DNA of 55,401 bases from the NCBI RefSeq assembly GCF_009695655.1, contig NZ_VUNM01000013.1, positions 1-55,401 of the forward strand, in the 5' to 3' direction. The position numbers and the translations under genes are program-made. Below the pieces are notes generated by a model. That model had not been told where the DNA came from, did no database searches, and worked only from the letters and a program-made list of their open reading frames with translations. The DNA comes from Sharpea porci. Lineage in GTDB: Bacteria > Bacillota_I > Bacilli_A > Erysipelotrichales > Coprobacillaceae. Of this stretch, positions 1-55,401 are shown one piece after another. Numbering within the stretch: position 1 is the stretch's first letter; each line of letters starts with the position of its first letter.

Positions 1-94
1 GTATATACCGCCAGTAAACCATCCTTGGAGACAGAACAGCTGGAAGTTATATTCTTCTTCAATCAAAGCTCATTTATATGGTGCTCATAATTAA
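1..94 (+). pseudogene. Possible C-terminal remnant of a transposase, cut by the window edge
   Basis: Reading from base 2, an open frame of 30 codons ends at TAA 92-94. It begins YIPPVNHPWRQNSW. The YIPPxNHPWR string resembles, from memory, a motif near the C-terminus of some DDE/rve-type IS transposases. The rest matches nothing I know, so this may be the degraded end of an insertion sequence that came to rest just before cas9. The reading is weak because it rests on one short motif. It could also be unrelated coding sequence or a contig-edge artefact. Confidence 0.3.
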
Positions 95-131
95 AAATAT
101 TCAGGACATTTTCAAATTCGCTTGACAGTTC

Positions 132-3100
132 ATGGCTAAAAATAAGGATAGAAGTTATAGTGTAGGATTGGATATAGGAACGAATTCTGTAGGCTGGGCA
201 GTTATGGATGAACACTATGAACTGTTGAAAAAGGGAAATCATCATATGTGGGGATCAAGATTATTTGATGCAGCTAAACCAGCAGCAGAGAGACGTGCAA
301 GTCGTTCAATAAGAAGACGCTATAATAAGAGACGAGAAAGAATAAGATTGCTTAGAGACTTACTTAGCGATATGGTTATGGAGATTGATCCAACGTTCTT
401 TATTCGCTTATTGAATGTATCATTCTTAGATAAGGACGATAAAAAGAAGAACCTAGGTAATGATTACAAAGATAACTATAATCTTTTTATCGATAAGGAT
501 TTTAATGATAAGACATATTATGATAAGTACCCAACAATCTATCATTTAAGAAAAGAGTTATGTGAGAATAAAGAAAAAGCTGATCCTCGCTTAATCTATT
601 TAGCGTTACATCATATTGTCAAATATCGTGGGAATTTCTTGTATGAAGGCCAAAATTTTAAAATGGATAATACCGATATTGAAGAAAGATTGAATGATGT
701 TATTGAAAAATTCATGTCAATTAATGAATTTGATAATCATATCTCATATAACGATATCAACTCAATGATTGAAATATTATCTAAGATTTATCAAAGATCA
801 AAGAAAGCAGACGATCTACTTAAAATAATGAATCCTACTAAAGAAGAAAAAGCTGCTTATAAGGAGTTTTCTAAGGCACTGGTTGGCTTAAAGTTCAATG
901 TGTCCAAAATGATTCTTGTTCAAGAAGTGAAAAAAGGTGATGCAGATATTGTACTAGAGTTCTCTAATGCGAATTATGATAATACAGTAGATGATTTACA
1001 GTCAGAATTAAGTGAATATATTGAATTTGTTGAAATGCTTCATAATGTTTATAGTTGGGTTGAATTGCAAGCTATTCTTGGGGCAACACATACAGACAAT
1101 CCGTCTATTTCAGCTGCAATGGTGGAAAGATATGAAGAGCATAAGGAGGACTTAAAGCTTTTAAAGAAGGTCATTCGTGAAGAACTGCCTGAAAAATATA
1201 ATGAAGTATTTAAAAAAGACAATCGTAAGCTTCATAACTATTTAGGCTATATCAAGTATCCTAAGGATACAACTATTGAAGATTTTTATAAGTATATTAA
1301 AGAACTGCTGAATAAGGTTGAAACAGATGATGCCAGAAAGATTTTAGAACGTATTAATCTAGAAAAGTTCATGTTAAAACAGAACTCAAGAACAAATGGA
1401 TCAATTCCATATCAAATGCAGAAAGATGAAATGATTCAAATAATTGATAATCAGTCTGTTTATTATCCACAATTAAAAGAAAATAGGGAAAAATTAATCT
1501 CTATTCTTGAATTTAGAATCCCATATTATTTTGGTCCATTAAATGCACATTCAGAATTTGCTTGGATCAAGAAATTTGAGGATAAACAAAAAGAAAGAAT
1601 ACTGCCATGGAATTATGATCAAATTGTAGATGTTGATGCAACTGCAGAAGGCTTTATAGAACGTATGAAGAATACGGGAACATACTTTCCTGATGAACCT
1701 GTAATGGCGAAGAATTCTCTTACTGTAAGCAAGTTTGAAGTCTTGAATGAACTGAACAAGATTCGTATTAACGGCAAGCTTATAGCAGTAGATACGAAAA
1801 AAGCAATACTGTCAGACCTATTTATGAAAAACAAGACAATTACTGATAAAAAACTGAAGGATTGGCTTGTAACACATCAATACTATGATACAAATGAAGA
1901 GTTGAAGATAGAAGGATGTCAAAAAGATCTACAATTCTCTACCTCTTTAGCTCCATGGATTGATTTCACAAAGATATTTGGTGAGATTGATTCCTCAAAT
2001 TATCAATTAATTGAAAAAATCATTTATGATATTTCTATTTTTGAAGACAAGAAAATTCTTAAAAGAAGACTCAAGAAGGTTTATCAACTTGATGACCTGT
2101 TAGTTGATAAAATCTTAAAATTGAAATATACGGGATGGTCAAGATTATCAGAAAAACTCTTAACTGGTATTACTGCTGATAATAAATTTGGATCTAAAGC
2201 AACTGTTTTATTTGTATTAGAGAATTCTAATAAGAATTTAATGGAAATTATTAATGATGAAAAACTTGGATATAAACAAATCATTGAAGAGAGTAATATG
2301 CAAGATATTGAAGGACCTTTCAAATATGATGAGGTGAAAAAGCTTGCAGGCTCACCGGCAATTAAGAGAGGAATATGGCAAGCACTACTTGTAGTTCAGG
2401 AAATCACAAAATTCATGAAACATGAACCAAGTCATATCTATATTGAATTTGCACGCGAAGAGCAAGAAAAAGCAAGAACACAATCAAAAATAGCAAAGCT
2501 ACAGAAAATTTATGAAAGCTTAAATCTACAGACAAAAGAAGATCAGCAAGTTTATGAATCATTGAAAAAAGAAGATGCAAAGAAGAGAATAGAGACAGAT
2601 GCACTTTATCTATATTACTTGCAGATGGGAAAGAGTATGTATTCAGGCAAGCCTCTTGATATTGATAAGCTCAGTACATATCAGATAGACCACATTCTTC
2701 CGCAATCTCTTATCAAGGATGATAGTTTTGATAATAGAGTGCTTGTTCTGCCAGAAGAAAATCAATGGAAACTTGACAGTGAAACAGTACCATTTGAAAT
2801 AAGAAATAAAATGATGGGATTCTGGCAAAAACTTCATGATAATGGCTTGATGTCTAACAAGAAGTTTTTCTCACTTATGCGAACGGATTTTAGTGACAAA
2901 GACAAAGAGCGTTTTATTAATAGACAATTAGTTGAAACAAGACAAATCATTAAGAATGTTGCAGTTATTATAAATGATCATTATACAAATACAAATGTTG
3001 TGACAGTAAGAGCAGATCTCTCACATCAATTTAGAGCAAAGTATAACATTTATAAAAATCGTGATATTAATGATTTCCATCATGCTCATGATGCTTATAT

Positions 3101-4139
3101 TGCATGTATTGTTGGCCAATTCATGCATCAAAATTATGAGCATCTTGATGCAAAGATCATTTATGGTCAATATAAAAAGAATTATAAGAAAGATGCAAAA
3201 CAACATAATAACTATGGATTCATTCTTAATAGCATGAATCATTTGCATTCTAATAGTGATACGGGTGAAGTGATCTGGGACCCTAATCAAATTGGCAAGA
3301 TTAAATCTTGTTTCTATTATAAAGATGTTTATGTGACGAAGAAATTGGAACAAAATTCAGGTACTCTATTCAATGTAACTGTATTACCAAATGATGCTCA
3401 TTCAGAAAAGGGAACAACTGCAGCAACGGTACCTCTCAATAAATATCGTGCAAATGTCCATAAATATGGTGGCTTCGGAAATGTACAATCTATTATCGTC
3501 GCTATAGAAGGAAAAAAGAAAAAGGGCAAGAAGCTAAGCAATGTGAGAAAGCTTACAAGTATTCCATTGCATTTAAAGAATGCCCCAGTTGAGGAGCAGC
3601 TTTCTTATATCGCCTCACCGGAACATGAAGATTTAACTGATGTAAAAATTATTAAAGAAATACTCAAGAATCAGTTAATGGAAATTGATGGTGGTCTTTA
3701 CTATGTCACATCTCCCACAGAATACGTAACTGCAAGACAATTATCACTTAATGAACAAAGCTGTAAATTAATTAGTGAAATCTATGCAGCAATGTTAAAA
3801 AAGCGTTATGAGTATTTGGATGAAGAAGAAATTTATGATTTATATCTTCAACTACTACAAAAGATGGATACGCTATATCCGGCTTATAAAGGAATTGCGA
3901 AAAAGTTCTTGGATGGAGTTGAAGATTTCAAAAATATCGATGTTGTTGAGAAATGTGATGTTATAAAGCAAATTTTAATTGTTATGCATGCGGGTCCTAT
4001 GAATGGCAATATTTCATTTGATGATTTCAAGATTGGCAATCGTATTGGTAGGCTTAATTCAAAAAATATCGACCTTAATAAAACAACCTTTATCTCAACT
4101 TCTGTTACTGGATTGTTCTCTAAAAAATATAAGTTATGA
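132..4139 (+). CDS. cas9: CRISPR-associated endonuclease Cas9 (type II-A)
   Basis: A 1335-aa RNA-guided double-strand DNA nuclease. RuvC-I is GLDIGTNSVGWAV with catalytic D14. The arginine-rich bridge helix lies at about residues 52-80 (SRSIRRRYNKRRERIRLL). RuvC-II is YIEFAREEQE with E772. The HNH domain has YQIDHILPQS with H854, and N877 matches the third catalytic position. RuvC-III is HHAHDAY with H984 and D987. All nuclease residues are present, and the length fits type II-A. From memory it is close to Kandleria vitulina Cas9, including the SKKYKL C-terminus. The start is fixed by an in-frame TGA at 123-125 with no other start codon between. No Shine-Dalgarno precedes it, which is unusual. 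Its TGA overlaps the cas1 ATG (ATGA). The PAM cannot be read from sequence. Confidence 0.97.
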   Translation: MAKNKDRSYSVGLDIGTNSVGWAVMDEHYELLKKGNHHMWGSRLFDAAKPAAERRASRSIRRRYNKRRERIRLLRDLLSDMVMEIDPTFFIRLLNVSFLDKDDKKKNLGNDYKDNYNLFIDKDFNDKTYYDKYPTIYHLRKELCENKEKADPRLIYLALHHIVKYRGNFLYEGQNFKMDNTDIEERLNDVIEKFMSINEFDNHISYNDINSMIEILSKIYQRSKKADDLLKIMNPTKEEKAAYKEFSKALVGLKFNVSKMILVQEVKKGDADIVLEFSNANYDNTVDDLQSELSEYIEFVEMLHNVYSWVELQAILGATHTDNPSISAAMVERYEEHKEDLKLLKKVIREELPEKYNEVFKKDNRKLHNYLGYIKYPKDTTIEDFYKYIKELLNKVETDDARKILERINLEKFMLKQNSRTNGSIPYQMQKDEMIQIIDNQSVYYPQLKENREKLISILEFRIPYYFGPLNAHSEFAWIKKFEDKQKERILPWNYDQIVDVDATAEGFIERMKNTGTYFPDEPVMAKNSLTVSKFEVLNELNKIRINGKLIAVDTKKAILSDLFMKNKTITDKKLKDWLVTHQYYDTNEELKIEGCQKDLQFSTSLAPWIDFTKIFGEIDSSNYQLIEKIIYDISIFEDKKILKRRLKKVYQLDDLLVDKILKLKYTGWSRLSEKLLTGITADNKFGSKATVLFVLENSNKNLMEIINDEKLGYKQIIEESNMQDIEGPFKYDEVKKLAGSPAIKRGIWQALLVVQEITKFMKHEPSHIYIEFAREEQEKARTQSKIAKLQKIYESLNLQTKEDQQVYESLKKEDAKKRIETDALYLYYLQMGKSMYSGKPLDIDKLSTYQIDHILPQSLIKDDSFDNRVLVLPEENQWKLDSETVPFEIRNKMMGFWQKLHDNGLMSNKKFFSLMRTDFSDKDKERFINRQLVETRQIIKNVAVIINDHYTNTNVVTVRADLSHQFRAKYNIYKNRDINDFHHAHDAYIACIVGQFMHQNYEHLDAKIIYGQYKKNYKKDAKQHNNYGFILNSMNHLHSNSDTGEVIWDPNQIGKIKSCFYYKDVYVTKKLEQNSGTLFNVTVLPNDAHSEKGTTAATVPLNKYRANVHKYGGFGNVQSIIVAIEGKKKKGKKLSNVRKLTSIPLHLKNAPVEEQLSYIASPEHEDLTDVKIIKEILKNQLMEIDGGLYYVTSPTEYVTARQLSLNEQSCKLISEIYAAMLKKRYEYLDEEEIYDLYLQLLQKMDTLYPAYKGIAKKFLDGVEDFKNIDVVEKCDVIKQILIVMHAGPMNGNISFDDFKIGNRIGRLNSKNIDLNKTTFISTSVTGLFSKKYKL

Positions 4140-5008
4140 GCTGGCGGATAGTAGTTATCGATCATAAGGCAAAACTCTCATATAAGAATGGGTATTTAAT
4201 TGTAAGAAATGAAGAAATAAAAAAGATTCATTTATCTGAGATTAATACAATTATTATCAATTCTACTGCAACCGTTATTACTTCCTACTTAGTTAATGAA
4301 TTACTATGTAGGAAGATAAAGGTTGTATTTTGTGATGAAAAGCGTAATCCAGCAGGTGAAATTGTATCTTACTATGGTTGTCATAACTCATCCAAACGTA
4401 TTCAAGAACAGTTATCTTGGGATAAAGAATACTCAACATTAATCTGGACACGGATAATAAAAGAAAAAATCTATAATCAAGCTAAGCTTCTTGAAATTGA
4501 AGACAAAGATAAAGCAGATATGCTTTATTCGTATTGTGATAATGTCAAGTTTAATGATGAAACAAATAGAGAAGGTCATTCTGCTAAGGTATATTTTAAT
4601 AGTTTGTTTGGTCTTCAATTTACCAGGGATGCGAAGATAGATGTTAATGCGGCATTGGATTACGGATATTCAATCATACTTTCGCAGTTTAATAGAGAAG
4701 TTGTTGCTCAGGGATGTTTAACACAGTTAGGTATTAAACATAGAAATGAATTTAATCCGTTTAATTTATCATCAGATTTAATGGAACCATTTCGTCCATT
4801 AGTTGATCGAATAGTATATGAAAACATGAATGAAGTGTTTGATGGAACTATGAAGTTGAAGCTTATTGATGTGTTAAATCATCGTGTTCATATTAGTAAT
4901 AGTAACCAATATGTATCTAATGCCATTAGTTTATATGTCAAGAGTGTTGTTAAGGCTTTAAAGGATAAAGATGTTGATGAAATAGAGTTTTTTGATTATG
5001 AGTTATAG
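4136..5008 (+). CDS. cas1: CRISPR-associated integrase Cas1 (type II)
   Basis: A 290-aa spacer-integration nuclease that works as a Cas1-Cas2 complex, inserting prespacers at the leader-repeat junction. The metal ligands expected for Cas1 are visible: E146 in REGHSAKVYF, H202 in GIKHRNEFNPF and E217 in DLMEPFRP. The N-terminal beta domain starts MSWRIVVIDHKAKL, typical of type II-A Cas1. The ATG overlaps the cas9 stop by four bases, and the stop overlaps cas2, so translation is probably coupled. The gene is complete and appears functional. Confidence 0.97.
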   Translation: MSWRIVVIDHKAKLSYKNGYLIVRNEEIKKIHLSEINTIIINSTATVITSYLVNELLCRKIKVVFCDEKRNPAGEIVSYYGCHNSSKRIQEQLSWDKEYSTLIWTRIIKEKIYNQAKLLEIEDKDKADMLYSYCDNVKFNDETNREGHSAKVYFNSLFGLQFTRDAKIDVNAALDYGYSIILSQFNREVVAQGCLTQLGIKHRNEFNPFNLSSDLMEPFRPLVDRIVYENMNEVFDGTMKLKLIDVLNHRVHISNSNQYVSNAISLYVKSVVKALKDKDVDEIEFFDYEL

Positions 5009-5318
5009 ATATATGAGAATGATATTGTTTTTTGATTTGCCTACACAGACTTACTTAGATAGAAAAGAATATACTCTGTTTAGAAAGTTCTTAATAAACG
5101 ATGGATTTATTATGATGCAAGAAAGTGTTTATTGTAAGTTGGCACTTAATAATTCGATAGTTAAAGCAGAAAGAACAAGATTAGAAGCACACAAACCACC
5201 TAAAGGTGATGTAGAGTTGTTGGTTATTACAGAAAAACAGTTCTCACAAATAGACTATATTGTTGGTAAAAAGAAAAATGAAACTGAAGATAGTGAAAAT
5301 AGGTTAATTGTATTATGA
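4998..5318 (+). CDS. cas2: CRISPR-associated protein Cas2
   Basis: A 106-aa partner of Cas1 in spacer acquisition with a ferredoxin-like fold. The N-terminus MSYRYMRMILFFDLP matches the type II-A Cas2 beginning (S. pyogenes Cas2 also starts MSYRYMRM). On this basis I start at ATG 4998 rather than at the in-frame TTG at 4992. The conserved Asp is in FFDLP, and KFLINDGFIMMQESVY follows as expected. It overlaps cas1 by 11 bases and shares an ATGA junction with csn2. Confidence 0.95.
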   Translation: MSYRYMRMILFFDLPTQTYLDRKEYTLFRKFLINDGFIMMQESVYCKLALNNSIVKAERTRLEAHKPPKGDVELLVITEKQFSQIDYIVGKKKNETEDSENRLIVL

Positions 5319-5995
5319 AATTGAATATTATGGGGCTAGATGAAAGTATTGAGTTTAATGACTGCTCCAATACTGTACTCATCATTAAAGAACCAAAATT
5401 CTATTCACACGTATTAAAAACAATATCAACAATAATCAATGATAAAAATAAAACCAATGAAATAGTATTACTAGATGATAACGATAAGAATATCTTACCC
5501 AAATCATTATTCATACTCAATCCATTTGAATTAGACTTAAATTCAAAGCCTTTATTAAAAGCTATCTATACAGACATACAGTCAAAGATTATTGATGATG
5601 GAGATTTAGACATTGAATTCAAAGAACATATCCAATTTCTTAATCAAATCATAGAAAATAGTTTAGAAGACTATAATCTTGATTTCGATTATGATCAGGA
5701 ACTTATTGTTGAGAACTATCTAAAAGCAATTGGATTAAAGGTTGTAAAGAATATGGATGAACCATTGTATAATACATTCATAAATTATCTTGAATTAATC
5801 TCAGAATTACTTCCTGATTCAGTATTAATCATAGCTAATTGTCTAGAATACTTTGAACATGATCAAATAGTAGAAATCTGTAAATATAAAAATTACAAGC
5901 ATTTAAATGTTTTGTTTATTGAATCTTATTTAAGTAACTTTGATGAAGCAACTAAATATATTATTGATGAAGATCTATTTCAAGTGATAGAATAA
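5315..5995 (+). CDS. csn2: CRISPR adaptation protein Csn2
   Basis: A 226-aa protein in the position that defines subtype II-A. Csn2 forms a tetrameric ring that slides on double-stranded DNA ends and supports spacer acquisition. The N-terminal MKLNIMGLDESIEF and the strongly acidic composition fit the family, and the length is near the usual 220 aa. Sequence motifs in Csn2 are weak, so the call rests on position, size and general similarity. Its ATG overlaps the cas2 stop. It is the last cas gene, followed 67 bases later by the first repeat. Confidence 0.88.
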   Translation: MKLNIMGLDESIEFNDCSNTVLIIKEPKFYSHVLKTISTIINDKNKTNEIVLLDDNDKNILPKSLFILNPFELDLNSKPLLKAIYTDIQSKIIDDGDLDIEFKEHIQFLNQIIENSLEDYNLDFDYDQELIVENYLKAIGLKVVKNMDEPLYNTFINYLELISELLPDSVLIIANCLEYFEHDQIVEICKYKNYKHLNVLFIESYLSNFDEATKYIIDEDLFQVIE

Positions 5996-6062
5996 TTACA
6001 AATCAGTTCATGATAACTAGCTTGTCGTTGGGCGAAAAAAACTCTAAATACATCAATTTGAG
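5996..6062 (+). promoter_or_regulatory. CRISPR leader with anchor sequence and probable array promoter
   Basis: A short AT-rich leader lies between the csn2 stop and the first repeat. It ends in ATTTGAG (6056-6062) directly before the first repeat, the leader-anchoring heptamer known from S. thermophilus type II-A systems as a Cas1-Cas2 docking site. A possible promoter, TTGTCG (6022-6027), 17 bases, TAAATA (6045-6050), would start transcription at about the first repeat. The anchor is seen directly; the promoter is inferred. Confidence 0.75.
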
Positions 6063-9000
6063 GTTTTAGAGTTGTGTTATTTTGGACTGAACTAAAACTT
6101 GCTATCGTTTCAGTATACATGATACTGAGTTTTAGAGTTGTGTTATTTTGGACTGAACTAAAACTGAAGCATATCCAGCGTTTGGAATCTCGTCGTTTTA
6201 GAGTTGTGTTATTTTGGACTGAACTAAAACACTTGCTGAATTATTTGACGCTACTGTTTTGTTTTAGAGTTGTGTTATTTTGGACTGAACTAAAACAATG
6301 GATGGTTGTCATCGACATGGCGACAAGTTTTAGAGTTGTGTTATTTTGGACTGAACTAAAACTTCTAAAATATCTAGTATAGGAGTTAATCAGTTTTAGA
6401 GTTGTGTTATTTTGGACTGAACTAAAACATGAGTAACCAATATTTATACTTAATAGAAGTTTTAGAGTTGTGTTATTTTGGACTGAACTAAAACGGTATC
6501 CAATAACCTTCATCAAAAGGATAAGTTTTAGAGTTGTGTTATTTTGGACTGAACTAAAACATTGGATAAAGAGTATTTAGAATGGCAGTTGTTTTAGAGT
6601 TGTGTTATTTTGGACTGAACTAAAACGCTGATGAACACGCAACTGGTGTTGTTGGCGTTTTAGAGTTGTGTTATTTTGGACTGAACTAAAACGCCTCTAC
6701 GTTATTATACGTGTTACTCCAGGTTTTAGAGTTGTGTTATTTTGGACTGAACTAAAACTATCTACGATCCTGACGCTGTGGCTCTGTAGTTTTAGAGTTG
6801 TGTTATTTTGGACTGAACTAAAACAGGAGTGAATGTTATGAAACTGACAAGAAGGTTTTAGAGTTGTGTTATTTTGGACTGAACTAAAACAAAACCATAG
6901 GTAATTAAATCAATATCATCGTTTTAGAGTTGTGTTATTTTGGACTGAACTAAAACAAATTGGGCTATCAAACTACTGCGACATTGGTTTTAGAGTTGTG
7001 TTATTTTGGACTGAACTAAAACAAACTACGAAATATACGTTGTCGATAGCAAGTTTTAGAGTTGTGTTATTTTGGACTGAACTAAAACTCCAGTTCCTGG
7101 AACTCTGAACGATGCAGCAGTTTTAGAGTTGTGTTATTTTGGACTGAACTAAAACTGCTATATGAACCAGACAACACAAAACATTGTTTTAGAGTTGTGT
7201 TATTTTGGACTGAACTAAAACTAAGCTGATTGAATACATTGGTTGCACTGTGTTTTAGAGTTGTGTTATTTTGGACTGAACTAAAACAAAACGTGTCGAT
7301 ATCACATCTGTTAATGAGTTTTAGAGTTGTGTTATTTTGGACTGAACTAAAACTTCCAGACATGCTTCCATACGCATATCTTAGTTTTAGAGTTGTGTTA
7401 TTTTGGACTGAACTAAAACAAAAAGCTTATCAGCTATCTTGAAGAAAGGGTTTTAGAGTTGTGTTATTTTGGACTGAACTAAAACGAAGTGGGAGTCGTT
7501 CAGCGAGTCAACTGAGTTTTAGAGTTGTGTTATTTTGGACTGAACTAAAACTGATGGAACACTGAGAGAGTTCCTTACTCTGTTTTAGAGTTGTGTTATT
7601 TTGGACTGAACTAAAACTCATACCAAAAGACCGTGGAAATTATGAATAGTTTTAGAGTTGTGTTATTTTGGACTGAACTAAAACGTCTCATGAAAATCAT
7701 TGACGCAATTGGAAGTTTTAGAGTTGTGTTATTTTGGACTGAACTAAAACCGTATTAGTAAGTTGAATGATGAATTAGTAGTTTTAGAGTTGTGTTATTT
7801 TGGACTGAACTAAAACCCTTAAGTTCCTCAAGCGTGGCACTCATGAGTTTTAGAGTTGTGTTATTTTGGACTGAACTAAAACATAAGATAAGCCGTTATG
7901 GTAGATACATGAGTTTTAGAGTTGTGTTATTTTGGACTGAACTAAAACACCAGCACATAGATTTAATTTAACTGTTGAGTTTTAGAGTTGTGTTATTTTG
8001 GACTGAACTAAAACTTTATATGCCATAAATAGAGTATAATTAAAGTTTTAGAGTTGTGTTATTTTGGACTGAACTAAAACAATAGTACAGAGGAGGAAAC
8101 ATGAACCGAAGTTTTAGAGTTGTGTTATTTTGGACTGAACTAAAACCCTCGTGTACTGTTATTGATTGATGATTACGTTTTAGAGTTGTGTTATTTTGGA
8201 CTGAACTAAAACTTTGCTGTGCAAAATTCACCCCTCACGCCAGTTTTAGAGTTGTGTTATTTTGGACTGAACTAAAACCAGCAAAGAATCTCGTTGATGA
8301 GTCAACCGGTTTTAGAGTTGTGTTATTTTGGACTGAACTAAAACCCTTGGCTTCGTGAACGCCTGGAACAGGCTGTTTTAGAGTTGTGTTATTTTGGACT
8401 GAACTAAAACGATAAGAAGAGCAATCGCAAGCAGCGGAGCGTTTTAGAGTTGTGTTATTTTGGACTGAACTAAAACTTTCAATGTGACTATTGATGATTT
8501 AGTGAAGTTTTAGAGTTGTGTTATTTTGGACTGAACTAAAACGAAGAGGGAGACGAAGTGGGAATGGAGGCAGTTTTAGAGTTGTGTTATTTTGGACTGA
8601 ACTAAAACATATGTCATGTCAAGCTTTCCATGCATTCCGTTTTAGAGTTGTGTTATTTTGGACTGAACTAAAACGGGAATTACCGGAATAGAAGACATAG
8701 GATAGTTTTAGAGTTGTGTTATTTTGGACTGAACTAAAACTCAAGGCGGCGATCCACAAGGCTAACGCCGGTTTTAGAGTTGTGTTATTTTGGACTGAAC
8801 TAAAACATAGAACTCAAAAGCGAAAATATCACTTTAGTTTTAGAGTTGTGTTATTTTGGACTGAACTAAAACAGTGGCATATTGCCAGCTTCTCTTCCAT
8901 CGTTTTAGAGTTGTGTTATTTTGGACTGAACTAAAACACAAGGCTTCTGATATAATTAAGAGACTTAGTTTTAGAGTTGTGTTATTTTGGACTGAACTAA

Positions 9001-9661
9001 AACGAAGGTTCAACAAATATGCTAAAATCAGCAGTTTTAGAGTTGTGTTATTTTGGACTGAACTAAAACACTTCAATAATACGAAACTCAGCTATAAGCG
9101 TTTTAGAGTTGTGTTATTTTGGACTGAACTAAAACAAAAGGAAACCATCAAGCGATTGTATGAAGGTTTTAGAGTTGTGTTATTTTGGACTGAACTAAAA
9201 CTAATTGCTTCACTTTGTTTAGGATTGTCAAGTTTTAGAGTTGTGTTATTTTGGACTGAACTAAAACTTTCTACTTGTTTCATAGACTTAGCCATGAGTT
9301 TTAGAGTTGTGTTATTTTGGACTGAACTAAAACCTCTCGCCGTAATTGAAGTCCCATGTCTCAGTTTTAGAGTTGTGTTATTTTGGACTGAACTAAAACT
9401 AAAAACAGTGAGCCTATATGGATACGAAAGTTTTAGAGTTGTGTTATTTTGGACTGAACTAAAACCGCCTGGTTTATTCAGCGACTTTTTCCGTCGTTTT
9501 AGAGTTGTGTTATTTTGGACTGAACTAAAACTCATTCACGTATTATCTGACGGTACTGTCAGTTTTAGGGTTGTGTTATTTTGGACTGAACTAAAACTGG
9601 GTGATTGTTTTATGAACCCGATTGAACGTTTTAGAGTTGTGTTATTATGGCCGAATAAAAC
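6063..9661 (+). CRISPR. Type II-A CRISPR array, 55 repeats and 54 spacers
   Basis: The 36-nt repeat begins GTTTTAGAGTTGTGTTATTT and ends TGGACTGAACTAAAAC, with self-complementary ends (GTTTTAG/CTAAAAC). Repeats 1-53 look identical. Repeat 54 (9562-9597) has one A-to-G change (GTTTTAGGG), and repeat 55 (9628-9661) is degenerate and two bases short, marking the trailer end. Spacers are 30 nt except two of 31 nt (7089-7119, 7618-7648) and one of 29 nt (8873-8901), giving a near-perfect 66-nt period. Leader position, the decayed last repeat and similarity to the S. pyogenes repeat all put transcription on the plus strand. Confidence 0.99.
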
Positions 9662-9739
9662 CTATGTTTTACACTTGATGAAATTAACAGCAGTTTGTGG
9701 CTATAGAAGAGTTGTTTGTTTTTTCTTTTGTGCCTAGAG

Positions 9740-9766
9740 AAGATGATGATGTTAGGCTGTCATCTT
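9740..9766 (+). terminator. Hairpin downstream of the CRISPR array
   Basis: AAGATGA (9740-9746) pairs with TCATCTT (9760-9766) across a 13-nt loop, followed by GTTTAATTAATG. It could end the pre-crRNA transcript, but there is no proper T-tract. The stretch 9662-9954 holds no gene. A 23-codon minus-strand tail ending at about 9857 (ILEEIEMTLQE, then stop) may be debris of a lost gene. Confidence 0.35.
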
Positions 9767-9954
9767 GTTTAATTAATGATGAATGATAGGTTGGTGGATT
9801 CTTAGCAAATATATGTTTGTGACTGTACTTCAATTGTTTGCTTTGCTTCTTATTCCTGTAGAGTCATTTCGATTTCTTCTAGAATATTTAGTGTACACCT
9901 GTTATTTTCGAAATAATCAGATACTCTTACTGTTCATGGAATAAGTAGAATACG

Positions 9955-10041
9955 ATGTTTATGCCTATTTTTACTCAAGAAATTGCCATTATCGATGCAC
10001 TTGCTTACAAGGCAAAAGAAAAGATGTACGATAAGTTATAG
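9955..10041 (+). CDS. Small ORF directly upstream of fic, unknown
   Basis: ATG at 9955 (or 9961) opens a 28-codon frame ending with TAG 10039-10041, 13 bases before the fic start. The peptide ends ALAYKAKEKMYDKL and is helix-prone. It has no clear ribosome-binding site. It may be a remnant of a longer protein, a leader peptide, or chance. Its place just before fic recalls small antitoxins of class I Fic pairs, but the Fic protein here is class III with its own inhibitory helix, so an antitoxin role is not supported. Confidence 0.3.
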   Translation: MFMPIFTQEIAIIDALAYKAKEKMYDKL

Positions 10042-10054
10042 AAGGAAAAACAAG

Positions 10055-10660
10055 ATGACATTAAATAATAAATTGGGTATCACTGATTCTGTTGAATTAG
10101 CTAAAGTGGAAGAAAGGATCAGTAAAAGAAAAGCAGTAGAACTCTTTGAAAGTGGCATTTTAGATGGTCTTGAGCCTGGAACTTTTCAGTCATTAGTTGA
10201 AATACATAAATACTTGTTTGGGTCAATTTATGATTTTGCAGGAAAGATAAGATCTGTTAATATCGCAAAAGGTCATTTTCGTTTTGCCCCAGTTATGTAT
10301 TTAGAAGCAGCATTACAAAATATCGAAAAAATGCCCCAATCAACCTATGATGAAATCATAGAAAAATATGTAGAAATGAATATTGCCCATCCTTTCCGTG
10401 AGGGAAATGGAAGAAGTACGAGAATATGGCTTGATTTGATTTTGAAAAAAGAACTGGGACAGGTTGTCGATTGGAGTTGTGTAGATAAAGAGGACTATCT
10501 TTTATCTATGGAACGTAGTCCCATTAGAGATATTGAAATCAAATATATTTTAAGACAAGCGTTGACAGATAAAATTAATGACCGTGATGTTTATATGATA
10601 GGTATTGATTGTAGCTATTATTACGAAGAATATACAACATTTAAGACGAGTGAGCTTTAA
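10055..10660 (+). CDS. fic: Fic family protein adenylyltransferase (class III, NmFic-like)
   Basis: A 201-aa enzyme expected to transfer AMP (or another nucleotide moiety) from a nucleotide onto hydroxyl side chains of target proteins. The active-site motif HPFREGNGRSTR (residues 112-123) is complete, with catalytic H112, metal-binding E116 and phosphate-binding R120/R123. Upstream, GHFRFAPVMYLE forms the target-binding flap. In class III Fic proteins a C-terminal helix with (S/T)xxxE(G/N) blocks ATP; here it reads S187-YYY-E191-E192, so the blocking Glu is kept but the following Gly/Asn is Glu. The start at ATG 10055 has GAAGG upstream and removes a 24-residue extension. It lies alone between the array and the MazG-like pair. 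Housekeeping targets such as gyrase are known for some homologues, but the target here is unknown. Confidence 0.92.
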   Translation: MTLNNKLGITDSVELAKVEERISKRKAVELFESGILDGLEPGTFQSLVEIHKYLFGSIYDFAGKIRSVNIAKGHFRFAPVMYLEAALQNIEKMPQSTYDEIIEKYVEMNIAHPFREGNGRSTRIWLDLILKKELGQVVDWSCVDKEDYLLSMERSPIRDIEIKYILRQALTDKINDRDVYMIGIDCSYYYEEYTTFKTSEL

Positions 10661-10730
10661 GGACAATATTTCTGTTAACTGAACAAGTTATAAGAAGGCA
10701 ATAATCGAATCTCTTTCTTTTCGTTCTTAT

Positions 10731-10738
10731 GTTATACT
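10731..10738 (+). promoter_or_regulatory. Extended -10 promoter for the MazG-helicase pair
   Basis: TGTTATACT (10730-10738) is a TGn-extended -10 element, 28 bases before the ATG at 10766. No clear -35 is present. The same TGTTATACT string occurs before the GH2 gene (39340-39348) and the MATE gene (44833-44841). Confidence 0.5.
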
Positions 10739-10765
10739 TAGGATAGTTGTTTGGAGGAGAATGTG

Positions 10766-11080
10766 ATGGATGAAATACAAGCATTAATTAATAAATTTGT
10801 GAATGATAGGGATTGGGATCAATACCATCAGCCAGAGAAGCTAGCAATGTCTATATCGATAGAAGCAGCTGAACTGCTTGAACATTATCAATGGGGATAT
10901 GATGGTGATGAGCAGGGTGTAAAGGAAGAATTAGCTGATGTTCTTATTTATTGTTTTCAGATGTGTGACAAGATTGGTGTAAGAGCTGATGATATCATTA
11001 AGATGAAAATGAAGAAGAATGAAGAAAAGTATCCAGTTGAGAAAGCTAGAGGAGTAGCTACAAAGTACGATAAGTTATGA
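10766..11080 (+). CDS. MazG-like nucleotide pyrophosphohydrolase
   Basis: A 104-aa all-alpha NTP pyrophosphohydrolase of the MazG/dCTPase (RS21-C6-like) group, which cleaves (d)NTPs to monophosphates and pyrophosphate. The metal-binding signature is visible as EAAELLEHYQW followed by EELADVLIYCFQMCD, i.e. ExxE then ExxD. The start ATG 10766 has a strong GGAGGAGA upstream. The last bases overlap the nuclease-helicase ATG (ATGA), so the two are coupled. Such enzymes usually clean the nucleotide pool; the partner here suggests a role in stress or anti-phage response. Substrate unknown. Confidence 0.87.
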   Translation: MDEIQALINKFVNDRDWDQYHQPEKLAMSISIEAAELLEHYQWGYDGDEQGVKEELADVLIYCFQMCDKIGVRADDIIKMKMKKNEEKYPVEKARGVATKYDKL

Positions 11081-12945
11081 TTATTTATAAAGAAAGTAAG
11101 AAACAGTTTATTGCAGATGTTTTCAATGATTGTATTGAAGAAAAAATCAATAATCAGATGATTGAAAAAATGCATCGACATACAGGAAAAGCAGAATATC
11201 GTTCATGGGCGAATAGTATGCAATACATGTACAAGGTGATGGATACAGATAGTATTCCTGATGATGTTGATGTTGCAATTGAATATCGTATTCCTAACTC
11301 AAACAAAAGAGTTGACTTCATTGTGGCAGGAGAAGGTGAAAATGGTGAAGAGAATGCTGTTGTGATTGAACTGAAGCAATGGCAAAGTGCTCAGAGAGTG
11401 ACGGATAAGAATGGACTTGTAAGAACTATATTAGGGGGTTCTTTAAGAGAAACAACGCATCCTTCTTATCAAGCTTGGTCCTATGTTTCTATGATCCAGG
11501 ATTATAATGAAGATGTAAGAAAATATCATATTGACTTAGAACCATGTACCTACCTTCATAATTATATAAGAACAGAAAATGATCCTTTATTAGATCGTAT
11601 TTATTACTACTATACAAGAAGAGCACCTGTCTTTATGAGAGGCGATGCTTTAAAACTAAGAGAATATATTACAAAATATATTAAGAAAGCCAATAATAAA
11701 ACACTTTATGAAATAGAATTTGGTCGTATTAAACCATCAAAGTCCTTGCAAGATACAATGGTCAATCTATTAGCTGGCAAAGAAGAATTTAAACTGATTG
11801 ATGAACAAAAGGTTATTTTTGAACAGGTTTTGTCTCTTGCAAAGCTCAATGACAATAAAAAGCGAACAGTCATTATTCATGGCGGACCTGGTACAGGCAA
11901 GTCTGTTTTAGCCATTAATTTACTGGCAAAGACAATGGGTGAACTTGCAAGCAACAGCATGTATGTCACAAAGAACATGGCACCCCGTAGTGTATATAGT
12001 GAAAAACTCCAAGATGGTAATTATCGTAAAACAACAATAGATAACTTATTTAAAGGTTCGGGGTCTTTTATTGATACCCCTTCAAATTTCTTTGATAGTT
12101 TGTTTATTGATGAAGCACATCGATTAAATGGTAAGAGTGGCTTATATTCTAATAAAGGTGAAAATCAGGTTAAAGAGCTTATTAATGCAGCTAAGCTTTC
12201 AGTATTCTTTGTTGATGATCACCAACAAGTTACTTTAAAAGATATTGGTTCAACAGAAGAAATCATGAAATGGGCTAATTTTTATCATACAAGTATTTAT
12301 GAATATACACTTGCATCACAATTTCGATGTAATGGTAGTGATGGTTATTTAAACTGGATTGATGATGTTTTAGAGGTACAACCAACTGCTAATGATGTCT
12401 TTGATTTAGATTATGATGTGAGGGTCTATGATGATCCGAATGAAGTTTATCAAGAAGTTTTAAAACATAATGATAATAATAAGGCAAGAATGGTTGCTGG
12501 ATATTGTTGGAACTGGATTAAAGATGGAAAGGGTGATAGCTCAGTACATGATATAGAGATACCAGAATTTGATTTTGGTATGTCATGGAATTTAGGCTCT
12601 ACTTCTACATGGGCGATAGATAAAGACTCTGTTAGCGAGATAGGTTGTATTCATACTTGCCAGGGATTAGAGTTTGACTATGTAGGTGTAATTATTGGTG
12701 ATGATATGCGCTATGAAGATGGGCATATTGTGACAGACTTTACAAAACGTGCTACCACAGATCAATCATTACGTGGAATCAAGAAACTTTATAAAGAACA
12801 TCCAGAAGAAGCATTGAAAAAAGCGGATCGTATTATAAAGAATACTTATCGCACATTGCTGACGAGAGGACAAAAGGGCTGTTTTATATTCTGTACAGAT
12901 AAGGCTTTATCTCAATATCTCAAAATGCGTCTAGACAATAAATAA
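11077..12945 (+). CDS. PD-(D/E)XK nuclease fused to DUF2075-type helicase domain
   Basis: A 622-aa two-part protein. The N-terminal part (about 60-105) contains KRVDFIV and VVIELKQW, giving D80, E98 and K100 of a PD-(D/E)XK nuclease core. The C-terminal part (about 240-620) is a P-loop NTPase of the DUF2075/Schlafen-like helicase type: Walker A GGPGTGKS with K275, Walker B SLFIDEAHRL with D345/E346, then ASQFRCNGSDGY and IGCIHTCQGLEFDYVGV, like the late SF1 motifs. It overlaps the MazG-like gene by four bases and ends at a strong terminator. An ATP-driven nucleic-acid motor with a nuclease suggests processing of foreign or damaged DNA. The activity is inferred from motifs only. Confidence 0.85.
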   Translation: MIIYKESKKQFIADVFNDCIEEKINNQMIEKMHRHTGKAEYRSWANSMQYMYKVMDTDSIPDDVDVAIEYRIPNSNKRVDFIVAGEGENGEENAVVIELKQWQSAQRVTDKNGLVRTILGGSLRETTHPSYQAWSYVSMIQDYNEDVRKYHIDLEPCTYLHNYIRTENDPLLDRIYYYYTRRAPVFMRGDALKLREYITKYIKKANNKTLYEIEFGRIKPSKSLQDTMVNLLAGKEEFKLIDEQKVIFEQVLSLAKLNDNKKRTVIIHGGPGTGKSVLAINLLAKTMGELASNSMYVTKNMAPRSVYSEKLQDGNYRKTTIDNLFKGSGSFIDTPSNFFDSLFIDEAHRLNGKSGLYSNKGENQVKELINAAKLSVFFVDDHQQVTLKDIGSTEEIMKWANFYHTSIYEYTLASQFRCNGSDGYLNWIDDVLEVQPTANDVFDLDYDVRVYDDPNEVYQEVLKHNDNNKARMVAGYCWNWIKDGKGDSSVHDIEIPEFDFGMSWNLGSTSTWAIDKDSVSEIGCIHTCQGLEFDYVGVIIGDDMRYEDGHIVTDFTKRATTDQSLRGIKKLYKEHPEEALKKADRIIKNTYRTLLTRGQKGCFIFCTDKALSQYLKMRLDNK

Positions 12946-12951
12946 TTTAGT

Positions 12952-13012
12952 AAAAAAGATAACTCTTTGGAGATTACAAGCAAAAGACTTGTGTCTTAGA
13001 GTTATCTTTTTT
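12952..13012. terminator. Bidirectional intrinsic terminator
   Basis: The outer stem AAAAAAGATAACTCT (12952-12966) pairs perfectly with AGAGTTATCTTTTTT (12998-13012). An inner hairpin CAAG-caaaaga-CTTG sits in the loop. It has A- and T-runs on both sides and serves the convergent genes ending at 12945 (plus) and 13015 (minus). Confidence 0.9.
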
Positions 13013-13014
13013 GA

Positions 13015-13287
13015 TTATTTGTTTGTCTTAGAAAATGCATCTAGACGTTTCTGCATTTCACCGATCTTGTCAACAGGCTCTTGATATTTCTTAATGATGA
13101 TCTTGCATGTACTACAACGATAAGCATGAGGTACGATCACTTGAATTTGACTGATGGAATCTAACCAGATTTCTTCTTGTGTAGTTATGAGTGGATTTAG
13201 ATGTTTCTTTGTTGTCCAGATAATAGCTTTCCCTGGAGCTTTTAGATAGCCATCTTCCATTTCTTGATGACAATAAGGGCATTCCAT
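13015..13287 (-). CDS. Zinc-ribbon protein (DUF6487-like)
   Basis: A 90-aa small protein starting MECPYCHQEMEDGYL with a second pair CSTCK near residue 58, i.e. a four-cysteine zinc ribbon. The pattern CPYC...GYL...IIW resembles the DUF6487 zinc-ribbon family as I remember it. The start is set by a good Shine-Dalgarno on the minus strand (AGGAGGAG at 13294-13301), which removes a 25-residue hydrophobic upstream extension. No operon partner. Function unknown; it could bind nucleic acid or act as an accessory subunit. Confidence 0.75.
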   Translation of the reverse strand: MECPYCHQEMEDGYLKAPGKAIIWTTKKHLNPLITTQEEIWLDSISQIQVIVPHAYRCSTCKIIIKKYQEPVDKIGEMQKRLDAFSKTNK

Positions 13288-13361
13288 AAAACTCTCCTCC
13301 TTTAAGAGTATTATATCAAAGAATGAAAATAGAGAAATTATTTTGTTGTTTTTATAGAGCA

Positions 13362-13379
13362 ATGTTGTTATTACAACAT
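13362..13379. promoter_or_regulatory. Perfect palindromic operator upstream of hcp
   Basis: ATGTTGT-TATT-ACAACAT is a perfect 7-4-7 inverted repeat 52 bases before the hcp start. A -10-like TAGAAT follows at 13382-13387. Its position suggests a dimeric regulator acting on hcp, as nitrosative-stress or redox regulators (HcpR, NsrR, Rex) do in other bacteria. The site does not clearly match a consensus I know. Confidence 0.6.
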
Positions 13380-13430
13380 ATTAGAATAGTAGGAAATGAT
13401 AAAGTAGCTCTTGTTGGAGGTTAGAAAACA

Positions 13431-15062
13431 ATGGAAAACAAAATGTTCTGTTATCAATGCCAGGAAACAGCACGTAATACTGGCTGTACTATTCAGGGTG
13501 TATGTGGTAAAACTGCTACAACTGCTATCATGCAAGATTTATTAATTTATGTCACAAAGGGTTTATCAGCTGTCACAACACAGTTAAGAAAAGAAGGCAA
13601 GAATGTTGATCAGGAAGTCAACCATCTTGTAACAGTCAACCTTTTCACAACAATCACAAATGCGAACTTTGATGATGAAGTCATCAAGGGTAGAATCAAG
13701 AAGACTCTTGAAGTCAAGAAAGCATTATATGCACAAGTAGAAGACAAGGATGCACTTGTCAAAGCTGCTGGTGAAGAAATTACTGATTATGACGCAAGAG
13801 CTAAAGAAGTTGGTGTTCTTGCGACTGAAAATGAAGATATCAGAAGCTTAAGAGAACTCATTACTTATGGTCTTAAGGGCTTAGCTGCTTACAGCAAGCA
13901 TGCGAATGCATTATTAAAGGATAATGAAGAAGTTGATGCATTCATTCAGGAAGCTCTTGCGAAGACGTTAGATGATTCATTAACTGTTGATGATTTAGTG
14001 GCTTTAACACTTGAAACTGGTAAGTATGGTGTTGATGGTATGGCTTTACTTGATGAAGCGAATACAAGTGCTTATGGTCATCCAGAAATCACTGAAGTTG
14101 ATATTGGGGTGAGAAAGAATCCTGGTATCTTAGTTTCAGGACATGACCTCAAAGACTTGGAAATGCTTCTTGAACAGACAAAGGGTACTGGTGTAGATGT
14201 TTATACACATTCAGAAATGCTTCCTGCTCATTACTATCCTTTCTTTAAGAAATATGATAACTTTGCTGGTAACTATGGTAACGCATGGTGGAAGCAGACT
14301 GAAGAATTTGAAAGCTTCAACGGTCCTATTCTCATGACAACAAACTGTGTTGTTCCACCTCGTGCAAGCTACAAGGATCGCTTATGGACAACAGGTGCTG
14401 CAGGGGTAGCTGGCTGTAAGCATATTGATGCACCATATGGTGAAACAAAAGATTTCTCTGCTTTAATTGAACAGGCTAAAAGCTGTGAAGCACCTCAAGA
14501 AATCGAAACAGGTAAGATTGTTGGTGGTTTCGCCCATAATCAGGTCTTTGCCTTAGCTGATCAGGTTGTTGAAGCTGTCAAGAGTGGTGCAATTAGAAAG
14601 TTTATTGTGATGGCAGGTTGTGATGGCCGTCAGAAGAGCCGTAACTACTATACGGAATTTGCTTCAAAACTTCCTCATGATACAGTTATCCTTACAGCAG
14701 GATGTGCTAAATACAAATATAATAAATTAAACTTAGGTGATATCAACGGTATTCCTAGAGTTCTTGATGCAGGTCAGTGTAATGATTCTTATTCATTAGC
14801 TTTAATTGCCTTAAAGCTCAAAGAAATCTTTAACTTAGATGATGTCAATGATTTACCAATCGCTTACAATATTGCTTGGTATGAACAGAAAGCTGTTATT
14901 GTCTTATTGGCATTACTTTACTTAGGTGTGAAGAATATTCATTTAGGTCCTACATTACCAGCTTTCCTTTCTCCAAATGTTGCGAATGTATTAGTTGAAC
15001 AGTTTGGTATTGCGGGTATTGGTGATGTTGATGATGATCTTAAGCTTTTAGTTGAAGCCTAA
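13431..15062 (+). CDS. hcp: Hydroxylamine reductase / hybrid cluster protein
   Basis: A 543-aa iron-sulfur enzyme that reduces hydroxylamine to ammonia in vitro and in vivo protects against nitric oxide and acts in protein S-nitrosylation. The N-terminal cysteines MFCYQCQ...[10 protein letters not shown] (C7, C10, C19, C25; spacing 2-8-5) bind the [4Fe-4S] cluster. Hybrid-cluster ligands lie in [26 protein letters not shown] and [10 protein letters not shown]. The length is typical of the class in anaerobes. GGAGG precedes the ATG, and the palindromic operator lies upstream. Monocistronic between terminators. No reductase partner (hcr) is adjacent. Confidence 0.97.
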
Positions 15063-15072
15063 GATATTTTAT

Positions 15073-15125
15073 AGATAACTTGTCAATAGTGTGAAATGCA
15101 CTATTTGATAGGTTATCTTTTTTTA
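15073..15125 (+). terminator. Intrinsic terminator after hcp
   Basis: AGATAACTTGTCAATAGTG (15073-15091) pairs with CACTATTTGATAGGTTATCT, with one or two imperfections, followed by seven T residues. Confidence 0.88.
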
Positions 15126-15195
15126 TAAGTGAGGAAATTTCATCGTTGCTTCTATGTGAAATTTGTTTTAAGATTGGCTAAAAGAAGGTAAAAGT

Positions 15196-15960
15196 ATGCA
15201 GAAATATTTTGATATTAATAAAGAAGGATTCAGTGTACGCTGTAAGCTTTATTATCATAAGAATCTTCATGATCTTAATTGTATTGTTGTGGCAACATAT
15301 GGTTTTGGTGGCAATAAAGACAATAAAGCTATTGAAAAATTCAGTGAGCGTATCACTAGTAAATATAAGCATTATGGCGTTATATGCTTTGATTGGCCAG
15401 CACATGGGCAGGATGCAAGAAATAAGCTTGTCATCGAAGAATGTATGACATATTTAAGTCTTGTGAATACCTATATACAAGAAGAAATGGGCATTACAGA
15501 TCTCTATCATTATGCATCAAGCTTTGGGGCTTATGTGCTATTAAGAATGATTCATGAAGAAGGAAGCTGTTATAAGAAGATAGCTTTGAGATGTCCTGCT
15601 ATCAAGATGTATGATTCCTTGACTCAGGATATTGATGAAAGTGAATGGTCAAAGCTAGCTAAAGGCAAAGAGATTATACGTGGATTTGATCGTAAGATTA
15701 AGCTTGATCAGGCATTCTTTGATGATTTAAAGCATCATGATATAAGCCAGTATGATTATCTTGAATATGCGGATGATATATTGATGATACATGGCACAAA
15801 GGATACAATGGTTCCTATTGAAGTCACACGTCAATTCTCAGAAAACAATGTCATTGATCTTTTGGAAGTTGAGAATGCCGACCATCCTTTTTCTAATCCT
15901 AAATACATGGATGAAGCTATTGATGCAATCATTCATTTCTTCAGTCCGATATCTCATTAA
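15196..15960 (+). CDS. Alpha/beta hydrolase (S33/esterase-like)
   Basis: A 254-aa cytoplasmic hydrolase. The nucleophile elbow is YASSFGAY (S109, with Ala replacing the first Gly of GxSxG). The acid is the Asp of MIHGTKDTMVP, and the base is the His of NADHPFSNP near the C-terminus, so the triad is complete. The oxyanion region TYGFGGNKDNKA and the FDWPAHGQDA segment fit bacterial esterases and serine aminopeptidase-like hydrolases. There is no signal peptide. The gene stands alone between two terminators. Substrate unknown. Confidence 0.85.
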   Translation: MQKYFDINKEGFSVRCKLYYHKNLHDLNCIVVATYGFGGNKDNKAIEKFSERITSKYKHYGVICFDWPAHGQDARNKLVIEECMTYLSLVNTYIQEEMGITDLYHYASSFGAYVLLRMIHEEGSCYKKIALRCPAIKMYDSLTQDIDESEWSKLAKGKEIIRGFDRKIKLDQAFFDDLKHHDISQYDYLEYADDILMIHGTKDTMVPIEVTRQFSENNVIDLLEVENADHPFSNPKYMDEAIDAIIHFFSPISH

Positions 15961-15963
15961 CGA

Positions 15964-15986
15964 AGTGATCCTTGGATCACTTTTTT
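15964..15986 (+). terminator. Intrinsic terminator
   Basis: AGTGATCC-TT-GGATCACT followed by a T-run, directly after the hydrolase stop. Confidence 0.88.
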
Positions 15987-16159
15987 CATATTAATAAAAT
16001 TTTATTAAAAAAATAATTTATAAATATCCTACACAGTGATAAAAAATTATTAATTATATTTAGAAATATTACAGTATATTAGTACTATATATTTCCTAAA
16101 TCCATAAATAGCGCTCTAAATTTGTTAAAATGACAAAAATATAGGTATCAAAATCGCAT

Positions 16160-16187
16160 TTGACAACAAAATAAAAGCATATATAAT
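16160..16187 (+). promoter_or_regulatory. Strong sigma-A promoter of the urease operon
   Basis: TTGACA (16160-16165), 16 bases, TATAAT (16182-16187): both hexamers match consensus. Transcription would start near 16194, leaving a leader of about 48 bases with AGGAGGAAAT before the first gene. The upstream 170 bases are very AT-rich, like an UP element. No nickel or pH operator was recognised. Confidence 0.88.
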
Positions 16188-16241
16188 GAACTCAAGCTTA
16201 AGCAAAGAACACATGTGGACATCAAATAGGAGGAAATATTT

Positions 16242-16622
16242 ATGGCTTGTTTTTTAGTACCAACAACAGAAGCAATCGTGACAAGTGTTGCTTCAAAGAA
16301 ATTGAATGCTTATGTTGATGAAAGTGAAGCGAGTGATCTCACTATCCATTTCATCAAGAATATGAAAACGTTAAATAGCATGTTATTAGGGGGAAGTGCT
16401 CTTTTGATGTTTGAACATTTGTGGCATGGTGAGATTACACCATTCTTCCCATTCCTTACAGCAGCCTCTTCGCCACAGCAATTTACAGCAATGTTAAAAG
16501 AAATGGCAACTGTCGGGGTGACGATGGCATTGTTTGTGACATTTGTATGGGTTGTGATGACTTTGGTGACATTCAAGATGCAGCTTCCTTATACAAAAGT
16601 GTCTGAAGAGGTGCATTCATGA
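16242..16622 (+). CDS. Small conserved membrane protein, first gene of the urease operon
   Basis: A 126-aa protein of unknown function starting MACFLVPTTEAIVTS. It has two predicted membrane segments (about 49-64 SMLLGGSALLMFEHLW and about 92-112 TVGVTMALFVTFVW). I recall similar MACFLVP proteins in other anaerobic Bacillota next to a partner like the following gene, without assigned function. It has an excellent Shine-Dalgarno and is the first gene behind the urease promoter. It overlaps the next gene by ATGA, so the two are probably made in equal amounts and may form one complex. Here it may support urea, ammonium or nickel movement, but that is inference from position only. Confidence 0.75.
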   Translation: MACFLVPTTEAIVTSVASKKLNAYVDESEASDLTIHFIKNMKTLNSMLLGGSALLMFEHLWHGEITPFFPFLTAASSPQQFTAMLKEMATVGVTMALFVTFVWVVMTLVTFKMQLPYTKVSEEVHS

Positions 16623-16933
16623 CACTTCTTATATGTCTTATTGGTGCTATTTTATCGACAATTGTCTGGTATTTAAGCGCTCATGCGAGAAGGCTTTATA
16701 TTGGCAAGCTTGTGCTGATGTTCTGGGGTGCAAGCTTAATGTGGATGGTGGATCTCTTTTATGAATATCTTGAAGTCAAGTCTAAGGTTTTCACACCAAG
16801 TTCTGCTGTTATGATCAACGATGCTTTTTTAGGGGTAAGTGTTGTTGTTCTAGCGTTAGTGATTTGGCTTGTGATGATTCTTGTGAAAGATCCTCTCCAT
16901 GTCATTCATCCAATTTCCAATCAGGGGAGGTAA
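16619..16933 (+). CDS. Small conserved membrane protein, second gene of the urease operon
   Basis: A 104-aa protein with three predicted membrane helices (about 1-18, 28-47 and 68-89). Conserved-looking blocks are FWGASLMWMVDLFYEYL, a second FTPSSAVMINDAFLG, and the end WLVMILVKDP. It overlaps the preceding gene by four bases and ends five bases before ureI. No enzymatic motif is visible. It probably acts with the preceding protein as a membrane pair. Function unknown. Confidence 0.75.
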   Translation: MTLLICLIGAILSTIVWYLSAHARRLYIGKLVLMFWGASLMWMVDLFYEYLEVKSKVFTPSSAVMINDAFLGVSVVVLALVIWLVMILVKDPLHVIHPISNQGR

Positions 16934-16938
16934 GGAAG

Positions 16939-17457
16939 ATGTTGGGGTGTGTTTTACTCTATGTTGGCATTGTTTTAATTTCTAATGGCTTAGCAACAAT
17001 TGAGGGCATTAATGATAAATCAATGGCTGTGATGAATATCTTTACCGGAGGGTTGAGCTTGATCTTGAATATTGTTGCTTTGTCCTATGGCATTATTACA
17101 TCAAAGCCCAATACCTATTTCTTTGGTTCAGCAACGGGATTACTCTTTGCTTTTACCTATTTATATACAGCCATTAATACAATTTTCAATCTTGATAATC
17201 GTTTATATGGCTATTTTAGTTTATTTGTCGCCATCAATAGTATTCCAGCTGGAGCTTTATGCTTTAGTGGATTTGGGGGTAATGCGATTTATGGTGTTAT
17301 CTGGTGGGCCTGGGGCGTTCTCTGGCTTACCGGCTTTCTTACAAATAACTTGAAGATGAATTTAGGCAAGTTTCCAGCATATTTAAGTGTTATTGAGGGT
17401 GTGGTCACAGCCTGGATTCCAGGTTTCCTGATGCTTATCAATATGTGGCCAAAATAA
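16939..17457 (+). CDS. ureI: Acid-activated urea channel UreI (AmiS/UreI family)
   Basis: A 172-aa six-helix inner-membrane channel that lets urea in to cytoplasmic urease. The N-terminus MLGCVLLYVGIVLISNG is almost identical to H. pylori UreI as remembered, and FGSATGLLFAFTYLYTAIN, YFSLFVAINSIPA and WWAWGVLWLTGF also match. The start at ATG 16939 with GGGGAGGTAAGG upstream gives the family N-terminus; an upstream in-frame start overlapping the preceding gene is rejected. It is shorter than the 195-aa H. pylori protein because the histidine-bearing periplasmic loop after helix 2 is reduced, so acid gating may differ. Confidence 0.95.
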   Translation: MLGCVLLYVGIVLISNGLATIEGINDKSMAVMNIFTGGLSLILNIVALSYGIITSKPNTYFFGSATGLLFAFTYLYTAINTIFNLDNRLYGYFSLFVAINSIPAGALCFSGFGGNAIYGVIWWAWGVLWLTGFLTNNLKMNLGKFPAYLSVIEGVVTAWIPGFLMLINMWPK

Positions 17458-17472
17458 TCAAGGAGGAACTTT

Positions 17473-17775
17473 ATGCAACTAACAGAACGTGAACGTGAGA
17501 AGATGTTGATTTCTCTAGCTGGTATGATTGCTCAAAATCGTAAAGATAAAGGTTTAAAGCTCAATCATCCAGAGAGTGTTGCATTAATTACGAGTTATAT
17601 TTTAGAAGGTGCACGTGAAGGAAAGACTGTTGCTCAGTTAATGAATGAAGGCGGACAGATTCTTAGACGTGAAGATGTCATGGAAGGTGTACCAGAAATG
17701 ATTCCCATGATTCAGGTTGAAGCAACCTTTATCGATGGGACTAAGCTTGTAACCATACATGACCCAATTAGATAG
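17473..17775 (+). CDS. ureA: Urease gamma subunit
   Basis: The 100-aa smallest structural subunit of the nickel enzyme that hydrolyses urea to ammonia and carbamate. The start [20 protein letters not shown] and the middle [21 protein letters not shown] are classic family signatures. The length is standard, so gamma and beta are separate genes rather than fused as in Helicobacter. AAGGAGG precedes the ATG. The beta gene begins 11 bases downstream. Confidence 0.97.
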
Positions 17776-17786
17776 GGGGTAATATT

Positions 17787-18134
17787 ATGATTCCAGGAGA
17801 ATTACATTATGCTTCAAATGAACCTGTTGATTACAACGAAGGCTATGAAGCAATCGAAGTAGAAGTCAGAAACTGTGGAGACCGTGCTGTCCAGATTGGC
17901 TCACATTTCCATTTTTATGAAGCCAACAGTGGCTTGTTGTTTGATCGTGAGAAGACTTATGGCAAACGCCTTGATATTCCAGCTGGTACAGCTATTCGTT
18001 TTGAACCAGGGGAAACACGTACTGTTTCACTCATTGATTTTGGTGGCTCTCGACGTGTCTTTGGCTTCAACAATAAGATCAATGGCTATCTTGACAAAGA
18101 TAAACATGCCCATGATCAGGAGGTAGAAAAATGA
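17787..18134 (+). CDS. ureB: Urease beta subunit
   Basis: A 115-aa structural subunit beginning [17 protein letters not shown] and containing [20 protein letters not shown] and [18 protein letters not shown], all diagnostic of urease beta. The length is normal and the gene complete. It overlaps the ureC start by four bases (ATGA), consistent with co-translation of alpha and beta subunits. Confidence 0.97.
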
Positions 18135-19852
18135 GTTTCAAGATGGATCGTCAACAATATTCACAGATGTTTGGACCAGCTGAGGGTGATTCCATCCGTC
18201 TAGGTGATACGAATCTATTTGCTAGAGTTGAAAAAGACTATACGGTTCATGGCCAGGAAAGCAAGTTTGGCGGCGGTAAGGTTTTAAGAGATGGCATGGG
18301 CGTTAATGCCACTATGACAAGAGAAGGCAATAAGCTTGTTGCTGATACAATCATCTCTGGCGCATTGATCATTGATTATACAGGTATCTATAAGGCTGAT
18401 ATTGGTATTAGGGATGGCAAGATTCTTGCGATTGGCAAGGGTGGCAACCCTGATATCATGGATGATATTGATTTTGTCGTTGGGGCTTCAACAGAAGCTA
18501 TCTCAGGTGAAGGGCTGATTGTTACAGCCGGAGGCATTGACTTACATGTTCACTATCTATCAACAGGATTAGGACATGCTGCTTTAGATAATGGCATTAC
18601 AACACTCTTTGGTGGTGGGACTGGTCCTGCTGATGGCTCAAACTCAGCTACAACAACACCGGGTGCCTATCATATTCATCGCATGCTAGAAGCGGTTGAC
18701 CATGATCCGCTTAACTATGGCTTTCTTGCCAAAGGGGCAGGGGCTACACCTGAAACCATTGCTGAACAGGTAAGAGCAGGTGCGGCTGGCATCAAGACCC
18801 ATGAAGACTGGGGTGCTACTGCGAGTGGAATTGATAATTCCATTAAGGCTGCTGATGAATATGATGTCTCCTATGCTGTACATACTGATTCTCTTAATGA
18901 AGGTGGCTTTGTCGAGAATACATTGAATGCCTTTGCCGGAAGAACAGTGCATACCTTCCATACTGAAGGAGCAGGAGGTGGACATGCACCGGATATCATG
19001 ATTGTTGCTGGAGAGAAGAATATCCTTCCTTCTTCCACCAACCCGACCAACCCATATACACAAAATGTCATTGATGAATTATTTGATATGACCATGGTTT
19101 GTCATAATCTTGATCCAAAAGTGCCTGAAGATGTTGCTTTTGCAGAATCACGTGTGAGAAAGCAGACAGTTGCTGCTGAAGATGTTCTTCATGATATGGG
19201 AGCTCTTTCGGTCATGACAAGTGATGCAATGGCCATGGGACGAGTTGGTGAAGTTGCTATGCGTTGCTGGCAGCTTGCTGATAAGATGAAGAAGCAGCGT
19301 GGTCCACTTGAAGGTGATTCAGAGTTTTCCGATAACAATCGTATTAAACGCTATGTCGCTAAATATACAATCAATCCAGCTATCGTCAATGGTGTCTCAG
19401 ATTATATTGGTTCCATTGAAGTAGGCAAATATGCTGATCTTGTCATATGGGATCCAAAATTCTTTGGTGCTAAACCAAAGCTCGTACTTAAAGCTGGTGT
19501 CATTGCTTATGGAGTTGTTGGTGATGCCTCATCATCACTTCCTACACCAGAACCACGTATGATGCGCGATCTCTATGGCGCATATGGCAAGGGTATGGCG
19601 AAGACAAGCATTACATTCGTATCCACATATGCCTATGAACATGGCATCAAGGAAGAACTTGGGCTTGATAAGATTGTTTTACCAGTTCATAAGACGCGCA
19701 ATCTTACAAAGCGTGATATGAAGCTCAATAACTATGCTCCAAGTACAATACAAATAGACCCACAAAGCTTTGTGGTTACTATTGATGGAGAAGAAATTAC
19801 CTGTGATCCAGTCGATGAAATCTGTTTAGCACAGCGTTATTATTTCTTCTAA
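18131..19852 (+). CDS. ureC: Urease alpha (catalytic) subunit
   Basis: A 573-aa catalytic subunit carrying the dinuclear nickel site. All key residues are present: H139 and H141 (GGIDLHVH), carbamylated K222 (GIKTHEDWG), H224, H251 (AVHTDSLNE), H277 ([15 protein letters not shown]), flap C324 and H325 (MVCHNLD), and D365 (TSDAMAMG). After GGIDLHVH the usual ICPQQ is replaced by YLSTGLG, a variant stretch close to the active site. G+C is higher than in the cas region. Expected to be active once assembled with nickel. Confidence 0.98.
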
Positions 19853-19871
19853 TCAAGGAAAGAAGGTTACC

Positions 19872-20342
19872 ATGATATTAACGAAAGTCTATAAAAATGT
19901 GAAAGATATTCCTGATCTTGACAGTTATCATATTGAAAGAGTCATGGTGAAGAGTGATGATTTATTAAAATCTATTTTAAGAGTCACAAGTGATCATCAT
20001 CATGATTATGGCATTCGTCTAGAAGATGAACGTGAGGGCTTAGAAAACGGTTCTGCCTTTCTTCTTGACGAACATGATTTGCTTGTTTTAGAAGTCATTC
20101 CTGATGAAGTCATTGTCATTACACCAAAAGATATTGATGATATGGGCAAGAAGGCTCATATGCTTGGCAATCTACACAAACCTGTAACCATTGCCCATGG
20201 TAAGATTACATTGCTTTATGATGAAGTGGTGAAAAAGACATTGGAGAAGGAAGGAGCTGACTATGTTGTTGAGAAGATGGCACTAGATAGTCCAATGCAG
20301 TATCTCAATCTTTCTGCACATAGTCATCATCACCATGACTGA
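19872..20342 (+). CDS. ureE: Urease nickel metallochaperone UreE
   Basis: A 156-aa accessory protein that delivers Ni2+ to the UreDFG-apoenzyme complex. The C-terminal histidine tail HSHHHHD provides extra metal binding, and the C-terminal domain includes the conserved GNLHKP segment. The N-terminal peptide-binding domain runs to about residue 70. AAGGAAAGAAGG precedes the ATG. The gene end overlaps the ureF start. Confidence 0.95.
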
Positions 20343-21021
20343 TATCAAAACAATGATGCAAGTCTTTCAGGTTTGTGACTCAACATTTCCTATTGGAACC
20401 TTCAATCATTCCTTTGGAATGGAAAACTATCTCTTTGAACGTAAGATTAAGAAGGCCCCACAATTCAAGATGTGGATAGAAAGTTACTTTCATTCCCAGT
20501 ATCGCTATGGTGAAGGCCTTCTTACATTACTTTGTCATGATGCAAGCTTAGAAGACATCCTGACATATGATGATATAATCACTCAATCAACACTTGCCAA
20601 AGAGACAAGAGAAGGCACAAAAATGATTGCCAGACAAATGTATATCCTCATCCAAAAGATGTATGGTGATACATTTAGCTTGTTGAATAGTTATGTCGCA
20701 AAGATTGAAAATGAGCAAGCTTATGGTAATCCTGCCATCATCTTTAGCTTATTTGCCTATGCCTTGGGTTTGTCTCCACAAGAAGTCTTTACAATGTATG
20801 GTTATTCGATTGTCTCAACACTTGTTCAAAATGGTGTACGCTCCATTCCTCTAGGTCAGCGGGAAGGACAGGTGATTCTTCATGAATTAATAACTTTAAT
20901 CGATAAGCTCTATCATGAAGTGGCAACATATGACGAAGAACTGCTTGGTGCCAATGCACCAGGCTTAGAGCTTGCACAGATTCGTCATGAAGTGCAAGCG
21001 GCAAGATTATTTATGTCTTAG
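20335..21021 (+). CDS. ureF: Urease accessory protein UreF
   Basis: A 228-aa all-helical accessory protein that bridges UreD and UreG and gates GTP use during nickel insertion. Recognisable segments are [20 protein letters not shown] near the N-terminus, and [19 protein letters not shown] with QIRHE towards the C-terminus. The start overlaps the ureE stop by eight bases. The length is typical. Confidence 0.95.
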
Positions 21022-21030
21022 GAGGGTTTT

Positions 21031-21645
21031 ATGAAACGTGCATTAAAAATTGGTGTTGGTGGACCAGTTGGATCTGGCAAGACACAGCTTATTGAACGTC
21101 TAACGAGAAGAATGAAAGATGAGTATTCTATGGCTGTGATTACCAATGATATTTATACAAAATGGGATGCCGAATATATGGCCAAGAATTCTGTTCTTGA
21201 TGAAGATCGTATTATTGGCGTGGAAACAGGTGGCTGTCCCCATACGGCTATTAGGGAAGATGCTTCAATGAATTTTGCCGCAATTGATGAATTAGAGAAA
21301 CGCTTTAATCATACGCTTGATATTATCTTTGTAGAAAGTGGGGGAGATAATTTAGCGGCGACATTCTCACCGGAATTAGTCGATTTCTCAATTTATATCA
21401 TCGATTGTGCGGAAGGGGAAAAGATTCCTTCTAAAGCTGGACAGGGTATGATTAAGTCGGATCTTTTTATCATCAATAAGATTGATCTTGCACCATACGT
21501 TGGTGCAAACTTGGAGAATATGCGTAAAGTCTCAGCATCATTTCGTGGTGATGGCAAGTTTGTCTTTACCAATCTTATGACGGATGAAGGCTTGGAGGAT
21601 GTAGTTGAATGGATCAAAAAGGATTGTCTACTCGAAGACCTTTAG
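21031..21645 (+). CDS. ureG: Urease accessory GTPase UreG
   Basis: A 204-aa SIMIBI GTPase that powers nickel insertion. The P-loop [11 protein letters not shown] contains K17. The CPH metal motif is in [15 protein letters not shown], and [16 protein letters not shown] plus the base-recognition [14 protein letters not shown] complete the family signature. AGGAGGG precedes the ATG. The gene end overlaps ureD by 37 bases if ureD starts at 21609. Confidence 0.97.
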
Positions 21646-22472
21646 CTGGTGAAATACGCATGCATTTCATCAGTTATGGTGAACGTACGATTGCCTATGA
21701 GCTTTATCGTCACGGCAATTCACGCATTTCAGCCAATTTGCCCAATGATGAGGGAGTTCCTTACTACTTCCTCATTGCTACAGGCGGTGGATATGTCGAA
21801 GGTGAACACTATCTTCAAAACATCATTCTTGACGATAACACGCATGCCATTCTTACAACCCAGACACCAAATTATATTTATAAATGCGAGCACAATCAAA
21901 CAACCCTCCAACAATGCTTCTTAGAAGTTGGTGAGAATGCTTTATGTGAATATTACTTTGATGAAACAATTCCCTATCAACATGCACTTTTTCATCAATT
22001 GAGTGAAATCTCTCTTAAAGATCATGCAAAGCTTATTCTTACTGATGGATTAACAGCTGGATATGAAGAAAATGATGAACCCTTTTCCTATGACCGCATA
22101 GCAATTAAAACACGAATCTATCGTCACAAGCGTTTATTGTTGAATGATTTTCTTCTAGTTGATCCACGCTTTGATGAGATGAAGTCATTGGGCTATTTTG
22201 AAGGCTATACAAATTTCAATTCAGTCACAATTATTGATGAAGATCTGGATGCCACAAAAGTCGAGTCTTATCGTCATATTCTAGATGAGCTCTCTTCAAG
22301 CTCGCGTTATGGCTTATCGTTGATTGAAAGTGAAGGTATGGTATTACGTGTACTAGGGTTAAGTGGGGATGAGAATCACCGTGTGATGGAAGTGTTCATT
22401 CGTGCATATCGAAGTAGCCTTAATTTAACACCACTTAACTTACGTAAAGGTCCCCATTCTATGAATATCTAA
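21609..22472 (+). CDS. ureD: Urease accessory protein UreD (UreH)
   Basis: A 287-aa scaffold for apo-urease activation, binding UreF and the alpha subunit. Typical segments include [33 protein letters not shown] and [10 protein letters not shown]-like [14 protein letters not shown]. The ATG at 21609 has GGAGG ten bases upstream inside ureG; an alternative ATG at 21660 ([10 protein letters not shown]) has a weaker GGTGA and would avoid the 37-base overlap. It is the last gene of the operon, followed by a terminator four bases after the stop. Confidence 0.92.
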
Positions 22473-22475
22473 GAG

Positions 22476-22500
22476 AAGTCCTATTTGAGGACTTTTTCTT
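22476..22500 (+). terminator. Intrinsic terminator of the urease operon
   Basis: AAGTCCT-atttg-AGGACTT followed by TTTCTTT, four bases after the ureD stop. Confidence 0.88.
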
Positions 22501-22560
22501 TATGTGAATATTTTGTGAAATATATCAAAAACTATCTTAAATAGAGAGTTTTTTGGATGA

Positions 22561-22638
22561 GTTCACAAAAAGTTCACAAAACTTTTTAAACTGTATTTCG
22601 CGTGCTGGAAAGTCATGATGAGTCAAGCTTATAAGCTT
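22561..22638. repeat. Direct repeat and palindrome upstream of the SGNH hydrolase gene
   Basis: GTTCACAAAA occurs twice, at 22561-22570 and 22572-22581, with the units offset by 11 bases, about one helical turn. A perfect palindrome AAGCTTATAAGCTT lies at 22625-22638. Both sit in the 240-base gap before the gene at 22713 and could be regulator sites. No known operator matches. Confidence 0.4.
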
Positions 22639-22712
22639 CTTTACCCTTATAGAATAGTCTTGATTTGAATCTTAGTATTTCATTTATATATTAGATTATA
22701 GGAGAAAATACC

Positions 22713-23459
22713 ATGAATCCTTCAACAATAGTCAAATTAGCCCTCATTCCACTTCTCGCCCTTTCTACTGCAAATTCTGTTCCCCAGCTTGTCAATGCTT
22801 CAACATCAATCGCTGGTGAAGTCAAATCCGTCAGCAAGATGACGGAAATCAATGCCTGGGGTGATTCGATGACGGAAGGTGTCAATGGGGATGGCGTTAG
22901 CTATCCTGCTGTTCTTGAAAAGCTAACAGGAATCAAAACAAATAATTATGGTATTGGTGGTGAAACAAGTGAGGAAATTATGAATCGCTCACTTAAGAAG
23001 GGAGACCAGTCCAATGACATCCTTATTATTGAGATGGGTGATAATGGTGGTTGGGATAAGGATATTGATACACTCATTAATCAATATAAGATAATGATTG
23101 CCAATGCTCATACTGATCGCTATATTATCATTAGTTCAACAGATGATCCAAATGACTCTGATCAGATCTGGGGCTATACGGATGAAGCTATTGGCTTAGA
23201 GGATACATGGTATGAAGAAGCGCTAGAAGAAGCATTTGGTGAACACTTGTTGAAGGGACGTCAATATCTTATTAAGCGTGGTCTGGCAATCAATGGCATT
23301 CCTTTTGATGATGAAGATATTAAACGTGCAAAGCAAGGGCTTATTTCTGAAAAATTAAGACATGTAGAAAAAGATAATACACATTTAAATAGTTTAGGCT
23401 ATACAGCACAAGCTTATGGTGTTTATGAACTTGGCAGGAGCCTAGGCTATTGGAAATAA
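22713..23459 (+). CDS. Secreted SGNH/GDSL-family hydrolase
   Basis: A 248-aa lipase/esterase-like protein. The N-terminus (about 1-30) has a hydrophobic stretch KLALIPLLALSTANS that looks like a signal peptide or anchor. Block I is NAWGDSMTEG with catalytic S52; block II has the Gly of NNYGIGGETSEE; block III is IEMGDNGGW, with the expected Asn; and the DxxH pair is DNTHLNSLGY near the C-terminus. All four SGNH blocks are present. It probably removes acyl groups from extracellular glycans or lipids. AGGAGAAAA precedes the start, and a terminator follows. Confidence 0.88.
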   Translation: MNPSTIVKLALIPLLALSTANSVPQLVNASTSIAGEVKSVSKMTEINAWGDSMTEGVNGDGVSYPAVLEKLTGIKTNNYGIGGETSEEIMNRSLKKGDQSNDILIIEMGDNGGWDKDIDTLINQYKIMIANAHTDRYIIISSTDDPNDSDQIWGYTDEAIGLEDTWYEEALEEAFGEHLLKGRQYLIKRGLAINGIPFDDEDIKRAKQGLISEKLRHVEKDNTHLNSLGYTAQAYGVYELGRSLGYWK

Positions 23460-23467
23460 TCAATCTT

Positions 23468-23490
23468 AAAACGAGCTGTGCTCGTTTTTT
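23468..23490 (+). terminator. Intrinsic terminator
   Basis: AAAACGAGC-tgt-GCTCGTTTT with a run of T residues. Confidence 0.9.
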
Positions 23491-23536
23491 TGTTGCTTCA
23501 AAGAAAATTCTTCCATAGAACAAAGAAAAGGAGAAG

Positions 23537-23796
23537 GTTATCGGTAAGATTTATCATTATGTACTGCTTATTTTATCAATTGTCATGCTAGGATTTGGTT
23601 TATTTGTGATTGTAAATGGCAATATCAGACAGTTTGACATAGTAGTGATGTTTGTTTTTGTGGGGCTAGATAGTAATCCTTATGTGATTGATTATTTAAA
23701 TCAGAACTTGCCGACAGCATTACAATACCTAAGCGTATAATATTTGCCGTATGGTTATTTGTGATGTATATGTTTATGCTGACAATGGTGAAGTAG
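23537..23796 (+). pseudogene. Frameshifted small membrane protein
   Basis: An AAGGAGAAGG box at 23528-23537 is followed by a frame reading VIGKIYHYVLLILSIVMLG but lacking a usual start codon; the first ATG is at 23585. The frame continues through a hydrophobic segment to a stop at 23738-23740. A one-base shift near 23737 opens IFAVWLFVMYMFMLTMVK, ending at TAG 23794-23796. Together they look like one small two- or three-helix membrane protein broken by a frameshift and a lost start. A terminator still follows the second stop. A 51-aa protein from 23585 remains possible. Confidence 0.5.
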
Positions 23797-23817
23797 AGTT
23801 CTAAGGAACTCTTTTTT
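23795..23817 (+). terminator. Intrinsic terminator after the broken gene
   Basis: AGAGTTC-taag-GAACTCT followed by a T-run. It overlaps the TAG of the second frame. Confidence 0.85.
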
Positions 23818-24010
23818 AATAGGTGTGTGTTAATATGTAAAGAAAACATATATAATGAAGAGCAATAATATATTGTGAAGAAAGAATATATACTAAAAAA
23901 GGTAAATGTTTACATTTCTTAGTAATCAAAAAAATAAAGCAAATATCGCTATAAATGCGACTAAATAGAGGAGATTCCGGATTAATATTTTGTAAAAAAG
24001 ATAAATGTTA

Positions 24011-24039
24011 TTTCAAAATTATTGAATTAGTATTATAAT
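24011..24039 (+). promoter_or_regulatory. Promoter of the mannose PTS operon
   Basis: A perfect TATAAT at 24034-24039, with a weak TTTCAA at -35 position (24011-24016). The gap 23818-24125 is AT-rich and contains an AAATGTTTACATTT inverted repeat near 23904-23917. No sigma-54 -24/-12 pattern was found, unlike many ManR/LevR-controlled operons. Confidence 0.5.
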
Positions 24040-24082
24040 AATGGTGCGTGAATTCATGTGCAATGATTTTGAAAGCTTCTGA

Positions 24083-24096
24083 CGAGAACGCTTTCA
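24083..24096 (-). promoter_or_regulatory. Catabolite-responsive element (cre) in the PTS leader
   Basis: The minus strand reads TGAAAGCGTTCTCG, matching the CcpA consensus TGWAANCGNTNWCA at 13 of 14 positions. It lies about 45-60 bases after the -10 box and 30 bases before the IIAB start, so CcpA could block elongation. It is also part of a larger TTGAAAGC/GCTTTCAA inverted repeat. Confidence 0.65.
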
Positions 24097-24125
24097 ATAA
24101 AACTTATTGGGAGGAAATACTAATT

Positions 24126-25115
24126 ATGGTAGGAATTATCATAGCCAGCCATGGTGAGTTCGCTAAAGGAATTTATCAGTCTGGTAAGATGATTTTTGGT
24201 GAACAAGCTAATGTAGCTCCTGTTACCCTAATGCCAAGTGAAGGCCCTGAAGACATCAAGAAGAAGATGCTTGAAGCAATTGCTTCTTTTGATGACGACA
24301 AGGAAATTATCTTCATGTGTGACTTGTGGAGTGGTACACCATTTAACCAGGCTTCTAGCTTATTAAATGGTCATGAAGATCATTGGGCAATCATGACAGG
24401 TCTTAACTTGCCAATGCTTCTTGAAGCATATGCAGCTCGTTTTTCTAGCGAATCTTCACACGAAATCGTCGCTAAAGTTGCCGGCGTAGCAAAAGACGGC
24501 GTTAAAGTTTTACCTGAAACAATCAAGATTGAAGGCGAAGAAAAGAAGGATAAACCTGCTGATTCTATGCCTAAAGGTGCTATTCCAGAAGGAACAGTTA
24601 TTGGTGATGGTAAGATCAAATACGTTTTAGCACGTATTGATACACGTCTTTTACATGGTCAGGTTGCTACAACTTGGACGAAGACTACAAATCCAAATAG
24701 AATTATTGCAGTCAGCGATAATGTAGCTCATGATGCATTAAGAAAACAGATGATTGAACAAGCAGCTCCACCAGGAGTTAGAGCTAACGTTACAACAATC
24801 GATAAGATGATTAAGGTCGATAAGGATCCTCGTTTTGGTAATACAAGAGCAATGTTATTATTCGAAACACCTCAGGATGCTTTAAGAGCGATTGAAGGTG
24901 GCGTTTCAATCAAAGAATTGAACTTAGGTTCAATGGCTCATAGTGAAGGTAAGGTTGTATGTACAAAAGCCGTTTCTATGGGTAAAGATGATGTCGAAAC
25001 ATTTGAAAAACTTCAGAAGTTAGGGGTTAAGATTGTTGTCAAGAAAGTCCCTGCTGATTCTGAAGAGAATTTTGATGAAATCATGAAAAAAGCTAAAGAA
25101 GGCTTAGGCTTATAA
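24126..25115 (+). CDS. manX: PTS mannose-family IIAB component
   Basis: A 329-aa cytoplasmic phosphocarrier fusion. IIA (about 1-130) has the phosphohistidine H9 in GIIIASHGEFAKGI and CDLWSGTPFNQA. A linker rich in Glu, Lys and Pro (about 135-165) leads to IIB with its phosphohistidine in RIDTRLLHGQVATTW. It passes phosphate from HPr to mannose, glucose or a related sugar entering through IIC/IID. The start at ATG 24126 has GGGAGGAAAT upstream; an upstream in-frame start would add 26 unlikely residues. First gene of a four-gene operon with a cre box in its leader. Confidence 0.95.
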   Translation: MVGIIIASHGEFAKGIYQSGKMIFGEQANVAPVTLMPSEGPEDIKKKMLEAIASFDDDKEIIFMCDLWSGTPFNQASSLLNGHEDHWAIMTGLNLPMLLEAYAARFSSESSHEIVAKVAGVAKDGVKVLPETIKIEGEEKKDKPADSMPKGAIPEGTVIGDGKIKYVLARIDTRLLHGQVATTWTKTTNPNRIIAVSDNVAHDALRKQMIEQAAPPGVRANVTTIDKMIKVDKDPRFGNTRAMLLFETPQDALRAIEGGVSIKELNLGSMAHSEGKVVCTKAVSMGKDDVETFEKLQKLGVKIVVKKVPADSEENFDEIMKKAKEGLGL

Positions 25116-25134
25116 TATTGGGAGGAAAAAGTCA

Positions 25135-25953
25135 ATGTCAGCTATTTCTATCGTGCTGGTTATTGTCGTAGCATTCTTCGCTGGTATGGAAGGTATTCTT
25201 GATGAATGGCAGTTCCATCAGCCTCTAGTTGCTTGTACATTAATCGGCTTAGTTACTGGCCATCCAACAGAAGGAATCATGCTTGGTGGTTCTTTACAGA
25301 TGATGGCTCTTGGTTGGGCAAACGTTGGTGCAGCCGTAGCACCAGATGCTGCTTTAGCATCAGTTGCCTCAGCAATTATCATGGTATTAGGTTTACAGGG
25401 TGGTACAACAGATCCTACTAAAGCTATCAATACATCTATCGCTGTAGCCGTTCCACTTTCTGTTGCCGGATTATTCTTAACTATGCTTTGTCGTACAATC
25501 GCTATTCCTATGGTTCATTTCATGGATAAAGCTGCTGAAGATGCAAACTTCAAAGCTGTTGAATTCTGGCAGATTGCTGCAATTTGCTTACAGGGTGTTC
25601 GTATTGCTATCCCTGCTGCTGCACTTTGCGTCATTCCTGCTAAGGCCGTTACAAGTGCCTTAAATGCTATGCCTGCTTGGTTATCAGGTGGTATGGCTGT
25701 TGGTGGTGGCATGGTTGCCGCTGTCGGTTATGCAATGGTTATTAACATGATGGCTACTAAAGAAGTATGGCCATTCTTCGCTATTGGTTTCGTATTAGCT
25801 GCTATTAGCCAGTTAACATTAATCGCTTTAGGTGTTATTGGTGTATCTCTTGCCTTAATCTATCTTGGACTTAAGGAATCTGCTAAGAATTCAGGTGGAG
25901 GCAATGGTGGATCAGGCGATCCTCTTGGCGACATCTTGAATGACTATGAATAA
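25135..25953 (+). CDS. manY: PTS mannose-family IIC component
   Basis: A 272-aa membrane permease subunit. The sequence FFAGMEGILDEWQFHQPLVA followed by IGLVTGHPTEGIMLGGSLQM is the IIC signature. Several glycine- and alanine-rich helices follow, with a C-terminal Gly-rich tail (GGGNGGSGDP). TGGGAGGAAAA precedes the start, 19 bases after the IIAB stop. Confidence 0.95.
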   Translation: MSAISIVLVIVVAFFAGMEGILDEWQFHQPLVACTLIGLVTGHPTEGIMLGGSLQMMALGWANVGAAVAPDAALASVASAIIMVLGLQGGTTDPTKAINTSIAVAVPLSVAGLFLTMLCRTIAIPMVHFMDKAAEDANFKAVEFWQIAAICLQGVRIAIPAAALCVIPAKAVTSALNAMPAWLSGGMAVGGGMVAAVGYAMVINMMATKEVWPFFAIGFVLAAISQLTLIALGVIGVSLALIYLGLKESAKNSGGGNGGSGDPLGDILNDYE

Positions 25954-25970
25954 TGAGGGAGGAAAGACAA

Positions 25971-26888
25971 ATGGCAGACAAAATTCAGTTAACTAAACAT
26001 GACCGTTTCTCTGTTGCTTGGCGTCATCAGTTCCTTCAGGGTTCATGGAACTATGAAAGAATGCAGAATGGTGGTTGGTGCTATTCAATCATCCCAGCAA
26101 TCAAGAGATTATATCCTAAAAAAGAAGATCAGGTTGCCGCTTTAAAGAGACACCTTGAATTCTATAACACACATCCATATGTATCTGCACCAGTTATGGG
26201 TGTTACATTGGCCCTTGAAGAAGAAAGAGCTAATGGTGCTCCAATCGATGACACTGCAATCAACGGTGTTAAGGTTGGTATGATGGGTCCACTTGCTGGT
26301 GTTGGTGACCCAGTATTCTGGTTCACTGCACGTCCAATCTTAGGTGCCTTAGGTGCATCTATGGCATTAAGTGGATCAATCGTTGGTCCTATCTTATTCT
26401 TTGTACTTTGGAATGTGATTCGTTTTGCATTCTTATGGTATACTCAGGAATTTGGTTACAAGGTTGGTACAGAAATTACGAAGGACTTATCTGGTGGTTT
26501 ACTTGGTAAGATTACTTCAGGTGCATCAATCCTTGGTATGTTCATCATTGGTGCCTTAGTACAACGTTGGGTATCAATCTCATTCACACCAGTTGTATCT
26601 AAGGTTACACAGCAGGCTGGTGCTTACATTGATTGGGCAAAGTTACCTTCAGGTTCTGCTGGTATCAAGGAAGCATTAACTCAGTATGCAAAACTTGGTG
26701 CTACAGGTCTTGATAAAGTAAAAGTTACTACATTACAAGGCAACTTAGACCAGTTAATTCCTGGCTTAGCAGCATTATTATTAACATTATTATGCTGTAA
26801 GTTATTAAAGAAAAAAGTCTCTCCAATCGTTATTATCTTAGCATTATTCGCTGTAGGTATTATCGGTAGAGTACTTGGCTTCATGTAA
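25971..26888 (+). CDS. manZ: PTS mannose-family IID component
   Basis: A 305-aa membrane subunit forming the sugar channel with IIC. Characteristic stretches are FLQGSWNYERMQNGGWCY, FYNTHPYVSAPVMGVTLALEE and KVGMMGPLAGVGDPVFW. One or more C-terminal membrane helices end IIGRVLGFM. The start is ATG 25971 behind GAGGGAGGAAAG, 17 bases after the IIC stop. Confidence 0.95.
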   Translation: MADKIQLTKHDRFSVAWRHQFLQGSWNYERMQNGGWCYSIIPAIKRLYPKKEDQVAALKRHLEFYNTHPYVSAPVMGVTLALEEERANGAPIDDTAINGVKVGMMGPLAGVGDPVFWFTARPILGALGASMALSGSIVGPILFFVLWNVIRFAFLWYTQEFGYKVGTEITKDLSGGLLGKITSGASILGMFIIGALVQRWVSISFTPVVSKVTQQAGAYIDWAKLPSGSAGIKEALTQYAKLGATGLDKVKVTTLQGNLDQLIPGLAALLLTLLCCKLLKKKVSPIVIILALFAVGIIGRVLGFM

Positions 26889-26903
26889 TAGAAAGGAGTC
26901 TCT

Positions 26904-27290
26904 ATGGCACAATCACAGAATACGAAAGTGGATTATGTGGTGAAAGCAAGCAGTTTTCTAGGTTTGAATTCTGTTGGTCAAATCATGATTGGGGATAAAG
27001 CCTTTGAATATTATAATGATCGTAATGTTGAAGACTATATCCAGATTCCTTGGGAAGAAGTAGATTATATTTCTGCCGGGGTATTATTCAATAAATGGAT
27101 TGATCGCTTTGTCATCTTTACAAAAAGAAATGGCCACTATGCATTCTCCGCGCGTAATAATAAAGAACTCTTACGAGCCATGAGAAAATATGTGAGTGAA
27201 GACCGCATGTATAAGTCACTGAGTTTCTTTCAGGTGATTGGTCGAGGTTTCAAAGCTTTATTACATATCGGAAAGAAAGCAGCTGATTAA
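26904..27290 (+). CDS. DUF956 family protein (ManO-like)
   Basis: A 128-aa protein found, in many Bacillota, as the last gene of mannose PTS operons. The start MAQSQNTKVDYVVKASSFLG and the middle IQIPWEEVDYISAGVLFNKWI fit the family. Its role is unclear; a link to PTS control has been proposed. The last codons form the first arm of the terminator, with the stop codon in the loop. Confidence 0.88.
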   Translation: MAQSQNTKVDYVVKASSFLGLNSVGQIMIGDKAFEYYNDRNVEDYIQIPWEEVDYISAGVLFNKWIDRFVIFTKRNGHYAFSARNNKELLRAMRKYVSEDRMYKSLSFFQVIGRGFKALLHIGKKAAD

Positions 27291-27308
27291 TTTCAGCTGT
27301 TTTTTTTA
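27280..27308 (+). terminator. Intrinsic terminator of the PTS operon
   Basis: CAGCTGA (27280-27286) pairs with TCAGCTG (27293-27299), followed by eight T residues. The TAA stop of the DUF956 gene (27288-27290) is in the loop. Confidence 0.9.
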
Positions 27309-27325
27309 TACATCTCTTGTGATTG

Positions 27326-27334
27326 TGCTAAAAT
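27326..27334 (+). promoter_or_regulatory. Extended -10 promoter for the glycosylase-like gene
   Basis: TGCTAAAAT: TAAAAT at 27329-27334 with TGC before it, 18 bases upstream of the start codon and just after the PTS terminator. GGAG lies at 27341-27344. Confidence 0.45.
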
Positions 27335-27352
27335 AGCTTTGGAGTTGATAAA

Positions 27353-27949
27353 ATGAATTTAGAAGAGATCATAAATGAAGTCAAGAATGACCCACGTAAT
27401 AGAAAATATACAGAAAAAGGTATTCCACCCATTCTCCAAGTGAACAAGGAAGCTAAGATATTAATTATTGGTCAGGCACCAGGAAGAAAGGTAGAAGAAA
27501 GCCTTATTCCTTTCAATGATCAATCTGGCATAACATTGATGGAATGGCTTGGTATCGATAAAGAGACATTCTATTCCAAACAGATTGGCATATTGCCAAT
27601 GGATTTCTATTATCCAGGAAAAGGCAAGACAGGGGATTTACCACCACGTCCTTTTATGGCAGAATATCACGCCCAGATTCGTGAACTGATGGATCAGGTC
27701 CAACTCGTAGTTCTTGTCGGCAGTTATGCCATCAAACATTATTTAGGCAAGCAGGCCAAAAAGAATCTCACTGAAACAGTGAGAAGTTATCAAGACTATT
27801 TACCAGAATATTTTCCTATTGTCCACCCAAGTCCGCTTAACTTCCGTTGGCAGAAGATGAATCCATGGTTTAAACAGGATGTTGTACCTGTGCTTCAAGA
27901 TCATGTGCATCATATATTAGATAAGAAGGATAAGTATGAAGAAAACTAG
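27353..27949 (+). CDS. Uracil-DNA glycosylase family protein
   Basis: A 198-aa protein with the UDG fold. Motif A is ILIIGQAPGRKVEES (G40-Q41-A42-P43-G44), followed by SGITLMEWLGI, and motif B is VHPSPLN near residue 162. The pattern resembles families 4/5-type and uncharacterised UDG-like proteins. The cysteines of an iron-sulfur cluster are absent, so it is not a standard family 4 enzyme. It probably removes damaged bases; specificity unknown. Confidence 0.82.
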   Translation: MNLEEIINEVKNDPRNRKYTEKGIPPILQVNKEAKILIIGQAPGRKVEESLIPFNDQSGITLMEWLGIDKETFYSKQIGILPMDFYYPGKGKTGDLPPRPFMAEYHAQIRELMDQVQLVVLVGSYAIKHYLGKQAKKNLTETVRSYQDYLPEYFPIVHPSPLNFRWQKMNPWFKQDVVPVLQDHVHHILDKKDKYEEN

Positions 27950-28080
27950 AAAGCCAAAAAGAGACCATTAGAAAAGGACTATCAAGTAGACACAATCATC
28001 ATTTACCATAAATATCTCCTAATGCATTAGATTCTAAAGAATCAACAAATATATAGAAAAGAGCCGTGTAGAAGAACTAA

Positions 28081-28404
28081 GGCAGATTTGTTAATAAAAA
28101 AATTGATAAGCTTATCAAACACATATTATGGCAGTCTATAGAAAAAGTCATAGCAGAACATTTTGATGCTTTAACTCTAACTGAGCGTTACTCTAATGTT
28201 GATGAATTGAAAATCTTAATGGTGTGGATTTCAAGATATTTTATGTATTTTCACAATTTATCATCCATATGCATGAACAGACACTTAATTGTTTTTTCAT
28301 GTCTTTATAAGACTATAAGAAGCAGTGAAACATATACAGGTACTATTTGCTTGGAAGATAGTTTTTCAAAAGATTATTCAGAATATGAAAATGTAAATTT
28401 GTAA
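28081..28404 (+). pseudogene. Unidentified gene debris
   Basis: The 518 bases between 27950 and 28469 hold no intact gene. The longest open stretch (28081-28404, about 107 codons) begins after an in-frame TAA with no proper start or ribosome site; it reads KLIKHILWQSIEKVIAEHF and later VWISRYFMYFHNLSS. A short MKKTRKPKRDH frame opens at 27935, overlapping the glycosylase end, and stops after 11 codons. The look is of a decayed gene of unknown family. Base composition is more AT-rich than its neighbours. Confidence 0.35.
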
Positions 28405-28468
28405 GCATTATGTTTGCATGAAACGATATTCTATGGTTTAATGAAATCATGAAAGAGGTGTAACAAAT

Positions 28469-29038
28469 ATGATTACAGATGTATTAAAGAAAAGAAGAAC
28501 AATTTATGCTTTATCTAAGAATATTGATTTAAAACAGGAAGAAGTAGAAGCTATCGTTAAAGATACTGTAGAACTTGTCCCTGATGCATTTAATATGAGA
28601 TCACAAAGAGTTGTTTTAGCAACTGGTGCTAAACAGGATGAACTCTGGGATAAGATCTATGATGCTTTCGAAGGCAAAGTAGCAAGAGAAAAGATTGATG
28701 GCTTCAAGGCAGCTTATGGTACAGTGCTATATTTCATTGATGAAAATGTTGTAAAGGGCTTGCAGGATGCCTTCCCATTATATGCAGCTAACTTCCCAGT
28801 CTGGGCACAGCAGTCTAATGGTATGCTTCAGTTCACATTATGGAATCGTTTTACTGAAGCTGGTTTAGGTGCCAATATTCAGCATTACAACCCAGTTATC
28901 AATGATGCAGTAAGAACATTATTCGACTTACCTGAAAACTGGACACTTGTTGCTCAAATGCCATTTGGTAAGATTGAAGCTGAAGCTGGTGAAAAACAGG
29001 GCGAAGATGTCAACGAACGTGTTATTATCGCTAAATAA
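28469..29038 (+). CDS. Nitroreductase family protein
   Basis: A 189-aa FMN-dependent oxidoreductase of the small nitroreductase group (Frm2/YdgI-like). It begins MITDVLKKRRTIYALSKNID, has the FMN-binding PDAFNMRSQRVVLATG, then AAYGTVLYFID and LWNRFTEAGLGANIQHYNP, and ends ERVIIAK. It is expected to form a dimer and reduce nitro or quinone compounds with NAD(P)H. Monocistronic with GAGGTG before the start and a terminator after. Confidence 0.92.
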   Translation: MITDVLKKRRTIYALSKNIDLKQEEVEAIVKDTVELVPDAFNMRSQRVVLATGAKQDELWDKIYDAFEGKVAREKIDGFKAAYGTVLYFIDENVVKGLQDAFPLYAANFPVWAQQSNGMLQFTLWNRFTEAGLGANIQHYNPVINDAVRTLFDLPENWTLVAQMPFGKIEAEAGEKQGEDVNERVIIAK

Positions 29039-29052
29039 TCCATCTTGAATGA

Positions 29053-29081
29053 AGAGTGGGAGTTTATCCCATTCTTTTTTT
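29053..29081 (+). terminator. Intrinsic terminator
   Basis: AGAGTGGGA-gttta-TCCCATTCT (9 bp with one G-T pair) followed by seven T residues. Confidence 0.88.
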
Positions 29082-29083
29082 GT

Positions 29084-29091
29084 CTTATAAT
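29084..29091 (+). promoter_or_regulatory. Promoter -10 directly after the terminator
   Basis: TTGTCTTATAATAGT (29080-29094) contains TATAAT at 29086-29091, only 18 bases before the DUF2971 start and overlapping the terminator T-run. The same string follows a hairpin at 35978-35991. Confidence 0.55.
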
Positions 29092-29109
29092 AGTTAAGAG
29101 GTGAGCGTG

Positions 29110-29958
29110 ATGCATGATTTAATGAAGTTTAAAGGGATTGATCGTGATGAAGTGCTGTATCATTATACGAGCTGTAAAAGTGTTCAGGGAATCTTGAAAA
29201 GCGGTATTTTCTTTGCGACCAAAAGCAGTTTTTTAAATGATACAAATGAACTTGCTTATATTCTTGAACTTGTGGAATTGGTGATTGGTGAAGTGGAGAA
29301 TGAAGCTTATCGACATCTTTTAAGACTTTCCATTATTGAAACAATGGAAGAATTCGCGAAAAGAAATATCTATGTGCTTTCCTTTTCAACAGCACCTGAT
29401 TCATTAACTTTATGGGCTGAGTTTGGTGATAAAACAGGCTATAATATGGCCTTTGATGGTAAGCTGTTATTAACAGCTATTAAAGAACATCACCCCATAA
29501 CACTTCATGGGCATATTATTTATGACAAAGCCTATCAGCTTAAGATCTTAAGAAACTTGCTTTTTGTAAAAATACCAGATGAACTTCATATTACTTTTAA
29601 GGATATTATGGAAGAGGAAATCAAATCACAAAATACCAAAGCCTTTCAAGAACTGACATCTAGATTCCAATATGATATGAGTCGCTTAGCGATTTTCTTT
29701 AAGCAAAATGAATTTAAAAGTGAACAGGAATATCGTATTGCCTTTGAAAATCCTGCTCAGGAATCATTATGTTTTCGTGAGAAAGACGGATTCTTATTGC
29801 CCTATATCCAGATCCATGTTGGTAAATTGCCACTGATGTCAATCACTGTTGCACCTAAGAATCATGTCGATTTAGCGCCAGCAGGCATGAGAGCTTATTT
29901 AGAATATTTAGGCTATGATACAACAGTCTATTTCTCACAGCTTAAGCTGCGCTATTGA
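29110..29958 (+). CDS. DUF2971 domain protein
   Basis: A 282-aa protein of unknown function. Hallmarks are LYHYTSCKSVQGILKSG, FFATKSSFLNDTNELAYI, VLSFSTAPDSLTLWAEFGD and FKSEQEYRIAFE. The YHYT...FLND...S...W pattern resembles ADP-ribosyltransferase-like folds, but I cannot show activity. The start is ATG 29110 with AGAGGTGA upstream. The Nudix gene follows 13 bases after its stop and is probably co-transcribed. Confidence 0.82.
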   Translation: MHDLMKFKGIDRDEVLYHYTSCKSVQGILKSGIFFATKSSFLNDTNELAYILELVELVIGEVENEAYRHLLRLSIIETMEEFAKRNIYVLSFSTAPDSLTLWAEFGDKTGYNMAFDGKLLLTAIKEHHPITLHGHIIYDKAYQLKILRNLLFVKIPDELHITFKDIMEEEIKSQNTKAFQELTSRFQYDMSRLAIFFKQNEFKSEQEYRIAFENPAQESLCFREKDGFLLPYIQIHVGKLPLMSITVAPKNHVDLAPAGMRAYLEYLGYDTTVYFSQLKLRY

Positions 29959-29971
29959 TAAGGAGAAGAAA

Positions 29972-30538
29972 ATGGAATATTTTGATGAATATGATGAAAA
30001 TGGTCATAGCTTACATAGAAAAGTGACACGAGAAGAAGCACATAGGCTTGGGTTATGGCATCGTACAGTACATATTTGGGTGCTTTGTCATAATGTTGTG
30101 CTCATTCAACAACGCTCATTACAAAAAGATAGCTATCCAGGCTACTATGATATCTCTTGCGCAGGACATCTTTCAGCAGGCAATACGCTCATTCAAGGCG
30201 CTTTAAGAGAAGTGGAAGAAGAACTTGGCTTAAAGCTAACAAGTGCAGATTTTCTTTCACTAGGTGTATATAAGATTAACTATGATAAAACCTTTCATGA
30301 TCACCTGTTTAAGGACCGTGAATTTGCGCATGTTTATGTTGTAGAACTTAAGGAAAAACCACAGATCATCATTCAAAAAGAAGAATTAGAAAAAGCATTC
30401 TGGATTTCTTTAGAACAGCTTGATCGTGAGCTTACTGATTCTTCTCGATACTGTATTAATCAACATGATTATGTGTTGTTGGAAAAGTATTTGAAACATA
30501 GAGGAATTTATCGGGAAGAGTTGAGGAAGTTGCAATGA
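29972..30538 (+). CDS. Nudix hydrolase (IDI/YfcD-like)
   Basis: A 188-aa Nudix protein similar in layout to YfcD and isopentenyl-diphosphate isomerase: RKVTREEAHRLGLWHRTVHIW at the N-terminus, then QRSLQKDSYPGYYDISCAGH. The Nudix box (from G65) reads GHLSAGNTLIQGALREVEEE and continues LGL; the REVEEELG core (79-86) is intact, but the first conserved Glu is N71. The start is ATG 29972 behind AAGGAGAAG. Substrate unknown. Confidence 0.9.
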   Translation: MEYFDEYDENGHSLHRKVTREEAHRLGLWHRTVHIWVLCHNVVLIQQRSLQKDSYPGYYDISCAGHLSAGNTLIQGALREVEEELGLKLTSADFLSLGVYKINYDKTFHDHLFKDREFAHVYVVELKEKPQIIIQKEELEKAFWISLEQLDRELTDSSRYCINQHDYVLLEKYLKHRGIYREELRKLQ

Positions 30539-30558
30539 TTCTTGCAGGTTATTATAAT
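30530..30558 (+). promoter_or_regulatory. Sigma-A promoter for the gene at 30610
   Basis: TTGCAA (30530-30535), 17 bases, TATAAT (30553-30558). The -35 overlaps the end of the Nudix gene. Confidence 0.7.
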
Positions 30559-30609
30559 AGATGTGTACGATTTCGTACATAAGGATTGAAGCTTTGAGGG
30601 AGAGGCAGT

Positions 30610-31461
30610 ATGGAATTTATTGAAGAACTTGATCAAGCGATTGAGTTAGAAAAGAATGCCTATGAATTAAGGGCGATGCGCAAGATTATGGAGGATGAAA
30701 TAGAACGGCTGAATCATACAAAATATGATTTGCCTGAAGCTCCGGAGAATAAACTGGCGGCACCTCAACCACCAGTCAAGCCAGATATGACAATACATAC
30801 TTTCATGACAAAGAAGATTGTGCTTCTTGTGGCATTAATAGTGGCTTTGATTGTGGTGCTTGTCTTTCATAAGACATTGCCAACACTTGTCTATTTTGGC
30901 TTAGTCATTCTTATTGTTTTAGGCTTAATTGTTTTTTTAAGACTTAAAAAACTTGAACAGCAAGAAATGATGGAAAAGAATGCTACGCAAGAACATTATC
31001 ATAGTCAGGATAAAAAATATCAGCAAGAATTAGAAATCTATCAACGAAAGATGAAGCATTATGAAGAAGAAATGGAACACTATGAAAGAGAATGCGAAGT
31101 CATCAAGAATAGAAATAATGGCATTGATCTTGTCATCAAAGAGACAGAAAACAAGCTAAAAAGACTAAATCGTTTTCAAGAAAACAAAGTGCTTGAAGAC
31201 TACTATTCACACCATGACATTCCAAGTCAGTATCGTAATCTATCAAGCCTTATTTTCTTAAGGGGCAATAGAAATCCTGAATCAGCATTCCACCAGCTTG
31301 ATGAACTACACTTAAGTGATCAGCTTGATGAAAATATGGACAAAGTGAGTAAGCTTGGTATTTATGTCAGTCGGATGAATACAGAAATAGAAAAAGGTAA
31401 ACATGCCTTTGAAGATTTCTATTTAAAGATGGAAAAGTGTTTTGGTAGGAAGAAGATGTAA
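30610..31461 (+). CDS. Membrane protein with coiled-coil flanks, unknown
   Basis: A 283-aa protein I do not recognise. The N-terminal region (1-65) is charged and helical, followed by two adjacent membrane helices (about 69-87 and 92-111) joined by a short turn. A long charged coiled coil follows (about 118-200, many Glu, Lys and Gln), then a C-terminal soluble part (about 200-283). The layout suggests a membrane-anchored scaffold. No motif was found. GGGAGAGGCAG precedes the ATG. Own promoter; no operon partner. Confidence 0.7.
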   Translation: MEFIEELDQAIELEKNAYELRAMRKIMEDEIERLNHTKYDLPEAPENKLAAPQPPVKPDMTIHTFMTKKIVLLVALIVALIVVLVFHKTLPTLVYFGLVILIVLGLIVFLRLKKLEQQEMMEKNATQEHYHSQDKKYQQELEIYQRKMKHYEEEMEHYERECEVIKNRNNGIDLVIKETENKLKRLNRFQENKVLEDYYSHHDIPSQYRNLSSLIFLRGNRNPESAFHQLDELHLSDQLDENMDKVSKLGIYVSRMNTEIEKGKHAFEDFYLKMEKCFGRKKM

Positions 31462-31486
31462 TGTTTTGAGAAATTTCTAATATGTC

Positions 31487-31516
31487 TTAACAAGCAAGCC
31501 TTTGATGAATTATAAT
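31487..31516 (+). promoter_or_regulatory. Promoter of the lone PTS IIB gene
   Basis: TTAACA (31487-31492), 18 bases, TATAAT (31511-31516). Confidence 0.6.
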
Positions 31517-31524
31517 ATATGTAT

Positions 31525-31538
31525 AGAAAACGCTTACC
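31525..31538 (-). promoter_or_regulatory. Probable cre site downstream of the PTS IIB promoter
   Basis: The minus strand reads GGTAAGCGTTTTCT, 12 of 14 matches to TGWAANCGNTNWCA, about nine bases after the -10 box, a typical CcpA repression position. Confidence 0.55.
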
Positions 31539-31568
31539 TTAATATAGGTAAAACAAGGAGGTTTGTAT

Positions 31569-31889
31569 ATGATCAACATTATGTTAACATGTTCAGCAGG
31601 TATGTCGACAAGTTTACTTGTCCTACATATGCAGGACGAAGCTAAGAAAAGAGGGCTGGAAGCCAATATCTGGGCAGTTTCTGAAACTACAGTAAGAAAA
31701 GAATATGCAGAAAAACAGATTGACTGTATCTTAGTTGGACCACAGGTACGTTATTTAATGAATCAGGTCAAGACACAGACAGAGAATAGTATTCCTGTTG
31801 AATTGATTGATATGCGTACGTATGGTATGATGGACGGCAAGAAGGCATTAGATCAGGCTTTAAAAGCTATTGAAAACTGGAAGAAATAA
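31569..31889 (+). CDS. PTS lactose/cellobiose-family IIB component (stand-alone)
   Basis: A 106-aa phosphocarrier with the P-loop-like start INIMLTCSAGMSTSLLV; C8 is the phosphorylated cysteine. IDCILVGPQVRYLMNQV is typical of the family. ATG 31569 follows AAGGAGG with seven bases spacing. No IIA or IIC genes are beside it, so it must work with a permease elsewhere or act in regulation. Confidence 0.9.
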   Translation: MINIMLTCSAGMSTSLLVLHMQDEAKKRGLEANIWAVSETTVRKEYAEKQIDCILVGPQVRYLMNQVKTQTENSIPVELIDMRTYGMMDGKKALDQALKAIENWKK

Positions 31890-31902
31890 TAAAGAAAGGC
31901 AT

Positions 31903-31927
31903 AGTGGGACGTCTGTCCCACTTTTTA
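31903..31927 (+). terminator. Intrinsic terminator
   Basis: AGTGGGAC-gtct-GTCCCACT followed by TTTT, only six bases before the next gene start. Confidence 0.9.
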
Positions 31928-31932
31928 AAAAT

Positions 31933-32307
31933 ATGAATGTTAAGGAATTAATGAAGAAAGTCGAAACAGGAGATTTAGAGAGCTATGTTAGTCTCGCAGA
32001 GTGTTACTGGAATGGGGATGGCGTGAAGAAAAGCAAGACAAAAGCGAAAGAACTCCTCGATGAAGGGGCACAGAAAGGCAGCGGAGAGTGTGCCTACCGT
32101 CTTGGTATGCTTTATGAAAAAGGCTTGACTGTTGATCAGAGCTATGAAACAGCACGAAGCTATTTCATGTTGGCGGCAAGAAATCATCATCCGGCGGGGA
32201 CATACAAGCTTGCCTACTACTATCAATATGGCTACGGCATTTATAAAGATCAGAACGAAGCTAAAAAGTATTATCAACAAGCTAAAGAACTTGGCTATCA
32301 AGAGTAA
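31933..32307 (+). CDS. Sel1-like repeat protein
   Basis: A 124-aa protein of about three Sel1/TPR-like helical repeats: AECYWNGDGVKKSKTKAKEL, then AYRLGMLYEKGLTVDQSYET, then KLAYYYQYGYGIYKDQNEAK. Such repeats mediate protein contacts. There is no signal peptide. ATG 31933 lies six bases after a strong terminator and has no Shine-Dalgarno; ATG 31951 behind AAGGA is an alternative. Expression may depend on read-through from the PTS IIB gene. Confidence 0.78.
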   Translation: MNVKELMKKVETGDLESYVSLAECYWNGDGVKKSKTKAKELLDEGAQKGSGECAYRLGMLYEKGLTVDQSYETARSYFMLAARNHHPAGTYKLAYYYQYGYGIYKDQNEAKKYYQQAKELGYQE

Positions 32308-32330
32308 GCTATTATATGGCTTGCTTTTTT
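32304..32330 (+). terminator. Intrinsic terminator overlapping the Sel1 gene stop
   Basis: GTAAGC (32304-32309) pairs with GCTTGC (32319-32324) with one wobble pair, followed by six T residues. The TAA stop is in the stem. Confidence 0.6.
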
Positions 32331-32394
32331 CTTGAGAAGAAGTATTTGCTTACAAATGCAAAGCGTGGTAAGATAGGTCCTCGAGGTGATTAAG

Positions 32395-32796
32395 GTGTTC
32401 AATGAATCATTAGTAGAGTCCCTTATTGGGCAGATCGATTCAATGGATCAGCTCAATCCAGAACTTATTGAGAAATATTATATGCAGCTTCGCAATGAAG
32501 CAGTAGCTGCCATCGATCGCAATAAAACGCACTACCAGCAGGCAAAGAAAACCTATGAAGGCTATGAACGTGATTATTTACATATTATAGAAAAAAGTGC
32601 TTATATTCCTTTTGCTGGCATAAAAACAACTCACAACAATCCACAATTTGAAAAAAATATCCGCCACTATAGACAATTAAAAGCCAGTGCCTATCGCAAG
32701 ATGGAAAGAGCAAAGGATGATTATGAAGAGAGCAAGAATAATCTTATCCTCCTAGAAACAATTGCTAAGAAACTCTTACGTATGCAATATGAGTAG
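32395..32796 (+). CDS. Small helical protein, unknown
   Basis: A 133-aa protein with no recognised family. It is strongly helical and charged, rich in Tyr, Lys and Glu, with a possible coiled coil at about 38-65 and 85-125. I choose GTG 32395 because GAGGTGAT (32383-32390), an eight-base match to the 16S anti-Shine-Dalgarno, is correctly spaced from it; GTG 32386 lies inside that site. The gene sits alone ahead of the cysE promoter. Confidence 0.65.
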   Translation: MFNESLVESLIGQIDSMDQLNPELIEKYYMQLRNEAVAAIDRNKTHYQQAKKTYEGYERDYLHIIEKSAYIPFAGIKTTHNNPQFEKNIRHYRQLKASAYRKMERAKDDYEESKNNLILLETIAKKLLRMQYE

Positions 32797-32821
32797 AGAA
32801 GTGATTTCTTTATCGTCTGAT

Positions 32822-32850
32822 TTGAATATCATACAGCATTCTAGTATACT
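32822..32850 (+). promoter_or_regulatory. Sigma-A promoter of the serine acetyltransferase gene
   Basis: TTGAAT (32822-32827), 17 bases, TATACT (32845-32850), 24 bases before the ATG. Confidence 0.7.
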
Positions 32851-32874
32851 GTATGTAATGAAAAGAGGGATTTT

Positions 32875-33801
32875 ATGGATAACAAAATCAGTGCTATTGT
32901 CAATGATATCCTCATTGATTATCAAGATGACCGAACAATCAACAAGGTCAATCTATTTGTTCAGCCAGATACGGTCATTGTAGAAGATATGCTTGCGAAG
33001 CTGATTAAGATTATCTTTCCAGGCTTTTTTAATGAACGTCGTTATCGTTTTTATAACCTGTCAAGCCAGTTAACCGTGCTTATTGAGGATGTCTTCTATA
33101 ATATGAATAAGCAGATTGCTTTAGCTTTAAAACAATTACCTGAAAATGAAGACAAGCCAGAATGTACGGAAGAAATTCTTGCCAGTCGCATCTGTGAGAA
33201 GTTCTTTGAAAGCATTCCTAAAATAAGGGCGCTTATTGAGACAGATGTACAGGCAAGCTTTGATGGTGATCCCGCTGCTTTCAATAAGAATGAGATCATT
33301 CTTTGTTATCCAGGGCTTTATGCCATTACAGTCAATCGTATTGCTCATGAACTCTATAAGCTCAATGTTCCTATTATTCCTAGAATCATGACAGAACATG
33401 CGCATGGTCAGACGGGCATTGATATTCATCCAGGTGCAACGATTGGTGAATACTTCTTTATTGATCATGGGACAGGTATTGTCATTGGTGAAACAACAAC
33501 AATTGGTAAGAATGTTAAAATCTATCAAGGTGTTACACTGGGAGCACTGTCATTACGGGGTGGCCAGAAGCTGAAAAACAAGAAGCGTCATCCTACTATT
33601 GAAGATGATGTAACAATCTATTCAGGGGCTTCTATTCTTGGCGGTGACACGGTTATTGGGCAAGGCAGTACAATTGGTTCCAATGCCTTTATAACGAAGT
33701 CTGTTGCTCCTCATACAAAAGTTTCTATTAAGAATCAGGAACTCAATATTAAAGGTGATCAATTACCAGAAGATGATAAGAGCTGGTTCTATATTATTTA
33801 A
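32875..33801 (+). CDS. cysE: Serine O-acetyltransferase (EpsC/CysE type)
   Basis: A 308-aa enzyme making O-acetylserine from serine and acetyl-CoA, the first step of cysteine synthesis. The N-terminal helical domain (1-170) is longer than in E. coli CysE. The left-handed beta-helix follows: HAHGQTGIDIHPGATIG, IDHGTGIVIGETTTIG, VKIYQGVTLGALS, then HPTIEDDVTIYSGASILGG. The catalytic His and Asp of the family fall in this region. No cysK is adjacent. Confidence 0.92.
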   Translation: MDNKISAIVNDILIDYQDDRTINKVNLFVQPDTVIVEDMLAKLIKIIFPGFFNERRYRFYNLSSQLTVLIEDVFYNMNKQIALALKQLPENEDKPECTEEILASRICEKFFESIPKIRALIETDVQASFDGDPAAFNKNEIILCYPGLYAITVNRIAHELYKLNVPIIPRIMTEHAHGQTGIDIHPGATIGEYFFIDHGTGIVIGETTTIGKNVKIYQGVTLGALSLRGGQKLKNKKRHPTIEDDVTIYSGASILGGDTVIGQGSTIGSNAFITKSVAPHTKVSIKNQELNIKGDQLPEDDKSWFYII

Positions 33802-33824
33802 GTCTGCTTTAGCAGGCTTTTTTC
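33800..33824 (+). terminator. Intrinsic terminator after cysE
   Basis: AAGTCTGC-ttta-GCAGGCTT with one G-T pair and a T-run. It overlaps the last two bases of the stop codon. Confidence 0.85.
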
Positions 33825-33825
33825 G

Positions 33826-33854
33826 TATAAGAAAACATGAATCAGTGATTCATG
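33826..33854 (-). terminator. Intrinsic terminator for the minus-strand gene
   Basis: On the minus strand CATGAATCA and TGATTCATG form a palindromic hairpin followed by TTTTCTTAT. The TGA stop of the gene (33850-33852) lies in the first arm. Confidence 0.65.
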
Positions 33855-34386
33855 CTTGAGTAAGATATGTGATGAGATTGATATTGGCAAGTTTCTTGTA
33901 ATCATCTGATAAAGCTTCAAAATGCCATTCATCCTCACCAAAGACTTTTTGTGCACTTTCGAGTAAGTCAATATCGTTGATGGATATTGAATACATATTG
34001 GCCCAAAGTCCTTCTTCCTTTTTATCAAAGCTGATATCTAGCTGATGAACGTTACTAGCAAGAATCATAAGATAGCTTGCTAGGCTGCGGGCAAGAATAT
34101 CATGAAGCTTATTGGGAAGATATCTGCGTGCCTGCTTTACATAAAAAGAATGTAAGGCATCGGGAAGGTTATGTAAAGTGGCATATGTTGCATCAAGTGC
34201 AATGCCTTCTTCTTCACAATGCTGCATAAAGGCATAAAAATAATCAAAAAGAATCTGAATAGCATTAATCTCATTCTGTGAGAGATGTTTCTTAAAGCCA
34301 GATAAACCTTCATTCAGTTCACCACGATCAAGTTCTTCGTAAAGATCTGCCATCATCTTAAGACGATGATTTTGAAAATATTGCAT
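33850..34386 (-). CDS. Unknown protein, helical
   Basis: A 178-aa protein without recognised domain. It starts MQYFQNHRLKMMADLYEEL and has a central helical region FDYFYAFMQHCEEEG and KQARRYLPNKLHDILARSL. I choose ATG 34386 because GAGTGAT lies upstream; in-frame extensions up to 34476 are possible. The gene is divergent from the C_GCAxxG gene with a short shared promoter region. Confidence 0.6.
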   Translation of the reverse strand: MQYFQNHRLKMMADLYEELDRGELNEGLSGFKKHLSQNEINAIQILFDYFYAFMQHCEEEGIALDATYATLHNLPDALHSFYVKQARRYLPNKLHDILARSLASYLMILASNVHQLDISFDKKEEGLWANMYSISINDIDLLESAQKVFGEDEWHFEALSDDYKKLANINLITYLTQA

Positions 34387-34490
34387 ATTATCACTCGCTT
34401 TCCCATCTATTATATCATTCTTTACCATCAAACTAAAGCTATACAATTTTTCCTGATAGTGATACGATAGGTGCACAAGAGGAGAATGTT

Positions 34491-34898
34491 ATGAGTAAAT
34501 ATTTAGATGAAGCAAGAAAATTAAGAGCGCGTACTGACCGTCATTATAACTGTGCCCAGGCTGTTTTAGTGCCTTTTGCGCAGGATGCCCATCTTGATGA
34601 AGAAACAGCCTTCAAGCTTGCAGCAAACTTCGGCTCAGGAATGAAGATGGCAAGTACATGTGGTGCAATTACCGGAGGCTTAATGGCCTTAGGATTATAT
34701 GGTGTGGAAGATCCAGCAACAATAACCCAGTATTACAAGCAATTCAAAGATGCTCATGAAGGCATGATGAACTGTGCTGATCTACTTAAAGCGAACTTTG
34801 AAAAAGGTGGCGCTAAAAAGCCACATTGTGATGCAATGGTTTATGAAGCTATTGGTTATGTAGAAAATATTCTAAGAGAAAGACATATAATTGATTAA
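34491..34898 (+). CDS. C_GCAxxG_C_C family redox protein
   Basis: A 135-aa protein of the C_GCAxxG_C_C family, which is common in anaerobes. Conserved cysteines appear in HYNCAQAVL, FGSGMKMASTCGAITGGLM, MNCADLL and KKPHCD. The spacing suggests metal, cofactor or iron-sulfur binding; the family is often near redox genes but its reaction is unknown. GAGGAGAATGTT precedes the start, and a terminator follows the stop at once. Confidence 0.88.
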   Translation: MSKYLDEARKLRARTDRHYNCAQAVLVPFAQDAHLDEETAFKLAANFGSGMKMASTCGAITGGLMALGLYGVEDPATITQYYKQFKDAHEGMMNCADLLKANFEKGGAKKPHCDAMVYEAIGYVENILRERHIID

Positions 34899-34919
34899 AG
34901 AGCAGGTATGCTCTTTTTC
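34899..34919 (+). terminator. Intrinsic terminator
   Basis: AGAGCA-ggta-TGCTCT followed by TTTT, one base after the stop codon. Confidence 0.82.
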
Positions 34920-34939
34920 TATGCCATCACTAACCTGTT

Positions 34940-35788
34940 TTATCGCTCACGATTGACTTTTCGCCACTGTAATGGAGATAGCCCATAAATATTTTTAAAA
35001 GCACGGGAGAAATGAAGCTGATTTTCATAGCCAACAGCCAAAGAAATATCAGCAATATGCATTTCAGTTCTTTTTAAATACTCACAAGCTTTAATCATCC
35101 GGTAATTGAGTAAAAAGGATTGCGGTGTTTTACCGGTTTCACGCTTAAAAAGCTTGCCGAAGTAGGAACGGTTGAGACCAATGTTATTGGCAATATCTTC
35201 AATGGAGATATCGTACATATAGTTTTGTTCAATAAAGACCATTGTTTCATGCATATAATAATCAACCAGACGATTACCAGAATGTTGTTCAGTGATCTTG
35301 ATTGAACGCATCATATTATCAAGTGCCAGATACAAATGACCAATTAAATCGAAAGGTGTGGAATTCTTACTTGTCGCAATATGTATCATATGTTTGACCA
35401 TTTCTTTATGCGTATCTTCATAGATATAATGATAGATTGGCGAAGAAAGTGTTAAACCGACTGTATCCAATGCTTCTTTGACCCGTAAACCATCAAATTC
35501 AATCCACATATATTCCCAGGGATCATGTGCATCAGCAATATAAGTTGTAATCTGACCAGGAAAAATCATGAAGCCATCACCAGCTTCCAAACGATAGCTT
35601 ACATCAGCCCCTTTATCATTAATAGCACGCAACACTCCTTTGCCTTTAAGAATGTAATGGAAAAGATAATGATTTCTTGTAGCTGGACCTAAGAGATAGG
35701 AAGGCTTGCAGACTTCACCGCCATACTGATAAAGCGTTAAATCAATAAATGTCTGATTGGGGAAAATGGAAAAATGTCTGTCTTGCAT
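34940..35788 (-). CDS. AraC family transcriptional regulator
   Basis: A 282-aa regulator with an N-terminal cupin sensor (about 1-150; NHYLFHYILKGKGVL and EAGDGFMIFPGQITTY) and a C-terminal double helix-turn-helix (about 180-280): ISIEDIANNIGLNRSYFGKLF and ADISLAVGYENQLHFSRAFK, ending with LSPLQWR. Such proteins usually activate sugar-use genes. No target is adjacent; the GH2/AEC pair 3.6 kb away is one possibility. The ribosome site is weak (GAGAT). Confidence 0.93.
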   Translation of the reverse strand: MQDRHFSIFPNQTFIDLTLYQYGGEVCKPSYLLGPATRNHYLFHYILKGKGVLRAINDKGADVSYRLEAGDGFMIFPGQITTYIADAHDPWEYMWIEFDGLRVKEALDTVGLTLSSPIYHYIYEDTHKEMVKHMIHIATSKNSTPFDLIGHLYLALDNMMRSIKITEQHSGNRLVDYYMHETMVFIEQNYMYDISIEDIANNIGLNRSYFGKLFKRETGKTPQSFLLNYRMIKACEYLKRTEMHIADISLAVGYENQLHFSRAFKNIYGLSPLQWRKVNRER

Positions 35789-35948
35789 ATATAATCTCAG
35801 ATAGGATTCTTATTTGATAAAGCTACAGGAAAAGCTATTTCATAATATGTCATAGGAATGAAACATATTAAAATTGAGTATTGCTAAAAGATATCCTCTT
35901 ATTTTCGATGTTTGAGAGAAATGATGAATAGAAAAAAATAATAATATC

Positions 35949-35979
35949 AAAGAGAAGAGTAGTCATGCTCTTCTCTTTT
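35949..35979 (+). terminator. Orphan terminator-like hairpin upstream of the PARG-like gene
   Basis: AAAGAGAAGAG (35949-35959) pairs perfectly with CTCTTCTCTTT (35968-35978). It sits in a divergent region where no plus-strand gene ends. It may terminate a small RNA or be left from a lost gene. The -10 box TATAAT (35984-35989) follows immediately. The remainder of 35789-35948 shows no ORF. Confidence 0.55.
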
Positions 35980-35983
35980 GTCT

Positions 35984-35989
35984 TATAAT
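35984..35989 (+). promoter_or_regulatory. -10 element for the PARG-like gene
   Basis: TTTTGTCTTATAATAGT with TATAAT at 35984-35989, 19 bases before the start codon; AGGGGGGA is the ribosome site. Confidence 0.5.
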
Positions 35990-36008
35990 AGTCACAGGGG
36001 GGATTTAT

Positions 36009-36824
36009 ATGAATTTTGGAAAAATCGCAAAAGAAACATTAAAGATTGTCAATCAGGGCTATTATGAAATAGATCATAAAGCGCATTCACTTAAGCTATC
36101 AAGAGATGAAATCGATGAAGTCATTGTTGTTAAGCCGGAATTAGTTAGAGAACTGTCCGAGGAAGCAAGAGAATATGAAGGGGAAGGTGTTATTGAAGTT
36201 GTTGGAAAGGACAGCTTTGAAGCAGCAAGAAGTCTTAAAGATGATACAATTGTCCTGAATTTCGCTAATGCGCTTAATCCAGGTGGTGGCTTTTTAAAAG
36301 GAGCCAATGCTCAAGAAGAAGCTCTTTGTCGTCATTCAACACTTTTCTTTTCTATTGGCAACAAGAAAGCAAGTGAAATGTATCATTATAATTTTGAGAA
36401 CCTGAATGGCTTTGATTCAGAATATATGTTGGTATCACCAAGAGTAGAAGTCTTTAGAGATGCGCAAGGAGTGCTTGTTGAAGACTCATTTATTACAAGT
36501 GTTATCAGTTATGCAGCACCAAATCTCAATGGCCGAGCAGGCCATATTTCAAAGCGTTATCTTATGCCCATTATGAAAATCAAGATCAGAGACTTATTGA
36601 ATGTCTGCATTCATTTCAACTATCGCAATGTCGTGCTTGGGGCATGGGGATGTGGCGCTTTTGGCCATGATGCAAAAGAAGTTGCTAAAATGTTTTATAG
36701 TATTCTTGTTGAAGAAGAATATCGGAATCATTTTGATCAGGTTGTGTTTGCGATTCCTACATTTTCCTCATCACGCAAGAATTATGAAGCATTCGAGGAA
36801 GTCTTTCATCAAACACAATTATAA
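36009..36824 (+). CDS. Microbial PARG-type macrodomain protein (TIGR02452)
   Basis: A 271-aa protein of the bacterial poly(ADP-ribose) glycohydrolase-like family, which removes ADP-ribose from ADP-ribosylated targets. The signature LNFANALNPGGGFLKGANAQ runs directly into EE, giving the GGG (92-94) and catalytic QEE (102-104) pattern. LVSPRVEVFRD and VLGAWGCGAFGHDAKEVAKM are the later macrodomain blocks. Its substrate in this host is unknown. It has its own promoter; an NADH-pyrophosphatase-like gene follows 217 bases downstream. Confidence 0.9.
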   Translation: MNFGKIAKETLKIVNQGYYEIDHKAHSLKLSRDEIDEVIVVKPELVRELSEEAREYEGEGVIEVVGKDSFEAARSLKDDTIVLNFANALNPGGGFLKGANAQEEALCRHSTLFFSIGNKKASEMYHYNFENLNGFDSEYMLVSPRVEVFRDAQGVLVEDSFITSVISYAAPNLNGRAGHISKRYLMPIMKIKIRDLLNVCIHFNYRNVVLGAWGCGAFGHDAKEVAKMFYSILVEEEYRNHFDQVVFAIPTFSSSRKNYEAFEEVFHQTQL

Positions 36825-36828
36825 TAAA

Positions 36829-36857
36829 AATAAAATGCCAATATTTGGCGCTTTATT
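36829..36857 (+). terminator. Weak terminator-like hairpin
   Basis: GCCAA-tat-TTGGC, extended by AATAAA/TTTATT with a mismatch, just after the PARG-like gene. There is no T-tract. Confidence 0.4.
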
Positions 36858-37035
36858 AAGGTAAAGAAGCAGAATCTTGTTGGCATATGCCTGATCCTAC
36901 TTCTTTCCACGCCTCTATCATAGAAGAATGACACCATAAATGCAGTAACTCAGGATGTTTTTTAAAATTTGCCTTCAAAATTTGCGTGAATGATTTTCTT
37001 TTCTTAGACAATTGGTGTATTCTCTTTTTTGAGGT
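36856..37035 (-). pseudogene. Minus-strand coding remnant, unidentified
   Basis: Read on the minus strand this gap ends a frame with ILKANFKKHPELLHLWCHSS and IEAWKEVGSGICQQDS before a stop at 36856. The composition looks more like protein than chance, yet any upstream extension would run into the NudC-like gene, so only a tail could be left. No family recognised. Confidence 0.25.
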
Positions 37036-37041
37036 GAAACT

Positions 37042-37872
37042 ATGATACAGGATATTGAACCACATCAGCTCATCAATCCTTATGATCATGATTATGAACA
37101 TGATGTAAGAAATGATGATGTTATTTTTATTTTTGACAATAAACGTGTTCTTGTCAAAGAGCATACGGACCATCTTATTTTTCCAGTCAAGAAGGAATTA
37201 AAAGAAAAACATGACTATATCTTTCTTTTCAAGATTGATGATATTCGTTGTTATCTTATTCGTGATAATGAAGAAATAGAAGGCTATGTCTTTAAGGATG
37301 TCTGGTCATTAAGAACGGATGACAAGCATTCAGCAAGTTTCCTTTATGCCCTTGTTACAGCCTATCAGCTTGCCAACTGGTATGACAATAATCAGTATTG
37401 TGGAAGATGTGGCGATAAGATGATTAGGGTGAAAGAAGAACGTGCACTTTCATGTCCATCATGCGGGCATCGTGTCTATCCACGTATTGTTCCTGCTGTC
37501 ATTGTTGGCATTATTGATGGTGATCGTATCTGCATTACTCGATATGCTCAGGGCTATGGACATAATGCTTTGGTTGCAGGATTTGTGGAAATCGGCGAAA
37601 CGATTGAACAGACCGTGGAGAGAGAAGTCATGGAAGAAGTGGGCTTGAAGGTAAAAAATATTCGTTACTATAAATCCCAACCGTGGGGATTTGTCGATGA
37701 CTTATTGCTAGGATTCTATTGTGATGTTGATGGCGACAATACGATTCATATGGACCGTAATGAATTAAAGATTGCTCATTTTGTAAGACGCGAAGATATA
37801 GTCTTACAGCCTGATCATCTTTCACTCACAAATGAAATGATGCAAAGATTTAAAGAAGGCAAGACATGTTAA
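37042..37872 (+). CDS. NADH pyrophosphatase-like Nudix hydrolase (NudC family)
   Basis: A 276-aa enzyme expected to cleave NAD(H) or related dinucleotides to mononucleotides, and possibly to decap NAD-RNA. A four-cysteine zinc ribbon CGRCGDKM...LSCPSCGHRVYPR precedes the Nudix box GFVEIGETIEQTVEREVMEE, which continues VGL; all Nudix residues are present. SQPWGFVDDLLLGFYC matches the NudC SQPWPFPxSLM motif in part, with FVDDL instead of FPxSL, so specificity may differ. GAGGTGAAA precedes the ATG. Confidence 0.9.
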   Translation: MIQDIEPHQLINPYDHDYEHDVRNDDVIFIFDNKRVLVKEHTDHLIFPVKKELKEKHDYIFLFKIDDIRCYLIRDNEEIEGYVFKDVWSLRTDDKHSASFLYALVTAYQLANWYDNNQYCGRCGDKMIRVKEERALSCPSCGHRVYPRIVPAVIVGIIDGDRICITRYAQGYGHNALVAGFVEIGETIEQTVEREVMEEVGLKVKNIRYYKSQPWGFVDDLLLGFYCDVDGDNTIHMDRNELKIAHFVRREDIVLQPDHLSLTNEMMQRFKEGKTC

Positions 37873-37897
37873 AAGGGACTCGTGATGAGCCCCTTTT
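37871..37897. terminator. Bidirectional intrinsic terminator
   Basis: AAAAGGG-a-CTC, loop gtgat, GAG-c-CCCTTTT. It lies between convergent genes and overlaps the NudC-like stop codon. Confidence 0.8.
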
Positions 37898-37899
37898 GC

Positions 37900-39273
37900 T
37901 TACTTCATATCTCTTAAGAATGCTTCATATGCTCTTACTGCTTCATAGACATCAGCCTTTGAACTGATTTCAGCAGGAGAGTGCATACATAATACGGCAA
38001 GACCGGCATCAATAACTTCCATGCCATAGTTAGCCATGATATAGGCGATTGTTCCTCCGCCACCAACATCAACTTTACCAAGTTCAGCTGTCTGGAAAGC
38101 AACATTATTATCATCCATTACTTTGCGAATCTTAGCCATATATTCGGCATTGGCATCATTGCTGCCAGATTTACCTCTTGAGCCTGTAAATTTGTTGAAG
38201 ACAATACCTTTGCCCAAGAAGGCAGAGTTCTTAGCTTCAAATTTATCAGGGAAGAGTGGATCAAAGCCAGCAGAAACATCGCTTGAAAGCATTGTAGAGT
38301 GCGCTAAAGTTCTTCTTACAGAAATATCACTTTCTTTACCCATTAAGTAAAGAATCTCTGCAAGCATGTTCTCAAAGAAATGAGAATGCATACCACTTGC
38401 CCCAACAGAACCAATCTCTTCTTTATCGACTAAAAGTGTACATGAAGTTCTTGTAGGATTTTCAACATTCAACATCGCAAATAATGATGTCCATGCACAA
38501 ATCTTATCATCCTGGCCATAAGCAAGAACCATTGAGCGGTCAAAGCCTAAATCTCTTGCCTTATCAGCAGGAACAACTTCAAGTTCAGCAGATAAGAAAT
38601 CTTCTTCTTCAATACCATACATATCGCTTAAAAGCTTCATTGTATTAGACTTTACACGTTCCTTAACATCTTCACTATTATCAGTGACAGAACCAACCAA
38701 TAAGTCTAAGTTTTCACCTTCAATAACGACATTAGCTGTCTTTTGCATCTGTTCTTGAGCTAAATGTACAAGTAAGTCGGTAATTGTGAAGACTGGATCA
38801 TCTTCCTTTTCACCAACACACACATTGACTACTGTGCCATCTTTTTTCACAATCACACCATGAATAGCGAGTGGAATAGTAACCCACTGATATTTCTTAA
38901 TACCACCATAATAGTGTGTATCAAGATAACTAAAGCCCTGTGCTTCATAAAGTGGATTTTGCTTAATATCTAAACGAGGTGAGTCGATATGTGCACCAAG
39001 GATATTCATCCCATCTTCAATGGGATCAGTACCAATATTAAATAAAGCTATTGTTTTATTATTATAAGTCGTATAGATTTTACTGCCAGGCTTAACGTCC
39101 TTGACATCCTTTAAATTGACATAACCAGCTTCTTGCGCCATCTTTGTAGCGAGGGTCACACATTCTCTTTCAGTCTTACCAACATTTAAACAGTTTTTAT
39201 AACGTTCATTCACTTCGTTCATGTTCGCCAACTGATTTTCATCATATGTTTCCCATAAAAATTTTCTTTCCAT
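37900..39273 (-). CDS. M18 family aminopeptidase
   Basis: A 457-aa zinc aminopeptidase that releases N-terminal residues, classically Asp/Glu. Metal-site segments are LGAHIDSPRLDI, then LLVDKEEIGSVGASGM and DVSAGFDPLFPDK, with the C-terminal GGGGTIAYIM and LCMHSPAEISSKADVYEA. The start is ATG 39273 (MERKFLWETYDENQ) with AAGGAGGA upstream; upstream in-frame codons overlap the divergent GH2 promoter and are rejected. Cytoplasmic. Confidence 0.95.
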   Translation of the reverse strand: MERKFLWETYDENQLANMNEVNERYKNCLNVGKTERECVTLATKMAQEAGYVNLKDVKDVKPGSKIYTTYNNKTIALFNIGTDPIEDGMNILGAHIDSPRLDIKQNPLYEAQGFSYLDTHYYGGIKKYQWVTIPLAIHGVIVKKDGTVVNVCVGEKEDDPVFTITDLLVHLAQEQMQKTANVVIEGENLDLLVGSVTDNSEDVKERVKSNTMKLLSDMYGIEEEDFLSAELEVVPADKARDLGFDRSMVLAYGQDDKICAWTSLFAMLNVENPTRTSCTLLVDKEEIGSVGASGMHSHFFENMLAEILYLMGKESDISVRRTLAHSTMLSSDVSAGFDPLFPDKFEAKNSAFLGKGIVFNKFTGSRGKSGSNDANAEYMAKIRKVMDDNNVAFQTAELGKVDVGGGGTIAYIMANYGMEVIDAGLAVLCMHSPAEISSKADVYEAVRAYEAFLRDMK

Positions 39274-39339
39274 TTCAAATCCTCCTTGCCTATCTATTCT
39301 ATCTTTTTTATACGTTACATTCAAGTAAATGAACCTATA

Positions 39340-39348
39340 TGTTATACT
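39340..39348 (+). promoter_or_regulatory. Extended -10 promoter of the GH2 gene
   Basis: TGTTATACT with TATACT at 39343-39348, 16 bases before the ATG, giving a very short leader. Confidence 0.5.
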
Positions 39349-39364
39349 TGGATGGGTGATAATA

Positions 39365-41086
39365 ATGCAGGACAATACAAACTATCCACGTCCACAGTTA
39401 AGACGTGATCAATATACTACATTGGATGGCTTTTGGGATTATGGTTTTTCCATCAATCCTACAATTGATGACTATGATGGCAAGATTCTCGTTCCGTTTC
39501 CACCAGAAAGTCAAAAATCAGGTGTTGAACGTACTTTGCTTCCGGGTAATTATTTACATTATCGACGTACTTTTCATCTCACAAAACATGTGCATCAACG
39601 CCTTCTTCTTCATTTTGAAGCAGTTGATGAATATTGTGAAGTCTATCTGAATGGACATTTCGTTGGTAAGCATCATGGGGGCTATTTGCCTTTTAGCTTT
39701 GATATGACCGATGTGATTGTTGAAGGTGAGAATGAGATTAAGGTGGTTGTCCAGGACGATACGGATTATGGCAATCATGCCAGGGGCAAGCAGCGCCTTC
39801 ATCATGGCGGGATGTACTATACGCCAGTAAGTGGCATCTGGCAGACTGTATGGTATGAATGGGTTGATGAACAATATGTTACAGATGTCTTCTTCAAGCC
39901 CGACTTGCAAAAACAAGGTGTTCATATAGAAGTCAGTACCATTGGTGATCTAGAAGATGTTGAAGTGATCATTCATAGACCAGATTCCCATGACATAACT
40001 ACATTTACTATTCCTGTCTGCAAGAAGGCATTCATTGCTTTAAAAGATATTCAGCTATGGACACCTGATCAGCCATATCTCTATAATGTTGAACTCATTT
40101 ATGGCAATGATCATGTTGAAAGCTATTTTGGTATGCGTACATTCAGCCGTGTAGAAATTAAAGGTCATCAATATATGGCCTTGAATGGAAAACCAATCTT
40201 CCATTATGGATTGTTGGATCAAGGCTATTATCATGAAACACTGATGACACCACCAAGTGATGAAGCTGTTCTTAATGATTTAAAGCTTGTCAAGTCATTA
40301 GGCTTTAATACGATTCGTAAACATGTCAAGATTGAAAATAGTCGTTTCTATTATCATTGTGACAAACTAGGCATACTTGTCATGCAGGATATGGTCAATG
40401 GGGGAGAGAAATATGATGACCGCTTTGTCACTGTTGAACCCAATCTATTTCCTGTTTTACAATCCAAGCGCGATGACCATAACTATGTTTTGATGAAACG
40501 ACCAGATCCAGATAACCGTGCTGAATATTATCGTGAGGTCAAAGAAACAATTGACCATCTCAGACATTTTGTATCTATTGATACATGGGTAGCCTTCAAT
40601 GAAGGCTGGGGCCAGTTTGATAGCCAGGAAGTGACAGATTATATAAAAAAGCTAGATCCGGAGCGCTTTGTTGATAGTGCCTCAGGATGGTTTGATAGGG
40701 GCGCAGGGGATTTTCTTTCCATCCATAACTACTTCCGTCCCCTTCATCTTAAAAAGAGTCAACAAATCATCATTTTGAGTGAATTTGGTGGAATGAACTA
40801 TCTCATCAAGAATCATTTCTACGGCAAAAAGAATTATGGCTATAAACAAATTTCTAGCCGTAGAGATTTTATGATAGCCTACCGCAAACTGATGATACGT
40901 GATATCATGAAGCATATCCCCGACGGTCTTTCTGGTTGTATCTATACTCAGCTTTCTGATATCGAAGATGAAGTTAATGGCTTAATTACTTATGACAGAC
41001 AAGTTATTAAATGTGATCAGGAGATCATGCGAGGCATTGCTCAAAGAATCTATGCACTCTTTGAGAGGGAGGTTGAACATGAATAA
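39365..41086 (+). CDS. Glycoside hydrolase family 2 protein
   Basis: A 573-aa cytoplasmic exo-glycosidase of the beta-galactosidase/glucuronidase family. The sugar-binding domain (about 1-165) starts YPRPQLRRDQYTTLDGFWDY; the Ig-like domain spans about 170-265; the TIM barrel follows with FNEGWGQFD (acid/base E413) and ILSEFGGMN (nucleophile E473). It is shorter than LacZ and lacks the C-terminal domains. ATG 39365 follows GGGTGAT. The AEC transporter gene overlaps its end by eight bases, so enzyme and transporter are coupled. Substrate unknown. Confidence 0.93.
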   Translation: MQDNTNYPRPQLRRDQYTTLDGFWDYGFSINPTIDDYDGKILVPFPPESQKSGVERTLLPGNYLHYRRTFHLTKHVHQRLLLHFEAVDEYCEVYLNGHFVGKHHGGYLPFSFDMTDVIVEGENEIKVVVQDDTDYGNHARGKQRLHHGGMYYTPVSGIWQTVWYEWVDEQYVTDVFFKPDLQKQGVHIEVSTIGDLEDVEVIIHRPDSHDITTFTIPVCKKAFIALKDIQLWTPDQPYLYNVELIYGNDHVESYFGMRTFSRVEIKGHQYMALNGKPIFHYGLLDQGYYHETLMTPPSDEAVLNDLKLVKSLGFNTIRKHVKIENSRFYYHCDKLGILVMQDMVNGGEKYDDRFVTVEPNLFPVLQSKRDDHNYVLMKRPDPDNRAEYYREVKETIDHLRHFVSIDTWVAFNEGWGQFDSQEVTDYIKKLDPERFVDSASGWFDRGAGDFLSIHNYFRPLHLKKSQQIIILSEFGGMNYLIKNHFYGKKNYGYKQISSRRDFMIAYRKLMIRDIMKHIPDGLSGCIYTQLSDIEDEVNGLITYDRQVIKCDQEIMRGIAQRIYALFEREVEHE

Positions 41087-42026
41087 TCTGATTTTTAGTT
41101 TAAATGCGACTATGCCAGTCTTTCTTTTGATGGTCTTTGGCTATTTTCTTAATAGAATTGGCTGGATGGATGATGAACTGGCTGCTAAGCTCAATACCTT
41201 CGTCTTTCGTATCCCTTTGCCTGTGCTGCTTTTCCATCAGCTAGCGACAACAAACTTCATTAAAGCCTGGGATACCAAATTTGTCCTCTTTTGTTTCTTT
41301 GCGACATTTGCGTCCATTTTAATCGTTACGATTTTATCAAGATTTTTCATTAAGCAGCGTGACCTTCAGGGAGAATTTATTCAGGCAAGCTATCGTTCAT
41401 CTGCTGCACTTCTTGGTATTGCCTATATTAGTAATCTTTATGGACGTGCGACAATGGCACCGTTGATGATTATTGGTGCTGTGCCGCTCTATAATATCAT
41501 GGCTGTTGTTGTTCTTTCGTTAACAGAGCCAGGAGCAGAAAAGCTCAACAAGGCTGTCTTAAAGAAAACCATTCTGGGTATTTTTAAGAACCCGATTATT
41601 ATTGGTATTGTTTTAGGATTCTTTTATTCCATTTTAAATCTTCCGATGAGCAAGATTCCTGATAAATTCCTAAGTGAAGTGGCAGCTCTTTCTACGCCTC
41701 TTGGCTTAATGGCGATGGGAGCAAGTGTTGATATCAAGAAAATTGGTGGTCAGCTTAAGAATGCCATTGTTGCTTCCTTTATTAAGCTTGTTGGTCTTAA
41801 TCTCATCTTCTTACCTATTGCCATCAATCTTGGCTTTAGATATGACAAGCTTGTAGCCATATTGATTATGCTTGGCTCGGCAACAACAGTATCAAGCTAT
41901 GTCATGTGTCGTAATATGCATCATGAAGGTGTTCTTACAAGCAATACCGTCATTCTTACCACAATTCTCTCAGCCTTTACGCTTACTTTCTGGATTTTCT
42001 TGCTGAGAACAATGCATACGATTTAA
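41079..42026 (+). CDS. AEC family transporter
   Basis: A 315-aa integral membrane protein with about ten helices in two inverted repeats, of the auxin efflux carrier/malate permease family. It begins MNNLIFSLNATMPVFLLMVF and has PLPVLLFHQLA, FKNPIIIGIVLGF and LSTPLGLMAMGASV, all typical. ATG 41079 lies in the GH2 end with GGGAGG upstream. It probably exports or imports an organic acid. Confidence 0.92.
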   Translation: MNNLIFSLNATMPVFLLMVFGYFLNRIGWMDDELAAKLNTFVFRIPLPVLLFHQLATTNFIKAWDTKFVLFCFFATFASILIVTILSRFFIKQRDLQGEFIQASYRSSAALLGIAYISNLYGRATMAPLMIIGAVPLYNIMAVVVLSLTEPGAEKLNKAVLKKTILGIFKNPIIIGIVLGFFYSILNLPMSKIPDKFLSEVAALSTPLGLMAMGASVDIKKIGGQLKNAIVASFIKLVGLNLIFLPIAINLGFRYDKLVAILIMLGSATTVSSYVMCRNMHHEGVLTSNTVILTTILSAFTLTFWIFLLRTMHTI

Positions 42027-42029
42027 AAA

Positions 42030-42061
42030 AAAGACTGTTGGCTTATTGGCCAGCAGTCTTT
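42030..42061. terminator. Bidirectional terminator overlapping the C26 peptidase gene
   Basis: AAAGACTGTTGGC (42030-42042) pairs with GCCAGCAGTCTTT (42049-42061) with one wobble, and A/T-runs flank it. The minus-strand stop codon (42043-42045) is in the loop. Confidence 0.88.
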
Positions 42062-42747
42062 GCGTTTGTGATGAATTCTTGGAAGATGAGACGGCTCATT
42101 TCATCATTATGGAAACTATGTTCAGGATGCCATTGAATACCCCAGATGAATGATTTATTAGAAACGGCAATCGCTTCAATAAGTCCATCTTCACTTGTAG
42201 CCATGGCTTCTAAATGTTTCCCAAGTCGCGAAATAGCTTGATGGTGTCTAGAATTCACACCAATAGTCTCTTCATGTAAAAGTTTTTGAAGGGGTATGTC
42301 TTGTTGGAGAGTGACTTGATGACAAGGGACATCATATGGCTTAGCCATATCATGTTGAATATGAGAAGGATGCTGGGACGGCAAATCCTGATAGAGCGTT
42401 CCACCTTCAATAACATTTAAGAGCTGAAGCCCACGACAGATACATAAAGCAGGCAGATCTTGCTCAAGCACTTTCTTCATCAGCTTCATTTCAAAATAGT
42501 CCCTTGCTTCAATATAAGGTCCACACTTCTCGTTGACCTCCTCGCCATAAAGAAGGGGATTGATATCCTGACCACCTGTAAAAAGCACACCATCAAGATG
42601 GGGCAAGATGGCTTCAATATCAACATTATAAGGCAAAATTATGGGAATGCCCCCTGACTTATTAATCGCTTCTGTATATTCAGGTAACATCCAATAGCTA
42701 TGAAGCTTTTCATCATATAAAGCAACAATGCCAATAATTGGTTTCAT
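42043..42747 (-). CDS. Gamma-glutamyl-gamma-aminobutyrate hydrolase family (peptidase C26)
   Basis: A 234-aa class I glutamine amidotransferase-like hydrolase related to PuuD. The nucleophile is C104 in LPALCICRGLQLLN. The His-Glu partners are H207 and E209 in GIQWHPEHS. The start MKPIIGIVALYDE at 42747 follows GGATGTGA. It probably cleaves gamma-glutamyl peptides. The last five codons form one arm of the terminator. Confidence 0.93.
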   Translation of the reverse strand: MKPIIGIVALYDEKLHSYWMLPEYTEAINKSGGIPIILPYNVDIEAILPHLDGVLFTGGQDINPLLYGEEVNEKCGPYIEARDYFEMKLMKKVLEQDLPALCICRGLQLLNVIEGGTLYQDLPSQHPSHIQHDMAKPYDVPCHQVTLQQDIPLQKLLHEETIGVNSRHHQAISRLGKHLEAMATSEDGLIEAIAVSNKSFIWGIQWHPEHSFHNDEMSRLIFQEFITNAKTAGQ

Positions 42748-42801
42748 ATTTTCACATCCTTTTTTGTCCATACATTATATCTTGATAGATATGGAGTCAA
42801 G

Positions 42802-42832
42802 AAAAAAGATAGCCACAGCGACTATCTTTTAA
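42802..42832 (-). terminator. Intrinsic terminator of the ECF S component gene
   Basis: On the minus strand AAAAGATAG, a nine-base loop and CTATCTTTTTT. The TAG stop lies in the first arm. Confidence 0.85.
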
Positions 42833-43334
42833 ACAACTGTTTCACTTTTCCAGCATTAAGTGCTCCATAAATCATATAGAATGCAACCATATTCACAATC
42901 CCTTCAACAATCAGGCCAGGAGCCTGCGTAAGGCCAGTAGGCAGGGAATGATAAATGGTTGCACCAACAAGAGTATAACCAATTATACCTTCGAGTGTTC
43001 CTGTGAGTGAGGCGAGTAGAAGATAGGGTGAACGAAGTGAAGTTACCTCCATCTTCCCAATTTTACCAACAAGATAGCCCATCAGCCCTTTTAAGAAGAA
43101 TGTTGGAATAGCCCACATACTCCAGCCTCCAAGCAAATCTGCCAAAGCAGAACCAACACCACCAATAATGAAGCCAGCTTTTTCATCCAAGAACATCGCA
43201 AACAAGAAAACAAAGCAGTTTCCCAGATTCGCATAACCTAGCGGAATAGGAATTTGAATAAACATTGTTGAAATAAAGACGATGGCAATACCTAATCCAT
43301 ATATGGCAATATGATAAGTCTGATTATGTTTCAT
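42822..43334 (-). CDS. ECF transporter substrate-binding (S) component
   Basis: A 170-aa membrane protein with about five or six helices. The pattern YANLGNCFVFLFAMFLDEKA followed by GFIIGGVGSALADLLGG is typical of ECF S components (DUF1393/ECF-ribofla_trS group). It binds a vitamin or cofactor precursor and uses a shared EcfAAT energy module, which is not in this window. The ribosome site lies in a perfect palindrome AGGAGGCCTCCT. Substrate unknown. Confidence 0.9.
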   Translation of the reverse strand: MKHNQTYHIAIYGLGIAIVFISTMFIQIPIPLGYANLGNCFVFLFAMFLDEKAGFIIGGVGSALADLLGGWSMWAIPTFFLKGLMGYLVGKIGKMEVTSLRSPYLLLASLTGTLEGIIGYTLVGATIYHSLPTGLTQAPGLIVEGIVNMVAFYMIYGALNAGKVKQLFKR

Positions 43335-43335
43335 G

Positions 43336-43347
43336 AGGAGGCCTCCT
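43336..43347. promoter_or_regulatory. Palindromic ribosome-binding site
   Basis: AGGAGGCCTCCT immediately precedes the start codon of the ECF gene (minus strand). The Shine-Dalgarno AGGAGG is joined to its own complement, so two mRNAs or the leader itself could pair there. Confidence 0.5.
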
Positions 43348-43388
43348 ATGCAAATTATAGAAAAATCCTCTTTATTGTAAAGATAAAT

Positions 43389-44021
43389 CTATTTTTTGCC
43401 TTCTATTTCATCATAGAATTCTTCTAAGTAGTTCTTCATGAACTGGTGGCGTTGATAGGCAAGTTCTTTCGCAGTGTCAGTATTCATCATATCTTTAAGA
43501 AGCAAGAGCTTCTCATAGAAGTGATTTATTGTGCTAGATTTGTGTTGGCGATAGCTTGCTTCGTCCATGTTGAGTACTGGGTTTTCATCATTGTAGAGAG
43601 GTCGGTTGTGGTTGCCGCCAAAAGTAAATGCACGGGCAATGCCAATCGCGCCAATGGCGTCAAGACGATCAGCATCCTGAACAATCTTGCCCTCAAGTGT
43701 AGAAGGGGACTTGCTTTGATTGCCCTTGAAGGAAACATCCTGAATAATCGCAATGACTTCTTCTTGTACTTTATCAATGCCATATTTATTCATCAATAAG
43801 CGGGCATTTTGATAGTTGATGCTTTGCGTTAGCTTGACATCATCGACATCATGAAGAAGAGCAGCTAAGCTGACAATTTCAAGATTGGCGTGCTCTTGTA
43901 TTGCGATATTGTAGGCAAGCTTATAGACCCGCATTGTATGGTTATAGTCATGACCGCTATAATCATTTTTAAAGAATTCTTGAAGATCGCTAAGTAAGCC
44001 ATCAAGAACTTCTTTAGTCAT
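43389..44021 (-). CDS. HD domain phosphohydrolase
   Basis: A 210-aa protein of the HD superfamily. The first metal His is in YNHTMRVYKLAYNIA, the HD pair is in AALLHDVDD, and a later Asp is in IVQDADRLDAIGAIG. It resembles YedJ/YpgQ-type nucleotide phosphohydrolases. The ATG at 44021 overlaps the end of the kinase gene by eight bases, so the two are co-translated. Substrate unknown, possibly a nucleotide. Confidence 0.9.
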   Translation of the reverse strand: MTKEVLDGLLSDLQEFFKNDYSGHDYNHTMRVYKLAYNIAIQEHANLEIVSLAALLHDVDDVKLTQSINYQNARLLMNKYGIDKVQEEVIAIIQDVSFKGNQSKSPSTLEGKIVQDADRLDAIGAIGIARAFTFGGNHNRPLYNDENPVLNMDEASYRQHKSSTINHFYEKLLLLKDMMNTDTAKELAYQRHQFMKNYLEEFYDEIEGKK

Positions 44022-44712
44022 CAAGCTGCATCCTTTCAAGCTTCAACATTAAGCTGGCATATTCATCTTCATCAATCTTGCCAATTTCAAGAAGCTTGTC
44101 ATCAATGCTTTTAAGAACTGTCTTGCGGTCTTCAAGAGAATTGACAAAGTCATATTGAGATGCATCAATGGTCATTTTTGGAGAAGCATCATAAGCTTCA
44201 TACCAAGGTGTATAGTGTTCAAGCAGGTTGATATAATAATCTCTTAATGTTGGATCGTTCTCAATCTGTTCATAATCACGACCACGCTTCTTGATATGGG
44301 CAAGCATTGTCGTGATATCAATATCAATATGCACGAGAAGATCAGGGGCTTTCTTATGGGCTGCATAAGGAAGTTCTTCCATCATGTTTTCTAACAAGTC
44401 ATCATAGACCTTGACTTCTTCTTCGTTGCAGCGCCCCATTTCAGCGTTCATATGAAAGAAGAGACTGTCTTCATAGATGGAACGATCAAGGACGTTGTTG
44501 TCGTTGGTCATGGCTTCTTTAATCATCGCAAAACGCTTATTTAAGAAATAAATCTGAAGTAGAAAGGCATAATGATTAGGATCTTTATAGAAAAGTGGCA
44601 AAATGGGATTATCGCCCACGGGTTCAAAAAATGCTTCTGTTCCAAGATGCTTGGAAACAAATGTTGTGAGATTGCTTTTACCTGCGCCAATGGCGCCAGA
44701 CATAATTATCAT
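44014..44712 (-). CDS. Deoxynucleoside kinase (dAK/dGK type)
   Basis: A 232-aa kinase of the nucleoside salvage pathway. The P-loop is MSGAIGAGKSNLT (K12), followed by FFEPVGDNPILPLFY, and the DRS motif is in VLDRSIYEDSLFF. The lid arginines are in KKRGRDYEQ. ATG 44712 follows GAAGGAG; the long hydrophobic upstream extension is rejected. It probably phosphorylates deoxyadenosine or deoxyguanosine. Confidence 0.93.
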   Translation of the reverse strand: MIIMSGAIGAGKSNLTTFVSKHLGTEAFFEPVGDNPILPLFYKDPNHYAFLLQIYFLNKRFAMIKEAMTNDNNVLDRSIYEDSLFFHMNAEMGRCNEEEVKVYDDLLENMMEELPYAAHKKAPDLLVHIDIDITTMLAHIKKRGRDYEQIENDPTLRDYYINLLEHYTPWYEAYDASPKMTIDASQYDFVNSLEDRKTVLKSIDDKLLEIGKIDEDEYASLMLKLERMQLDD

Positions 44713-44832
44713 CAATAGTTTAACTCCTTCTTTATGAAATCTTATTGAGTATAATATGTTTTGCATCATCAAACAACTAGGAAAATAAAGATTTCCTAAT
44801 TTGGGAAGTTGCTTTTTGGATAAAGTAAAGCG

Positions 44833-44841
44833 TGTTATACT
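44833..44841 (+). promoter_or_regulatory. Extended -10 promoter of the MATE gene
   Basis: TGTTATACT with TATACT at 44836-44841, 21 bases before the ATG; AGAAGG is the ribosome site. Confidence 0.5.
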
Positions 44842-44862
44842 ACAAAAGAAGAAGGTATAAGT

Positions 44863-46257
44863 ATGGATAGAAAAACACAAGAACAATATGAAAAACTTGT
44901 CTTAACACCTATTAAAGTCATTATTCCTAAGCTTGCCATTCCGACAATTATTTCCATGATGGTATCAATGATTTATAATCTTGTTGATGCTTATTTTGTG
45001 GGCAAGATTGGGACGGCGGCAGCAGCTGCTGTTGGCATTTTAATGAGTGTTCAGGCAATCTATCAGGCAATTGGCTTTATGTGTGGCCATGGTTCTGGTT
45101 CGAATATTTCTCGTCTTTTAGGACAGGGGCGTGTTCATGAAGCAAGCAATTATGCTTCGACAGCCTTCCTTATGGCCATTGTCATCACGACAATCATCAC
45201 GCTTCCAGCCCTTATTTTTATTACACCATTGATGCATATGTTAGGCTCAACGCATACAATCCTTCCTTATGCGAGAATCTATGGCTATTATATGTTGATA
45301 TGTGGGCCTGCTTTAGCAGCAAGTTGTGTCTTAAATAATATCATGCGCTATGAAGGGAAAGCGTCATTAGCGATGATTGGCTTGGTATTGGGTGGTGTCC
45401 TGAATATGATTGGTGATCCAATCTTTATGTTTGGCTTCAAGATGGGGATTCATGGGGCCGGTCTATCAACAGCTCTTTCCCAATATATTTCACTTGGGAT
45501 ACTTTTCTATATGTTTTACTCAGGTAAGACCATCAGCAAGATTTCTTATCGACATTTTCATTTACGCAAACTTGCGATTGGTAATATTGTCTCAAATGGT
45601 CTACCAAGTTTACTGCGTCAGGTGCTTAACTCTGTTTCAACGATGACACTTAATATTGCAGCCAATCCTTATGGTGATGCAGCTATTGCCGCAATGACCA
45701 TTGTCGGACGTATCGTCGCTTTCTTCGCCTCAATGATGGTCGGTATTGGCCAGGGCTATCAGCCAGTAGGTGCTTATAACTATGGTGCAAAAAAATATAA
45801 ACGTATCCGTCAGGGCTTCTATTTTACATGGGGATTAGGCGAAATACTCTTGACAATTGCAGCTATTGTCGGATTGCTTTTTTCCAAAGAACTTGTTAGT
45901 ATATTTAGAGATGATCAAGCCGTTATCGCAATTGGTGTAAGGGCATTACGTTTTCAGTGCTGTGCTTTGATTTTGCAGCCTTTAGGCATTGTCTGCAACA
46001 TGATGTTCCAGTCAATTGGAAAATCAAAAATAGCGAGCTTGCTTGCTTCACTAAGAAGTGGTCTTTACTATATTCCTGCTCTTATTATTCTACCTTTCTT
46101 CTTAGGTATGACAGGGGTAGAAATCTCGCAGTTGGTTGGTGATGCCCTGACTTTCTTGACATGTGTCCCAATTGTCATACACTTCTTTAGGCAATTGCCA
46201 AATAAGAATATCGAAACGGAGATTGATCACGCCTATCAACAAGCAAAGGGGGAATAA
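44863..46257 (+). CDS. MATE family efflux transporter
   Basis: A 464-aa protein with twelve predicted helices in two MatE halves. Segments such as KLAIPTIISMMVSMIYNLVD and YFVGKIGTAAAAAVG in the first half, and NGLPSLLRQVLNS and VGIGQGYQPVGAYNYGAKKY in the second, are typical of the NorM/DinF-like family. It exports drugs or metabolites by Na+ or H+ antiport. The YitT gene begins one base after its stop. Confidence 0.95.
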   Translation: MDRKTQEQYEKLVLTPIKVIIPKLAIPTIISMMVSMIYNLVDAYFVGKIGTAAAAAVGILMSVQAIYQAIGFMCGHGSGSNISRLLGQGRVHEASNYASTAFLMAIVITTIITLPALIFITPLMHMLGSTHTILPYARIYGYYMLICGPALAASCVLNNIMRYEGKASLAMIGLVLGGVLNMIGDPIFMFGFKMGIHGAGLSTALSQYISLGILFYMFYSGKTISKISYRHFHLRKLAIGNIVSNGLPSLLRQVLNSVSTMTLNIAANPYGDAAIAAMTIVGRIVAFFASMMVGIGQGYQPVGAYNYGAKKYKRIRQGFYFTWGLGEILLTIAAIVGLLFSKELVSIFRDDQAVIAIGVRALRFQCCALILQPLGIVCNMMFQSIGKSKIASLLASLRSGLYYIPALIILPFFLGMTGVEISQLVGDALTFLTCVPIVIHFFRQLPNKNIETEIDHAYQQAKGE

Positions 46258-46258
46258 C

Positions 46259-47131
46259 ATGCGTCGTTTTGAATTTGTCATGAAGATCCTCATCGGATTA
46301 TTATTGCTGGCACTTTCTGTTAATGTCTTTGTATTGCCTTTTGGCTTTATTTCCGGTGGGACAACTGGCTTAGGTATTATAGGCCGCTATTTCTGGCACT
46401 GGAATTTCAATATGGTTGTTACTGCTGCCAATGTCATCATGTTTATCATTGGCTTCATCGTCATGGGCAAGAAGTTTGCCGCAACAACACTCTTAGCAAC
46501 ATTCATCTATCCAGTCTTACTTGAAGTCACAAGTCGTTTTACTGACAAGATTCATCTCACCAATGATCCGCTTGTCGCCTGTGTAATGGGTGGTATTTTA
46601 GCTGGTGCAGGGATTGGCTTGGTCATTCAAAGTGGGGCAAGTACGGGTGGTATGGATATCCCGCCCATTGTTCTCAATAAGTTCTTCCATTGGCCAGTTG
46701 CTGTTGTGATGAATCTTTTTGATTTAACAGAACTCTTGTTCCAGGCTACATTTTCACCTATCACCAAAACAGTCTGTGGTATTATTATGCTTTTTACAAC
46801 AACGTTCATCATGAATCGTATTCTGACATTCGGTCATACAAGTTATCAGGTGCTTGTCATTTCAAGTCAGTATGCTGCCTTAAGAAATCTTTTCATTCAT
46901 GATCTTGATAAGGGCCTGACTCTATTAAAGGTTGAAACAGGCTATCATTTAGATGAATCTAAAGCTTTGCTTTCTGTTGTCAGCCAGAAAGACTTACATC
47001 GGCTAAGAAGCGGTGTCTATGCAATTGATCCGCATGCTTTTATGATTGTCAGCAAAGTGACTGAGGTGAGAGGTGAGAACTTTACGGACTGGACTAAAAT
47101 CAATCGAACAGAAAGATTTCTCAATTCTTAA
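46259..47131 (+). CDS. YitT family membrane protein (DUF161/DUF2179)
   Basis: A 290-aa protein with about five N-terminal helices (residues 1-165) and a C-terminal soluble DUF2179 domain (about 190-290). It begins MRRFEFVMKILIGLLLLALS and contains LPFGFISGGTTGLGIIG and QSGASTGGMDIPPI, hallmarks of the family. Function unknown. ATG 46259 follows AAGGGGGAA; it is translationally close to the MATE gene. Confidence 0.92.
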   Translation: MRRFEFVMKILIGLLLLALSVNVFVLPFGFISGGTTGLGIIGRYFWHWNFNMVVTAANVIMFIIGFIVMGKKFAATTLLATFIYPVLLEVTSRFTDKIHLTNDPLVACVMGGILAGAGIGLVIQSGASTGGMDIPPIVLNKFFHWPVAVVMNLFDLTELLFQATFSPITKTVCGIIMLFTTTFIMNRILTFGHTSYQVLVISSQYAALRNLFIHDLDKGLTLLKVETGYHLDESKALLSVVSQKDLHRLRSGVYAIDPHAFMIVSKVTEVRGENFTDWTKINRTERFLNS

Positions 47132-47133
47132 GA

Positions 47134-47163
47134 AAAAATATTGCACTTATGCAATATTTTTTT
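47134..47163 (+). terminator. Intrinsic terminator
   Basis: AAAAATATTGCA-ctta-TGCAATATTTTT with more T residues. Confidence 0.9.
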
Positions 47164-47187
47164 ATAATTCTTTTGAGGTATTGAAAA

Positions 47188-48390
47188 ATGGAAAACACAA
47201 TTGTAACACTTAAAAAAGGAGAAGGTAGATCTTTTAAACAAGGTGGTTTATGGATCTATGATAATGAAATAGAAACAATCAAGGGGAGATTCAAGAATGG
47301 ACATTTAGTCGAAGTCCATGACTACAATGACTATCCATTAGGTATTGGATATATCAACCAGAATTCTAAAATACGCGTACGTATGCTTAGCCGCAATGTG
47401 CAGCAGGAAATAAATGATGCGTTCTTTAAGATGCGTCTGTCTCACGCCTGGCAGTATCGTAAGGATACAGTTGATACATCGAGCTGTCGTATTGTCTTTG
47501 GTGAAGCGGATTTCTTGCCTGGACTTGTGATTGATAAGTTTGAAGATGTTCTTGTCATTCAGGCCTTGACTTTGGGTATGGATTTATTAAAAGAGCGTCT
47601 TGTCAATTTAATGAAGGAAGTGCTGCAAGAAGATGGCATTGTCATTCGCGGCGTCTATGAAAGAAGCGATGCAAAAGAGCGTGATAAAGAAGGCTTAAAT
47701 CGTGTGAAAGGCTTTATTGGAGAACCATTCGCGACAAAGTTTGATATTGTGGAAAATGGTGTACATTATCATATTGATGTGGAAAATGGCCAAAAGACAG
47801 GCTTCTTCCTTGATCAGAAATATAATCGTCTCGCGATGCAAAGAATTGTCAAAGATAAAACAGTCCTCGATTGTTTTACTTATATTGGTACATTTGCCTT
47901 AAACTGTGGTTATGCTGGAGCAAAGGATGTTCTTGGTGTCGATGCTAGTGATTTGGCTGTTGAACTGGCCAATGATAATGCGAAACTCAATCATCTTGAA
48001 GACAAAGTGCATTTTGAACAACATGATGTCTTTGATTTTCTTCCTGAACTTGTCGAAGAAGGAAAGAAGTTTGATGTTGTCATTCTCGATCCCCCAGCTT
48101 TCACAAAAAGCAGAAGTTCTATAAAGAATGCCATCAAAGGCTATCGTGAAATCAATCGTGAAGGCTTAAAGCTTGTCAAAGATGGTGGCTATCTTGCTAG
48201 CTGTACATGTTCCCATTTTATGGATAATGAGAATTTTGTGAAGGCGATTGAACAGGCAGCACGCTCTGTCCATAAGCGTTTACGTCAGATTGAATTTCGT
48301 CAGCAATCGCCCGATCATCCTATATTGTGGGGAGCAAGTGATTCAAGTTATTTAAAGTTTTATATCTTTCAAGTAACGGATGAAAAATAA
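47188..48390 (+). CDS. Class I SAM-dependent rRNA methyltransferase (RlmI-like)
   Basis: A 400-aa enzyme with an N-terminal PUA RNA-binding domain (1-75; GGLWIYDNEIETIKG), a linker domain and a C-terminal Rossmann methyltransferase. The SAM site is VLDCFTYIGTFALNCGYAGA. The catalytic motif IV is VVILDPPAFTKSR, and YLASCTCSHFM carries the cysteine expected for m5C methylation of 23S rRNA. The family's E. coli member methylates C1962. Start MENTIVTLKKGEG. Confidence 0.93.
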   Translation: MENTIVTLKKGEGRSFKQGGLWIYDNEIETIKGRFKNGHLVEVHDYNDYPLGIGYINQNSKIRVRMLSRNVQQEINDAFFKMRLSHAWQYRKDTVDTSSCRIVFGEADFLPGLVIDKFEDVLVIQALTLGMDLLKERLVNLMKEVLQEDGIVIRGVYERSDAKERDKEGLNRVKGFIGEPFATKFDIVENGVHYHIDVENGQKTGFFLDQKYNRLAMQRIVKDKTVLDCFTYIGTFALNCGYAGAKDVLGVDASDLAVELANDNAKLNHLEDKVHFEQHDVFDFLPELVEEGKKFDVVILDPPAFTKSRSSIKNAIKGYREINREGLKLVKDGGYLASCTCSHFMDNENFVKAIEQAARSVHKRLRQIEFRQQSPDHPILWGASDSSYLKFYIFQVTDEK

Positions 48391-48405
48391 CAAGGGGAGA
48401 TAATT

Positions 48406-48726
48406 ATGCGTCTTGATGAAATGCAACATATTCTTGGTATTTCAAATGAAAACTTTGCACGTTATCAAGAAAATGGCTTGGTACCTGTCAAAGAAAGCTA
48501 TGACCGTAAGGATTTAGAAGATCTTGAGCTTGTGACCATCCTGGATTCAACACATGAAGAAGCACAGGAAATTAAAAAGTTCTTACAAGACATCTCCGAT
48601 GATACAAAGTATCGTATCTTAAAGAAAGCACGATATTCTTATTATGAAGATATCTATCGTCAGAATGATGAAGTCAAGGTAGAAGAGAACAAGCGTTGGA
48701 AAGCAAAGCAAACTCATCAGTGGTAG
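48406..48726 (+). CDS. MerR-like winged-helix protein
   Basis: A 106-aa protein beginning MRLDEMQHILGISNENFARY, which follows the MerR DNA-recognition helix pattern with QENGLVPVKESY. The C-terminal half is charged and helical and too short for an effector domain. It starts 15 bases after the methyltransferase stop and is probably in the same operon. It may be a degenerate regulator. Confidence 0.65.
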   Translation: MRLDEMQHILGISNENFARYQENGLVPVKESYDRKDLEDLELVTILDSTHEEAQEIKKFLQDISDDTKYRILKKARYSYYEDIYRQNDEVKVEENKRWKAKQTHQW

Positions 48727-48752
48727 GCAAGCATTTCTATTTATGATATAAT
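48724..48752 (+). promoter_or_regulatory. Promoter of the amino acid ABC operon
   Basis: TATGATATAAT with TATAAT at 48747-48752 and a TG-type extension; the -35 (TAGGCA at 48724-48729, spacing 17) is weak. Confidence 0.55.
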
Positions 48753-48773
48753 GCACCAAAAGGGAGGACAAAT

Positions 48774-49559
48774 ATGAAGTTGAAAAGATTAGGGACAATC
48801 CTTTTAGCAGGATTACTAGCTATTGGATTAACAGCCTGTGGAGGCTCTTCTTCAAAGAAGGCAGATACATTTACTGTTGGTTTTGACCAGAATTTCCCAC
48901 CATTTGGCTACAAGGATGACAAAGGAAACTTTACTGGCTTTGATATTGATCTTGCGAAAGAAACAGCTAAACGCATGAACAAGAAAATTAAGCTTCAGCC
49001 AATTGACTGGGATGCTAAGGATATGGAACTTGATAGTGGGACAATTGATTGTATCTGGAACGGCTTTACGATGAATGGTCGAGAAAATAAATATACTTGG
49101 ACAAAACCCTATATGAATAACCGCCAGGTTGTTGTTGTCAAGAAAGCAAGCAAGATTGCTGGACTGAAGGACTTAGCTGGTAAGATTATGGAAGTCCAGA
49201 AAGATTCATCAGCACAATCAGCTATTGATGCTAATAAAGCATTAAAGAATTCTTTCAAAAATTATTTAAGTGTTGCGGATTACAATACAGCCATGATGGA
49301 TTTAGAAAGTGGTGCGGTTGATGCAGTAGCCATGGATGAATTTGTGGCAAAGAAACAAATTGAAGGTAAAGAAAACACATATGCTATTCTTGATGAATCT
49401 ATTTCTTCTGAACAATATGCAGTAGGTTTCAAGAAGGGCAATACAAAACTTCGTGATGAAGTTGAGAAAACGTTAATCGCTATGGTTAAAGATGGCACTT
49501 TTGCGAAGATTAGTAAGAAGTGGTTTAAAGCAGACTATGGCATTTTAAAAGCAAATTAA
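48774..49559 (+). CDS. Amino acid ABC transporter substrate-binding lipoprotein
   Basis: A 261-aa extracytoplasmic solute receptor. A signal peptide ends in the lipobox AIGLTACGGSS, with the Cys lipid-anchored. The periplasmic-binding domain begins FTVGFDQNFPPFGYKDDKGN and has FDIDLAKETAKRM, IWNGFTMNGRE and EQYAVGFKKGN, typical of polar amino acid (glutamine, cystine) receptors. GGGAGGACAA precedes the start. A terminator hairpin separates it from the permease gene. Confidence 0.94.
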   Translation: MKLKRLGTILLAGLLAIGLTACGGSSSKKADTFTVGFDQNFPPFGYKDDKGNFTGFDIDLAKETAKRMNKKIKLQPIDWDAKDMELDSGTIDCIWNGFTMNGRENKYTWTKPYMNNRQVVVVKKASKIAGLKDLAGKIMEVQKDSSAQSAIDANKALKNSFKNYLSVADYNTAMMDLESGAVDAVAMDEFVAKKQIEGKENTYAILDESISSEQYAVGFKKGNTKLRDEVEKTLIAMVKDGTFAKISKKWFKADYGILKAN

Positions 49560-49582
49560 ACCAAGCGTTGCTTGGTTTTTTT
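49558..49582 (+). terminator. Internal terminator/attenuator in the ABC operon
   Basis: AAACCAAGC-gtt-GCTTGGTTT and a T-run, located right after the binding-protein stop and 19 bases before the permease start. It would let the binding protein be made in excess over permease and ATPase. Confidence 0.88.
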
Positions 49583-49600
49583 CTAAGGGGGATATGATTT

Positions 49601-50251
49601 ATGAATTTAATGGATTTATTTGTCCAGCTAGCAGGTGGCATGGGCACAACGCTACAGATTTTCTTTCTGACGCTCATCTTTTCTTTGCCTCTTGGCCTCA
49701 TTGTCGCTTTTGGCAGAATGAGTAAACATCTCTTGCTGAAGAATATTGTGCGTGTTTATATCAGTATAATGCGTGGTACACCGCTTATGTTACAGCTTCT
49801 TGTCGTCTATTTTGGCCCATATTATATGTTTGGTATCATGATTTCCCCAATATATCGTGGTATTGCTGTTATAATTGCCTTTGCGCTTAATTATGCTGCT
49901 TATTTTGCGGAAATCTATCGTAGCGGCATTGAAAGCATGCCAAAAGGACAGTATGAAGCTGCCAAGGTTCTTGGCTATTCTAAAACACAGACATTCTTTG
50001 TCATTATTCTGCCTCAGGTTATGAAACGCATACTCCCATCACTGACAAATGAAATCATTACCCTTGTCAAAGATACATCGCTCGCATTCTCCATTGCCTA
50101 TGCTGAAATGTTTACAGAAGCCAAGGCTATTGCTGCAACAAGTCGCTCAATGATGCCATTTGTCGCAGCTGCCATTTTCTATTATATTTTCAATGCCGTT
50201 GTGGCGTTTGTCATGGAGACGATTGAAAAGAAAATGAGTTATTATGAGTAA
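49601..50251 (+). CDS. Amino acid ABC transporter permease
   Basis: A 216-aa inner-membrane subunit with about five helices. The N-terminus GGMGTTLQIFFLTLIFSLPL and the EAA loop YEAAKVLGYSKTQTFFVIIL plus LPSLTNEIITLVKDTSLAF are diagnostic of HisM/GlnP-type permeases. The family forms homo- or heterodimers; only one permease gene is present, so a homodimer is likely. The ATPase gene follows 12 bases later. Confidence 0.95.
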   Translation: MNLMDLFVQLAGGMGTTLQIFFLTLIFSLPLGLIVAFGRMSKHLLLKNIVRVYISIMRGTPLMLQLLVVYFGPYYMFGIMISPIYRGIAVIIAFALNYAAYFAEIYRSGIESMPKGQYEAAKVLGYSKTQTFFVIILPQVMKRILPSLTNEIITLVKDTSLAFSIAYAEMFTEAKAIAATSRSMMPFVAAAIFYYIFNAVVAFVMETIEKKMSYYE

Positions 50252-50263
50252 GGGAGATACTGT

Positions 50264-51034
50264 ATGAAGATATTGGATTTACAACATATTAAAAAATCAT
50301 TTGGTGACAATGAAGTCTTAAAAGATATAGATCTGACAGTAGAAGAAGGGCAGGTTGTTTCAATTATCGGTCCATCGGGCTCAGGAAAGTCAACTTTACT
50401 GAGAATTGCGACATTTTTAGAGACAATGGACGATGGTACACTTTCCTATAATGAAAAGCCTGTTGTGACTTCTGTTAATCATCATGCCAGCTATGATCAT
50501 AAAAAAGCCATTGAAGAAGCTATGAATACCTTTGGTCTCGTCTTCCAGAACTTCAACCTTTTCCCACATTTTACCGTTCTTAAGAATATCATTGATGCCC
50601 CTGTTCGCAATCAGAAACGAAATAAGCAGGAAGTTATTCAAGAGGCACGTGAGCTCTTAAAGAAGATGGGCTTGAGCGATAAGGAAAATGCCTATCCCTG
50701 TGAACTCTCCGGTGGACAGCAGCAACGTGTTTCCATTGCTAGAGCGCTAGCCTTAAAGCCAAAAATCCTCTTCTTTGATGAACCTACAAGTGCCCTTGAT
50801 CCAGAACTGACATTGGAAATCTTAAAGGTCATCAAAGAACTCGCAAAAGAAAAGATGACAATGGTTATCGTTACACATGAAATGCAGTTTGCGCGAGATG
50901 TCAGTGATGTGATTGTCTTTATGGATAAAGGTGTCATTGTTGAAAAGACAACACCGGAAAAGATGTTTACAAGTGACAACGAACGTACGAAAGCGTTCTT
51001 AGGTAAATATTATGATCAACAGGAAACACATTAG
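50264..51034 (+). CDS. Amino acid ABC transporter ATP-binding protein
   Basis: A 256-aa ATPase of the GlnQ/HisP type. Walker A is GPSGSGKST, the Q-loop is in [13 protein letters not shown], the signature is LSGGQQQR, Walker B is [12 protein letters not shown], and the H-loop is IVTHEMQFA. All catalytic residues are present. Its TAG stop lies in the loop of the terminator. Confidence 0.96.
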
Positions 51035-51048
51035 TTTCCTGTTTTTGC
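51018..51048 (+). terminator. Intrinsic terminator overlapping the ATPase gene end
   Basis: AACAGGAAAC (51018-51027), loop acatta, GTTTCCTGTT (51034-51043), then TTT. The TAG stop spans the loop and the first base of the second arm. Confidence 0.88.
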
Positions 51049-51078
51049 ACATTGCTGTTAGAAAAGGTGCTGATTCGT

Positions 51079-51084
51079 TATAAT
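51079..51084 (+). promoter_or_regulatory. -10 element for the ABC exporter pair
   Basis: GTTATAATC with TATAAT at 51079-51084, 17 bases before the ATG; GAGGAG lies between. No clear -35. Confidence 0.45.
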
Positions 51085-51101
51085 CGTGTTGAGGAGTATT
51101 T

Positions 51102-52907
51102 ATGAAAAAACAGTTTGAAAATAATCGTCAATTAATTTTCTATTTTCTAAAAGGCTCTAAAGCCTATTTTATTCTTGCTATTCTCTTTGCTGCTGCAGCT
51201 TCCCTTTTTGATCTTATCAATCCCCGTATCATAAGCTTTACGGTTGATAGTATTATTGGTTCTAAAGAAGCAGGTTTGCCAGCTTTCTTTAAGGGCTTTA
51301 TCCAGGGAATCGGCGGTATCGCATATCTCAAAAGTCATATCTATTTTGTTGGGGTGTTTGTTGTTATTGTTGCATTGATAGGAGCATTGTTTCGCTATCT
51401 CTTCAGGCTTTTCAACAGCAAGGGGGCTGAGAAATTTGTCAAGGTGATGCGTGATGGCCTTTTTGAACATATTGTCCATTTGCCCTTTGCCTGGTTTACC
51501 CACAATCCAACAGGTGATATTATTCAGCGCTGTACAAGTGACGTGGAAACAATCAAGCGTTTCCTGTCTGAGCAGCTGACTCAGATGCTGCGTATTGTCA
51601 TCATGATTGCTCTTTCCCTTTATTTTATGAGTACAATTTCTACAAAGATGATGCTCGCTGCAGCCATCTTCATTCCTATCATTGTGACCTATTCACTTTT
51701 CTTCCATAAGCGTATTGGGGAGACTTTTGAAAAAGCTGATGAAGAAGAAGGAATCCTTTCCTCGATTGCCCAGGAGAACTTAACGGGTGTCAGAGTCGTT
51801 AGAGCATTTGGCAGAGAACGCTATGAACGTCAGCGTTTTGAAAGCCAGAATACAATCTATACTAAAGCCTTTATGAAGCTTGATATCTTGATTACCTGGT
51901 TCTGGTCCATTGGTGATGGTATTTCTGGATTGCAGCTCTTAACAATTGCTGGATTAGGAGCTTATTTTGCTGTCAAGAAAGAAATCACAGCTGGTGATTA
52001 TATTGCTTTTGTGTCCTATAATACCATGCTTGTCTGGCCGATCCGTTCTCTTGGCCGTGTTATTTCTGATATGAGCCGTGCTAATGTTTCTATTGATCGT
52101 ATTCGTTATATTATGAATAGCGAAGAAGAAGTTGATGACAAGGATGCTATTGAGGTTGATATGCATGGTGATATTGTCTTTGATCATGTTTCTTTTCGCT
52201 ATAATGAAGATAGTCCACTTGTCTTAGATGATGTTTCCTTTATCATTAAGAAGGGCACAACGCTTGGTATACTGGGTGGGACGGGCTCTGGTAAATCAAC
52301 GCTCATGTATTTATTAGATCATCTCTATGATGTTTCAAGTGGTCATATCTCGATTAATGGTGTTGATATTCAACATATTAATCGTGATTATTTAAGAAAG
52401 AATATAGGCCTTGTTTTACAGGAACCTTATCTCTTTTCTAAAAGCATTGAAGAGAATATTGCCATTGGTATCCCAACGGCTACAAGGGATGATGTCGAAG
52501 AAGCCAGCAAGATTGCGAGTCTTAATGAAGCCATCAACCATTTCAAGAATGGCTATAAGACATCCGTTGGTGAACGAGGGGTCACACTTTCTGGTGGACA
52601 AAAACAGCGTACAGCTATTGCACAAATGGTCATTAGAAAGACACCAATCATGATTTTTGATGACTCTTTAAGTGCTGTCGATAGTGAAACGGATGCAAAA
52701 ATTCGCAAAGCACTCGATGAAAATATCCATGATGCCACAGTGATCTTGATCAGTCATCGCATAACAACTTTGATGCAGGCTGATCAAATTATTGTCTTAA
52801 ATAAAGGCAAAGTTGCTCAGGTTGGCAACCACCAGCAATTAAGAAGCCAGGAAGGCATTTATCGCAAAATCTGCGACATTCAGAATATTGGGGAGGACAT
52901 TTCATGA
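51102..52907 (+). CDS. ABC exporter half-transporter A (degenerate catalytic site)
   Basis: A 601-aa half-transporter with six membrane helices (about 15-320) and a C-terminal ATPase. Walker A is GGTGSGKST and the signature is LSGGQ (496-500). Walker B is IMIFDDSLSAVD: the catalytic Glu is D521. This is the classical degenerate half of heterodimeric type IV exporters such as BmrCD and TM287/288. It overlaps the partner gene by four bases. Substrate probably lipid, peptide or drug. Confidence 0.94.
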   Translation: MKKQFENNRQLIFYFLKGSKAYFILAILFAAAASLFDLINPRIISFTVDSIIGSKEAGLPAFFKGFIQGIGGIAYLKSHIYFVGVFVVIVALIGALFRYLFRLFNSKGAEKFVKVMRDGLFEHIVHLPFAWFTHNPTGDIIQRCTSDVETIKRFLSEQLTQMLRIVIMIALSLYFMSTISTKMMLAAAIFIPIIVTYSLFFHKRIGETFEKADEEEGILSSIAQENLTGVRVVRAFGRERYERQRFESQNTIYTKAFMKLDILITWFWSIGDGISGLQLLTIAGLGAYFAVKKEITAGDYIAFVSYNTMLVWPIRSLGRVISDMSRANVSIDRIRYIMNSEEEVDDKDAIEVDMHGDIVFDHVSFRYNEDSPLVLDDVSFIIKKGTTLGILGGTGSGKSTLMYLLDHLYDVSSGHISINGVDIQHINRDYLRKNIGLVLQEPYLFSKSIEENIAIGIPTATRDDVEEASKIASLNEAINHFKNGYKTSVGERGVTLSGGQKQRTAIAQMVIRKTPIMIFDDSLSAVDSETDAKIRKALDENIHDATVILISHRITTLMQADQIIVLNKGKVAQVGNHQQLRSQEGIYRKICDIQNIGEDIS

Positions 52908-54700
52908 GAAAATATCAATTCTTTGGCTTAGGAAAGATTATCCCTTATATTAAGCCGTATCGTAAAGAAATGGTGATCATGGTTGTTTTAGGGGTGGTTT
53001 CAAGTTTGTTTGATAGTATCTATCCTCTCTTTAATCGCTATGTGTTGAATCACTATATTGCCTTAAAGACACTTGATACAATTGTCTATTTTATTGCTTT
53101 ATATATTTTTGTTTTAGTTTTGCAGGTTATTGCGAATTTTATCTCAAGTTATATGATTTCCAAAGTCGAACTCTATGTCGGCCGGGACTTGAAAAATGCC
53201 AGTTTCAATCATCTCCAGACCCTATCCTTCTCCTATTTCAATACCAACAATGTTGGCTATATCCATGCGAGAGTGATGAGCGATACGGATCGTATTGGGA
53301 CGTTAGTGAGCTGGCGTTTAATGGATCTTGTCTGGAACTTATCCTACCTGGTCATTGTTTTTGTTATTATGGCAAGTATTCATTTGAAGCTGACATTGAT
53401 CTTGATGGTGCTTATTCCTATTGCCGTAGTACTGATTATGTATTTCCAGAAACATTTAGTTGTCTTGAATCGTAAAATCAGAGAAATCAATTCACTTATT
53501 ACCGCCAACTTCAATGAAGGAATAAGTGGTGCTAAAAGCATCAAGACATTAGTTGTTGAAGATACTGTTCAGCATGACTTTGAAGAAGATTCAAATGAAA
53601 TGCAGAAAGTCAGCATTCATGCGACACACTATTCCGCACTTTTTGTAGCGACAATCTCTATTATGAGTTCTTTAGCTTTAGCTGTTGTTTTATCGGCAGG
53701 TGGGCGATTAAGTCAGGATCATCTGATGGCTATTGGCACACTTTCTGTCTTTATGAGTTATGCGATTGGGATGATTGATCCTATTCAGTCTATTGTTGAA
53801 GTTTTTTCAGCGATGATTCAAGCTCAGGCAAATATTGAACGCTTTAGTACTTTAATGGAAACACAAAGTGATGTCGCAGACCGCCAAGATGTCATTGAGC
53901 GCTATGGCGATACGTTCCATCCTAAGAAAGAAAACTGGGAAGAACTTTATGGTGATATTGAATTTAGAGATGTTTCCTTCCATTATCCAGATGGTGAAGA
54001 GATGGTCTTAGAACATTTCAACCTCAAAGTCCCACAAGGACAAAATGTTGCCATTGTTGGTGAAACAGGGGCAGGCAAAAGTACACTTGTCAATCTTGTT
54101 TGTCGTTTCTTTGAACCAACAAGTGGCCAAGTACTTATAGATGGAAGGGATGCTAGAGACCGTTCAACATTGTGGCTCCATTCCCATATTGGCTATGTTT
54201 TACAGACACCACATCTTTTTAGTGGCAGTGTCCGCGATAATATGCGTTATGGTGCTCCAGAAGCAACTGATGAAGATATATGGCAGGCTCTCGAGCTCGT
54301 TAAAGCAAGTGATATTGTCAAGAAGATGGGAAATGGCTTAAATTCTGATGTTGGAGAAGGAGGCGACCTGCTTTCAACAGGCGAGAAACAGCTCTTATCC
54401 TTTGCCCGTGCCATTCTCGCAAATCCCGCTATCCTCGTTCTTGATGAAGCCACATCATCAATTGATACAATGACGGAAAAAGCTATCCAAGATGCCATTC
54501 AGACAGTCATTAAGGGGAGAACATCCTTTATGATTGCCCATCGTCTTTCAACTGTTGTGGATGCAGATGTTATTCTTGTCGTGCGTGATGGGAAAATTGT
54601 TGAATCAGGTAAACATGCTGAACTGATGGAACAACATGGCTATTATTATGAACTTTACAGCCGTCAGTTTGAGGAAATACAGACAGAAAAGGCTCTCTAG
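52904..54700 (+). CDS. ABC exporter half-transporter B (catalytically canonical)
   Basis: A 598-aa partner of the preceding protein, with six membrane helices and an ATPase with Walker A GETGAGKST and Walker B ILVLDEATSSID, where E515 is the catalytic Glu. Its signature is LSTGEKQ (490-496) rather than LSGGQ. So its Walker sites pair with the intact signature of partner A (active site), while its own altered signature faces the D521 site (degenerate). The two genes together make one asymmetric exporter. Confidence 0.94.
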   Translation: MRKYQFFGLGKIIPYIKPYRKEMVIMVVLGVVSSLFDSIYPLFNRYVLNHYIALKTLDTIVYFIALYIFVLVLQVIANFISSYMISKVELYVGRDLKNASFNHLQTLSFSYFNTNNVGYIHARVMSDTDRIGTLVSWRLMDLVWNLSYLVIVFVIMASIHLKLTLILMVLIPIAVVLIMYFQKHLVVLNRKIREINSLITANFNEGISGAKSIKTLVVEDTVQHDFEEDSNEMQKVSIHATHYSALFVATISIMSSLALAVVLSAGGRLSQDHLMAIGTLSVFMSYAIGMIDPIQSIVEVFSAMIQAQANIERFSTLMETQSDVADRQDVIERYGDTFHPKKENWEELYGDIEFRDVSFHYPDGEEMVLEHFNLKVPQGQNVAIVGETGAGKSTLVNLVCRFFEPTSGQVLIDGRDARDRSTLWLHSHIGYVLQTPHLFSGSVRDNMRYGAPEATDEDIWQALELVKASDIVKKMGNGLNSDVGEGGDLLSTGEKQLLSFARAILANPAILVLDEATSSIDTMTEKAIQDAIQTVIKGRTSFMIAHRLSTVVDADVILVVRDGKIVESGKHAELMEQHGYYYELYSRQFEEIQTEKAL

Positions 54701-54792
54701 TGTTCTTGAATTTTACAAAAAGATTTCTTTATAAGAAGAAAAATTGTAAAAGTTTTTTAATTGTTTATGCCAGGTATTGCAGTTTGTAATAA

Positions 54793-54805
54793 AATGATTA
54801 TCATT
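54793..54805. promoter_or_regulatory. Fur-like inverted repeat upstream of the 112-aa gene
   Basis: AATGAT-T-ATCATT is a perfect 6-1-6 inverted repeat, made of GATAAT-like units found in Fur-family boxes, 28 bases before the ATG. A possible promoter, TTGTTT (54761) and TGTAAT (54785), places it at the transcription start. It may be a metal- or peroxide-responsive site. The gap 54701-54833 otherwise shows nothing. Confidence 0.45.
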
Positions 54806-54833
54806 AAAGTTGTAAAGAAAGAAGGTATGAAGT

Positions 54834-55172
54834 ATGGATTACAAACAGATTGTTGAAAAGGCCAAAGAAAGTTATGCAAGATATTTTAAGAATGTTGAAC
54901 CTCTAACTGAAAAGAAGACAAATGATGTTATTGTTGATCGTCAAAAAGTAGAAGAAGTCATTGCTCAGGGTGAAGCCCACATGGCTGCTATCAATAAGAT
55001 TAAGGAAGAAATGAAAGAAGAAGCAACACAGAAAGCTATTGAAAGCGAAGAAAAAATCTTTGGTGTTCCAGAAGCTACAGATTCTCTAGATCATATGACG
55101 AATGACTATGTTGTTTATCAGGAAAAACTTAAAGACCTGAAAGCAAAGCTTGAAGCTTTGAAAGAAAAATAA
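54834..55172 (+). CDS. Small charged helical protein, unknown
   Basis: A 112-aa protein of no known family, MDYKQIVEKAKESYARYF at the start and YQEKLKDLKAKLEALKEK at the end. It has about 35% charged residues, with coiled-coil potential at about 52-75 and 92-112 and no cysteines. AAGAAGG is the ribosome site. It is monocistronic under a Fur-like box and ends in a strong terminator, so it is probably well expressed. Confidence 0.68.
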   Translation: MDYKQIVEKAKESYARYFKNVEPLTEKKTNDVIVDRQKVEEVIAQGEAHMAAINKIKEEMKEEATQKAIESEEKIFGVPEATDSLDHMTNDYVVYQEKLKDLKAKLEALKEK

Positions 55173-55203
55173 AGAAATAAGAAGGATATCTTCATGATAG
55201 AAT

Positions 55204-55262
55204 ACCCTAAAGGTAGATAGTACAGATACACAAAATGTACTACCCTGCTCTTAGGGTTTTTA
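55204..55262 (+). terminator. Two-tier intrinsic terminator
   Basis: ACCCTAA (55204-55210) pairs with TTAGGGT (55251-55257), then TTTTT. Inside, AGTACA pairs with TGTACT and GGTAG with CTACC. Confidence 0.82.
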
Positions 55263-55284
55263 TTATAAAAATAAAAATCCCCAT

Positions 55285-55401
55285 TTGCACAGTGGACCTA
55301 TATGATATAGAATAATTATGCATGTAATGCAATTATGCTTTGGCGGGTGACTGTGCAATTGTGATTTTGGCGATCCTCTGTACGGTCATCCACCAAAGCA
55401 G
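55285..55401 (+). ncRNA. Possible structured RNA with its own promoter, cut by the window edge
   Basis: TTGCAC (55285-55290), 17 bases, TAGAAT (55308-55313) would start a transcript near 55320. GCTTTGG (55337-55343) plus GGGTGAC (55345-55351) pair with GTCATCC (55385-55391) and CCAAAGC (55393-55399), a 14-bp stem with one mismatch and one wobble. Inside, GTGC can pair with GTAC. There is no ORF. I could not match it to 6S, SRP, tmRNA, RNase P or a riboswitch I remember. The 3' end lies beyond the window. Confidence 0.4.

Follow-up and report, generated by a model that had tools for sequence, protein, structure and literature searches.

A MazG-like pyrophosphohydrolase and a nuclease-helicase fusion behind a CRISPR array of Sharpea porci form a candidate anti-phage module

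Behind a CRISPR array of Sharpea porci lie two overlapping genes, one encoding a MazG-like nucleotide pyrophosphohydrolase and the other a large protein that joins a nuclease-like region to a helicase; does this pair protect the cell against phages, or does it belong to a DNA repair pathway? By the window we mean the whole stretch of DNA analyzed, 55,401 nucleotides long, in which the pair comprises the following features.

10708..10765, plus strand: putative promoter with ribosome-binding region, kept ahead of three Sharpea MazG copies
10766..11080, plus strand: MazG-like nucleotide pyrophosphohydrolase, 104 aa, recognized by PF12643, catalytic residues and PDB relatives
11077..12945, plus strand: nuclease-helicase fusion, 622 aa, recognized by its PF09848 match and invariant residues
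11077..11766, plus strand: N-terminal domain resembling PD-(D/E)XK nucleases, aa 1-230, from invariant residues and model alignment
11860..12900, plus strand: SF1 helicase domain, aa 262-608, from PF09848 and the UvrD, SLFN11, RecD2 and Dda folds
12951..13013, plus strand: intrinsic terminator hairpin with a U run, from its fold energy

The coordinates, the frames and the ATGA overlap of both genes, as given by an earlier sequence-only reading of this DNA, were correct on re-check, as was the distance of 1.1 kb to the array, which ends at about position 9660; its last repeat (9633-9661) is degenerate and marks the array end distal to the cas genes. A terminator of their own had also been claimed, and a strong hairpin followed by a U run is indeed present at 12951-13013 (-25.4 kcal/mol, z -6.0), which probably also serves the converging gene of the opposite strand; a simple terminator scan missed it because the loop limit of the scan is 8. 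The claim of an own promoter stood only in part: a consensus scan upstream of MazG gave none above chance, while a TATACT-containing segment is kept ahead of MazG at three copies from two genomes of Sharpea (alignment, blastn extent), making a promoter ahead of the operon plausible.

The host genome (2.5 Mb) is close to that of Sharpea azabuensis, and in the window the pair is preceded on its 5' side by cas9, cas1, csn2, the CRISPR array and a Fic gene. The sister species, whose array is of type II-A, keeps the pair at the same place behind the array, between it and a hydroxylamine reductase (prismane family) gene and with no Fic gene intervening; the two fusions are 93% identical. S. azabuensis also encodes a second copy of MazG (98% identity to the window MazG) with Fic and then cas9 behind it, so that an intact MazG-Fic pair stands immediately 5' of cas9. 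The Fic gene (within window 10026-10660 and within 7052-8041 of locus L231) is of the NmFic type and matches PADLOC PDC-S04 at 6e-102. In the window it is preceded by a remnant of the MazG 3' end and spacer (24/24 nt, 10026-10049) which, together with the MazG-Fic arrangement of S. azabuensis, indicates that a MazG-Fic unit was rearranged within Sharpea. The idea that the operon has Fic as its third gene was rejected, because Fic is absent beside the S. azabuensis pair and follows the second MazG copy there.

The larger protein had been read as a PD-(D/E)XK nuclease core joined to a DUF2075-type P-loop NTPase. The second half of this assignment holds: PF09848, formerly DUF2075 and now named 'SLFN-g3_helicase' in Pfam, matches aa 262-608 over its entire profile (1-354/354, E=4.7e-102), and this part aligns structurally with UvrD, SLFN11, RecD2 and Dda. 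K275 of Walker A and D345-E346 of Walker B, as well as the proposed nuclease residues D80, E98 and K100, are where they were said to be and are invariant in 37 relatives of 50-93% identity. E69, Q132 and Y136 are also invariant in this alignment, and Q132xxxY136 fits the QxxxY of RecB-like members. A Pfam search with aa 1-230 returned no match, and Foldseek with the nuclease domain only gave nothing significant. The model of this domain (pLDDT 89) aligned best with VC1899, Can2, Cdn1, Card1, EndoMS, MspJI and Shedu, all of which we take to be PD-(D/E)XK enzymes; the Z scores, from 7.1 to 4.3, are moderate, and the best chains are nearly all PD-(D/E)XK nucleases. On this modelling, the N-terminal part resembles a PD-(D/E)XK nuclease. 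In locus L072 (5787-9629) there are two fusion genes, the first shortened to 442 aa, with a MazG and a 97-aa ORF between them.

The identity of the MazG-like protein was confirmed by PF12643 (E=1.1e-19, 70.9 bits vs a cut-off of 27), its nearest solved structures by sequence being 4qgp, a pyrophosphatase, and dCTP pyrophosphatase 1. The ExxE/ExxD metal-binding residues E33, E36, E55 and D58 are present, and they are unchanged in 92-93 of 93 relatives, partners of a fusion and stand-alone proteins alike; one sequence departs from this, through a gap in its alignment at E33/E36. Since the active site is kept throughout, its chemistry is probably in use. Many family members stand alone and adjoin ordinary genes; these are probably housekeeping genes, and the partner MazG was thus probably recruited from such stock. 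The MazG tree requires at least 11 changes, a figure drawn from few alignment columns with weak support.

Two other identities were discarded: a HamA match of MazG in PADLOC (E=0.009) was taken as noise, and a toxin-antitoxin system, as the name MazG might suggest, does not agree with the gene order, which differs from mazEF, nor with the frequent absence of MazG. Members of the family also occur in other settings. An N-terminally extended MazG adjoins a GHKL-type ATPase, a DNA methyltransferase and two HTH genes in L234 (715-4978), an arrangement in which MazG may join other defence-like sets; in L243 (5354-7305) a stand-alone MazG is followed by a protein whose start, judged by eye, is similar to Schlafen AlbA_2; and in L240 (5683-6749, minus strand) an N-terminally extended MazG lies beside the pieces of a broken DUF2075 gene, which suggests that the helicase decayed and MazG was kept.

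How constant the pairing is was surveyed in 48 loci of named genomes, in loci of relatives and of Bacilli species and in a small number of plasmid and phage records; removal of redundancy left 127 fusion genes. In 76 of these 127 loci the fusion has a MazG of the window's family within 1.5 kb, always on the same strand, far beyond the roughly 0.2-0.3% expected by chance from gene density (an estimate; binomial). It is placed directly upstream in 41 loci, directly downstream in 20 and upstream with a gap in 15, most of these gaps containing one further gene. On a FastTree phylogeny of 119 fusion proteins, the placement switched between upstream and downstream at least 10 times, so the link has been kept through rearrangement; the presence of MazG changed at least 23 times, although some of the absences could reflect incomplete contigs. 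In the remaining 51 of the 127 loci there is no MazG nearby, and the fusion can therefore do without it.

The fusion itself is patchy, being found in 69 of 395 sampled Bacilli genomes, and homologues also occur on plasmids of archaea and Bacteroidota. Fusion homologues were seen in genomes that read TGA as a sense codon, six of them (L076, L083, L087, L088, L089 and L094) with no nearby MazG and one (L086) with it. The pair of MazG and fusion is also present in L113, a 22-kb record entered as the genome of Microcystis phage Mwe-JY31, and may there be either phage-borne or part of host defence DNA; a scan of viral contigs with a cargo-clade protein (see below) gave no match.

We then asked what lies around the pair. 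Up to three genes on each side were compared with PADLOC (E<=1e-15), with regions at arbitrary positions, mostly from the same genomes, as controls. The genes flanking the pair formed two case sets, of 137 and 135 proteins, which matched 173 and 232 PADLOC models; the control sets (131 and 88 proteins) matched 11 and 47, counts whose direction and size are only rough since they are of redundant models and not of loci. Type II methyltransferase models were matched by 6 and 2 proteins of the case sets, and MkoA, MkoC and GajB models by 2 proteins each. Among the matches listed, type II methyltransferases occur in 8 of 272 case proteins and 0 of 219 controls (p=0.008), the zero being incomplete because 25 of the 47 models of the second control set are listed. 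Hence the neighbourhood survey proposed with the sequence-only reading yielded neighbours enriched for defence genes relative to random loci, again counted as redundant models; wide conservation outside defence islands, which had been named as refuting a defence role, was not the pattern found, the pair being widespread and its contexts defence-like.

The same helicase family is found behind different N-terminal domains. A GIY-YIG domain takes this place in the two loci tested, L065 and L082, and the GIY-YIG version is paired with MazG in L065 and in several relatives of that size; in L098 the place is taken by a NERD domain, which is the architecture of PDC-S41, a phage-defence candidate of PADLOC. 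Moreover, in two clades of Bacilli and Clostridia the slot between MazG and the fusion is filled by unrelated genes with exact boundaries. In the Bacilli clade the MazG and helicase DNA is about 77-90% identical and the intervening gene varies from locus to locus, as follows.

L023: Hypoth_Ymh protein with the HEPN-type Rx4-6H motif
L030: HNH protein
L033: PF05168 HEPN protein without the Rx4-6H motif
L031, 7093-7986: ORF with no significant Pfam match
L154, 5077-6024: ORF with no significant Pfam match
L153, 7950-8828, minus strand: ORF with no significant Pfam match
L032, 7793-8011: ORF with no significant Pfam match
L043, 7777-7992: ORF with no significant Pfam match
L182, 7944-8156, minus strand: ORF with no significant Pfam match

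The six ORFs with no Pfam match are possible undescribed effectors; those of L032 and L182 (71-73 aa) resemble each other. In the second clade, L037 has an AbiU2-HEPN gene that is absent from its relatives L008 and L009, the helicase DNA being 94-95% identical and the 27-nt spacer behind the insert being kept, while the DNA upstream of MazG is unrelated. Judged from these alignments, the cargo variation is one of tightly spaced gene exchanges on the same strand. We tentatively suggest, at a little short of an even chance, that the pair is one version of an unnamed modular defence platform in which MazG, depleting nucleotides, and an SF1 helicase headed by PD-(D/E)XK or GIY-YIG would make up the core. 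The nuclease heads of this platform would be interchangeable, and whole effector genes, for HEPN RNases, HNH nucleases and others, would be swapped through a cargo slot between MazG and the fusion.

Taken together, these results support the earlier proposal of a candidate defence module: the pair is conserved, the fusion patchy, the neighbours rich in defence genes, the heads variable, the cargo of HEPN and HNH kinds, and a sister architecture is found in PDC-S41. It is likely, on genomic grounds, that MazG and the nuclease-helicase serve defence as such, and an anti-phage (anti-mobile-element) module is on balance the probable explanation of the pair. This reading draws on the same-strand MazG in 76 of 127 loci, the defence-rich neighbours, the cargo genes and the kinship with PDC-S41, AbiO and Nhi, and equally on the patchy distribution, the plasmid, archaeal and Bacteroidota members and the same CRISPR-side place in the sister species. 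Counting against it are the 51 of 127 loci with no MazG, the often stand-alone MazG family, the moderate Z of the nuclease fold and an enrichment counted in redundant models. How the labour would be divided among helicase, nuclease and MazG is a more doubtful matter, for which we offer a speculative scheme: the helicase would load at the ends, forks or single-stranded parts of DNA that is foreign or being replicated and, by moving, feed this DNA to the fused nuclease, which would cut phage DNA; MazG would hydrolyse dNTPs, probably dCTP, to dNMP and PPi, and the loss of dNTPs would leave the phage unable to resynthesise the cut DNA; a gene in the slot, such as one for a HEPN RNase or an HNH nuclease, would add a further effector.

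The main rival is DNA repair with sanitation of the nucleotide pool, in which MazG would remove damaged dNTPs and the nuclease-helicase process damaged DNA with no direct anti-phage role. Mycobacterial MazG cleans out 5-OH-dCTP (PMC3855555), the helicase fold is common to UvrD, RecD2 and AdnAB, and MazG family members stand alone in many genomes; however, a presence in 69 of 395 genomes, defence-rich neighbours, swapped nuclease heads and HEPN/HNH cargo would be unusual for a repair pathway, and we regard this explanation as unlikely. Weaker than repair are two readings that keep the defence role and change that of MazG. It could be a regulator, either lowering local NTP or dNTP so that a nucleotide-inhibited nuclease is released or keeping the nuclease-helicase harmless in healthy cells; the existence of fusions with no MazG, which is thus not core, would fit this, as would Gabija, in which nucleotide depletion is tied to activity (PMC11514479). 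Since such fusions are evidently tolerated with no MazG, a strict antidote is disfavoured, and we hold a regulatory MazG to be improbable. Least credible, and very unlikely in our view, is a two-layer defence directed at phages whose cytosine is modified, with MazG destroying modified dCTP and the fusion cutting modified DNA: MazG groups with dCTP pyrophosphatase 1, which accepts 5-substituted dCTP, and the nuclease model aligns weakly with the modification-dependent MspJI (Z 4.4), but MspJI is one among many weak PD-(D/E)XK matches and no base-recognition domain is visible in the fusion.

Should the anti-phage reading be right, an unnamed defence system would couple dNTP destruction to a nuclease-helicase, this coupling being a role predicted for MazG domains and as yet unvalidated. 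The fusion of such a system, often accompanied by MazG, is present in roughly a sixth of the Bacilli genomes sampled and has members in archaea and Bacteroidota. The system would bear on the immune use of a helicase design whose Pfam family takes its name from the human antiviral Schlafen group 3, and it would be natural to look for further effectors in the cargo slot.

The statement that no characterised system has this two-protein set held for the sources searched, none being named in PADLOC-DB 2023, Pfam, NCBIfam or the literature. Among the full texts searched, no paper has both DUF2075 and MazG, though a preprint on bacterial Schlafen defence and a 2015 nucleotide-centric survey, which DefensePredictor cites, may contain a prior mention; going by titles and abstracts, none of the five DUF2075 papers found looks like a defence study. 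MazG/dCTP pyrophosphatase house-cleaning enzymes share family, active-site residues and size with the MazG of the window, but are stand-alone genes and not operon partners of a nuclease-helicase. The full fusion model has Schlafen SLFN11 as its top Foldseek match (E=1e-10), but the global superposition is poor (rmsd about 20 A), and Pfam detected no Schlafen core (AlbA_2) domain in the fusion at E<=1. Gabija resembles the pair in combining a nuclease with a UvrD-type helicase and in its tie to nucleotide levels; it differs in having no MazG and in its nuclease GajA, which is of the OLD/TOPRIM kind and a chain of its own, whereas the window nuclease is fused to its helicase, and neither window protein matches GajA or GajB in PADLOC.

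Nhi and AbiO, which confer phage resistance, are like the window fusion single-chain nuclease-SF1 helicases with related helicase parts (PADLOC AbiO 1.7e-14, Nhi 2.5e-12, covering only about aa 235-419), but have a different nuclease head; we know of no MazG partner for either. PDC-S41 (NERD-DUF2075) likewise joins a nuclease domain at the N-terminus to a helicase of this family, and L098 matches its model PDLC05014 over the full length (E=2e-181). The head of PDC-S41 is NERD and not PD-(D/E)XK, the three long members of our survey have no MazG beside them, and the window fusion matches PDLC05014 in its C-terminal part only (6.4e-17), short of the full length. DefensePredictor (PMC13092281) places MazG among predicted, unvalidated defence domains, and its MazG-containing predicted system may or may not be the pair described here. 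We therefore see the pair as a variant of the nuclease-helicase kind of defence, unnamed in the sources searched, which may be among the DefensePredictor predictions.
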